Below are positions 1-38,161 of a DNA stretch of 38,161 nt, piece by piece. Numbering within the stretch: the first letter of the stretch is position 1; each line of letters starts with the position of its first letter. The notes beneath the pieces are model-generated. The model made no database searches. It saw only the letters and a list, made by a program, of their open reading frames with translations, and had not been told where the DNA came from. This DNA is from Myxococcales bacterium (GTDB lineage Bacteria; Myxococcota_A; Polyangia; Haliangiales; Haliangiaceae), in assembly GCA_005779305.1 (NCBI GenBank), contig SXJR01000088.1, forward strand, positions 1-38,161, given 5' to 3'. A program made the translations under genes and the position numbers.

Positions 1-40
1 GGAGCCAAGCAGAGTCGGTAGCGAGAACCGGTGCCGCCGG

Positions 41-646
41 TCAGAGTTCGTTGTAGTGCTCGGCGTGTTGCGGGAACGTGGGCCGGACGAGCTTCTTCAC
101 CTTGGTCGGTTTGCCAGCCGTGATCGACTCGCCGCCCCCGTGGTGCCGCCAGCCTCGACCGCCGCACTCGCGGCACTTGGCGCCGTTGATCTTCCCGAGG
201 GCATCGCACTCCGGGCATGCGAAATAGACGGCGACGATACGCAACGAGTCGTCGGCCCAGAACTTCTCCTCGTAGAACGACTTTGCGTCGGGCTTCCGGG
301 CGACGCTGACGTAAGCGCAGAACAGCTTCCGCTTGCCGGCACCGTGTTGCTCGACGAGAAAGATCTGGCGCGGGGCGAGCGCCTTCCGCGTGTTCTCGAC
401 GCCTGCCTTGGCCATGCCTTTGAGGTTGGAAAGGTTTGTTCGATGGATCTCGTAGACGCGTGGGTCCCAGAGCATCGACTGCATCTGATCGTGGAGCTTC
501 TCGAAGCTGCCTTCGCCGCCAAAGCTGGCTTCGAGAACCCTGCACTCGGCGGCGAAGAAGTCGCTGAAGAACTCCGTTGCCTCGTCGATCGTTGACCCGG
601 TGCCGCGAATCGGACGACGAGCCGCCATCAAGCCCAAGGATGACAT
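41..646 (-). CDS. Hypothetical protein with C-terminal zinc-ribbon
   Basis: I do not recognise this 201-residue protein as a named family. Its visible feature is a four-cysteine knuckle near the C-terminus: C144-PE-C147 and C158-RE-C161 followed by GGRGW, resembling the CxxCxGxG zinc-binding repeats of DnaJ-type proteins, and therefore probably a structural zinc site. The region before it is mixed alpha/beta with many charged residues and no signal peptide or membrane segment, so it is likely cytosolic. An internal ATG at 628 (protein starting MAARRP) is an alternative start. It is transcribed away from the signalling operon that begins at 920. The 273-base gap between them holds only a perfect 14-base palindrome (866-879) that I can point to. 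That the frame is coding is supported by typical codon use and the ordered cysteine motif; function is unknown. Confidence 0.7.
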   Translation of the reverse strand: MSSLGLMAARRPIRGTGSTIDEATEFFSDFFAAECRVLEASFGGEGSFEKLHDQMQSMLWDPRVYEIHRTNLSNLKGMAKAGVENTRKALAPRQIFLVEQHGAGKRKLFCAYVSVARKPDAKSFYEEKFWADDSLRIVAVYFACPECDALGKINGAKCRECGGRGWRHHGGGESITAGKPTKVKKLVRPTFPQHAEHYNEL

Positions 647-919
647 GGCTGGCCGTCAGCGCGCACGCCACGAGTCGCCACGCCGCGTCGGTCGCTTCCT
701 GGCGGCGAAGCCGGGCCTCGCTCCTCGGCCTCCCTGAATTTCTGACGCCGCGTCGCGGGGTGCGCGAGATCGATTGCCGGTGCCCGATCGGTCAATCTGG
801 GCCCGTTTCGGCGCAAACTACGGAGAGGGAGCCGGGCCCCGCCTGACACTTGGGGGACCCCGTCTTGCCGCCGGCGGCAGTCAAGGCGAGGCGCCCACCG
901 TCCCCACCCGAGACCATCG

Positions 920-3568
920 ATGAAGAAGCCGGAGACCCCGCAGAACGAAGAAGAGCGACTGCGTAGGCTCCGCGATTACGAGATCCTCGATACCGCGCCT
1001 GACGCCGCCTTCGATGCGCTCACCAGGCTTGCCGCCCACATCGCGGGTGTTCCCATCGCGCTCGTCTCGCTGGTGGACACCGACCGACAGTGGTTCAAGT
1101 CACGCTATGGTCTCGACGCTCCCGAGACTCCCCGCGATGTTTCGTTCTGCGGACACGTCGTGACAGCCGAAGCGCCGTTGATGGTGGCCGACGCCTTCCA
1201 GGACGAACGCTTCTTTGACAACCCGCTCGTCACAGGCGAGCCGCGTGTTCGCTTCTACGCCGGGTTTCCACTGCGAACGCCAGACGGCTTCGTCGTCGGC
1301 ACACTCTGCGCCATCGACCATGAGGCGCGAGAGATCTCTACGAAGCAGCGCGAGATGCTGGGACTCCTCGCCCAGCAAGTGGTCGATCAACTGGAGCTTC
1401 GTAGAAGAAGCCGAAGACTTGAAGCTCAAGGCCGGTTCTTCGAGATGAGCCTCACGCTGCTCTGTACCGCCGACGACAAGATGTACTTGCGCGAGCTCAA
1501 CCCGGCCTGGCAACGAGCCCTCGGCTGGACGCTCGACGAGCTCCGGGCGAAGCCGTTTCTCGAGTTCATTCACCCGGACGACCTGGCCTCGACCTTGGCG
1601 GTGGCCGGTCGTCTCCTCGAAGGCGCGATCACTGTCGGCTTCCAGAATCGGTATCGCCACAAGGATGGTCGGTGGGTCCCACTGGCCTGGAACGCGGCGG
1701 CGAAAGATGGCGTGTTCTATGCCGCCGCAGTCGACGTCTCGGAAATCCTCCGCCAAGAGCGGGATCTCCGTCAGTTCAAGAGGACGCTCGACAGCACCAA
1801 AGATGCCATCCTCATCTTCGATCCGACCAGTCTGAGGATCTTGTACGCGAACCAGGGCGCAGCGGACCACTCTGGGTACTCTGTCGACGAGCTCCTGGAG
1901 AAGACACCGCTCGATTTGAAGCCCTCGTTTGACGAGTCGCGCTACCGAGAACTGCTCGAGCCGCTCGTCACGGGACAGTCCGAGGTCGCCACCTTCGAGA
2001 CGGTGCATCGCCACAAGATGGGCCATGACATCCCTGTCGAGGTTGTTCTTCAGTACATGGCCCCCGCAGGTGAAGAGCCGCGGTTCATCAACATCGTCCG
2101 CGACAACTCTGAACGAAAACGGCTCGAGAAGCTCAAGAGCGAGTTCGTCTCCACGGTCAGCCACGAGTTGCGAACTCCGCTGACGTCGATTCGCGGCGCA
2201 CTCGGGCTGGTGGCCGGGGGCGTCACGGGCGGGCTCCCGAAGGAGGCCAAGGAGTACGTCGACATCGCGCTTTCGAACAGCGACCGCCTGGTGCGCCTGA
2301 TCAACGACATCCTCGACATCGAGAAGATGCAGTCCGGGAGCATGGAGTTCCGCATGCGAGCGGTCGAGCTCGCTGGAGCCATCCGCAGCGCGATCGCAGC
2401 CAACGACGCTTTCGCAGCGTCGCACGGCGTCCGGCTGGTCCTGGCCGAGCCGGTCCCGGCGGGCGAGGTCCTGGTCGACCCGGATCGATTCGCGCAGGTC
2501 CTGACGAACCTCATCTCCAACGCTGCCAAGTTCTCGCCGAAGAACGGCGTCGTCGAGATCAACGTGCAGGAGAGCAACCACCGGGTCCGCGTGTCCGTTC
2601 GCGACCACGGCCCCGGGGTCCCCGAGGAGTTCCGCGGCCGCATCTTCCAGCGATTCGCGCAAGCCGACGCGTCGAGCACTCGCCAGAAGGGTGGCAGTGG
2701 GCTCGGGCTCTCGATCTCGAAGGCCATCGTCGAGAAGATGCGCGGCACCGTCGGCTTCGACGCTGCGGACGGTGGGGGCACGGTGTTCTTCTTCGACCTG
2801 CCCTTCCTTCCACCGGTCGTCGGCGCCAGCGCCGACGCAGGCTCTGCGCAGCGCGTGCTCGTATGCGAAGACGATCCCGACGTCTCGCGCGTGCTCGAAC
2901 GGCTGTTCTCATCTGCCGGCTTACTCATTCACCTCGCGCCCACACTGGAGCGGGCTCGTCGGCTGCTCGCGACCAACACCTACGACGTGATCACGCTCGA
3001 CCTGCGGCTGGCCGATGGCGATGGCAGCGTGCTCATCGGCGAGCTGCGCGCCTCCGACGTTCATCGATTGACTCCGATCATCGTGGTGTCCGGATCCGGA
3101 GGGCGGCTCGGTGCGACGGCGGTCGAGGTGTCCGACATCATCGTGAAGCCCTTCGATGAAGCACGGCTCCTCGCCGCCGTGCAAACCGCGACGGCGGGCT
3201 GCGTTGGCGCGCCCCCGCGGCTCCTCCACGTCGAAGACAACCAGGACATTCGCCGCATCTTGCGCCGAACGCTGCCAAAGTCGTGGGCGGTGGCCGGCGC
3301 AGAGAGCCTCAGCGCCGCCCGAAAGGCTCTCGCGGAATCGGAGTTCGACGTCGTGTTGCTCGACCTCGCGTTGCCTGACGGAGCGGGCGACGAGCTGCTG
3401 AATCTCGTCGGTCGAGCCAAGGTCATCATCTTCTCCGCATCGGATCCATCGGCGGAGCTTTCCACGCGGGTGGCGGCCGCGATGGTGAAGTCGCGCTCGA
3501 ATCCAGTGGACGTGCGTGACGCGATCTTGGCGCTGCTGCCGAAGCGTCGCGTCGGGGGGCCGCCATGA
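920..3568 (+). CDS. Hybrid sensor histidine kinase GAF-PAS-PAS-HisKA-HATPase-REC-REC
   Basis: This is a soluble hybrid histidine kinase of 882 residues with no membrane segment. Domains in order: GAF (about 20-165), two PAS domains (about 175-290 and 295-405), HisKA with the H-box SHELRTPL (phospho-accepting His415), a HATPase domain with an N-box (NLISNAAKF, near 530) and G-boxes (DHGPGVP, GGSGLGLSISKAIV), then two receiver domains with phospho-acceptor aspartates D694 (ITLDLRL) and D815 (LLDLALPDG). The input domains suggest sensing of a small molecule, redox state or light inside the cell; the ligand cannot be read from sequence. Its stop overlaps the start of the next gene (ATGA at 3565-3568), so the two are translationally coupled, and phosphate probably flows from the attached REC domains to the Hpt domain of the next protein. 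That flow is inference. Confidence 0.95.
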   Translation: MKKPETPQNEEERLRRLRDYEILDTAPDAAFDALTRLAAHIAGVPIALVSLVDTDRQWFKSRYGLDAPETPRDVSFCGHVVTAEAPLMVADAFQDERFFDNPLVTGEPRVRFYAGFPLRTPDGFVVGTLCAIDHEAREISTKQREMLGLLAQQVVDQLELRRRSRRLEAQGRFFEMSLTLLCTADDKMYLRELNPAWQRALGWTLDELRAKPFLEFIHPDDLASTLAVAGRLLEGAITVGFQNRYRHKDGRWVPLAWNAAAKDGVFYAAAVDVSEILRQERDLRQFKRTLDSTKDAILIFDPTSLRILYANQGAADHSGYSVDELLEKTPLDLKPSFDESRYRELLEPLVTGQSEVATFETVHRHKMGHDIPVEVVLQYMAPAGEEPRFINIVRDNSERKRLEKLKSEFVSTVSHELRTPLTSIRGALGLVAGGVTGGLPKEAKEYVDIALSNSDRLVRLINDILDIEKMQSGSMEFRMRAVELAGAIRSAIAANDAFAASHGVRLVLAEPVPAGEVLVDPDRFAQVLTNLISNAAKFSPKNGVVEINVQESNHRVRVSVRDHGPGVPEEFRGRIFQRFAQADASSTRQKGGSGLGLSISKAIVEKMRGTVGFDAADGGGTVFFFDLPFLPPVVGASADAGSAQRVLVCEDDPDVSRVLERLFSSAGLLIHLAPTLERARRLLATNTYDVITLDLRLADGDGSVLIGELRASDVHRLTPIIVVSGSGGRLGATAVEVSDIIVKPFDEARLLAAVQTATAGCVGAPPRLLHVEDNQDIRRILRRTLPKSWAVAGAESLSAARKALAESEFDVVLLDLALPDGAGDELLNLVGRAKVIIFSASDPSAELSTRVAAAMVKSRSNPVDVRDAILALLPKRRVGGPP

Positions 3569-5619
3569 AGACCGTTCTCCTGCTCGATGACGACGAGGAT
3601 CTGAGCTCCCTCCTGAAGGCTGCGCTCGTTTCTCGAGGACTGGAGGTCATCGAGGCTGGCAACGCATGTGACGCGGATGAGGCGCTCCAGCGACGTTCGG
3701 TGGATCTCGTGATCGTGGACGGCCTTCTGCCGGACGTTCCTGGTCTCGAGTTCATCGAGCACCTCCGGAAACGAGATCCCCGGATTCGCGTCGTCTTCGT
3801 GTCCGCGTTCTTTCGCGACCTCAAGACGTTCAAACGGCTCACCGCCGAGCTGGATGTCTCCCTGGTGCTTTACAAGCCCATCGAACCGACTTCCTTCGCC
3901 GAGAAGGTCGCCAGTGTCCTCGAACCCGCCACCTGCGAACGTTCTGCACAGGGCCAGCCCGCGCCGAGCGAACCATCTCCGCTTGCGCTCGAACTGGCGG
4001 AGCTGCGGCGCGCATTCGGGAAGAAGCTCCCCGAGAGGGTCGAAGAGCTGAGACGGGCGATCCAGGAGGTGAAGCAAGACCTCTCCGCGCTCGACAAGGC
4101 TCGGATGCTCGCCCACCGGCTCCGCGGCTCCGCCGGTTCCTACGGCTACGCAACCGTGGGAGAGCTCGTGGGCCTTGTCGAGGACCTGCTCGTCGACGCC
4201 CAGGAGATGAGTCCCCCTCGACGCTTCTTCTGGGAGGACGTCGAGAGCGCGCTTCGGGATGCCAGCAAAGCGGCCGCGCGCGCACCGAGCTTCGTGCGCG
4301 ACGGGTCGAGCGCGGCGGTCGGGGCCGAACGGTCATTGCTCGTCGTCGATGACGACCCCGACTTCCTTCAGATGGTTCGAGCGCTCGGGCGAAGGCTCCT
4401 CGTCGACGTCATCACCGCGCATTCGGCGGAGGAAGGGATCCAGCGCGCTGAATCTCAGCCGCTCGTTGCGGCCATCCTCGACGTGCATCTGGACGGCAGT
4501 GATTCGTTCCTGGCCGCTCGGCGAATTCGTGAGACGTCAGGGAACGGCGAGATTCCGATCGCGTTCGCGTCGGTGGACGGTACCATCGAGACTCGCGTGG
4601 CTGCCATCGAGGCAGGTGGCACTCGGTTCTTCGACAAGCCCATCTCCGAGGAGGGCTTTGCCGAGCTGCTCCAGCAATTCATCACCATCTCGCGCCAGCG
4701 GGCGCCTCGCGTGCTGGTCGTGGACGACGACGCCGATGTCGTGGACCAGTACACGCGGCATCTGCGCGCCGCCGGGTTCGCAACGGAGCATCTCTCCGCC
4801 GCGGACGACCTCGTGGTGAAGCTCGAGGAGCTGCGCCCGGACGTGCTCCTCCTCGACGTCTACCTGCCCCGCGTCTCCGGTATCGACATCTGCCGTGCGC
4901 TGCGTAGCTCCGACCAGTGGGAGTTCCTTCCGATTCTGATCGTGACCGCTCAACTGGACGCGGATACACGGCTTCGTGCGTTTCGCGCCGGTGCTTCCGA
5001 TGTCGTGGGCAAGCCGATTCTCCCAGAGGAGCTCCTCGCGCGTGTCGGCATTCAGGAAGAGCGCATGCGGCTTCTCAGGGATCGGGCCGACCGAGACAGC
5101 TTGTCGGGTCTCATGCTGCGGCGCGCCTTCGTCGAGTCTTTCCAGCGGGCGCTGTCGGCTTGCTCGCGAGAGAAGAGGCCGCTGTCACTGGTGTTGTTCG
5201 ACCTCGACCATTTCAAGGAGATCAACGACAAGCACGGACATCTCGCCGGCGATCGCGTGATCGCAGCGTTGGGCGAGCTCTTGCGGCGGCGGTTTCGGGT
5301 CGAAGACCTTCGCGCGCGATGGGGAGGTGAGGAATTCGTTCTCGCCTTCCCCGGGCAGGGCGTCGACTTCGCTCTTCGGTCCGCGGGCCGCCTTCTCGCC
5401 GAGTTCGCCGAGCAGCAGTTCAAGACGGTGGAAGGTGGGACCTTTGGTGCCACGTTCACGGCGGGCGTCGCCGGGTACCCTGACGACGGCGCGTCGATGT
5501 CAGCGCTCATTCGAAGGGCCGACGAGCTCCTCTACGCCGGTAAGTGCGCCGGACGGAACATGGTGCAGGGAAGCGTGCCCCCGGCGCCATCCACCCAAGA
5601 CCCCGACCCTGCGGGGTAG
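3565..5619 (+). CDS. REC-Hpt-REC-REC-GGDEF regulator (diguanylate cyclase)
   Basis: A 684-residue output protein with no DNA-binding domain. It begins with a receiver domain (D52), then a histidine phosphotransfer domain (motif AHRLRGSAGSYGY, His184), two further receiver domains (D306 in AILDVHLDG; D431 in LLLDVYLP), and a C-terminal GGDEF domain. The cyclase signature is GGEEF at 587-591, a functional variant, preceded by LFDLDHFKEIND and by an intact I-site RVED (578-581) five residues before GGEEF, so an active, product-inhibited diguanylate cyclase making cyclic-di-GMP is expected. It overlaps the upstream kinase by 4 bases and is followed 14 bases later by a CheY-like gene, which marks one operon. 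Having three receivers and an Hpt in one chain suggests a branched phosphorelay; the order of transfer is not visible. Confidence 0.93.
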   Translation: MKTVLLLDDDEDLSSLLKAALVSRGLEVIEAGNACDADEALQRRSVDLVIVDGLLPDVPGLEFIEHLRKRDPRIRVVFVSAFFRDLKTFKRLTAELDVSLVLYKPIEPTSFAEKVASVLEPATCERSAQGQPAPSEPSPLALELAELRRAFGKKLPERVEELRRAIQEVKQDLSALDKARMLAHRLRGSAGSYGYATVGELVGLVEDLLVDAQEMSPPRRFFWEDVESALRDASKAAARAPSFVRDGSSAAVGAERSLLVVDDDPDFLQMVRALGRRLLVDVITAHSAEEGIQRAESQPLVAAILDVHLDGSDSFLAARRIRETSGNGEIPIAFASVDGTIETRVAAIEAGGTRFFDKPISEEGFAELLQQFITISRQRAPRVLVVDDDADVVDQYTRHLRAAGFATEHLSAADDLVVKLEELRPDVLLLDVYLPRVSGIDICRALRSSDQWEFLPILIVTAQLDADTRLRAFRAGASDVVGKPILPEELLARVGIQEERMRLLRDRADRDSLSGLMLRRAFVESFQRALSACSREKRPLSLVLFDLDHFKEINDKHGHLAGDRVIAALGELLRRRFRVEDLRARWGGEEFVLAFPGQGVDFALRSAGRLLAEFAEQQFKTVEGGTFGATFTAGVAGYPDDGASMSALIRRADELLYAGKCAGRNMVQGSVPPAPSTQDPDPAG

Positions 5620-5633
5620 GTAATGGAGCGGCA

Positions 5634-6008
5634 ATGAAGGTGCTATTGGTCGATGACGAGGAAGACATCCGGAAGATCGGGCGGCTGAGCCTGGAAGCCG
5701 TCGGGAAGTTCAAGGTGATGCTGGCTGCGAGCGCGAGTGAAGCGCTCTCTCTGGCCCGCAGCGACCCCCCCGATCTCATCCTGATGGACATGATGATGCC
5801 GGGTATGGATGGCCTGTCGGCACTCGCCGAACTGCAAAGCGACGCAGCCTTGAACGCAATCCCGGTTCTGTTCATGACCGCGAAGGTTCAGCGAAGTGAG
5901 ATCGACCACTATCTCAGTGTCGGTGCGATCGGCGTGATTCAGAAACCCTTCGACCCGATGACACTGCCTGCGGAGATCAAACGCATCATGGATGCGCGAC
6001 CGCGGTGA
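5634..6008 (+). CDS. Single-domain response regulator (CheY-like)
   Basis: A stand-alone receiver domain of 124 residues. It keeps the acidic pocket (VDDEED), phospho-acceptor D52 (LILMDMMMPG), the switch threonine T82 (FMTAK) and the conserved lysine K104 (QKPFDP), so it should be phosphorylatable. I chose the ATG at 5634 because the protein then starts directly at beta-strand 1 (MKVLLVDD) and has a GGAG ribosome site at 5625-5628; the same frame extends upstream to 5544 but that part overlaps the previous gene and reads as non-domain sequence. As the last gene of the three-gene signalling operon it may be the diffusible end point, or a phosphate sink, for the relay. Its output partner is unknown. 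Confidence 0.92.
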   Translation: MKVLLVDDEEDIRKIGRLSLEAVGKFKVMLAASASEALSLARSDPPDLILMDMMMPGMDGLSALAELQSDAALNAIPVLFMTAKVQRSEIDHYLSVGAIGVIQKPFDPMTLPAEIKRIMDARPR

Positions 6009-6032
6009 TCGGGTGCGCACGCGCCGCGCCGT

Positions 6033-6063
6033 CCGACGACGGTCGCGACCGAACCCTCGTCGG
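6033..6063. terminator. Hairpin between convergent genes, possible bidirectional terminator
   Basis: The arms CCGACGA (6033-6039) and TCGTCGG (6057-6063) pair perfectly. An inner perfect inverted repeat, CGGTCGCGACCG (6040-6051), sits between them. It lies in the 90-base gap between the 3' ends of the REC gene (plus) and the kinase gene (minus). There is no U-tract on either side, so intrinsic termination is uncertain. Confidence 0.4.
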
Positions 6064-6098
6064 GATCTCCCGGGTCGGGGGGGGCTCTCATCGGCTGA

Positions 6099-8495
6099 TC
6101 ACCCTTGGCTGCGAAGGCTGACCCCAGCCCCCGGCTCTGGTGCTCGGGGCACCGAATTCGCGAGCACGGCGCGCAGCCCGGAGGCGATCTCGTCGGCGGT
6201 CGGTCGTCGCGCCGGGTCGATCGACACGCAGCGATCGATCAGGGAGATGAGGGCGGGCGGCGCCGCGGGACTCCGCGTGGCCAGCGAGGCGGGGGCCTCG
6301 GGCGCGGCCCCGGCCAGGCGCGCGATCACCGGGGGGCGTTCGAACGGCCGGGAGCCGCTGCACAGCTCGAACGCGATCACGCCGAACGCGAACACGTCGG
6401 CCGAGGGCTCCGGCGCGTAGCCCGGCTCCGCCATCTCAGGTGGGATATACGGCGGCGTGCCGACCAGGTGCCCCGTCCGGGTCACCACACCGTCGAGCAT
6501 GGGCGACCGGGGCGGCGACTCGTGCATCGACCCCGTGGCATCGACGTCGAGCATCCGCGCCTCGAGCGCGATCGCTCCGACCTGCCCGCCGGTGTCCAGG
6601 TCGACCAACATCGTGGTCGTGGTCCGGGTGGAGACTGGTGCTGCCGGCACGCTGTCCCCGGTGGCCGGGACTTCGCCGGCCTCGTGCTGGATTCCGGCCG
6701 CCTGCGCTGCGGCGGCCGCCCTGCGCTCGTCCGAGCCGACGTCGGTATCGAACCAAGCGGTCGGGCGAGAGACGCCGAAGTCGGTGATCTTTATCTCTGC
6801 ACCATGGGCCCCAGGCGTGATGAGGACGTTCGCCGGCTTGAGATCGCGATGCACCACGCCCGCGGCATGAAGCGCCACGAGTCCATCGGCGATCTGGGCG
6901 AGCACCGGCAACGCCCACTCGAGGTTGCCCCAGGATCTCTTGTCCTTGCCCAGTGGATCGCCGTCGACGAGCTCCATCACGAGGAACAGGACGCCGGCGT
7001 CCGAGACCGACACGTCGGTCAGGCGGACCAGGTTCCGGTGCGTCAGGCGCGACGCGATCATCGCTTCGCGGGCCAGCCGGGTCATCGCCGCGCCGTGCAC
7101 GTCGTGGGTCACCTTGAGGGCGAACCGCTTGCCGTCGGTGAGCCGCTCGACCTCGTGCACGGTCCCCATCCCACCTCTTCCGAGCGCCCGTACCACCCGA
7201 TAGCGCTGGGCGATCACATCTCCAGGCTTGAGCTCGAGCCCCGGGCGTTTGGCCGCGCTCGCGCTCGCGAGTGCGGCGAACAGCTGACTCGACCGCTCCT
7301 GGACATCGCGCCGCAGATCCTCGTTGAGCCGGAGCAACTCGCCGCGCTGGTCCTCGATGCTGCGGCGGTGGTCGGTCTCGGCGCGCAGCGACAGGATGTG
7401 CCGCCGGGCGAGCAACAACGACAAGCACAGCGCGAAGCCGAACAGGCCGATCGAGGCTGGTCGTGCGCCGTCGAGCATGCTGGGAAGCCCCATCCAGTGC
7501 ACGAGATCGGGTGGAAACAGCGCTGACAGCATCACCCACGACGCAAACTGGAACCGCGCGGTCAGCCGATCAGGATGTCGCACTGCCAGCCGCCCACACA
7601 CAACCAGCTGGTAGACGCTGAGCGCGCCCATGATCGCCACGGTGATCGGGCCGCTGATCGGCGTCGTCGTGAACGGTCCGGCGAGCGCCACGAACGCGAG
7701 CATGGTCACCGCCCACAGCCGTGACCAGCCTCGCCACGGCGGCGCGAGCTCGAAGAACGCGTGTGTGAAGTAGATCGACGCGGTGATCGCGGTGACGACC
7801 GCGGCGGCGAGCACCGGCGTGTCGTAGACGCCCAGCCAGCGCTGGGGCAACCCGAGTACATGCATCGGATAGCACGAGGCCGACAGGACCTGGATGGCGA
7901 ACCAAAGGTAGGCGTGGCGGGTTCGATCGACGAGGTAGATCGCCAACGACGTCAACCCGAGCTGCAGGAGCGAGATCAACGCGGCGATCGCCAGATAGGT
8001 GTTGATCCACAACACCAGCGTCGAGCTGCGCGGACGTTCGCCCGCACGCACCAGCCGCGGCGCCGAGGCCCACCACCCGCTCTGCGTCCACCGGTGCTGC
8101 ACGGTGATCGAGATCGCAAGGTCGCCGTCCCGCGTCGCCTCGGCCGGCACCGACCAGGACAGCGGCCCGTGTGCCCGGTAGGCACCGGCAGCCTCGCCGG
8201 CGGTGCGCGCGCTGATCACCTGGTCGAAGCGGACCTCGGCCATCGCCGGCAGATCGGAGATCCAAACGGTCAAGGTCTGGCCACGCCAGACCTCGGGGAG
8301 CGCGACGGACGTGGTGAGCGTGTAGGTCCCGGCGCGGTCGGCGACGGGAAGGTGGCCTGGAAGCTGGACGGCCCGCGGTCCCAAGGCGACCTCGCCGTCC
8401 AGTTGCCAGCGCGTGAGGCCGATCCCGTCGTCTCCGACGCAGGCGGCGAAGACCACGGCGAAGAGCGCCAGGAACTTTGGCGTCCCGTTTCGCAT
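6099..8495 (-). CDS. Membrane Ser/Thr protein kinase with 7TM sensor module
   Basis: A 798-residue protein. The N-terminus has a signal peptide ending in a lipobox-like FAAC, then an exported beta-rich region (about 20-165), seven hydrophobic helices (about 180-385), a short coiled coil, and a C-terminal eukaryotic-type kinase domain (about 435-790). Kinase motifs are complete: glycine loop GRGGMGTVHE, K461 (FALKV), catalytic D551 (HRDLKPANVL), D572 of DFG and E687 of YIPPEMA. The exported-domain-plus-7TM layout resembles 7TMR-DISM receptors, which usually end in cyclases or histidine kinases. Odd: the DFG-to-PPE activation segment is about 115 residues, roughly 85 more than usual. I chose the ATG at 8495 because it starts the signal peptide; a GTG at 8513 and an ATG at 8718 (overlapping the flippase stop) are in frame but would put Arg-rich sequence in front. 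Confidence 0.88.
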   Translation of the reverse strand: MRNGTPKFLALFAVVFAACVGDDGIGLTRWQLDGEVALGPRAVQLPGHLPVADRAGTYTLTTSVALPEVWRGQTLTVWISDLPAMAEVRFDQVISARTAGEAAGAYRAHGPLSWSVPAEATRDGDLAISITVQHRWTQSGWWASAPRLVRAGERPRSSTLVLWINTYLAIAALISLLQLGLTSLAIYLVDRTRHAYLWFAIQVLSASCYPMHVLGLPQRWLGVYDTPVLAAAVVTAITASIYFTHAFFELAPPWRGWSRLWAVTMLAFVALAGPFTTTPISGPITVAIMGALSVYQLVVCGRLAVRHPDRLTARFQFASWVMLSALFPPDLVHWMGLPSMLDGARPASIGLFGFALCLSLLLARRHILSLRAETDHRRSIEDQRGELLRLNEDLRRDVQERSSQLFAALASASAAKRPGLELKPGDVIAQRYRVVRALGRGGMGTVHEVERLTDGKRFALKVTHDVHGAAMTRLAREAMIASRLTHRNLVRLTDVSVSDAGVLFLVMELVDGDPLGKDKRSWGNLEWALPVLAQIADGLVALHAAGVVHRDLKPANVLITPGAHGAEIKITDFGVSRPTAWFDTDVGSDERRAAAAAQAAGIQHEAGEVPATGDSVPAAPVSTRTTTTMLVDLDTGGQVGAIALEARMLDVDATGSMHESPPRSPMLDGVVTRTGHLVGTPPYIPPEMAEPGYAPEPSADVFAFGVIAFELCSGSRPFERPPVIARLAGAAPEAPASLATRSPAAPPALISLIDRCVSIDPARRPTADEIASGLRAVLANSVPRAPEPGAGVSLRSQG

Positions 8496-8713
8496 CGAGT
8501 TCCATGTTCGCACGGAGACAGCCGAGCAACTCGAGCGACCGCGGCGTTTGTCGCAAGGCGCGCTCGCGATCGCCCGCCACCACGGATCGCCGGCCGGCGG
8601 ACGTCCCTTGCGAGGACGCGCGAGGCCGCGCTCCTCGGTCCTTGCCACCAGCGCGCTCCGCGCGATGCCGAGCCGCCGCCGGTGGCGCGCGGCAGCACCG
8701 GCCTGGCGCTCCG

Positions 8714-10171
8714 TCATTCTCCTCGTAGCGCCCGGCGCACCAGGTGGATGAAGTCGCGGGTGGTGGCGGGCGCCAGCAGCAGGGCCGCCGGCAGGTACAC
8801 CAGCGCGCCGACCACCACCTCGATGGTGAATCGCAGCGCCGGCGCGGTCAGGCCGAGCTCGACCAGGCCGGCCCGCGCGCCCAGCACCGCGCCGACCATC
8901 ACGCCGCACGCCGCAAGCGGCCGCACGAACGCGCCGAACAGCGCGGCCGCCGAGATCTTGTCGGTGACGATCACCAGCGCCATCGTCGCCAGCGCCTGCA
9001 CGCCGAACGCGATCCCGACCGACGCCGCGGTCCACACCGGGCCCAGCGACGAGAACGCGATGATGCAGCCGAACAGGAGCACCAGCTTGAGCAGCTCGAG
9101 CAGCATCATCGCGCGGGTCCGCGAGTGGCTGGCCAGGTAGGCGCTGACGCCCCAGGCCATCGGCCGCACCACCGACAGCACCGACAACACGGCCAGGAGG
9201 GGCGCGACGCCCTGCCACTCGTCGTTGAGGATCAGGTCGATCAGGGTCGGTGCCACTGCGCCCAGGCCGGTGGCCAGCGGTAACACGGCGAGCGCCATCA
9301 GCGCGGTCGAGCGCACCATCGCGGCCTTGCGCTCCTCGTCGCGGAGGCTGGTCATCGCCGGCAGCAGCACGCCGGTCATCTGCTCGCCGACCTGCACCGC
9401 CGGGATATCGGCGAGGTTGTAGGCCATGTTGTAGAAGCCGACCACCTTGGGTCCGAAATACGCGCCGAACGCCAGGTTGTCCCAGTAGCGAGTGGCGAAG
9501 TTGAAGATCTGCGCGAACCCGAGCGGGACGCCGAACTGGACGATCTCGCGGACCCGGTCCCAGCGCCACGGCGTGCGCCGTAGCCAGCCGAACCCGGTGG
9601 CGTGCAGGATCACCGCGGTGGCGACCAGCGACTGCAGGAGGTTGCCGACGACGATCGCCTGGCCGCCCAGGTTGGTGGTCGCCGCCAGGGTCACCGCGCT
9701 GACCGTGAACGTCAGCTCGCCCAGGCCGTTGGCGATCGCGAGCTCGCGAAACCGCATCTCGCGGGCGAGGATCTTGTCGGCGATGCCTCCGGTCCGGCGG
9801 ATGAGCACCGCCAGCGCCATCCCGGGCAGGTAGCTGGCCAGGTGCGGCGCGTTGAAGACCGGCGCGAACCAGGCGCTGGAGAAGGCGATCAGCGCCAGGC
9901 CGGCGATGCCGAGCACCAGGTTGATCACCGCCACGTGGTAGGTCGGCTCGTCCCCCTTGATGCCGTGGACGATCATGTACTGGTTGAAGCCCCAGTGGGA
10001 CAGCCAGTTGGCGGACTGGGCGATCACCGCCGCCGCCGCGACCTCGCCGATGACCTCGGGCATCAGCAGCCGCGTCATGTACAGCGTGCCGATCAGCCCG
10101 ACGACACGCGCCCCGACGCTCGAGCCGACGCTCCAGATGGCGCCGCGCGCGGCCTGGCGGCCGACCGACAT
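8714..10171 (-). CDS. Polysaccharide flippase, Wzx-like (copy 1)
   Basis: A 485-residue integral membrane protein with about 12-14 hydrophobic helices, of the oligosaccharide flippase / polysaccharide biosynthesis transporter type (MOP superfamily). It probably moves lipid-linked glycan units across the inner membrane. It is alignable end to end with the protein at 13711-15174: both open with AARGA(I/V)W and share RYW-N-LA, LADIPAV-VGEQ and DEWQGVAPLL. I used the ATG at 10171 because it matches the start of that paralogue; an ATG at 10189 would add six residues. It lies upstream of, and on the same strand as, the Ser/Thr kinase (218-base gap). The transported substrate cannot be predicted. 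Confidence 0.88.
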   Translation of the reverse strand: MSVGRQAARGAIWSVGSSVGARVVGLIGTLYMTRLLMPEVIGEVAAAAVIAQSANWLSHWGFNQYMIVHGIKGDEPTYHVAVINLVLGIAGLALIAFSSAWFAPVFNAPHLASYLPGMALAVLIRRTGGIADKILAREMRFRELAIANGLGELTFTVSAVTLAATTNLGGQAIVVGNLLQSLVATAVILHATGFGWLRRTPWRWDRVREIVQFGVPLGFAQIFNFATRYWDNLAFGAYFGPKVVGFYNMAYNLADIPAVQVGEQMTGVLLPAMTSLRDEERKAAMVRSTALMALAVLPLATGLGAVAPTLIDLILNDEWQGVAPLLAVLSVLSVVRPMAWGVSAYLASHSRTRAMMLLELLKLVLLFGCIIAFSSLGPVWTAASVGIAFGVQALATMALVIVTDKISAAALFGAFVRPLAACGVMVGAVLGARAGLVELGLTAPALRFTIEVVVGALVYLPAALLLAPATTRDFIHLVRRALRGE

Positions 10172-10327
10172 CAGGCGAACGCCCGCCACAGGCGTGGTCG
10201 GGTCAGCTGGCTCGCCGTCATGCCCGATCGCAGCAACGCCGCGATTGTCGCGCGACTCCGGCGGCTGCGGCCAGGCCGGACGCGTTGGAAGATGAGCGCC
10301 GACGCGGTCGCCGCGGTCAGGTCGGCG

Positions 10328-10492
10328 TCAGAGCAGCTTGCCGAGGCCGCCGGGCAACTTCGCGGCGACTCCCGAGTCGGCGATGTACTTGCCGACGTCG
10401 TCGGCATGATCCTTGAGGAACGCGAGCACCTTCTCGGCGGTGGCTTTGTCGATGCCGACCTTGTCGACCATCTTGGCGATGAGATCTTCCAT
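10328..10492 (-). CDS. Small helical protein, 54 residues, unknown function
   Basis: A short acidic/lysine-rich protein that looks like two or three helices (MEDLIAKMVDKV..., then KATAEKVLAFLKDHADDV, then a Gly/Leu-rich end). The pattern loosely recalls small helical domains of unknown function, but I cannot assign a family. The ATG at 10492 was chosen over a longer in-frame start at 10582, because the upstream part is proline/arginine-rich and reads as non-coding. It has no signal peptide or membrane helix. It is divergent from the amine oxidase gene (start 10603), so the 110 bases between them must hold both promoters. Confidence 0.65.
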   Translation of the reverse strand: MEDLIAKMVDKVGIDKATAEKVLAFLKDHADDVGKYIADSGVAAKLPGGLGKLL

Positions 10493-10602
10493 GGCGGTAC
10501 CATAGCCGGATCGCCGCCTCTCGCAGGGGTACGCTACGGGTACGAAATTCGGTGTCGCGGGCGGCGTCCGCGGAGGCGCCACGAGACGCTTCGGAGGTGA
10601 CG

Positions 10603-12102
10603 ATGAGACGGTTTCACGGTAGAGCTTCGCGATGGCGACGGCGACGGAACGGATCGAGCGAGTCGGCCGCTGTGCCGGTCACGCCGGTTCTCCAGCTGGA
10701 TCGCCGTGGGTTCCTCGGCGGTAGCGCGCGCATGGGGCTCCTGGTCGCGCTCGCCGGCTGTTCAGGTGGCGGGAGCGGCGCCGGCAGCGGTACCGGCACC
10801 GGCGGCGGTACCGGGCGCGTGCCCTCGCCCCGTGGTGGCCGGCGGGTGATCGTCATTGGCGCCGGCGTCGCCGGGCTGGCCGCCGCGCGAGACCTCAGCC
10901 GGAGCGGTCACGAGGTCATCGTGCTCGAGGCGCGCGATCGACTCGGTGGCCGGGTCTGGACCGATCGATCGTTCGGCATCCCGATCGAGATGGGCGCCAA
11001 CTGGATCGAGGGCGCCGACGACAACCCGGTGCGCGCGATCGCCGACGAGGCCGGCCTGGCCCACACCCCGTCGGACTTCGATGACGTCGCGCTCTACGAT
11101 CACCGGGGGCGCCCCGTGTCGGCGGCGGACGCCCGCGAGCTCGACCGCGATCGTGACGAGCTCGTCGCCGAGGTCGAAGCGCTGAGCGAGACGCTCGACG
11201 AGGACATCTCGGTGCGCGCGGCGATCGACCGCGTGCTCGCCGGCGAGCGGCCCGACGCCGACGAGACCCGGGCGCTGCGGTGGATCGAGTCGATCCTCCT
11301 CACCGCCACGGCCGAGGATCTCGATCGGCTCTCGCTGCTCGCCTTCGAGGAAGACGAGTCCTACGCCGGCGAGGACCACCTGGTCGTCCCCGGCTACGAC
11401 GGCGTGCCGGCGTTCCTGGCGCGCGGCCTCGACATCCGCCTGGATCAGATCGTCACGCGCATCGCCCACGACGAGCGCGGCGTCGAGGTCGTGACGGCCG
11501 GCAGCACGCTCACCGCCGATCGGGCAGTGGTGACCCTACCGCTGGGCGTGCTCAAGGCTGGGACCGTCGAGTTCTCACCGGCCCTGCCGGCCGCCAAACA
11601 AGAGGCCATCCGCCGGCTCGGCTTCGGCGTGCTCGACAAGATCGTGATGGAGTTCCCGTCGGCGTTCTGGCCACCGGATCGTCACTTCGTCTCGTGCATC
11701 ACCGGTGAGCCGAACGACCCGCCCACCTTCCTCGATCTGCGCCGTGTCCACCAGAAGCCGGTGCTGGTCGGGTTCATCGGCGGCAGCGCGGCGCGGCGGC
11801 TGTACCCGATGGACGACGCCGCCGCCGCCGCGCTGGCCATGTCCACGCTCCGCCGGGTGTGGCCGAAGGCGCCCACGCCCAGCCGCGTCCGCGTGACCCG
11901 GTGGGGCGCTGACCGCTTCGCGCTCGGCTCGTACTCTCACATCGTCGTCGACGGGACCGCCGACGATCACGATCGCCTCGCCGAACCAGTCGCGGGCCGC
12001 CTGTTCTTCGCCGGCGAGGCCACGCACCGCCGCTTCCCCGGCACGGTCCACGGCGCGCTCCTCTCCGGCATCCGCGCCGCCGAGGCCGTGGCTGCTGCCT
12101 GA
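10603..12102 (+). CDS. Exported flavin amine oxidase, Tat-type lipoprotein
   Basis: A 499-residue FAD-dependent amine oxidase (monoamine/polyamine oxidase superfamily), which would oxidise an amine to an aldehyde or imine with release of peroxide. The FAD-binding site VIGAGVAGLAAARDL (from about 84) and LEARDRLGGRVW are intact, followed by GANWIEG, and the C-terminal FAD motif LFFAGEATHRRFPGTVHGA is present. The N-terminus has a twin-arginine-like DRRGFLGG, a hydrophobic stretch and a lipobox (LAGC), then a Gly/Ser-rich linker, so it is probably exported folded by Tat and lipid-anchored. The start at 10603 is fixed by a strong GGAGG at 10593-10597, five bases upstream. An earlier in-frame ATG at 10552 is less likely. 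The amine substrate is unknown. Peroxide from this enzyme could be a reason for a neighbouring peroxiredoxin (inference). Confidence 0.9.
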   Translation: MRRFHGRASRWRRRRNGSSESAAVPVTPVLQLDRRGFLGGSARMGLLVALAGCSGGGSGAGSGTGTGGGTGRVPSPRGGRRVIVIGAGVAGLAAARDLSRSGHEVIVLEARDRLGGRVWTDRSFGIPIEMGANWIEGADDNPVRAIADEAGLAHTPSDFDDVALYDHRGRPVSAADARELDRDRDELVAEVEALSETLDEDISVRAAIDRVLAGERPDADETRALRWIESILLTATAEDLDRLSLLAFEEDESYAGEDHLVVPGYDGVPAFLARGLDIRLDQIVTRIAHDERGVEVVTAGSTLTADRAVVTLPLGVLKAGTVEFSPALPAAKQEAIRRLGFGVLDKIVMEFPSAFWPPDRHFVSCITGEPNDPPTFLDLRRVHQKPVLVGFIGGSAARRLYPMDDAAAAALAMSTLRRVWPKAPTPSRVRVTRWGADRFALGSYSHIVVDGTADDHDRLAEPVAGRLFFAGEATHRRFPGTVHGALLSGIRAAEAVAAA

Positions 12103-12420
12103 GCTGCGACCAGCGATAGTCGGCTCGGACACGGGGAGATCTCGCGTCGTGGTTCCGTGTGTCGGGACGCGAGGCGTGACGGAGCCGTCCAACGCGCTGC
12201 GGCATCTCTTCCCGCCGGCCGGCGCGCCGGAGCGGCGGCGAGCACCGATTCGCTCGGCGCCGCTGAAGCCTCCGGCAGCGACCTCCCGCTCGGCTGGCTC
12301 GGCGGCGGCGATGGAGGTGCCATCACGCCCCCGTGGAGAAGGCCGCGCCCGAAGTCCCGGCCGTGCGAAGCGTCGCGCAACGGCCTGATCGTCGAGCACC
12401 GTTGCTGCTAGAGTGAGGCA
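12103..12420. other. 318-base gap, no supported gene
   Basis: Frames are open on both strands here, as is common in very GC-rich DNA, but none has a ribosome site or a recognisable domain. The last bases (GAGG at 12415-12418) may be the ribosome site of the peroxiredoxin, though the two-base spacing to its ATG is short. The promoter for that gene presumably lies here, but I see no clear -35/-10 pair. Confidence 0.5.
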
Positions 12421-12864
12421 ATGCGGCCCGGCGTCGGTGATCTCGCTCCTGACTTCACGCTCCCCGCGCACGACGGATCGATCGTCACGCTGGCCGAGTT
12501 CGCCGGATCGTACGTGCTGCTCTGGTACTTCCCGATGGCCGACACCCCGGGTTGAACGCGCCAGGGCAACGGGCTCCGTGATCGAGCCCGCGACTTCGCC
12601 GCGAAGAACTGCGTCATCCTCGGCATCAGCTTCGACTCGATCGATGCCAACCGCGCCTTCGTCGAGAAGTTCGCGTACCCGTACCGCCTCCTGTGCGACC
12701 CGCAGCGGACCACCGGCACCGCCTATGATGTCGACGACCCGACCGATCCCGGCTATGCCCTCCGCGTCTCGTTCCTCGTCGGACCGGACCGCCGGATCGT
12801 GAAGGTCTACGACGTGAAGGACGCCGCCGGGCACGCCGCCGACGTGCTCGCCGACCTGCCCTGA
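12421..12864 (+). CDS. Selenocysteine-containing peroxiredoxin (TGA at codon 45 read as Sec)
   Basis: Translating through one in-frame TGA gives a complete 147-residue AhpC/TSA-type peroxiredoxin of the BCP/PrxQ kind. It starts MRPGVGDLAPDFTLPAHDG, continues with VLLWYFPMADTPG, and ends at a normal TGA (12862-12864). The internal TGA (12553-12555) is exactly where the family has its peroxidatic cysteine (TPG-C-T), giving TPG-U-TRQGNGLRD. Downstream motifs remain in frame and intact (VILGISFDS, FPYRLL-like AYPYRLLCD, SFLVGPDRRIVKVYDV). There is no cysteine five residues after the Sec, so it resembles the 1-Cys arrangement. A 7-bp hairpin with a G-U-containing loop follows the TGA at bacterial-SECIS distance. 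It lies 10 bases upstream of a methyltransferase gene. The alternative is a TGC-to-TGA nonsense mutation. The perfect position, intact remainder and hairpin make selenoprotein the better reading; the Sec machinery genes are not in the window. Confidence 0.85.
12570..12590 (+). promoter_or_regulatory. Bacterial SECIS-like hairpin in the peroxiredoxin reading frame
   Basis: A perfect 7-bp stem, CGGGCUC (12570-12576) with GAGCCCG (12584-12590), encloses the 7-base loop CGUGAUC. The loop has G-U at its second and third positions, the feature that SelB-type factors recognise in bacterial SECIS apical loops. From the end of the TGA (12555) to that G (12578) there are 22 bases, within the range seen for bacterial SECIS elements and slightly longer than in E. 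coli fdhF. The hairpin lies inside coding sequence, as expected for bacteria. Confidence 0.75.
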
Positions 12865-12874
12865 CCCGGATGCG

Positions 12875-13468
12875 ATGACGATGAAGCAGTACGCGCCCGC
12901 GACCCAGCGCAACCGCGAGCCGATCCGCGAGGTGCTCGCGCGCGAGCTGCCGGCCAGCGGCCTGGTGCTCGAGATCGCGAGCGGCAGCGGCGAGCACGCG
13001 GTCGAGTTCGCGCGGGCATTTCCCGGTGTCACGTGGCAGCCGAGCGATCCGGACGAGCCGGCGCTGGCGAGCATCGAGGCGTGGCGCGCGGAGGCAGCGC
13101 TGCCCAACCTGGCGGCGCCGGTGAAGCTCGATGTCATCGCGCCGTGGCCCGACGTGCAGGCGGACGCGCTCGTGTGCATCAACATGGTTCACATCGCGCC
13201 GTGGGAGGCCGCGCTCGCGCTGTTCGCCGGCGCCGGCCGCGTGCTCGCGCCCGGTGCGCTGCTCTTCCTCTACGGGCCGTATCGGTTCGGCGGCGCGTTC
13301 TCGGCGCCGTCGAACCAGGCCTTCGATGCGTCGCTGCGCGCGCGGGATCCGCGCTGGGGCGTGCGCGATGTCGACGATCTGCGCGCGGCCGCCGACGCGC
13401 AGGGCCTTCAGCTGCGCGACACCGTGGCGCTGCCGGCCAACAACCACGCGCTCGTCTTTCGCCGCTGA
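12875..13468 (+). CDS. DUF938 family SAM-dependent methyltransferase
   Basis: A 197-residue protein matching the DUF938 group of class I methyltransferases: it starts with the family-typical region (KQYAPATQRNREPI), then motif I LEIASGSGEHAVEFA, an acidic residue in PSDPDEPALASI, and the characteristic INMVHIAPWEA. The C-terminus (ANNHALVFRR) is also family-like. The substrate of DUF938 proteins is not established. It starts 10 bases after the selenoperoxiredoxin, so the two are probably co-transcribed. Two in-frame ATGs (12875 and 12881) lie close together; the first is used. Confidence 0.9.
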   Translation: MTMKQYAPATQRNREPIREVLARELPASGLVLEIASGSGEHAVEFARAFPGVTWQPSDPDEPALASIEAWRAEAALPNLAAPVKLDVIAPWPDVQADALVCINMVHIAPWEAALALFAGAGRVLAPGALLFLYGPYRFGGAFSAPSNQAFDASLRARDPRWGVRDVDDLRAAADAQGLQLRDTVALPANNHALVFRR

Positions 13469-13595
13469 CGTCGTCGCGCGCCGCGACGAAAGCGCGTTTC
13501 AGGTTCCTGCCGCGCACGTCGTCCGCGCCGGCTGCTGTCGCTCGGTTGCGCTGGGTCCGGCGCTGGTCCAGATGCTCAGCCCTGCTCCGGCGTGA

Positions 13596-13700
13596 GCCAG
13601 CCCGTCTGGGAGTGGCAACGCTGCCTTCTCGTTCCTCGTGAACAACAAGCGCTGCACATACGAGCTCGCGGCCGAGGTGGCGGTCGAGCAACCGGTGTAG
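13596..13700 (+). pseudogene. Possible gene remnant (C-terminal tail)
   Basis: Between a TGA (13593-13595) and a TAG (13698-13700) the frame reads as plausible protein, ending with GNAAFSFLVNNKRC and then TYELAAEVAVEQPV. It has no start codon with a ribosome site and ends 10 bases before the flippase ATG. It could be the surviving end of a lost gene; the length is too short to name a family. It fills part of the 242-base gap, in which I see nothing else. Confidence 0.25.
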
Positions 13701-13710
13701 CCTCGCTTCG

Positions 13711-15174
13711 ATGTCACTCGCCGCCAGAGCCGCGCGCGGCGCGGTCTGGACCATCCTGTCTGCGGTCGGCGGTCGTGCGCTCGGGGTGATCGGCACGCTG
13801 ATCATCACCCGCTTCCTCGCCCCCGACGTCGTCGGCGAGGTCGGCTCGGCGATGATCATCGTGCTGACGATCAACTGGCTGACCAACATCGGGTTCGGCC
13901 AGTACGTGATCGTCCGCGGGCGCACCGAGCTGGAGCCCGAAGTCGTCTGGCACGCCCAGGTCGCCAGCATCGGGCTGGCCTGGATCGGGCTCGCCCTGGT
14001 CGCGCTCTTCGCCGAGCCGGTCGCGTGGCTGGTCGACTCCGACCACGCCGGTCAGTACATCCCGCTGCTCGCGCTCACCGTCGGCATTCGCCGCATCTCG
14101 GCGATCCCCGAGAAGCTGCTCATCCGCTCGCTGCACTTCCGCGCCATCAGTATCGCCTACGCGCTCGGCGAGGTGGTCTACGCCGCCGCCACGGTCGCGT
14201 TCGCCGCCGGCGGCTTCGGCGGCATGGCGGTCGTCTATGGCCATCTCGCCCAGTACGCGCTCGTCACGATCATCATCCTCGGCGCCGCCGGTCGCGGCTG
14301 GCTCGAGCGGACGCCGCTGCGGATGGCGCGCTTCCGCGACATGCTCAACTTCGGATGGCCCCTCGCGATCGGGGCCATCGCCAGCAACGCCTCGCGCTAC
14401 TGGGGCAACCTCGCCGTGCGCCGCCTGTTCGGGGCCCATGCCACGGGGCTCTACAACCTCGCCTACGGCCTCGCCGACATTCCGGCGGTCTACGTCGGCG
14501 AGCAGATCGGCATGGTGCTCCTGCCGTCGCTGTCCCGGATGGAGCCCGAGCGGCGGCCACGCGCGCTCGAGCGCTCGACGGCGCTCCTGTCGCTGATCAT
14601 CTTCCCGATGGCGGTCGGACTCGGCGTCGTGTCCGATCCGCTGATCGAGCTGATGCTGTCCGACGAATGGCAGGGCGTCGCACCGCTGCTCACCATCCTC
14701 GTGGTGGTGTCGGTGTTCCGGCCGGTCGCGTGGGTCGTGTCGTCGTACCTCCTGGCCCAGGAGCGAAACCGGCCGCTCATGTTCCTCGAGCTGGGCATGA
14801 TCACGGTCCTGCTAGGCAGCATGGTCGCGCTGTCGCCGCTCGGGATCGAGTGGGCCGCGATCGCGGTCGGAATCTCGTTCGGCCTCCACGCCCTGGCCAG
14901 CGTGTGGATGGTGCTGGGCGACGGGCCGCGTCCCGCGGTGCTGCTCGGTGGCTTCCTCCGGCCGCTGGTCGCGTGCGCGGCGATGGCCGGCGCGGTCCTG
15001 GGCGTGCGAGCGCTGATGGCCCACACCGTCGAGATCCACGTCGGGATCCAGCTGGCGGTCGAGGTCGTGGTCGGCGCCGCCGTTTACGTCGCGGGCGCGC
15101 TTGTCGTGTGCCGCGAGACGGCGCACGACCTGCTCGGGCTGGTGAAGGACGTCGTACGCCGCAGGCGCGATTGA
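13711..15174 (+). CDS. Polysaccharide flippase, Wzx-like (copy 2)
   Basis: A 487-residue multi-helix membrane protein of the oligosaccharide flippase type, paralogous to the gene at 8714-10171 over its whole length (shared RYWGNLA, LADIPAVYVGEQ, DEWQGVAPLL). It likely exports a lipid-linked glycan. It is followed after 24 bases by a sugar-type oxidoreductase and then an overlapping epimerase gene, so this copy sits in a probable glycan-synthesis operon, unlike copy 1. No glycosyltransferase is present in the window, so the pathway is incomplete here. Confidence 0.88.
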   Translation: MSLAARAARGAVWTILSAVGGRALGVIGTLIITRFLAPDVVGEVGSAMIIVLTINWLTNIGFGQYVIVRGRTELEPEVVWHAQVASIGLAWIGLALVALFAEPVAWLVDSDHAGQYIPLLALTVGIRRISAIPEKLLIRSLHFRAISIAYALGEVVYAAATVAFAAGGFGGMAVVYGHLAQYALVTIIILGAAGRGWLERTPLRMARFRDMLNFGWPLAIGAIASNASRYWGNLAVRRLFGAHATGLYNLAYGLADIPAVYVGEQIGMVLLPSLSRMEPERRPRALERSTALLSLIIFPMAVGLGVVSDPLIELMLSDEWQGVAPLLTILVVVSVFRPVAWVVSSYLLAQERNRPLMFLELGMITVLLGSMVALSPLGIEWAAIAVGISFGLHALASVWMVLGDGPRPAVLLGGFLRPLVACAAMAGAVLGVRALMAHTVEIHVGIQLAVEVVVGAAVYVAGALVVCRETAHDLLGLVKDVVRRRRD

Positions 15175-15198
15175 CGCTTCACGCGAAGTATCGTAACA

Positions 15199-16260
15199 GT
15201 GGGAATCTTGGGAGCAACGCAGAACAAGTTTGACTCCGGCCGTCCCGTGCGGCTCGGCATCGTCGGCTGCGGTGCGATCACGCGCGAAGCGCACCTCCCG
15301 GTGATCACGGCAGACAGCCGGGTCGAAGTCACCGCGCTCTGCGATCGCGACCGCGGCAATGCGACGCTCGCCGCCCGCGAGAGCGGCCTCGAGCCCGCGA
15401 TCACGACGGAGGTCGCCGACCTCGCCGGCAAGGTCGACGCTGCCGTCGTCGCCGTCCCGCCGCGCTTTCACGCGCCGATCGCGATCCAGCTCATGGAGAT
15501 GGGGATCGACGTCCTGTGCGAGAAGCCGCTCGCCATCACCGCTGCCGACGGCCGGACGATGGCGGACGCCGCTCGCCGGACCCAGCGAGTGCTCGCCGTC
15601 GCCCTCATGATGCGGTTCTTCCCGCACAACCGGTGGCTCGCGGACCTGGTGGAGGAAGGCGAGGTCGGCGAGGTCCAGCAGGTGCTCGTGGAGGACGGCG
15701 CGCCGCTCGACTGGCCGATGGCGAGTGACGGCTACTTCAACCGCAAGTCGACCGGGGGTGGCGTCCTCTTCGACAGCGGAGTGCACCTCCTCGACCGGGT
15801 GCTCTGGTTGTTCGGCGACCTCACCGAGATCGCCTACGAGGACGACTCGTTCGGCGGCTTCGAGAGCAACGCGAAGCTGACGGGCGTGCTTCGCATTGGC
15901 GGGCGACCGGTGCCGGCGCGCCTGGAGTTCAGCTGGTCGCACCGGCTGCGCCGCAGCATCCGGGTGGTCGGCGAGCGGGGCACGCTCGAAGCCTCGACCT
16001 CGGATCCGCGGATCCTCACCCTCCACCGGACCACGCGCCGCGGCCCGATGGAGATGCAGATCGTTTGCGCCCCGAAGTGGGACGCGCGCAGTCACTACCG
16101 GGCGCAGCTCGACGACTTCATCGGCGCGATCCGCGAGCGTCGCGCGCCGTTCGTGACCGCGGAGTCGGCCCTGAACGCGCTCGCGGTGATCGAGGCGGCG
16201 TACGCGCGGCGGACCCCGATGGCGCAGCCCTGGCTGGCGCGGATGGAGCCACCGGCGTGA
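15199..16260 (+). CDS. Gfo/Idh/MocA family oxidoreductase
   Basis: A 353-residue NAD(P)-dependent dehydrogenase, typically acting on a sugar or nucleotide-sugar. Evidence: an N-terminal Rossmann motif GIVGCGAITREAH, the family signature CEKPLAI, and the C-terminal domain catalytic-region motif DSGVHLLDRVLWLFG. It starts with GTG at 15199, the first plausible codon after the flippase stop. The first about 14 residues precede the Rossmann strand. It ends in a GTGA overlap with the epimerase gene, which shows translational coupling. With the flippase it suggests synthesis or modification of a surface sugar. Confidence 0.9.
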   Translation: MGILGATQNKFDSGRPVRLGIVGCGAITREAHLPVITADSRVEVTALCDRDRGNATLAARESGLEPAITTEVADLAGKVDAAVVAVPPRFHAPIAIQLMEMGIDVLCEKPLAITAADGRTMADAARRTQRVLAVALMMRFFPHNRWLADLVEEGEVGEVQQVLVEDGAPLDWPMASDGYFNRKSTGGGVLFDSGVHLLDRVLWLFGDLTEIAYEDDSFGGFESNAKLTGVLRIGGRPVPARLEFSWSHRLRRSIRVVGERGTLEASTSDPRILTLHRTTRRGPMEMQIVCAPKWDARSHYRAQLDDFIGAIRERRAPFVTAESALNALAVIEAAYARRTPMAQPWLARMEPPA

Positions 16261-17414
16261 AGCCCACCAAGATCCTCGTCACCGGCGCCACCGGGTTCAT
16301 CGGCTCGCGCCTCTGCGAGCTCCTGTCGCTCGCTCACAACCTCCCGTACCGCGCGCTGGTCCGCGACTTCTCGCGCGCCGCGCGGATCGCCCGGCTGGAC
16401 ACCGAGTTGTTCGCCGGCGACATGCTGGACGCCGGCAGCCTGGCGCGGGCGGTGGACGGCTGCGACGTCGTCGTCAACCTGGCCCATGGCGACGACCAGG
16501 CCGCCGAGACGCAGACCGCACACCTCGTCGACGTCTGCACGCGCGCCAAGGTCCGTCGTTTCGTCCACATGAGCTCGATGGCGGTGTACGGGCCGTCGCC
16601 GAAGCTACCGGTGATCACCGAGAGCACCGCGCCGATCGAACGCTGGGGAGAGGCCTACTCCGACGCCAAGGCCGCCGCCGAGGCCGTGGTCCGGGCGGCC
16701 GCCAAGCGCGGGACGCTCTCGACCGTCATCCTCCGCCCGACCATCGTCTACGGTCCCTTCAGCTTCTTCGTCACGCCGATCGTCCAGGACGCGCGGCAGG
16801 GACGGATCAGCCTGATCGACGGCGGCCGCGGCCTCTGCAACGCGGTGTACGTCGACGACGTGTGCGAATCGGTCGTGGCGGGGATCTTCCGCGACGACGC
16901 GGTCGGCTCGATCGTCCAGATCAACGGCGATACCCGCATCACCTGGCGGGACTTCATCACCACGTTCGCCGACATGGTCGAAGGCGACAAGACCATCCAC
17001 GACCACTCGCTCGACGAGATCGCCGCGTACTGGCAGGCGCAGCGCCCACGCGCGCGCGACAGCGTCACCGCGGCGATCCGGCTCGCCGCTTCGCCGGCGT
17101 TCCATGCCCAGCTCGGCACCATCCCACCGGTCGGCAAGTTGATCCGGAGCACCAAGGAGCTGGTCGCTCGGCGTATCACTCCCGAGCAAAAGATGCTGCT
17201 CAAGTCGCGCCTGCAGGGACGCAAGTCCGCCGCGGCTCCCGGCGACGCTCGGCCGATGCGGATGCCCAGCGAGGGTCGGGTCGTGCGCGAGGCGTACCGT
17301 TCGTGGGTGACCAACGATCTGGCCAAGGCCCGGCTCGGCTGGGCGCCGGCCCATTCGTTCGCCCTCGGCGCTCGGCGTACGGGCGAGTGGTTACGCTTCG
17401 CCCGCCTCGTGTGA
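16257..17414 (+). CDS. NAD-dependent epimerase/dehydratase
   Basis: A 385-residue extended short-chain dehydrogenase/reductase. The nucleotide-binding motif ILVTGATGFIGSRLCEL is at the N-terminus; the catalytic Tyr-Lys pair is in EAYSDAKAAAE (YxxxK), and a serine pair lies in VHMSSMAVYGP. These enzymes usually act on nucleotide-sugars. The start is the GTG at 16257, overlapping the upstream stop by four bases. The frame runs further upstream (to 16065), but that part lies inside the oxidoreductase gene. The C-terminal about 100 residues (from RPRARDSVT) are longer and more basic than in typical UDP-sugar epimerases. The 260-base gap after it holds no supported gene. Confidence 0.9.
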   Translation: MKPTKILVTGATGFIGSRLCELLSLAHNLPYRALVRDFSRAARIARLDTELFAGDMLDAGSLARAVDGCDVVVNLAHGDDQAAETQTAHLVDVCTRAKVRRFVHMSSMAVYGPSPKLPVITESTAPIERWGEAYSDAKAAAEAVVRAAAKRGTLSTVILRPTIVYGPFSFFVTPIVQDARQGRISLIDGGRGLCNAVYVDDVCESVVAGIFRDDAVGSIVQINGDTRITWRDFITTFADMVEGDKTIHDHSLDEIAAYWQAQRPRARDSVTAAIRLAASPAFHAQLGTIPPVGKLIRSTKELVARRITPEQKMLLKSRLQGRKSAAAPGDARPMRMPSEGRVVREAYRSWVTNDLAKARLGWAPAHSFALGARRTGEWLRFARLV

Positions 17415-17674
17415 TCGATCGCGCCGACCGTCCGCTCGAGATCGGGATCATGGGCGGCAAAGACGGCACCGAGTCGCTCGGTCACGACGTTGCGACCGAT
17501 CGGTTAGTCGTCGCCCGGTCGCTGTCCGCCGCGTGAGTCGTCGGATCGTGCGAGACAGATGTCGCGCGGGCGCGGCCCGATGTCGCGCGGCCTCCACCGG
17601 TGGGCAACCGCCCGCAGAACCTCGGTTGACGCGCCGCCCACACCGTTGGCGCGTCGCTTGCTCTACGTCCACAC

Positions 17675-19660
17675 ATGGCATTCGAGCACGATCCTCTGGT
17701 GACGGGCACGGCGGCAAACAACGACAACGCGTTGGACGGCACGGTCGCAGGCGCGGAGGCGCCAGGTAAGCGGACCCGCACCCAGAGCATGGGCCCATCG
17801 ATCGATCGCATCGCCGACCGGGTCGCGGCCACACTGCAGCGGCGCACCCAGAACGCTCCGCCACCAGACGGTTCACACGATCGAAACGGTGTCGCCGACG
17901 GCGCCCGGGCTGCGGTCGGTCGGGCCGCCACGTCGCACGGCACGCGACGCCGTTCCGCGGTCGGTCAGCACCAGCCAGACGATCCATTCGGCCTGCACAT
18001 CACGCACGAGGTGGCGCACACGCAGCCGCGCGGCGGGTCGCACGGGCAGCACGAGCTCGACGCGTCGACTCCCGACGATGCCAGTGAGGTCGAGGCCGAC
18101 CCTGTGATGCGCCAAGCGGACGGCAATGGAGTTCACGAGGATGCGGATGGGGCGGTCGCGACCGCGGCGGAGTCGTCGAGTACCTCGCTGCCCACATCGA
18201 TCATGCGCAAGTTCGAGTCGTCGCTTGGTGCGGACCTGTCTTCGGTGCGCGTGCACACGGGTGCGGAGTCAGCGACCGCCGCGCAGGCCGTGGGTGCACG
18301 CGCTTACACCATGGGCCAGGACATCCATTTCGCCGCCGGGCAGTACGAGCCGACGAGCGCGGGCGGCGAGCACTTGCTCGCGCACGAAGTGGCGCACACC
18401 GTGCAGCAGCGTGGCGGCACGCCGACGCGGCAGAACAAGCTCACGGTGTCCACGCCGTTCGACGCCGCGGAGCACGAAGCCGATCGCGCGGCCGACGCGA
18501 TGGTCAGCGGCGTGCCAGCGATGATCGGCGGCGGCGGCTTCGCGGGCGCGCAACGCCAACCCGCGCCGGCCGGCGACCAGAAGCCGGCGGACAACAAGCT
18601 TTCGGCCGGCGACCAGGCGAGGCTCCAGAACACGCTCCAGAAGACCGCCAACAAGTATGGATATCTACTCGATGGTCAACGCGATGGTCTCGAGGCGCTG
18701 TCGAAGGCCCTGGAAGCACCCGACCCGCCGTCGTTCACCGAGCAAGCGTTGTCGTTCCTGATCCAGGCCGCACTCGGCGCAGCGTTCGGCGCGCTCGGTG
18801 GCGCGATTGGAGCTGTGGTCGGAAAGTACGCCGGCGCCGCGGCGAAACCTCTCGCCGCATCGGTCGCGGGTGCCGTGCTGAACCCGAAGGACGCCTACGT
18901 GCCCCCGGGGGTCACCGCAAGCGAGCTGTCGGGCGCCGCCGACGTGGCCGCAAAGATCGCGTCATCGGTGTCGAAGAAGGTCGAAGACTCGATCAAGGGA
19001 GCCTTCGGTACCCTCGCGACCAAGGCGGCCGCCACGGTCAAGGGTCAAGGACCGATCGCTCAGTTCGTCTCGGGCCAGAAGAAAGCGGCGAGAGATGCCG
19101 CGAAGCTGGCGTCGGAAGCGTTCATCGACAACCAGCAGCAATTCACGCCCACCCCGGAAGGCCTCGCTGCCGCAATCGGCATCGAACAGGCGCTCGAGGA
19201 GGTGTATCAGAAGGCGTCGAGCGAACAATTCATGGCGTCGCTCGTCGAGTGGTCGAAGGTCGTGAACAGCAGCAACGGCCGCGAGAACGGCATGATCGTG
19301 ATCGAGTGCACGATCGATTCACCGCAGGCGGCTCCGGGCGGCTTCAAGTCGACATGGCAAGGCATCAACCAGGCGGCACGGACGATCGTGAAGCAATCCT
19401 ACTCGGACAAGGTGGTCGCAGAGACCGGCGCGATGATGCAGATCAAGATCAAGTCGAAGGACACCTGGATCTTCATCACGTCAAGGGGACGCGGTGACGT
19501 CACGCATCCGACGAGCGGTGACCAGGCTGCGTTCCTGATTCAGAAGGCGGGCGGCGACCCGAAGAAGCCGGACGACAACCTCGCTCGACTCGGCGCCTAT
19601 CTGCTGGTCAACGAGATCGCCGGCAAGAGGTTCGCCGAGATCAACCTGGCCACGGACTAG
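17675..19660 (+). CDS. DUF4157 (eCIS core domain) protein 1, with duplicated half-domain and glycine-rich helix
   Basis: A 661-residue protein. The intact DUF4157 module is at about 170-275: FESSLGADLSSVRVHTG, then DIHFAAGQYEP, then HEVAH at 237-241 followed by TVQQRGG, and AEHEADRAADAMV. DUF4157 marks cargo/toxins of extracellular contractile injection systems (eCIS), and its HExxH suggests a zinc site. A second, partial copy lies upstream at about 100-155 (QPDDPFGLHITHEVAHTQPRGG and EVEADPVMRQ, HEVAH 111-115); it lacks the first half of the module. After the core comes a Gly/Ala-rich hydrophobic stretch (about 365-410, with GAAFGALGGAIGAVVGKYAG) that looks like a glycine-zipper helix hairpin, then a C-terminal alpha/beta region I cannot name. 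No signal peptide. No eCIS structural gene is in the window. The start is weakly supported (no clear ribosome site). Confidence 0.85.
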   Translation: MAFEHDPLVTGTAANNDNALDGTVAGAEAPGKRTRTQSMGPSIDRIADRVAATLQRRTQNAPPPDGSHDRNGVADGARAAVGRAATSHGTRRRSAVGQHQPDDPFGLHITHEVAHTQPRGGSHGQHELDASTPDDASEVEADPVMRQADGNGVHEDADGAVATAAESSSTSLPTSIMRKFESSLGADLSSVRVHTGAESATAAQAVGARAYTMGQDIHFAAGQYEPTSAGGEHLLAHEVAHTVQQRGGTPTRQNKLTVSTPFDAAEHEADRAADAMVSGVPAMIGGGGFAGAQRQPAPAGDQKPADNKLSAGDQARLQNTLQKTANKYGYLLDGQRDGLEALSKALEAPDPPSFTEQALSFLIQAALGAAFGALGGAIGAVVGKYAGAAAKPLAASVAGAVLNPKDAYVPPGVTASELSGAADVAAKIASSVSKKVEDSIKGAFGTLATKAAATVKGQGPIAQFVSGQKKAARDAAKLASEAFIDNQQQFTPTPEGLAAAIGIEQALEEVYQKASSEQFMASLVEWSKVVNSSNGRENGMIVIECTIDSPQAAPGGFKSTWQGINQAARTIVKQSYSDKVVAETGAMMQIKIKSKDTWIFITSRGRGDVTHPTSGDQAAFLIQKAGGDPKKPDDNLARLGAYLLVNEIAGKRFAEINLATD

Positions 19661-19665
19661 GTGCT

Positions 19666-19707
19666 CGGAGCGATCGCGACGCCCTACGTCGACGATCGTC
19701 GGCTCCG
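19666..19707 (+). terminator. Large hairpin after DUF4157 gene 1
   Basis: Starting 6 bases after the stop, CGGAGC-GATCG-CGACG (19666-19681) pairs with CGTCG, CGATC and GCTCCG (19687-19707) around the loop CCCTA, with a one-base and a four-base bulge on the 3' arm. That is about 16 base pairs. No U-tract follows. It separates the DUF4157 gene from the lipoprotein gene. Confidence 0.45.
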
Positions 19708-19745
19708 CAGGCCACGGGCCACGGCCGTCGTTATACACTGACGGG

Positions 19746-20297
19746 GTGAGGTTCCTCGCCAGCGTGCTCCTCATCGTCGCGTGCGTCGTGGCGTGCCGGC
19801 CCGAGCCCGTGCTCAACCCCCACAAGGCCACGGGACGAGCTACCAACGTCGAGCACGCGCAGGAGCAGGCCCCCGAAGGAACGGTGCAGGCGCGCGACGG
19901 CTCGCAGTTCGAGCTGGCGACCGTGTGGAGAGACCGTCGCGTGGTGCTGGTGTTCTATCGTGGACATTGGTGTCCGGCCTGCAAGCACCAGCTCGGCGAG
20001 CTCGAGAAGCGACGTGTCGAGCTCGGCAACCTCGGCGCGACCATCGTCGCGGTGAGCTCCGACTCACCCGCGGACGCGACCGCGCTTCACCGGCAGCTGG
20101 GACTCGGCTTCGAGCTGTACGCCGATCCGCAGCTCGCCGTGATCACGAAGTGGGGCGTCGATGACTACGAGAACGGCATCTCGTTGCCGGCGACGTTCGT
20201 CGTCGAGGCTGGTGGCGAGATCAGCTATCGCCGGGTCGGCGAGAAGTCTTCCGATCACCCCACGATGGACGAGCTGCTCGACGCGTTGAAGCGGTAG
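19746..20297 (+). CDS. Thioredoxin-fold peroxiredoxin-like lipoprotein
   Basis: A 183-residue exported protein. The N-terminus is a lipoprotein signal (RFLASVLLIVACVVAC, lipobox VVAC). The body is an AhpC/TSA-like thioredoxin fold with WCPAC (C76 and C79) in the family-typical VFYRGHWCPACKHQL, followed by VSSDSPADA, a cis-proline region SLPATFVVE and a C-terminal helix. It therefore probably reduces disulfides or peroxides at the membrane surface. The start codon is GTG at 19746. A TATACA box (19732-19737) lies so close that the transcript may be leaderless (weak evidence). Neighbours give no clear pathway. Confidence 0.88.
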   Translation: MRFLASVLLIVACVVACRPEPVLNPHKATGRATNVEHAQEQAPEGTVQARDGSQFELATVWRDRRVVLVFYRGHWCPACKHQLGELEKRRVELGNLGATIVAVSSDSPADATALHRQLGLGFELYADPQLAVITKWGVDDYENGISLPATFVVEAGGEISYRRVGEKSSDHPTMDELLDALKR

Positions 20298-20355
20298 CGA
20301 GCGCGGGTGCCTCGCTCTGCAGCGGCGCTCTCGTGCTTGCGCGCTTCTTCTGATA

Positions 20356-20370
20356 GTGTCACAATGACAC
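20356..20370. promoter_or_regulatory. Perfect inverted repeat abutting a start codon, possible repressor operator
   Basis: GTGTCA-CAA-TGACAC is a perfect 6-3-6 inverted repeat ending one base before the ATG of the PARG-like gene. Its GTGTCA/TGACAC half-sites resemble operators of TetR-family repressors. There is no regulator gene next to it, so which protein binds is unknown. The position implies a leaderless or very short 5' end. Confidence 0.45.
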
Positions 20371-20371
20371 G

Positions 20372-21316
20372 ATGCAAACGATTCTCCGACGAGCGTATGA
20401 ACCGGCCGCGCTCCTCTCGCTGCACCCGCCGACGCTGCGGCATCCCAACAAGCAACTGGTCTTCGATCTCGCGTGCGCACCGGCCTCGGTGCACGCCGGC
20501 CTGATCGAGCTGACGCGCTGGGGGGCAGCACCGCTCCCGGACAAGGTCGAGCTCGCCGCCACCGACATCGCGCCCGTTCCGGATGTCTACGAATACGGCA
20601 ACGACACCGGCGTCTGGCACGTGAACTTCGCCGACCCCGAGTTGTTCGTCGCCTACGGCTCGAGCCTGCTGGCCCAGGACGAGCTCCAGTGCGCCGAACA
20701 TCCCGCGCTCGCTTCGCTCCGCGAAGCGCTTCTCGAGGAGCGCGTGCCGGCTCGCACCGAAGAGAACGGCGCGCCGACTCCCGTGCTGGTCACCGGCGTC
20801 GAGCGCCGCTGTGCGCTCGACACGCGCATCCTGTACGGCAACCGCTTCGCCGCGGCCTCGCGATCGATCGTGCGCGAGCACACCCGCGTTCTCTCGCATC
20901 CCACGCGCACCAACCTGATCGCCATCGCCGCGCCAACCGGCTCGGGCCCGTACTTCCGCCGCCACATCGATCAGATCCTGGTCACCGCGTACACCGGCTT
21001 CGCTGCGGCCGCGTTCGAGTCTCGCCGCCTCTGGCCCGATGCGCCGGTCGAGATCCGCAGCGGCTTCTGGGGCTGCGGCGCCTTCGGCGGCAATCGCCAC
21101 CTGATGACCCTGCTCCAGCTCCTCGCCGCGCGCCTGGCCGGCATCGATCGCCTGCGCTTCTACGCCGTCGAGGAGCGCGGCCTCCACGACTTCCACGCCG
21201 GCGCGGGCGCGCTCGACGAGGTCCTCGCCGCCGGCACACCCGGCGAGCCGCTCGACGCGCTCCTCGAGCGCGTCGACGACCTCGACTACGAGTGGGGCGT
21301 CGGCAACGGCACCTGA
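20372..21316 (+). CDS. Divergent poly(ADP-ribose) glycohydrolase (PARG)-like protein
   Basis: A 314-residue protein with two PARG landmarks. Near residue 85-104 it has VNFADPELFVAYGSS and LLAQDELQ, where Q102-D103-E104 sits where PARG has the catalytic QEE; the spacing from the FA pair to the Q is the same as in the canonical loop. Near 232-242 it has GFWGCGAFGGNR, matching the conserved GNWGCGAFGGD segment that ends the macrodomain. The diphosphate-binding triple glycine before QEE is replaced (PELFVA), so activity on ADP-ribose is uncertain. No signal peptide is present. A TetR-type inverted repeat abuts the start. A carboxyltransferase remnant begins in the same frame directly after its stop. 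The PARG assignment rests on my reading of two motifs. Confidence 0.68.
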   Translation: MQTILRRAYEPAALLSLHPPTLRHPNKQLVFDLACAPASVHAGLIELTRWGAAPLPDKVELAATDIAPVPDVYEYGNDTGVWHVNFADPELFVAYGSSLLAQDELQCAEHPALASLREALLEERVPARTEENGAPTPVLVTGVERRCALDTRILYGNRFAAASRSIVREHTRVLSHPTRTNLIAIAAPTGSGPYFRRHIDQILVTAYTGFAAAAFESRRLWPDAPVEIRSGFWGCGAFGGNRHLMTLLQLLAARLAGIDRLRFYAVEERGLHDFHAGAGALDEVLAAGTPGEPLDALLERVDDLDYEWGVGNGT

Positions 21317-21718
21317 GTCGGGCTCATCGACTCCGGGGGCGCGCCCATCGATCCCAACCCCGACAGCGATCCCGACATGATCTCGCTATTCGCCGGCAGC
21401 GGCCATCTGTTCCGCGAGCAGGTGGTGATGAGCGGCGTCGTCCCCCGGGTCGCCGCGATGGTCGGTCCCGGCGAGACCGACGAGCAGTGCATCGACGCGG
21501 TGCGCCGCCACCTGTCGTACATGCCGTCGGACTGCGGCGAGCGCCCGCCGATCGTCGCGTGTGCCGATCCGATCGATAGCGCCGACGAGGCGCTGCTCGA
21601 TGTGGTGCCCGACAGCCAGCGGCTGGAACCACACCGTCGAACGGCTCGCCCGCAGGCGCGGGATCATGCCGGTCCAGGAGGCGCGATCCACGGCTTCACC
21701 TGGAGGTCGGGATCGTGA
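21317..21718 (+). pseudogene. Remnant of acyl-CoA carboxylase carboxyltransferase (beta) subunit
   Basis: Directly after the PARG-like stop, in the same frame, the sequence reads LIDSGGAPIDPNPD, then GHLFREQVVMSGVVPRVAAM and VGPG, matching the IDSGGAR...SGVVPQ...MGP core of biotin-dependent carboxyltransferases. The next residue should open the AGGA motif, but the frame jumps to ETDEQCIDAVRRHLSYMPSD and then DEALLDVVPDSQR, which resembles the AVRRYLSYLP...LLDIVP part normally about 70 residues further on. After that the frame becomes unrelated. So the N-terminal part, an internal block and the C-terminal half are missing. No start codon with a ribosome site was seen. It is a decayed gene, and the in-frame junction at the stop suggests a recombination scar. 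The rest of the gap to 21798 shows nothing. Confidence 0.6.
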
Positions 21719-21798
21719 GACGGGGCGGCCCGGGCCCGGGCGCGGGCTGGGGTCGATGCCGCCGTTCACGTGGCCGCGGGGATCGCCCGCGAGCGGCG

Positions 21799-22158
21799 TC
21801 ACTCGGCTGGAACCTCGACGCGGCCCTGGTCGTGCTCGGGACACGCCGTGACCGCGCCGTCGACGTTGCAGGTGAGGTCGTTGGTCATGACGAGCCGGAC
21901 GGTCTGGCCCGCGACCAGACCCGCCGGGCAGGCCACGGACTTCGCTGGCGGTGCCTGGCAGGTGCCACCCGGAGGGCAGGTGAATTCGTTCCGGGTCGCG
22001 GCGAGGCACGTGCCGCTCTCGAGCATCGTTACGTCGAACTCCTCGTAGACGCCGTCCGGCTTGGGGCTGCGGTCCTTGACCGGCGTGGAGCCGCACGCCG
22101 TCGAGGCGAGCAGGAGGATGACGGACGCGAGGCGCATGGCTCGACGGTGCTGACGCAT
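21799..22158 (-). CDS. Small Cys-containing lipoprotein, unknown function
   Basis: A 119-residue predicted lipoprotein: MRQHRRAMRLASVILLLASTACGS has a basic n-region, a hydrophobic core and a lipobox-like STAC. The mature part has five further cysteines in TCLA, FTCPPGGTCQ and SVACPAG and a beta-rich look (TVRLVMTNDLTC). I do not recognise a family. An alternative start is the ATG at 22137. It follows DUF4157 gene 2 on the same strand after 106 bases. Confidence 0.65.
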   Translation of the reverse strand: MRQHRRAMRLASVILLLASTACGSTPVKDRSPKPDGVYEEFDVTMLESGTCLAATRNEFTCPPGGTCQAPPAKSVACPAGLVAGQTVRLVMTNDLTCNVDGAVTACPEHDQGRVEVPAE

Positions 22159-22264
22159 GGTTCGATCATCGCCGACTCCGGCACGAGAGGGCAACCCGAA
22201 GTCCGCACGTTGCCTCCGTCGCGAACCCGCGCAGTTCGTGATCGCCTTGTCGTCATCCGGCGGA

Positions 22265-24358
22265 TCATCGACGTTGCCTCCGCGGGAACTCTCGGACGAA
22301 CCGGGAACCGAGCGTGTCGGCCAGCAGGTCCCAGCCGACCGCGTCGATCGCCCTGAGGGCGTCACCGGGAGGCGCGGTCGCGAGCACGCGCAGGCAGGCT
22401 GCGCGCGCCTTGCTATCGCCGCGGAGCAGGTCCTTGAGCAGGGCGACCCGCGCTGGATACAGGAGCGACTCGAGGCCACCGCGCGTCATCGTGGCGCGAT
22501 CGAAGTACTCGAGCGCGTAGCCGACCTTCCCGGTTCCATCGCCGGGCCCCGGCACCCACGCCAGGACCCGGCGGATCGTCTCGATCTCCCGCCCGGCCAT
22601 CGAGGCGACGGTTTTCTTGAACGCCTCCTTCTGGTAGTCCTTCTCGAGGCCCTCGCCTACCTCCTCGAGCTCGCTTCGCTTCTCGGTCATGAGCGTCGCG
22701 AGTCCGTGACGAAACATCGGGTCCGCGAAGAGCTCATCAATCGACGCGTGGTTCCATCGGGTCGCGCGCTGGGCCTCGGGGAGCTCGGCGTCCGGCTTGA
22801 CGATGGGGATCAGCTCCTCGGCCGCAAACAGCCCGCCCGGCGCCAGCAGCGTGCTGAGCGACTGATAGGCACCGTTCGCCTGCCCGAGCCGGTGCGCGGC
22901 CTCGACATCGGCCACGCTCGCCCGCACCGCGCGCATCGCCGCCTCCTTCGTGTCGCCCTTGGCCAGGTTGTGGTCGCCGAAGATCGTCTTCTGTTCGCCG
23001 CCGATCGTGACGCGAATGCCATCGGTGTTGTCGCGGTCGTGGATCGCACCGCACACCAGGTCGCCGAACGTGAACGGCGCGACGCCCTTGGCGGCCAAGT
23101 CGAGCTCCAGGGTCTTTCGCGCCTCGCTGCTGATGTAGCTCTCCTTGGCGGCACCCAGCAAGGTGTCCCGGTCGATGTGACTCGCCAGCTGCTCGCCGAG
23201 GTAGCCCTTGAAGTTGAAGAAGAACATCGGGGCCTTCGCGTTCCAGTACGCGCACGCCGTGATCCGCGGGGTGCGGTTGTGGCCGGCGGAGAACGAGTCG
23301 GTCAGGAAGTGGTCGGCGAACGCGTTGGCGGCCAGGGCCCGCTCGGTGCCAAGGCCCGCCCGTCCTGCGTTCCAGGCCTCGAGCACGGCGACCAGGTGCC
23401 GGCGCCGGTAGTTTCCGATCGCGTTGTCCGGGACCTGTTTCATTCCGGACCGGAACGGATCCGTGCCGCCGTTGGTGGCCGCTCCGCCCTTGTCGGCGGT
23501 CGATCGGGCCTCGTCGCCCTCCACGGGGTTGACGAAGTGCGAGGCGTTGGACGCCAGCAGCCGGTAGAACCGCCGGTCGGCGGCCTCGCGTGCCTCCTTG
23601 GAGAAGTTCAGCTTTTGCTCCTTGCGGCCATGGACCTTCACGATGCGGACGTAGTCCAGCTCCTCGCGGGTGCCCCCGCCCTTGCCCGGGCGCCCGGCAA
23701 GGAATCGCATCTCGTCGATGCTTGTGAAGTAGTCACCGCCCATCGCCACCATGTCGCCGTAGCTGACGCGGTAGCCCGGCGCCAGTTCGACGGTCTGGGT
23801 CTGGCCATGGCGGGTCCGGGTGGCCGCATCACCGATCTCGCGGTGCTCGCCGGGCTCGAACCGCTGGGCTGACCCTGGCCGGGCGATCCCGTCGATCTCG
23901 CCGGCGACGCGCTCCCCGCGGGCGACGGCCTCGCCGACCCGGTCGGCCTCCACCTCGAGCGCGTCGGTATCGTCGTCGTCGTCGCGTCTGGCCTGGGCGG
24001 TACCAGCGCCCTGCCGCTGCTGCACGACGTGAGCGAGCTCGTGTCCGATGAGAAAGGTGGCATCGGGCGCCCACAGCTCGTCCCCGGCGAAGTGGATGTC
24101 GTCACCCTTCGTGACGGCGCGCGCGCCGTGGCCCTCCGCAACGCCATCGTGCTGATGGATCCGGACCGAGCCGGGATCGACGCCAACCGCCGTTGCCACG
24201 TCGCCGCCTCCAAGGTACCCAAGCCCGGCCGTCGAGGGGTCGCGCTCGGTTGCGCCGCCACCGTGGCCGAGGTTGCCGCCGCCGGCCCGGCTGGCGGCAG
24301 GGTCGGGCGAGGCGTCGCCAGGAGAATCGCGGGTCTGCGAGCCACGGAGCTGTCTCAT
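22265..24358 (-). CDS. DUF4157 (eCIS core domain) protein 2, with phospholipase C/P1-nuclease-like motif
   Basis: A 697-residue protein. The N-terminal DUF4157 module includes VDPGSVRIHQHDG, DDIHFAGDELWAPD, HELAH at 106-110 followed by VVQQRQG, and LEVEADRVGEAVARG. The long C-terminal region has ADHFLTDSFSAGHNRTPR: H350, D354 and H360 are spaced as in metal-binding motifs of the zinc-dependent phospholipase C / S1-P1 nuclease fold. FVNPVEGD upstream and GAIHDRDNTDG downstream could supply further ligands. A plausible reading is a contractile-injection cargo protein with a metal-dependent hydrolase payload. The payload call is inference from motif spacing. No signal peptide is visible, as expected for such cargo. 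It follows a lipoprotein gene (78-base gap) on the same strand. Confidence 0.83.
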   Translation of the reverse strand: MRQLRGSQTRDSPGDASPDPAASRAGGGNLGHGGGATERDPSTAGLGYLGGGDVATAVGVDPGSVRIHQHDGVAEGHGARAVTKGDDIHFAGDELWAPDATFLIGHELAHVVQQRQGAGTAQARRDDDDDTDALEVEADRVGEAVARGERVAGEIDGIARPGSAQRFEPGEHREIGDAATRTRHGQTQTVELAPGYRVSYGDMVAMGGDYFTSIDEMRFLAGRPGKGGGTREELDYVRIVKVHGRKEQKLNFSKEAREAADRRFYRLLASNASHFVNPVEGDEARSTADKGGAATNGGTDPFRSGMKQVPDNAIGNYRRRHLVAVLEAWNAGRAGLGTERALAANAFADHFLTDSFSAGHNRTPRITACAYWNAKAPMFFFNFKGYLGEQLASHIDRDTLLGAAKESYISSEARKTLELDLAAKGVAPFTFGDLVCGAIHDRDNTDGIRVTIGGEQKTIFGDHNLAKGDTKEAAMRAVRASVADVEAAHRLGQANGAYQSLSTLLAPGGLFAAEELIPIVKPDAELPEAQRATRWNHASIDELFADPMFRHGLATLMTEKRSELEEVGEGLEKDYQKEAFKKTVASMAGREIETIRRVLAWVPGPGDGTGKVGYALEYFDRATMTRGGLESLLYPARVALLKDLLRGDSKARAACLRVLATAPPGDALRAIDAVGWDLLADTLGSRFVREFPRRQRR

Positions 24359-24436
24359 GCTCCGTGGTTGCAGCAGCCCGTCGGATCGATCACGAAGATC
24401 GAAGGGTCGATAGGCTAGCCATGGTGGCGGACGCGC

Positions 24437-25033
24437 TCAGAGCGACAGACGATACGGGACGTCGAAGTTCAGCTGCGTGTCGGCGCAGAAGCAGTTACCA
24501 GTCACCCAGCGGCGGCCGTCGCGTTCGACGATGCGGATCTCGCCGAGCGCCATCGGGCACGTCCCGGTGTCGGGGCCGTCCCACGCGGTCAGCGAGCCGC
24601 ACGCGAAGCGCTCGCCGACCGTGAAATGGCGCCCGGGATTGATCTCGATCGAGACGCCGTCACACGCGAGGCGCACGAGCAGGTTCCCGGCGCTCGAGCG
24701 AAGCGCGTAGTTCGAGCGCGAGGTCGACGAGCACGCCCCGGTGAGCGTGCCCGGGCTCGCGTTGGCGGCGTCGAGCAGCGGTTCGCACGCCGTGCGGCAA
24801 TCGCCGTTGGCGACCTGTCCGCAGGTCATGGTCTCGAGGCAGTTCGCGCACTCGGCGGCGGCGCGGGTCGCGCTGTCGGGCGTCGCGGCGTCGAGCTCCA
24901 TGATGCACGCGGATGTCTCCTCGGGACCGAGCGCACCGCACTCGGTTGCGGCTTCACAGATCCGCTCGATATCCTCGGGGGCACCGCCGCACGCGGCAGC
25001 GACGAACAGGACGATGGCAAGTAGGCGGCGCAT
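24437..25033 (-). CDS. Cys-rich lipoprotein, unknown function
   Basis: A 198-residue predicted lipoprotein. The signal MRRLLAIVLFVAAACGG has a clear lipobox (AAAC). The mature N-terminal half is Cys-rich and helical (ICEAATECG, SACIMELD, ECANCLETMTCGQ, DCRTACEPLL), a pattern common in small exported proteins of myxobacteria. The C-terminal half is beta-rich (ISIEINPGRHFTVGERF-like stretch, then WVTGNCFCADTQ). I cannot name a family. The start at 25033 was chosen for the signal peptide; the frame continues upstream without one. Confidence 0.72.
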   Translation of the reverse strand: MRRLLAIVLFVAAACGGAPEDIERICEAATECGALGPEETSACIMELDAATPDSATRAAAECANCLETMTCGQVANGDCRTACEPLLDAANASPGTLTGACSSTSRSNYALRSSAGNLLVRLACDGVSIEINPGRHFTVGERFACGSLTAWDGPDTGTCPMALGEIRIVERDGRRWVTGNCFCADTQLNFDVPYRLSL

Positions 25034-25070
25034 GGCTGCTGCCGCGTGTACCGAACTGACGCGGCCGCGC

Positions 25071-25368
25071 TCAACTCCAATCGTTCGATCCCCCGATGAA
25101 TGCCGAAATTTGCCATAGGCTGCCGCCCGTGATGCCGGACAAGGCCCGCCGCTGGCTGACCAGCTCGCCACGCGACAGATCGAAGGCGAGGCCGACCTCG
25201 GCGGGATTCGTGTCGGTCCCCGTGCAGCGGCCGAGTCCTCGCCACCTTGGCGACGCCGGTGCTCCGATCGATGCGCAAGACCTACGAGTTGCGGCGCTCG
25301 GTCGACCAGCCGAAGTGCACGAAGTCGCCGTCGACGCGCAGGTTGTTGGCGCGGACGATCACGCACAC
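25071..25368 (-). pseudogene. Decayed gene fragment with an in-frame stop and a frameshift
   Basis: In the 391-base gap, the minus strand reads protein-like sequence in two frames. From 25368 it gives VCVIVRANNLRVDGDFV and HFGWSTERRNS, then a TAG (25282-25284), then VLRIDRSTGVAKVARTRPL in the same frame. From 25220 a second frame gives GTDTNPAEVGLAFDLSRGEL, then VSQRRALSGITGG and SLWQISAFIGGSNDWS, ending at a TGA (25071-25073). One stop and one frameshift would join them into a single C-terminal protein segment. The protein family was not recognised. Nothing else is seen in the gap. Confidence 0.4.
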
Positions 25369-25424
25369 AATGTGTATACCTGGCTGGCGACGGAATCCTG
25401 AACTCTGGGGTTAGTCTACGCGGC

Positions 25425-27398
25425 ATGGCTGGCCCCACGATCGCGCCGGGAACGCAGCGGTCGCTCGCGAGGCACCTGCTGACCGGTGGTGTGGTGGCCG
25501 TCGCCATCAACGTGGCGATCAACGCCGCGGTCGGGCACGCCCTCTACGGCGGTGTCGCGGTCGTCCCGCTGACCGGTGACGCGAGCATCGCGGGCGACAC
25601 CATCGTGGGCGCGTTCCTGATCGCCTTCTTCACGGGGCTCGTGGTCGCACCGGCGACGCAGCGCGAGGTCCGCGCCGGTCGGGTGCGCGGCGGCGGTAAG
25701 CGCGCGCTTCCAGGCTGGTTCGCCGGTCGCCCGCTGCTCGCGGCCGTCGCGGCCGGCGTCGTGTCGGCGACGTTGGTCGGTGGTGGCGCGGTCGCGGCCG
25801 TCGCGGCCATCGGCGCCGCGCCCATGTCGGGTGGCGGGTTCCTGGCGTTCAAGATCGCGTTCGCCGGGATCTGGGGCGGTGCTGCGGCGGTGATCGTCGC
25901 AGCGATCGCCGCCGCCGGCGAGCCCGAGCCTCCTCACGACGACCGCTGGTGCCGGGACCTGGCACCAGCGGTCGCGGTCAGCTACCCGTTCGACTACATC
26001 GACAAGGGCGGGCTCGCCGTCACCAGCGCTCGCCACGGCTGCTCAGGCACCCCGACCTGGCAGCTGGTCGTGACTGGTGTGCCCGATCCTGCGGCGGTCC
26101 GGGCGGCGCTCGGCGACCTGCTCGTGCGGTATCCCGCGCTCACGACCCGTGTGCAGTCACTCGATGCCATCCCCGAGTACGCCCGTCGGTTTCGCTACGC
26201 CGCCGCGCCCACCGATCTCGACGCGATCTTCGAGCTCGTCGACCTGCGCGGCCGCCCGCCCGGCGCACTCGACGCCCTGATCCAGGACGTCTGGGACCGT
26301 CACCTCGATCAGTTCCGCGACGCGCCCATCTCGCTGACCCTGGCGATCACCGGCGACGACCACTGCCGGCTCTTGTTTCGCCAGCATCATGGCATCGCGG
26401 ATGGCCGCGCCTTCATCGGGCTGCTGGGCGACTTCGCCACCTTCGTGCGCGCGCGCCAGCGCGGCGCGGAGCCCGACGCCGCGGCGCTCGTACCGGTCGG
26501 CCGGCGTGGCGAGCTCGACGCTCTCGGCCTCGCTCCGACCACGCGCGTGGGCTACGGGCTGGCCGGGTTCGCGTCGCTGACGGCCTCGATCGCCAAGGCG
26601 CTCGCGCGTCCGATCACGAACCTGGTGCAGAACGACTCGGCGGACTACACCGGGCCGAACGGCGCGGTGCGCTGGGTGGTCGATGATGCCGCGCTCGACG
26701 GCTGGCAACGCGCCCGCCGCCAGCTCGGCGTCGGCCAGAGCGCCTTGTTCACCGCCGCGCTGTTCGGCGCTGCGCAGCGCTGGCATCGCGAGCTCGGGCG
26801 CCGGCTCGGTCGCGTCAACGCCTCCCTGGTGATGGAGACCCGCCCTCGCGATGGCGGCTTTGCCTCGTTCGCGAACCACCTGGCGACCCTCGAGGTCGAG
26901 CTGCAACTGGGACGGACCCTCGACCTGGCCGACGCTGCTCGCGCGATCCACGCGCAGCTCAAGCGTCAGCTCGATCGCAAGCGACCGCTCCATCGCCTGG
27001 TGTGCGAGCGCGCCATCGTCCTCGGCATGCCCCTCGACAAGCTCCACGCGCTGGTGTTCGAGGCGAAACGCCCGGCCTACAACCTCAACCTCTCGAACCT
27101 GATCGCCCTCGATTTCCCCGTGCTGTCCGGCGACGGCTGGGTGGCCGACGAGGTCCTGATCACCACGCCGGTCACGCCGCGCAACGGCATCGCCCTCACC
27201 GTCGTGCGTTACCACGGCCGGGTCTGCTTCAACTTCAACTACGCCGCGCCTGCGGTCAGCGGCGCGCAGACCGCCGACCTCGCGCGCCGGTTCCGCGATG
27301 CGCTCGAGGAGCTCACTGGAACCTCGGCGACCGAGGCTCCCACCGCGGCGAGCGAGTCGATCCAGCGCGACGTCATCGCTCGATCATCACCTCGGTGA
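25425..27398 (+). CDS. Membrane protein fused to a condensation/acyltransferase-like domain
   Basis: A 657-residue fusion. The first about 165 residues form four hydrophobic helices with Gly/Ala-rich sequence (for example VVAVAINVAINAAVG and AAVAAGVVSATLVGGG). The rest (about 185-640) has the layout of the CoA-dependent acyltransferase / NRPS condensation superfamily: the catalytic motif HHGIADG (H321, H322, D326) after LLFRQ, and later NASLVMETRPRDG and NLNLSNLIALDFP, which resemble the second-half motifs (for example the SNLG-like strand). These enzymes join acyl groups to amines or alcohols. No carrier protein or adenylation domain is nearby, so this is more likely a stand-alone acyltransferase (wax-ester/phthiocerol type) held at the membrane. 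Its 3' end overlaps the convergent nitroreductase gene by 26 bases. Confidence 0.8.
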   Translation: MAGPTIAPGTQRSLARHLLTGGVVAVAINVAINAAVGHALYGGVAVVPLTGDASIAGDTIVGAFLIAFFTGLVVAPATQREVRAGRVRGGGKRALPGWFAGRPLLAAVAAGVVSATLVGGGAVAAVAAIGAAPMSGGGFLAFKIAFAGIWGGAAAVIVAAIAAAGEPEPPHDDRWCRDLAPAVAVSYPFDYIDKGGLAVTSARHGCSGTPTWQLVVTGVPDPAAVRAALGDLLVRYPALTTRVQSLDAIPEYARRFRYAAAPTDLDAIFELVDLRGRPPGALDALIQDVWDRHLDQFRDAPISLTLAITGDDHCRLLFRQHHGIADGRAFIGLLGDFATFVRARQRGAEPDAAALVPVGRRGELDALGLAPTTRVGYGLAGFASLTASIAKALARPITNLVQNDSADYTGPNGAVRWVVDDAALDGWQRARRQLGVGQSALFTAALFGAAQRWHRELGRRLGRVNASLVMETRPRDGGFASFANHLATLEVELQLGRTLDLADAARAIHAQLKRQLDRKRPLHRLVCERAIVLGMPLDKLHALVFEAKRPAYNLNLSNLIALDFPVLSGDGWVADEVLITTPVTPRNGIALTVVRYHGRVCFNFNYAAPAVSGAQTADLARRFRDALEELTGTSATEAPTAASESIQRDVIARSSPR

Positions 27399-28047
27399 GC
27401 GCCTTGCGCTCGAGATCGGGGACGAGCGCGCCCGCGGCAGGCAAACCGACCGGGATCAGCACGTACGGGCGTTCGTGGGCGGGACGGCCCAGCAACTCGC
27501 GGAGGAACGCCATCGGGCTCGGCGTGTGGGTGAGCGTGGCGAGACCGGCGTGGTGCAGCGCGGCGAGCAGGATCCCGACGGCGATCCCGACCGACTCGTC
27601 GACGTAGTAGTGCTTCACCCGCTTCTCACCGTCGGGCGTCGCCTCGACTCGCCATGGTTGTGCGAAGACCACGATCAGCGCGGGCGCGTCGGTCAGGTGC
27701 GGCTTGTGCCAGTCGAGGCCGAGCGGCGCGAGCGCGGTCCGCCACTCCTCCGACATGCGGTCTTCCCAGAGCTTCTTCTCTTCTTGCTCGGCGGCCTCTC
27801 GGAGCCGCCGCTTGAGCTCGGGATCGCGGACCACGACGAAGACCCACGGCTGCTGATGCGCGCCCGACGGTGCGCTGCTCGCCGCGGCGATGGCGTCGCG
27901 CAGGATCTGGTCGGGGAACGGCTCGGGCGAGAAGTCGCGCACCGTGCGGCGCCGGGCCATGGTCTCGGCGAACTGCCGCGCGCGGCGAGCCATCTCGTCG
28001 GGCGGTAGCCGCTCGAAGGGCAGGGGAATGGGACGGTACGCGCTCAT
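27373..28047 (-). CDS. Nitroreductase-fold flavoprotein, iodotyrosine deiodinase (IYD)-like
   Basis: A 224-residue FMN protein. It matches animal and bacterial iodotyrosine deiodinases along its length: RRRTVRDFSPEPFP, then SAPSGAHQQPWVFVVVRDP, then WHKPHLTDAPALIVVFAQPW, VKHYYVDESVGIAVGILLAA, LGRPAHERPYVLIPVGLP and PDLERKALTEVM. The active-site lid region EEKKLWEDRM keeps the acidic residue, and WHKPH keeps the lysine that holds the amino acid's charged groups; the lid tyrosine of human IYD is a tryptophan here. It may therefore reduce halo- or nitro-aromatics, possibly halotyrosines. The start at 28047 has a GGAG a few bases upstream; a longer frame to 28116 lacks this. No signal or membrane anchor (unlike the animal enzyme). 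Convergent with the gene before it. Confidence 0.9.
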   Translation of the reverse strand: MSAYRPIPLPFERLPPDEMARRARQFAETMARRRTVRDFSPEPFPDQILRDAIAAASSAPSGAHQQPWVFVVVRDPELKRRLREAAEQEEKKLWEDRMSEEWRTALAPLGLDWHKPHLTDAPALIVVFAQPWRVEATPDGEKRVKHYYVDESVGIAVGILLAALHHAGLATLTHTPSPMAFLRELLGRPAHERPYVLIPVGLPAAGALVPDLERKALTEVMIER

Positions 28048-28243
28048 GATCTCCGCCTCCGCGCTCAACGACGAGAGTCGTACCAGGCGTCGGCGCATGC
28101 AGGAGCCAGGCGCCAAAGCGGCGGCGCCTGGAGTGTCCAGTAGAACTTGACACTGGCTATTCGCGTGGCCACCGGTTCTAAGTGAAATCAGCTAGATATG
28201 ATTGATGCCGACTGGTATGGGCGTTGCGTCAGGAGGCTCGCTC

Positions 28244-30571
28244 ATGCTCAAGCACTTGTTGCTCTTCTGCCTGGTCGGGACCCTCGCGGCGTGCGCCGAC
28301 GCGCCGGTTCCTCCGACCGAGCCCTTCGTTCCCGACGATGGGAAAGCCGACGGTGGCTCGGCGAGCTGCTTCGTCGATGGAGGTGCGGTCGCCGCGAGCA
28401 ACGCGCCCGCGACCTTCGAAGCCGGAGCGTTCCGCGTCACGGTGAGCAGCGACGTTCGGCTCGATGTCCGCCATGCGGCGTCGCCGTCGCGTTCGCTCTT
28501 CGCGAGCCCGACGAGCGGTGGCGCATTCGCGATGGCCCGCGTCGACCTGACGGCGGAGGAACATCAAGGCTCGTTCACGGTGAACGCGCCCGCGTCTCTG
28601 GTCTGCTCGCAGCCGCGCCTCGAACGAGCAGGGGTGAGCGGCGATACGGTCGTCCTACGCGGAGGTTTCCGCGATCCGGCGCCGGCTTGCGGCACGCTGC
28701 GCTGGGAGCTGCAGCTGTGCCAGGCCGCCGCGGGACACCTCAGGTTCCGGCTCGCCTCGAACGACCCTTCGTTCGATCGCCTCTCTCTGCGCGCGGCCTC
28801 CGACGGTACCGAACGCATCTACGGCGGCGGCGAGACCTTCGGGCACGATCGGATCGACCTCAAGGGCCGGTTGATTCCCGTGCTCGCGCAGGAGGGCGGC
28901 GTGGGACGAGGACATGTGCCCATCACGCCCGCGGTGAACGCCGCGTCGCCGGGGTCGGGCGGCAGCGAGAGCTCGTCGTACCACGCCGCACCTCATTACC
29001 TGACGTCGCGACTCCGCTCGATGTTTCTCGAGGACACCGAGTACGCGGAGCTCGACTTTCGCCAGCTCGCTGCGACCGAGGTGCGGCTGTTCGCGCCGAC
29101 GATGACGGGACGGATTCTCTACGGTGACTCGCCCCTCGCGCTCATCGAGCGATTCACCGAGTTCGCGGGACGCATGCCACCGCTGCCAGCGTGGGTCGAC
29201 CGCGGCGCGATCGTGGCGATCGCGCGCGATCTGCCTCGCAGCCGCGAGATCGTCGACCAGCTCCGCTCGCGAGGTGCGGCGATCTCCGCGGTCTGGAACC
29301 AGACCTGGTCAGGCAAGACGCGGACCTTCATCGGCGAGCAGGTGCTGTGGAACTGGGTCCAGAGCCGGACCTACCATCCGGGCTGGTCGTCGTTCGTGGC
29401 CGGCCTCGCTGCCGATGGGATCCGCACGCTCTGCTACGTGAACCCGATGCTCGTCGACCCACCGGCCGACGCTGCGGTGACCCGCAATCTCTACGCCGAG
29501 GCGCTCTCGGCCGGCTACTTCGTCCGGAAGCCGGACGGTTCGCCCTACCTGATGAAGGTCACGGCGTTCGACGTCGGCCTCCTCGACCTCACCAACCCCG
29601 CTGCACGTTCGTGGATGAAGGCGGTGCTCCAGGACGAGCTCCTCGATGCGGCAGGTTGTTCGGGCTGGATGGCCGACTTCGCCGAAGCGCTGCCGTTCGA
29701 CGCTCGCCTTGCGTCGGGCCAGGGCGGGGCCTCGTTTCACAATCAATACCCGGTGGAGTGGGCGCGTCTCAACCGAGAGGCGATCGAGGAAGCGGGGCGG
29801 CTGGGCGACGTCGTGATCTGGAATCGGTCCGGATCGACGCGCACGCCGCGCCACAGCCTCCTCATGTGGGAGGGTGATCAGCTCACGACCTGGGACAAGT
29901 ACGACGGCATGGTCTCGGCGCTGCACGGCTTGCTCGCCGGTGGGATGTCGGGTCTCGCCCTCAATCACTCGGACACGGGCGGCTACACGTCGCTCAGCCT
30001 CTGGGGGCTCGCCGGTTACGAGCGCGAGCCCGAGCTCCTCCAGCGCTGGACCGAGATGAACGCCTTCACCGCGGTGTTGCGGACGCACGAAGGCAACCAG
30101 CCCGACGTGAACGCGCAGATCTACTCGAGCGGCGCGCTGCTCGACCACTTCGCGCGAATGAGCCGTGTGTACCGTGCGCTCGGGTTCTACCGGTCCCAGC
30201 TCGGGCAGGAAGCGGCGACCCGCGGCTGGCCGATCGTGCGCCATCTCTGGCTGCACTATCCCGACGACGCCACGGCACAGACCGTCGACGACCAGTTCCT
30301 GCTCGGGAGCGAGCTCCTGGTCGCGCCGGTCAAGAACAAGTGCTGGACCTGGCCCTTCTGTCCCTACGACAAGCAGGTCTACCTGCCGCGCGGAGAATGG
30401 GTCCACCTGTGGAACGGACAGGTAATGGGGTCGACCTCGGTCGGCGGGCACGTGAACGTGCGGGCTCCGATCGGCGAGCCCGCGGTGTTCTATCGCAGGG
30501 GTTCGACGATCGCGCCGACCCTGGTGGCCAACCTGCGCAGCGAGGGCATCACGGTCGCCGACGCGCGCTGA
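28244..30571 (+). CDS. GH31 family glycoside hydrolase, lipoprotein (sulfoquinovosidase-like architecture)
   Basis: A 775-residue exported enzyme. The signal MLKHLLLFCLVGTLAAC has a lipobox (LAAC), followed by a Pro/Gly linker. The catalytic barrel is GH31: nucleophile D478 in GWMADFAEALPFD and acid/base D545 in MWEGDQLTTWDKYDG, then LALNHSDTGGYTS. The order and wording of blocks (WNQTWSG...LWNW, RTLCYVNPMLV) is closest, as I recall it, to YihQ-type sulfoquinovosidases. However, in the sulfonate-binding set the position of the YihQ arginine is Gln366 here; Q353 and W369 are kept. The natural substrate may therefore not be sulfoquinovose. The start at 28244 is set by AGGAGG at 28231-28236; two earlier ATGs in the frame lack this. 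TTGACA at 28147-28152 has no matching -10 box. Confidence 0.9.
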   Translation: MLKHLLLFCLVGTLAACADAPVPPTEPFVPDDGKADGGSASCFVDGGAVAASNAPATFEAGAFRVTVSSDVRLDVRHAASPSRSLFASPTSGGAFAMARVDLTAEEHQGSFTVNAPASLVCSQPRLERAGVSGDTVVLRGGFRDPAPACGTLRWELQLCQAAAGHLRFRLASNDPSFDRLSLRAASDGTERIYGGGETFGHDRIDLKGRLIPVLAQEGGVGRGHVPITPAVNAASPGSGGSESSSYHAAPHYLTSRLRSMFLEDTEYAELDFRQLAATEVRLFAPTMTGRILYGDSPLALIERFTEFAGRMPPLPAWVDRGAIVAIARDLPRSREIVDQLRSRGAAISAVWNQTWSGKTRTFIGEQVLWNWVQSRTYHPGWSSFVAGLAADGIRTLCYVNPMLVDPPADAAVTRNLYAEALSAGYFVRKPDGSPYLMKVTAFDVGLLDLTNPAARSWMKAVLQDELLDAAGCSGWMADFAEALPFDARLASGQGGASFHNQYPVEWARLNREAIEEAGRLGDVVIWNRSGSTRTPRHSLLMWEGDQLTTWDKYDGMVSALHGLLAGGMSGLALNHSDTGGYTSLSLWGLAGYEREPELLQRWTEMNAFTAVLRTHEGNQPDVNAQIYSSGALLDHFARMSRVYRALGFYRSQLGQEAATRGWPIVRHLWLHYPDDATAQTVDDQFLLGSELLVAPVKNKCWTWPFCPYDKQVYLPRGEWVHLWNGQVMGSTSVGGHVNVRAPIGEPAVFYRRGSTIAPTLVANLRSEGITVADAR

Positions 30572-30582
30572 CCCTCACGTGA

Positions 30583-31737
30583 TCAGGGCATCGTCGCGGG
30601 TGGCGCCAGATCGGCCACGGGGATGGTCGCGCCGTCGAGGCTCTTGATGAACTGCACCAGATCGTCGATCTCGTCGTCGGTCAGCGCCGGGAGGATGGAC
30701 AGCTCGTTTAGCGGATCGAGCTGGCCGCTGGCGCCGGTGAAGTGCGCGACCACATCTCGGATCGCGACCTCGCTACCATCGTGCAGGTACGGTGACGTCC
30801 GCGCCGCCGAGCGCAGCATGGGCGTGAGGAACTTGCCGCGATCGGCCTCGTCCCTGGTCACGAGGAAGCGGCCGTCGTCGGGTCGCCGACCCTGTGCGTC
30901 GGGTACCGAGGTCGAGACGTTGTGGAACTCGAAGTCCGACAGCAACGGACCGTCATGGCACAGCACGCACTGGGCCTTGCCGATGAACAGGATCGCGCCG
31001 CGCTTGGCGGCGTCGCTGATGGCGTCGTCGTCGCCGGCATTCCACGCGTCGAACGCGGCGTCGCGCGCTACCGCGACCCGGACGAAGACCGCCATGGCCT
31101 CGCCGGTCATCCGCCACAGCCTCGCCGGCGTGACCGCCGTGATGTCCTCGCCGAACGCCTGCTGGTACAGCGGCACGTAGCCCGGGATCTCGGTGGTGAG
31201 CGTGGCCCGCAGGTTGCGCTGCGCCGCCGGGAGATCGATCTCCTCGCCGGCGCTCACCGGAAGCCGGGACAGGTTCATGTTGGGTTCGGCGAGCGGCAAC
31301 ACCATCAGATCGGCGACATCGGTGAAGTGAGAACCGTCCCAGCGCGCCATCGGCGCATACACCAGGTTGAGCAGCGACGGCGCGTGGCGATGCAGCGTCG
31401 GCGTGATCGCCGGGAACGAGCGATCCGGAGCGTCGAGGGGGCCCCCGGAGTGGAAGTTGCTCGTCGCCAGGTGGCAGTTGCCGCACGCGGTCTGGCCCGA
31501 GCCCGACAGCCGCGGGTCCGAGAAGAGCACGCGCCCGAGCTCCTTCTTCGCGTCGGTCGTCGGGTTGTCGGGCCACACCGGCAGCGGCGGGACCGGCGGG
31601 ATGGCGGCGATGCGCAGCCCCGTGGAGGGATCCACCGGCAGGTCGAGCTGGGTTCCGTCGCCGTCGGTGGCGCACCCGGCCAGGAGCGCGGAGAGCGAGG
31701 CCGCCAGGAGCGGCAGCGTGCGGCGCACGGCGCTCAC
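30583..31737 (-). CDS. Di-haem cytochrome c peroxidase / MauG family lipoprotein
   Basis: A 384-residue exported protein with two c-type haem sites: CGNCH (85-89) and CVLCH (257-261). The family block AKKELGRVLFSDPRLSGSGQ precedes the first haem, and FLTPMLRSAARTSPYLHDG follows the second. The signal is SAVRRTLPLLAASLSALLAGC, a lipoprotein type. Start codon GTG at 31737; the GTGA overlaps the stop of the upstream lipoprotein gene, so the two are translationally coupled. MauG and its relatives oxidise protein tryptophans rather than free peroxide, and the coupling to a lipoprotein fits such a substrate pair (inference). A simple peroxidase role is the alternative. Confidence 0.92.
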   Translation of the reverse strand: MSAVRRTLPLLAASLSALLAGCATDGDGTQLDLPVDPSTGLRIAAIPPVPPLPVWPDNPTTDAKKELGRVLFSDPRLSGSGQTACGNCHLATSNFHSGGPLDAPDRSFPAITPTLHRHAPSLLNLVYAPMARWDGSHFTDVADLMVLPLAEPNMNLSRLPVSAGEEIDLPAAQRNLRATLTTEIPGYVPLYQQAFGEDITAVTPARLWRMTGEAMAVFVRVAVARDAAFDAWNAGDDDAISDAAKRGAILFIGKAQCVLCHDGPLLSDFEFHNVSTSVPDAQGRRPDDGRFLVTRDEADRGKFLTPMLRSAARTSPYLHDGSEVAIRDVVAHFTGASGQLDPLNELSILPALTDDEIDDLVQFIKSLDGATIPVADLAPPATMP

Positions 31738-32339
31738 GGGATGATGAGGATGGTGCGCTCGAAGGCGGCCAGGGTCTGGTCGCGATCGGCGAGGTCGGTG
31801 GGCGTGCGGTTGGTGATCTCCACGCTCGCGTCGGCGTCCATCACGTTCAGTCGCAGCGTGCCCAGCGCCGGATCGGGATCTCCGGGCAGGACGTCCACGT
31901 TGGACAGGTTGAACGACGCCAGGTCGCCGCCCGCCGCTGCGGGCGGACTCTCCTCGAACGCGAGCTGGGCGGCGTTGATCGGCGTGTGCACGTAGAGCAC
32001 GAGCACCATGTCGTAGGCGCCGGCTTCGAACATCGGGTCCGTGGTCTCGGTGATCGCGAGGCCGGGCGGCACCTCGCCCCAGCGCTGCCACAGCGCCGGA
32101 TCGTTGCCCGACGAGAACCCGGCGGGGAACACGCCGACGTAGTACGGCTTGCCGGTCACGTCAGCGGGGGCGTGGGTGGCCAGGCTCGCCGCCGGGCTGA
32201 GGAACTCCAGCTCGCCGTCGGCGTTGACGGTCAGCGTGGCGCTCATGGTGAGGGCGTGGCCAGCATCGCTGGCGTCCTCCGACACACAGCCGGTGACCGA
32301 AACAGCGAGCAAGAGGGCGGTGGCGAGACGCGGAAGCAT
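31734..32339 (-). CDS. Lipoprotein of unknown function coupled to a di-haem enzyme
   Basis: A 201-residue predicted lipoprotein: MLPRLATALLLAVSVTGC (lipobox VTGC). The body is beta-rich with no recognised domain; it has a repeated layout of short strands (LTVNADGELEFLSP, YYVGVFPAGFSSG, VDVLPGDPDPALG). Its only two tryptophans are adjacent, in LWQRWGEVPPG. The ATG at 32339 was chosen for the signal and the GAGGAG upstream; an earlier in-frame ATG exists at 32396. Its stop overlaps the start of the di-haem peroxidase gene. The arrangement resembles MbnP/MbnH pairs, in which the di-haem enzyme modifies a tryptophan of its partner, but this protein lacks the MbnP sequence motifs I know. That role is therefore only a hypothesis. 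Confidence 0.8.
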   Translation of the reverse strand: MLPRLATALLLAVSVTGCVSEDASDAGHALTMSATLTVNADGELEFLSPAASLATHAPADVTGKPYYVGVFPAGFSSGNDPALWQRWGEVPPGLAITETTDPMFEAGAYDMVLVLYVHTPINAAQLAFEESPPAAAGGDLASFNLSNVDVLPGDPDPALGTLRLNVMDADASVEITNRTPTDLADRDQTLAAFERTILIIP

Positions 32340-32367
32340 TCGGGCTCCTCGGGGTTGGAGTGGCCGC

Positions 32368-32396
32368 ATCTTTGGTCCGATCAACAAGATAGTCAA
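32368..32396 (-). promoter_or_regulatory. Sigma-70-like promoter for the lipoprotein/di-haem operon
   Basis: On the minus strand, TTGACT (32396-32391) is followed after 17 bases by AAAGAT (32373-32368). The -35 is close to consensus; the -10 is partial. It is 29 bases upstream of the chosen start at 32339, in the most AT-rich stretch nearby. Confidence 0.45.
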
Positions 32397-32419
32397 GAGT
32401 GCAACTTCCTAGTTTTTAC

Positions 32420-32449
32420 TTGAACGCGAGGGGGCCGGTCGCCTAGGGT
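32420..32449 (+). promoter_or_regulatory. Weak promoter candidate for the lipoprotein at 32473
   Basis: TTGAAC (32420-32425) and TAGGGT (32444-32449) are 18 bases apart on the plus strand. They are back to back with the minus-strand promoter, and the start at 32473 lies 24 bases downstream. The -10 match is partial. Confidence 0.3.
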
Positions 32450-32472
32450 GCGTCGCACCGAGGAGGATGCAG

Positions 32473-33015
32473 ATGCTGACTTGTTTGCGACTGGCCCTTT
32501 GCACGTTCCCGATCATCGCGTGCTCGACCGACAGCGCGCCCGACCCGGATCCCGCGACTCCAGATGCGGCGACCACCATCGACAGCGGCAGCGGTGGCGG
32601 CGCCGACGCGCCCCCGAGCAGCGCCGCGCGCCTGTCCGGTGTCGTCCGCCGCTCCGCGGCGCCTCAGGGCGACGCCGCTGGCAACGTCTACATCGCGCTC
32701 TTCGATCGCGATCCGATCGCCAACATGGACACCGCCGTCGTCGTGGGCAACGCGCTCCTCCCCGGCGTCGATCTCGCCGCCGCCGGAGCGACCGTCGGTT
32801 ACGTCGTCGGCGACGTGCCTCCGCGCGCCGACGCTTACTTCGTGATCGCGTTCCTCGACGACAACGGCAACGTCGACCAGAACAACCCGGACGCCGCCGG
32901 CCCCGATCGCGGCGACCTGGTCAGCCTGATGGGCGTCTCGGCCCCCCGGGTCACCGTGGCCACCGCCGGCGACCACAACCACGACATCGACCTCAACCTC
33001 GTCATGCCGTTCTGA
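32473..33015 (+). CDS. Lipoprotein with Asp/Asn-rich calcium-loop-like segment
   Basis: A 180-residue predicted lipoprotein: MLTCLRLALCTFPIIACSTDS with lipobox IIAC, then a Pro/Asp/Ser/Gly-rich linker and a beta-rich domain (LSGVVRRSAAP, VYIALFDRDP, YFVIAFLDDNGNVDQNNPD). The last segment, DDNGNVDQNNPDAAGPDRGD, resembles a calcium-binding Asp/Asn loop. The start at 32473 has AGGAGG (32461-32466) at a normal six-base spacing; the ATG at 32467 lies immediately on that motif and is unlikely. Function unknown. Confidence 0.78.
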   Translation: MLTCLRLALCTFPIIACSTDSAPDPDPATPDAATTIDSGSGGGADAPPSSAARLSGVVRRSAAPQGDAAGNVYIALFDRDPIANMDTAVVVGNALLPGVDLAAAGATVGYVVGDVPPRADAYFVIAFLDDNGNVDQNNPDAAGPDRGDLVSLMGVSAPRVTVATAGDHNHDIDLNLVMPF

Positions 33016-33091
33016 CCTCGGTACTGCGCGACGTCATCGCTGGCGACGCGATCGGCGGCCGAGCCTCGAGCCCGACACTGCCCCTCTCAGG

Positions 33092-34141
33092 TCAACGGGG
33101 CGGGCCGCCTGGCTTGTCGTGGTTCCAGGGAACGCCGAGGATCGTGCACGGTCCGGCATGCTCGATCGTGCCGTCGGTACCCGTGCCTGTGACCGCGCTG
33201 TTGCGTGTCACGGTGGCCTCGATGGCGAGATCGGTCTCGGCGAAGATCGCGGTCACGCACATCTCCTGATCGCCGATGCCCCACCCCACCGCCACGTCGC
33301 GTGGGTTGTCGTAGGCGCACGTGAAGCGCAGGCCGGTGGCGCCGGCGAGGTCGATCGGCGGATCGAACCCCCGGCCCCAGCTCATGCCGTGGCCCATCAC
33401 GTCGTAGATGTCGAGGCCGGCGCTGGGTCCACCCAGGACCTCGAGGCGGGCGTTGCGGCCGAGGCCGTGGAAATGGGGCAGCGCGTAGTGGACCTTGTAC
33501 GTCAGCGGCGTGCCCATGACCCGCTGGTGGTTGTCGGCGAGATCGCAGTCCATGGTGAAGGCGCTGCGCGCCCTCGGCTCGAGGCGGAGGTCCACGTACT
33601 GGAGGCGTCCTGGAGTCAATCTCACCCTCACGTCCTCGCGGGTGATGGTGTCGATGCGCATGGTCATCGACGTCGACACCGGCTCGTCGCTGGTGTTGAG
33701 CAGATGCGACGCGCCGATCACCCGCGACCAGGGCGGGATGCGAACGGCGACGCCATCGGCGAACGTCTGCGACTCGTCGGCGACCTGGGTCGACTGGGCG
33801 AACAGGTAGCCGCCGACGATCGCGGCGTCGAGCTCGCTGAAGTTGCCGTCGCTACACGGCCAGGCGCCGTCCGGCTGTGGGTACTTGTCGTCGGGCACGT
33901 AGAACCAGTTCGAGTGGTGGTACATGCCGCCGTTCTGCATCCGCACGTTCGATACCCACAGCTCGGTTGGGTTGTCGAGCGTCCAGCTCTGGCACAGCTG
34001 ATCGATCTCCTCGCCTGGGCGCAGGCTCACCGTCGAGATCTCGCGCTCGAGCGTGCAGGCGTCGCCGGTCTGCAAGCAAGGCGCGTCGCTGCCACATGCG
34101 ATCGCACCAGAGTTCATCAGGACCATCCATCCGGCGCGCAT
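33092..34141 (-). CDS. Copper type II ascorbate-dependent monooxygenase (PHM/DBM-like), exported
   Basis: A 349-residue protein with the full copper-ligand pattern of peptidylglycine/dopamine-beta-type monooxygenases: H75 and H76 (MYHHSNW), H146 (IGASHLLN), then H223 and H225 (LPHFHGLGRN), and M294 (GDQEMCVTAI). The spacings between these (71, 77, 71) resemble those in rat PHM (64, 70, 72, recalled from the literature). Such enzymes hydroxylate C-H bonds with O2 and a reductant. The N-terminal MRAGWMVLMNSGAIAC gives a short signal with lipobox AIAC, so a lipid-anchored periplasmic or surface location is likely. I used the ATG at 34141; the frame continues to 34177. It converges on the lipoprotein at 32473-33015. 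Substrate unknown. Confidence 0.8.
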   Translation of the reverse strand: MRAGWMVLMNSGAIACGSDAPCLQTGDACTLEREISTVSLRPGEEIDQLCQSWTLDNPTELWVSNVRMQNGGMYHHSNWFYVPDDKYPQPDGAWPCSDGNFSELDAAIVGGYLFAQSTQVADESQTFADGVAVRIPPWSRVIGASHLLNTSDEPVSTSMTMRIDTITREDVRVRLTPGRLQYVDLRLEPRARSAFTMDCDLADNHQRVMGTPLTYKVHYALPHFHGLGRNARLEVLGGPSAGLDIYDVMGHGMSWGRGFDPPIDLAGATGLRFTCAYDNPRDVAVGWGIGDQEMCVTAIFAETDLAIEATVTRNSAVTGTGTDGTIEHAGPCTILGVPWNHDKPGGPPR

Positions 34142-34155
34142 CCGCGAATCATCGG

Positions 34156-34335
34156 ATGGCGGCCGCGCCGTCGTCAATCGACGATTGGCGCGCGGTCGAG
34201 CAGGAACTCGGCGCCGACGGCTGCACCGACTGCGAGGCCTCGGATGGCAACGGGGTCATGACCGTGCCGGTCGGCGGGGTCAACTACTCGGTGCGATACT
34301 GGCGCGACGTCGCGCTCGGCAACCCGCCTTCCAGA
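34156..34335 (+). pseudogene. Possible gene fragment
   Basis: The plus frame from ATG 34156 reads well for about 55 residues: SSIDDWRAVEQELGADGC, TDCEASDGNGVMTVPVGG, VNYSVRYWRDVALGNPPS. It then runs into the 3' end of the minus-strand lipoprotein gene and loses protein character. There is no ribosome site. It may be the surviving piece of an exported Cys-containing protein. Confidence 0.3.
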
Positions 34336-34647
34336 TCAGAGCGGGAAGCCGCACCGTTCGATCGCCTGGCACGCGCGTGCCTCGGCATCCAGATCGCAGA
34401 AGTCCTCGCTGGTGAACTCCGCCGGGTTCTCGGCGAGTGGACCGCACGCGCAGGCCCAGTTGCCGGTCGCGCCTCCGCAATAGACTGCGTGCTCCGGGCT
34501 GGTGAAGAAGTTCACCTGGCACAGGTCGCCCGAGCGGGCCGAAGACCACTGCGTGGGAAGATCGCACGAGCCGCCGCCGCCGCCGCATCCACTGACCAGG
34601 CCGAGCAGCGCGGCACATGTCAGGAGCACGCGAACCATGCGCTGCAT
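34336..34647 (-). CDS. Small Cys-rich lipoprotein
   Basis: A 103-residue predicted lipoprotein: VRVLLTCAALLGLVSGC (lipobox VSGC), a poly-glycine linker and a mature part with eight cysteines (SCDLP, DLCQVNFF, VYCGG, WACACG, DFCDLD, ACQAIERCG). Probably a disulfide-bonded surface protein; family not recognised. Starts at 34647 or at the second ATG (34638). It is divergent from the lipoprotein gene at 34731; the 83-base gap between them holds both promoters. Confidence 0.72.
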   Translation of the reverse strand: MQRMVRVLLTCAALLGLVSGCGGGGGSCDLPTQWSSARSGDLCQVNFFTSPEHAVYCGGATGNWACACGPLAENPAEFTSEDFCDLDAEARACQAIERCGFPL

Positions 34648-34730
34648 CGTAGCGGCTGTGCGACCGAATCGCGCGAGAATCTCCGTCCGTCCGGTTGCTC
34701 CCTGCCGGTTGGCGAAGGCAGGCTAACCCG

Positions 34731-35429
34731 ATGCCTGGCGACGCAGCACCGAGGTACGCGGCGGCGGCGATGTCGATCGTGGCCGCCGTCGCGTGCGGTC
34801 CGAAGAGCACCCCGCCCGCATCGGCCGGCGAGTTCGCCGATCTGGACGATGTGGAGCTCGCGGGCGCTGCGGGCGCGGTGGCACCGACGGACGTGACCCG
34901 GTCGACGGAGCCCACCCTCGTGGCTGGCCACGCCGACGCTCGTTATGCGTTCGTGGTCCCGTCCGGGCTCAGTCGGTTGCGCGGCGTCGTGGCGCAGCCC
35001 GGCGACGACCCGCGTGAGCTCAGCCTGGTCGGCCCCGATGGCGTTGGCCTGCCGACCGTCACTGCGTTGTCGCTCGACTCGGTCGTGGTCTTCAGCGACC
35101 CGCTTGGCCTCGGCGTCGACGTGGGCGACATCAGCCCGGCGGAGCGCGACCGACTCGTCGCCCTGTACGGCGAGTACCTGCGGCAGCGGTTCCCGTCGGC
35201 GACCGCGGCGCGACAGACAACCATCGGGCCCCACGCGGCCGTTCGCGTCGACCTGCCACAAGTCGAGATGGCCGATCGCCCCGTCCGCAGCGGCCGTCAC
35301 TACCTGATCCTGGATGGCGCCGTGACGGTCTCCGTCGACTGCGTGTGGACCGACGAACATGCCGAGCGCATGGCCGCCGCGTGCGACGCGGTCGCCGCCA
35401 GCCTGCGCCGTTCCGCCGTGGCCAGGTGA
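34731..35429 (+). CDS. Lipoprotein of unknown function
   Basis: A 232-residue predicted lipoprotein. The signal ends in AMSIVAAVACG (lipobox VAC). The mature part is beta-rich, with ARYAFVVPSGLSRLRG and later HYLILDGAVTVSVDCVW, and a basic helical end (ERMAAACDAVAASLRR). I do not recognise a domain. The chosen ATG at 34731 begins a short basic segment; the ATG just before SIVAAVAC is an alternative. It is followed after 14 bases by the lipoprotein methyltransferase, so they are probably co-transcribed. Confidence 0.7.
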   Translation: MPGDAAPRYAAAAMSIVAAVACGPKSTPPASAGEFADLDDVELAGAAGAVAPTDVTRSTEPTLVAGHADARYAFVVPSGLSRLRGVVAQPGDDPRELSLVGPDGVGLPTVTALSLDSVVVFSDPLGLGVDVGDISPAERDRLVALYGEYLRQRFPSATAARQTTIGPHAAVRVDLPQVEMADRPVRSGRHYLILDGAVTVSVDCVWTDEHAERMAAACDAVAASLRRSAVAR

Positions 35430-35443
35430 TCGGGAGATGCGCC

Positions 35444-36163
35444 ATGCGTAGCCGCGGCTGGTCAGGGTGGAGGTCGCACCTGGGGTGCCTGGCGGCAGCG
35501 ATCGCCGGCGGCTGCGGGTCGGGCTCGACGCCGGCCTCGACGCCCGCGCATGTGGGCCCACACCACGATCACCGCGCGACCGGGACACACCACAGGTTCG
35601 AGGACGCGGAGGCGTGGGCCAAGGTCTTCGACGACCCGGGCCGCGACGAGTGGCAGCGCCCCGACGAGGTGCTGAGGGCGCTCGAGTTGACGCCGGCGAT
35701 GACCGTCGCCGACGTCGGCGCCGGGACCGGGTACTTCGCGGTGCGCCTGGCCCGCGCCGTGCCTGCCGGCGAGGTCATCGCGACCGATCTGGAGCCGGAC
35801 ATGGTGCGCTACCTGAACGAGCGTGCTCGCCGCGAGCACCTCCCCAACCTGCGCGCGGTCGCCGCCACTCCGACCACCTCGGGCCTCGCCGCCGGGAGCG
35901 TCGACCGCGTCCTGGTCGTGGACGTGTGGCACCACCTCGCCGATCGCGTCGGGTACGCCCGTGACCTGGCCGCGGCGCTCCGGCCCGGTGGCGTGCTGCT
36001 GGTCGTGGACTTCCACCTCACGGCCAGCCGTGGCCCGCCCAGGAGCATGCGCCTGGCGCCCGAGGTGATCGCTGCGGATCTCGCCGCCGCTGGTCTGGCG
36101 GCGAAGCTGTCGCCGGTGGCGCTGCCCGACCAGTACATCGTCGAGGCGCGCCACGGGCCGTGA
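35444..36163 (+). CDS. Class I SAM methyltransferase with a lipoprotein signal
   Basis: A 239-residue protein. The methyltransferase core is clear: motif I VADVGAGTGYFAVRLA, the acidic residue in IATDLEPDM, then VLVVDVWHHLADRVG and LRPGGVLLVVDF. A His-rich stretch (GPHHDHRATGTHHRF) and EWQRPDEVLRAL precede it, as in a known group of myxobacterial-type methyltransferases. The N-terminus MRSRGWSGWRSHLGCLAAAIAGGC reads as a lipoprotein signal (lipobox AGGC), which is odd because SAM is cytosolic. Start at 35444, with GGGAG upstream; a different-frame ATG lies at 35437. The longer frame to 35345 overlaps the previous gene. Confidence 0.82.
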   Translation: MRSRGWSGWRSHLGCLAAAIAGGCGSGSTPASTPAHVGPHHDHRATGTHHRFEDAEAWAKVFDDPGRDEWQRPDEVLRALELTPAMTVADVGAGTGYFAVRLARAVPAGEVIATDLEPDMVRYLNERARREHLPNLRAVAATPTTSGLAAGSVDRVLVVDVWHHLADRVGYARDLAAALRPGGVLLVVDFHLTASRGPPRSMRLAPEVIAADLAAAGLAAKLSPVALPDQYIVEARHGP

Positions 36164-36169
36164 CGCCGG

Positions 36170-36191
36170 CTCCCCGGTCCCGAACCGGGAG
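36170..36191. terminator. Hairpin after the methyltransferase gene
   Basis: CTCCCCGGT (36170-36178) pairs with ACCGGGAG (36184-36191), eight base pairs with one bulged C and a five-base loop. It is seven bases after the stop, in the 141-base gap between convergent genes. No U-tract. Confidence 0.4.
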
Positions 36192-36304
36192 TCGTCGTGC
36201 CGACGTAGCTGATCAGCGGCGATGCCATCGAGCGCGTTGTGCCCGACGGGGCGTGGCTCGGTCGTGTTGTCAGTGGAGGCGAACGCGACCGAGTGTTTCA
36301 CGGG

Positions 36305-37801
36305 TCAGGAGGCTTTGCCCATCTCGGCGCTGCCGGCGACGGCGGTGGCCTTGTGGCCGCCCTTGTAGATGTAGAAGTTGCCGCCGGTCGTGCTCTCGTC
36401 CTTCATCCCGTCGCCCTTCCACCAGTCGTCGCTGATGCCGCCGCCGGTGGGCGCGGCGTCGCTGTACTTGAAGTTGCTGGCGCCGGCCTGCGACTGCAGC
36501 GGCTGGTAGGTCTCGCCGCCCTTGCTGTCCTTGCCGGTGGTGTGCGCGTGGCCGTTGCCCTCCGCCATGATGACCCCGACGTGGCCGGCCGACACGCCGT
36601 CGATCTTGGACGCCTGGATGATCGCCACGTTGCCGGCGTTGGCCGCCTCCTGGGCCTGCTTTGCGCTGGTAGTGCGGGTCCAGCCGAAGTCGGATCCCCA
36701 CTTGTTGAGCCAGGCGCCGACGTAGTTGGCCGAGAGCTCGATGACCGGCACCTTCTCCAGCTTCTCCTTGGGGAGCTTGGTCGGGTTGTCGAGATCGGCG
36801 TACCAGACCCGCGGCAGGTAGCCGCCCATGGCGTTGACCATGTCGGTCGAGTAGACGTTGCAGTAGGTCGTGGCGCCCTTCTTCTTGTAGCGGGCGTCGG
36901 AGGTCTCGGTGGAAAGGGTGTCGGCGATGGCGCGCTGGGCGCTGCGCCACAGCGCCTTTCGACACTTCTCGATGTCGATCTTGCCGGACGACCCGCCGAG
37001 CAGGCCGCCGATCGCATCGATGGCGGCATCGGCCGCGTCGGCCACGGTGCTGGACGCGCTCTGGTCCTTGGCGGCCGCCTCGAGCCGCTGCACGATCGCC
37101 TCGGGCTCGTAGCCGACGCCGAGCGCGACGATGTCCTTCTCGCTCATGAGGTGGCCGCGAAGATGGACCTTGTACTGCTCGCGCATGCTCGTCGCCTGTG
37201 AGCCGGCCAGCCCGTAGAACTGGGGCGGGTTGTTCCAGTCGATGGTCTTGTCGTGGTTGGGTCCGGCGTGCGTGGCGTGTTTGTAGGTCGGCGCCGGCGT
37301 CGACGGCGAGCGCGCGATCATGCTGCCGACCCCGACGCTCACCGCGCTGGGCGCGCCGCGGACCATGGCGTCGGCGGCGCGGTCGGCCTCGGCTTCGAGC
37401 GAGTCGCCCGGCTGCGACACGGCGAGCTTGTGCTGCGCGGCCGCCGGCCCGCCGCTCTGCTGGCGGGTGTGGGCGACCTCGTGGGCGAGCAGGTGCAGGC
37501 CGTACGGATCGTCGGGCTGGTACTTGCCGGCGCCGAAGTGGATGTCGCTGCCGACCGCAAAGGCTTGGGCCCCGACCGCATCGGCGGCGGCGGCGGAGTC
37601 GGTGCCGGTGTGGACCCGGACCGTGCTCAGATCCGCGCACAACGAGTCCTCGAAGCGCTCGCGCACGCCGCCGGGCAGAGGTTCGCCGCCGCCGCCGCCG
37701 AGCCCCGAGGTCAGGGTCGACTTGCCGGCCGTCGGGTGAGCGGCCGGGGAGGCATTCGTCGACGGGGCGTGCCCGGGCTGGGGACCTCTCGCTTCTCTCA
37801 T
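36305..37801 (-). CDS. DUF4157 (eCIS core domain) protein 3, with Cys/His hydrolase-like C-terminus
   Basis: A 498-residue protein. The DUF4157 module runs about 45-155: RFEDSLCADLSTVRVHTG, SDIHFGAGKYQPDDPYG, HEVAH at 107-111 followed by TRQQSGG, and LEAEADRAADAMVRG. A middle helical region (WNNPPQFYGLAGSQ onward) follows. The C-terminal third has C314 in TYCNVYSTDM and H407 in SAGHVGVIMAEG, the Cys-then-His order of NlpC/P60-, CHAP- or Tae-type papain-fold peptidoglycan hydrolases; which one is uncertain. A contractile-injection cargo with a cell-wall amidase payload is the likely reading (inference). The start at 37801 gives a sensible N-terminus; the frame runs on to 38035 but that part overlaps the katG promoter and start. 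No ribosome site is obvious. Confidence 0.83.
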   Translation of the reverse strand: MREARGPQPGHAPSTNASPAAHPTAGKSTLTSGLGGGGGEPLPGGVRERFEDSLCADLSTVRVHTGTDSAAAADAVGAQAFAVGSDIHFGAGKYQPDDPYGLHLLAHEVAHTRQQSGGPAAAQHKLAVSQPGDSLEAEADRAADAMVRGAPSAVSVGVGSMIARSPSTPAPTYKHATHAGPNHDKTIDWNNPPQFYGLAGSQATSMREQYKVHLRGHLMSEKDIVALGVGYEPEAIVQRLEAAAKDQSASSTVADAADAAIDAIGGLLGGSSGKIDIEKCRKALWRSAQRAIADTLSTETSDARYKKKGATTYCNVYSTDMVNAMGGYLPRVWYADLDNPTKLPKEKLEKVPVIELSANYVGAWLNKWGSDFGWTRTTSAKQAQEAANAGNVAIIQASKIDGVSAGHVGVIMAEGNGHAHTTGKDSKGGETYQPLQSQAGASNFKYSDAAPTGGGISDDWWKGDGMKDESTTGGNFYIYKGGHKATAVAGSAEMGKAS

Positions 37802-37838
37802 GTACCGGGTCGAGACCGGTCGGCCCGGCTGTGAGCGC

Positions 37839-37877
37839 TGATAGTCTGTGCTTATCAAACCTATAAAATCGTCGGGA
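37839..37877 (+). promoter_or_regulatory. katG promoter with OxyR-like site
   Basis: TATAAA (37862-37867) is a good -10, 45 bases upstream of the katG ATG. At the proper 17-base spacing the -35 (TGATAG, 37839-37844) is poor, as in activator-dependent promoters. Over it lies ATAG-N7-TTAT-N7-ATAA (37841-37866), which matches the ATAG-N7-CTAT-N7-ATAG spacing of OxyR sites at three of the four tetrads, and TGATA-N9-TATCA (37839-37857) is a perfect inverted repeat. Peroxide-induced expression of katG is the expected consequence. Confidence 0.55.
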
Positions 37878-37912
37878 TGGCGGTTATCGAGGGGCGGGCG
37901 CATCCTGCCGTC

Positions 37913-38161
37913 ATGACCGACAAGATCAAGTCCGCAGGCTGCCCGGTGCACCACGGTGCGAACGCGACCGGCGCGCGCCGGTCGAATCGCGACTGGTGGC
38001 CGAACCAGCTCAACCTCAAGATCCTCCACCAGCACACCGCCGAGTCCAGTCCCATGGACGGGGCCTTCGACTACGCCGCGGCGTTCGCGAAGCTCGACCT
38101 GGCGGCGGTCAAGCAGGATCTGTACGCGCTGATGACCGACTCGAAGGATTGGTGGCCGGCC
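37913..38161 (+). CDS. katG: Catalase-peroxidase KatG, 5' part (cut by window end)
   Basis: The first 83 codons of a bifunctional haem catalase-peroxidase. The translation [15 protein letters not shown], then [19 protein letters not shown], then [19 protein letters not shown] and [12 protein letters not shown] is the conserved N-terminus of KatG. The active-site residues lie beyond the window, so I cannot judge activity. The N-terminal CPVHHG is typical of the family. It removes hydrogen peroxide in the cytosol. It is divergent from DUF4157 gene 3, and its upstream region carries an OxyR-like site. Confidence 0.97.

Follow-up and report, generated by a model that had tools for sequence, protein, structure and literature searches.

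A probable selenocysteine peroxiredoxin of the BCP/PrxQ type in a Myxococcales bacterium and the SECIS hairpins of its relatives

The gene at 12421-12864 of the window (the whole 38,161-nucleotide stretch of Myxococcales bacterium contig SXJR01000088.1, assembly GCA_005779305.1, analyzed here) almost certainly encodes a BCP/PrxQ-like peroxiredoxin in which selenocysteine (Sec) takes the place of the peroxidatic cysteine. The frame, the codon, the motif, the Sec machinery and the covariation of the hairpin are each visible in the sequences compared. The reading restores a gene that would be split by ordinary annotation, and very probably the lineage of the window uses selenium in a peroxiredoxin. 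The features are as follows.

12421..12864, + strand: Sec peroxiredoxin gene (BCP/PrxQ-like), 147 residues plus stop with one in-frame TGA, assigned by frame, domain and fold
12553..12555, + strand: TGA read as Sec, residue 45, at the peroxidatic position of PxxxTxxU
12570..12590, + strand: SECIS-like hairpin, register A, 7-bp stem and 7-nt loop CGUGAUC, assigned by pairing excess and covariation
12862..12864, + strand: TGA, ordinary stop codon of the peroxiredoxin gene, assigned by frame reading

Results

A single frame with TGA at the peroxidatic codon

With the TGA translated as Sec (U), 12421-12864 gives a single 147-residue frame, MRPGVGD...DTPGUTRQGNGLRDRA...LADLP. An earlier reading made from the sequence only had proposed that both halves flanking the codon are intact, and the read-through protein is one AhpC-TSA domain spanning residues 5-128 (104.9 bits, cut-off 26). 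That sequence-only reading had also placed the TGA at the peroxidatic Cys codon, and the alignments agree: Cys homologues have TGC or TGT at the aligned codon, and relatives have TGA. A TGA in place of a redox Cys that homologues retain is a mark of bacterial selenoproteins, and the AhpC-TSA domain with PxxxTxxC/U plus an Arg places the protein in the BCP/PrxQ branch. P38, T42, residue 45 and R115 are invariant in 13 aligned rows, these being the window and 12 of the 17 loci found in the contig scan described below. An AlphaFold2 model, run with Cys at residue 45, had a mean pLDDT of 96.7, and its top solved matches in Foldseek were BCP, PrxQ and AhpE-type peroxiredoxins.

Directly downstream, 12875-13468 encodes a DUF938 methyltransferase-like protein (255.6 bits) that was not found in the loci of relatives. 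No conserved operon was seen, as none of four neighboring window proteins had a match at E <= 1e-8 in those loci (flanks of 3 kb or less), and a promoter and terminator scan of 12050-12960 found nothing.

Selenocysteine machinery of the host genome

The sequence-only reading implied that the organism makes Sec, and the genome (8.08 Mb, 611 contigs, 75% complete) was found to contain selA, selB, selC and selD, with selB recognized by a wing domain only. SelA was matched at E 3e-138. The SelB match spans this one wing domain in a 685-residue frame, and SelD (L016:1474-2580) has an in-frame TGA of its own, in GGGU. One tRNA-Sec (selC) match with anticodon TCA lies above the Rfam cut-off.

Two further candidate selenoprotein genes were seen. 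The first is SelW-like (L068, G000:C167:45888-46094) with the TGA in CQAU and a score of 40.9 bits, above the cut-off, and the second is Prx-like (L069, G000:C66:13394-13681) with the motif FGUIHC and a score of 24.9 bits, slightly below the cut-off of 26. Among 15 AhpC-TSA matches in the genome only two, the window gene and the FGUIHC gene, contain a TGA. Formate dehydrogenase was rejected as a selenoprotein of this genome, since none of its 18 matches was above the cut-off or had an internal TGA.

That several genes of the genome have an in-frame TGA would also fit a changed genetic code that assigns TGA to an ordinary residue, such as Cys or Trp, with no Sec inserted. We give this explanation next to no weight: TGA terminates the peroxiredoxin gene and likewise its two neighbors (10552-12102 and 12875-13468), the in-frame TGAs lie at redox positions of families published as selenoproteins, and tRNA-Sec, SelA, SelB and SelD are present.

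TGA and Cys forms among relatives

The distribution of the gene across the order is patchy. A match at E <= 1e-25 was found in 14 of 35 genomes (the window's own included), 11 with one TGA and 3 without. In the class, 25 of the 317 genomes searched gave 26 places with E <= 1e-28. Seven of these lack a TGA. The other 19, spread over 18 genomes, have exactly one, and without exception it occupies the catalytic codon (16 rows, the other 3 duplicating named records). The scan of contigs gave 17 loci with TGA at the aligned codon in four (L018, L019, L020 and L032) and TGC or TGT in 12, the remaining locus, L034, stopping short of that codon. The comparison set consisted of 41 loci from which three duplicates were dropped to leave 38 rows, 20 with TGA and 18 with Cys; L033, L034 and the genome's own paralogues were excluded.

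The sequence-only reading had named close relatives with TGC and no hairpin as a pattern that would make the codon a nonsense mutation. The opposite was found: close relatives keep the TGA and the hairpin, and the closest, 80% identical, has the same TGA.

SelA (E <= 1e-60) was found in 18/18 class genomes having the TGA form and in 4/7 having the Cys form only, an association that taken alone is modest because 30 of the 35 genomes in the order contain SelA regardless of which peroxiredoxin they have.

Three observations concern individual loci. L035, from the same-genus genome G023, equals L018 (the Myxococcales bacterium UBA2376 record) in the DNA around the codon, so the window lies close to that organism. 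Genome G060 contains two Sec peroxiredoxin copies, L048 and L059, the latter identical to L020 around the codon. Outside the studied group, L032:3001-3312 (SAR202 cluster MAG JASMDM010000022.1) encodes a peroxiredoxin, FTGGUTHQ, with TGA at the catalytic codon; its genome contains SelA, and no hairpin was found at L032 by the SECIS rules used.

The SECIS hairpin, alone and across relatives

The 7-bp stem with a G-U loop that had been reported at SECIS distance is present. CGGGCTC (12570-12576) and GAGCCCG (12584-12590) enclose the loop CGTGATC (12577-12583), which begins 21 nt past the TGA and has G-U at loop positions 2-3, and the calculated energy is -12.0 kcal/mol. The hairpin satisfies the rules given in the Fig. 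2 legend of PMC13188914 (loop of 3-9 nt, stem of 4-16 bp, energy at most -7.5, G among the first two loop bases and 16-37 nt from the UGA), which we applied with our own script rather than with bSECISearch.

Taken alone, the window hairpin gives weak evidence. Its surroundings have an ordinary folding energy (z -0.64 versus shuffles and z -0.64 versus synonymous codon redraws), and in the window, which is rich in G+C, the same rules are satisfied by 45 of 783 TGA trinucleotides (5.7%; both strands, any frame) and by 66 of 1270 TGC trinucleotides. Single-sequence folding was therefore rejected as proof of a SECIS element, and it is the comparison across relatives that makes the case.

Among the 38 rows the SECIS rules are satisfied by 16 of the 20 with TGA versus one of the 18 with Cys (L056); the homologues thus show the U/C alternation that the sequence-only reading had proposed to look for, rather than a nonsense mutation. 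The strict rules were missed by the TGA rows L020, L032, L039 and L048, three of which have only a 6-bp form of the stem described next as A, whose energy of -5.2 kcal/mol does not reach the required -7.5.

The hairpins occur in two registers that overlap in one orthologous gene. Register A is found in 13 rows, the window included, with the full 7 pairs in nine; the stem is (C)GGGCUC/GAGCCC(G) or (C)GGAUUC/GAAUCC(G) and the loop is mostly CGUGAUC or CGUGACC. Register B is found in 6 rows as GGUUGCGG-GUU-CCGCGACC or close to it, with 8/8 pairs in all six, and relative to A it starts 5 nt, and has its loop 4 nt, nearer the TGA. We take register B to resemble the E. coli fdhF element.

When codons were redrawn synonymously with the protein kept, pairing was in excess in both registers. 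Register A had 87 of 91 paired cells versus 64.9 +/- 2.9 expected and register B had 48 of 48 versus 39.1 +/- 2.0, and 0/5000 redraws reached the observed pairing of either, although these figures are not true probabilities because the stems were defined on these very rows, which are related to one another. The 18 Cys rows gave no excess (A, 33/126 versus 34.4; B, 63/144 versus 60.2). Pairing reaches 95.6% of cells in the 13 A rows, versus 86.1% in shuffles and 4-55% when the stem is slid, and the covariation score was 0.344 versus 0.175 (0/500 as high). Neither the double-change pairs (3; as high in 130/500 shuffles) nor the further pair types (4; as high in 499/500) stand out in these rows.

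These data bear on the explanation that a Cys peroxiredoxin gene was killed by a TGC-to-TGA nonsense mutation or only appears so through a sequencing error. TGC and TGA are one base apart, and the genome is a 611-contig draft that holds a single copy with the sequence of the window gene. Nevertheless, one group has 19 distinct rows, counting that of the window, with TGA at the same codon, down to 41% identity to the window, the downstream half of the gene is conserved, the hairpin is kept through double changes, and the conserved TGA and hairpin are seen in independent assemblies. We consider such a mutation or error highly improbable. Nonsense mutation, sequencing error and a changed code were all rejected on the conserved TGA, the hairpin, the Sec machinery and the use of TGA as stop.

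Predicted chemistry of the Sec enzyme

Sec incorporation, peroxidase activity and the reductant are inferred from the features above. In the proposed mechanism SelA and SelD would make Sec-tRNA(Sec), and SelB would bind the hairpin downstream of the TGA and bring Sec to the UGA at 12553. Pro38, Thr42 and Arg115 would hold the selenolate of Sec45, which would then attack peroxide to give a selenenic acid. The +5 and helix alpha-3 positions, which we take to be those of resolving Cys residues, are Asn50 and Val81 in the window protein, whereas some relatives carry Cys there (L022-L025 at the alpha-3 position). Because neither position is filled, reduction of the selenenic acid would fall to an outside thiol, with Cys64 or Cys92 as less likely candidates; both residues exist in the window protein, and Cys92 is not kept in all relatives. 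Asn50 and Val81 thus point to a 1-Sec form as most likely, and the enzyme is probably a "1-Sec" peroxidase that depends on an outside thiol for its reduction. Its family and fold suggest a use in peroxide defense.

An alternative is that Sec is inserted into a protein whose main role is not that of a peroxidase but, for instance, that of a redox sensor or disulfide reductase. This would fit the lack of a resolving Cys at either position considered, and no conserved neighbor gene reveals the role. Note that a resolving Cys is not needed in every 1-Cys enzyme. The full peroxiredoxin catalytic set of the protein (P38, T42, U45 and R115) and its peroxiredoxin fold, which resembles those of BCP and AhpE (the latter a 1-Cys peroxiredoxin according to the entry titles), make a mainly non-peroxidase role unlikely and argue for the peroxidase.

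Discussion

Relation to known peroxiredoxins

Sec-peroxiredoxins are an already described family, and the window gene belongs to a known type. Entries for Sec Prx (COG1225/Bcp, TxxU) stand in the bacterial selenoproteome catalogues of PMC1794560, PMC5029168, PMC9312934 and PMC13188914, with 78 organisms and 91 proteins given in PMC5029168, three proteins of Anaeromyxobacter dehalogenans in PMC1794560 and 43 Sargasso Sea genes in PMC1088965. As in those entries, the window gene has a TGA at the peroxidatic codon of PxxxTxxU, the AhpC-TSA domain and a SECIS downstream. It differs in that its protein is without the +5 Cys, and neither the pair of SECIS registers nor the occurrence of Cys forms within the Sec group was found in the portions of those catalogues available to us. 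Our literature search found no paper on myxobacterial selenoproteins with SECIS elements.

The BCP/PrxQ thiol peroxidases, such as Xanthomonas campestris PrxQ and Sulfolobus Bcp1, share fold, catalytic set and length with the window protein, which in contrast has Sec instead of Cys and lacks the resolving Cys at both positions considered. Its two best NCBIfam matches, thioredoxin-dependent thiol peroxidase (86.4 bits, cut-off 140) and PrxQ (85.7 bits, cut-off 260), fall below their cut-offs, and thus the protein is a relative rather than a member of those models. The match to a third bacterial peroxiredoxin model, PrxU (NF040737), is weak (36 bits versus a cut-off of 270) and the window protein is not of the PrxU subfamily; the model is presumably linked to the Sec peroxiredoxin from Eubacterium acidaminophilum (Sohling 2001). 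Mycobacterium tuberculosis AhpE is a one-Cys peroxiredoxin of similar fold, although it is a Cys enzyme of another subfamily.

Changes between Sec and Cys

A tree was built of 35 rows, L029, L031 and L032 being left out of the 38. It unites 19 Sec rows and 4 Cys rows in one group (95/97). The whole tree needs five U/C changes, three of them forced by well-supported branches, and four changes (two forced) lie inside the Sec group. Because the hairpins are common to the Sec rows, it is simpler to suppose that Sec came first and that Cys returned later, which suggests that the Cys forms within the group are Sec-to-Cys reversions, on a tree whose root and several branches are weak. The Prx events in the table of Zhang 2006 (PMC1794560) are zero Sec-to-Cys and five Cys-to-Sec, and the portion of a 2026 review available to us describes Sec-to-Cys change as a rare event that is confined mainly to FdhA and SelD (PMC13188914). 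Against these reports the putative reversions would therefore be a modest addition.

None of the four Cys rows of the group (L021, L043, L044 and L052, in that order below) satisfies the SECIS rules. Stem A is broken in all four, with 3, 2, 3 and 3 of its 7 pairs left, and stem B retains 7, 4, 6 and 6 of its 8 pairs. In L021 the B-type stem is thus nearly whole (7/8), with a changed loop, and it may be a remnant SECIS; Cys forms derived from selenoproteins can keep remnant SECIS-like structures, as stated in Zhang 2006 (PMC1794560).

Across the rows compared, SECIS evolution is unusually clear in this group. Sec forms with two hairpin registers, together with Cys forms, make a natural series that bears on the origin and movement of SECIS elements and the constraint they put on protein sequence, and on whether Sec-to-Cys reversion in peroxiredoxins is commoner than the reviews state.

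Hairpin register and the residues beside the active site

There is about an even chance that the SECIS moved between the overlapping registers A and B, that this move was linked to a change from a Sec-Cys to a 1-Sec enzyme, and that pairing makes residues 52 and 56 switch together. If so, RNA structure would steer protein chemistry beside the active site. At the +5 position (residue 50) Cys occurs in 5 of 6 B rows and in 0 of 13 A rows, and the TGC codon of this Cys sits within stem B. One change on the tree separates the registers, with weak support (57/69, 56% of bootstrap trees), so the association of register with the +5 Cys may be one event only; the register change itself may be a single event, in either direction.

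In the register A rows residues 52/56 are Leu/Ala in five and Phe/Ile in eight, with no mixed row, and hairpin pairing is kept by the double changes. The coupling arises because the third base of codon 51 pairs with the second of codon 56 and the first base of codon 52 pairs with the first of codon 56. The A rows need four 52/56 switches on the tree (bootstrap range 3-4), of which well-supported branches alone force one. The other 10 rows of the group have FA (3), FI (3), FV (1), FR (1), FG (1) and LG (1), and Phe/Ile is still found at 52/56 in two of the four Cys rows.
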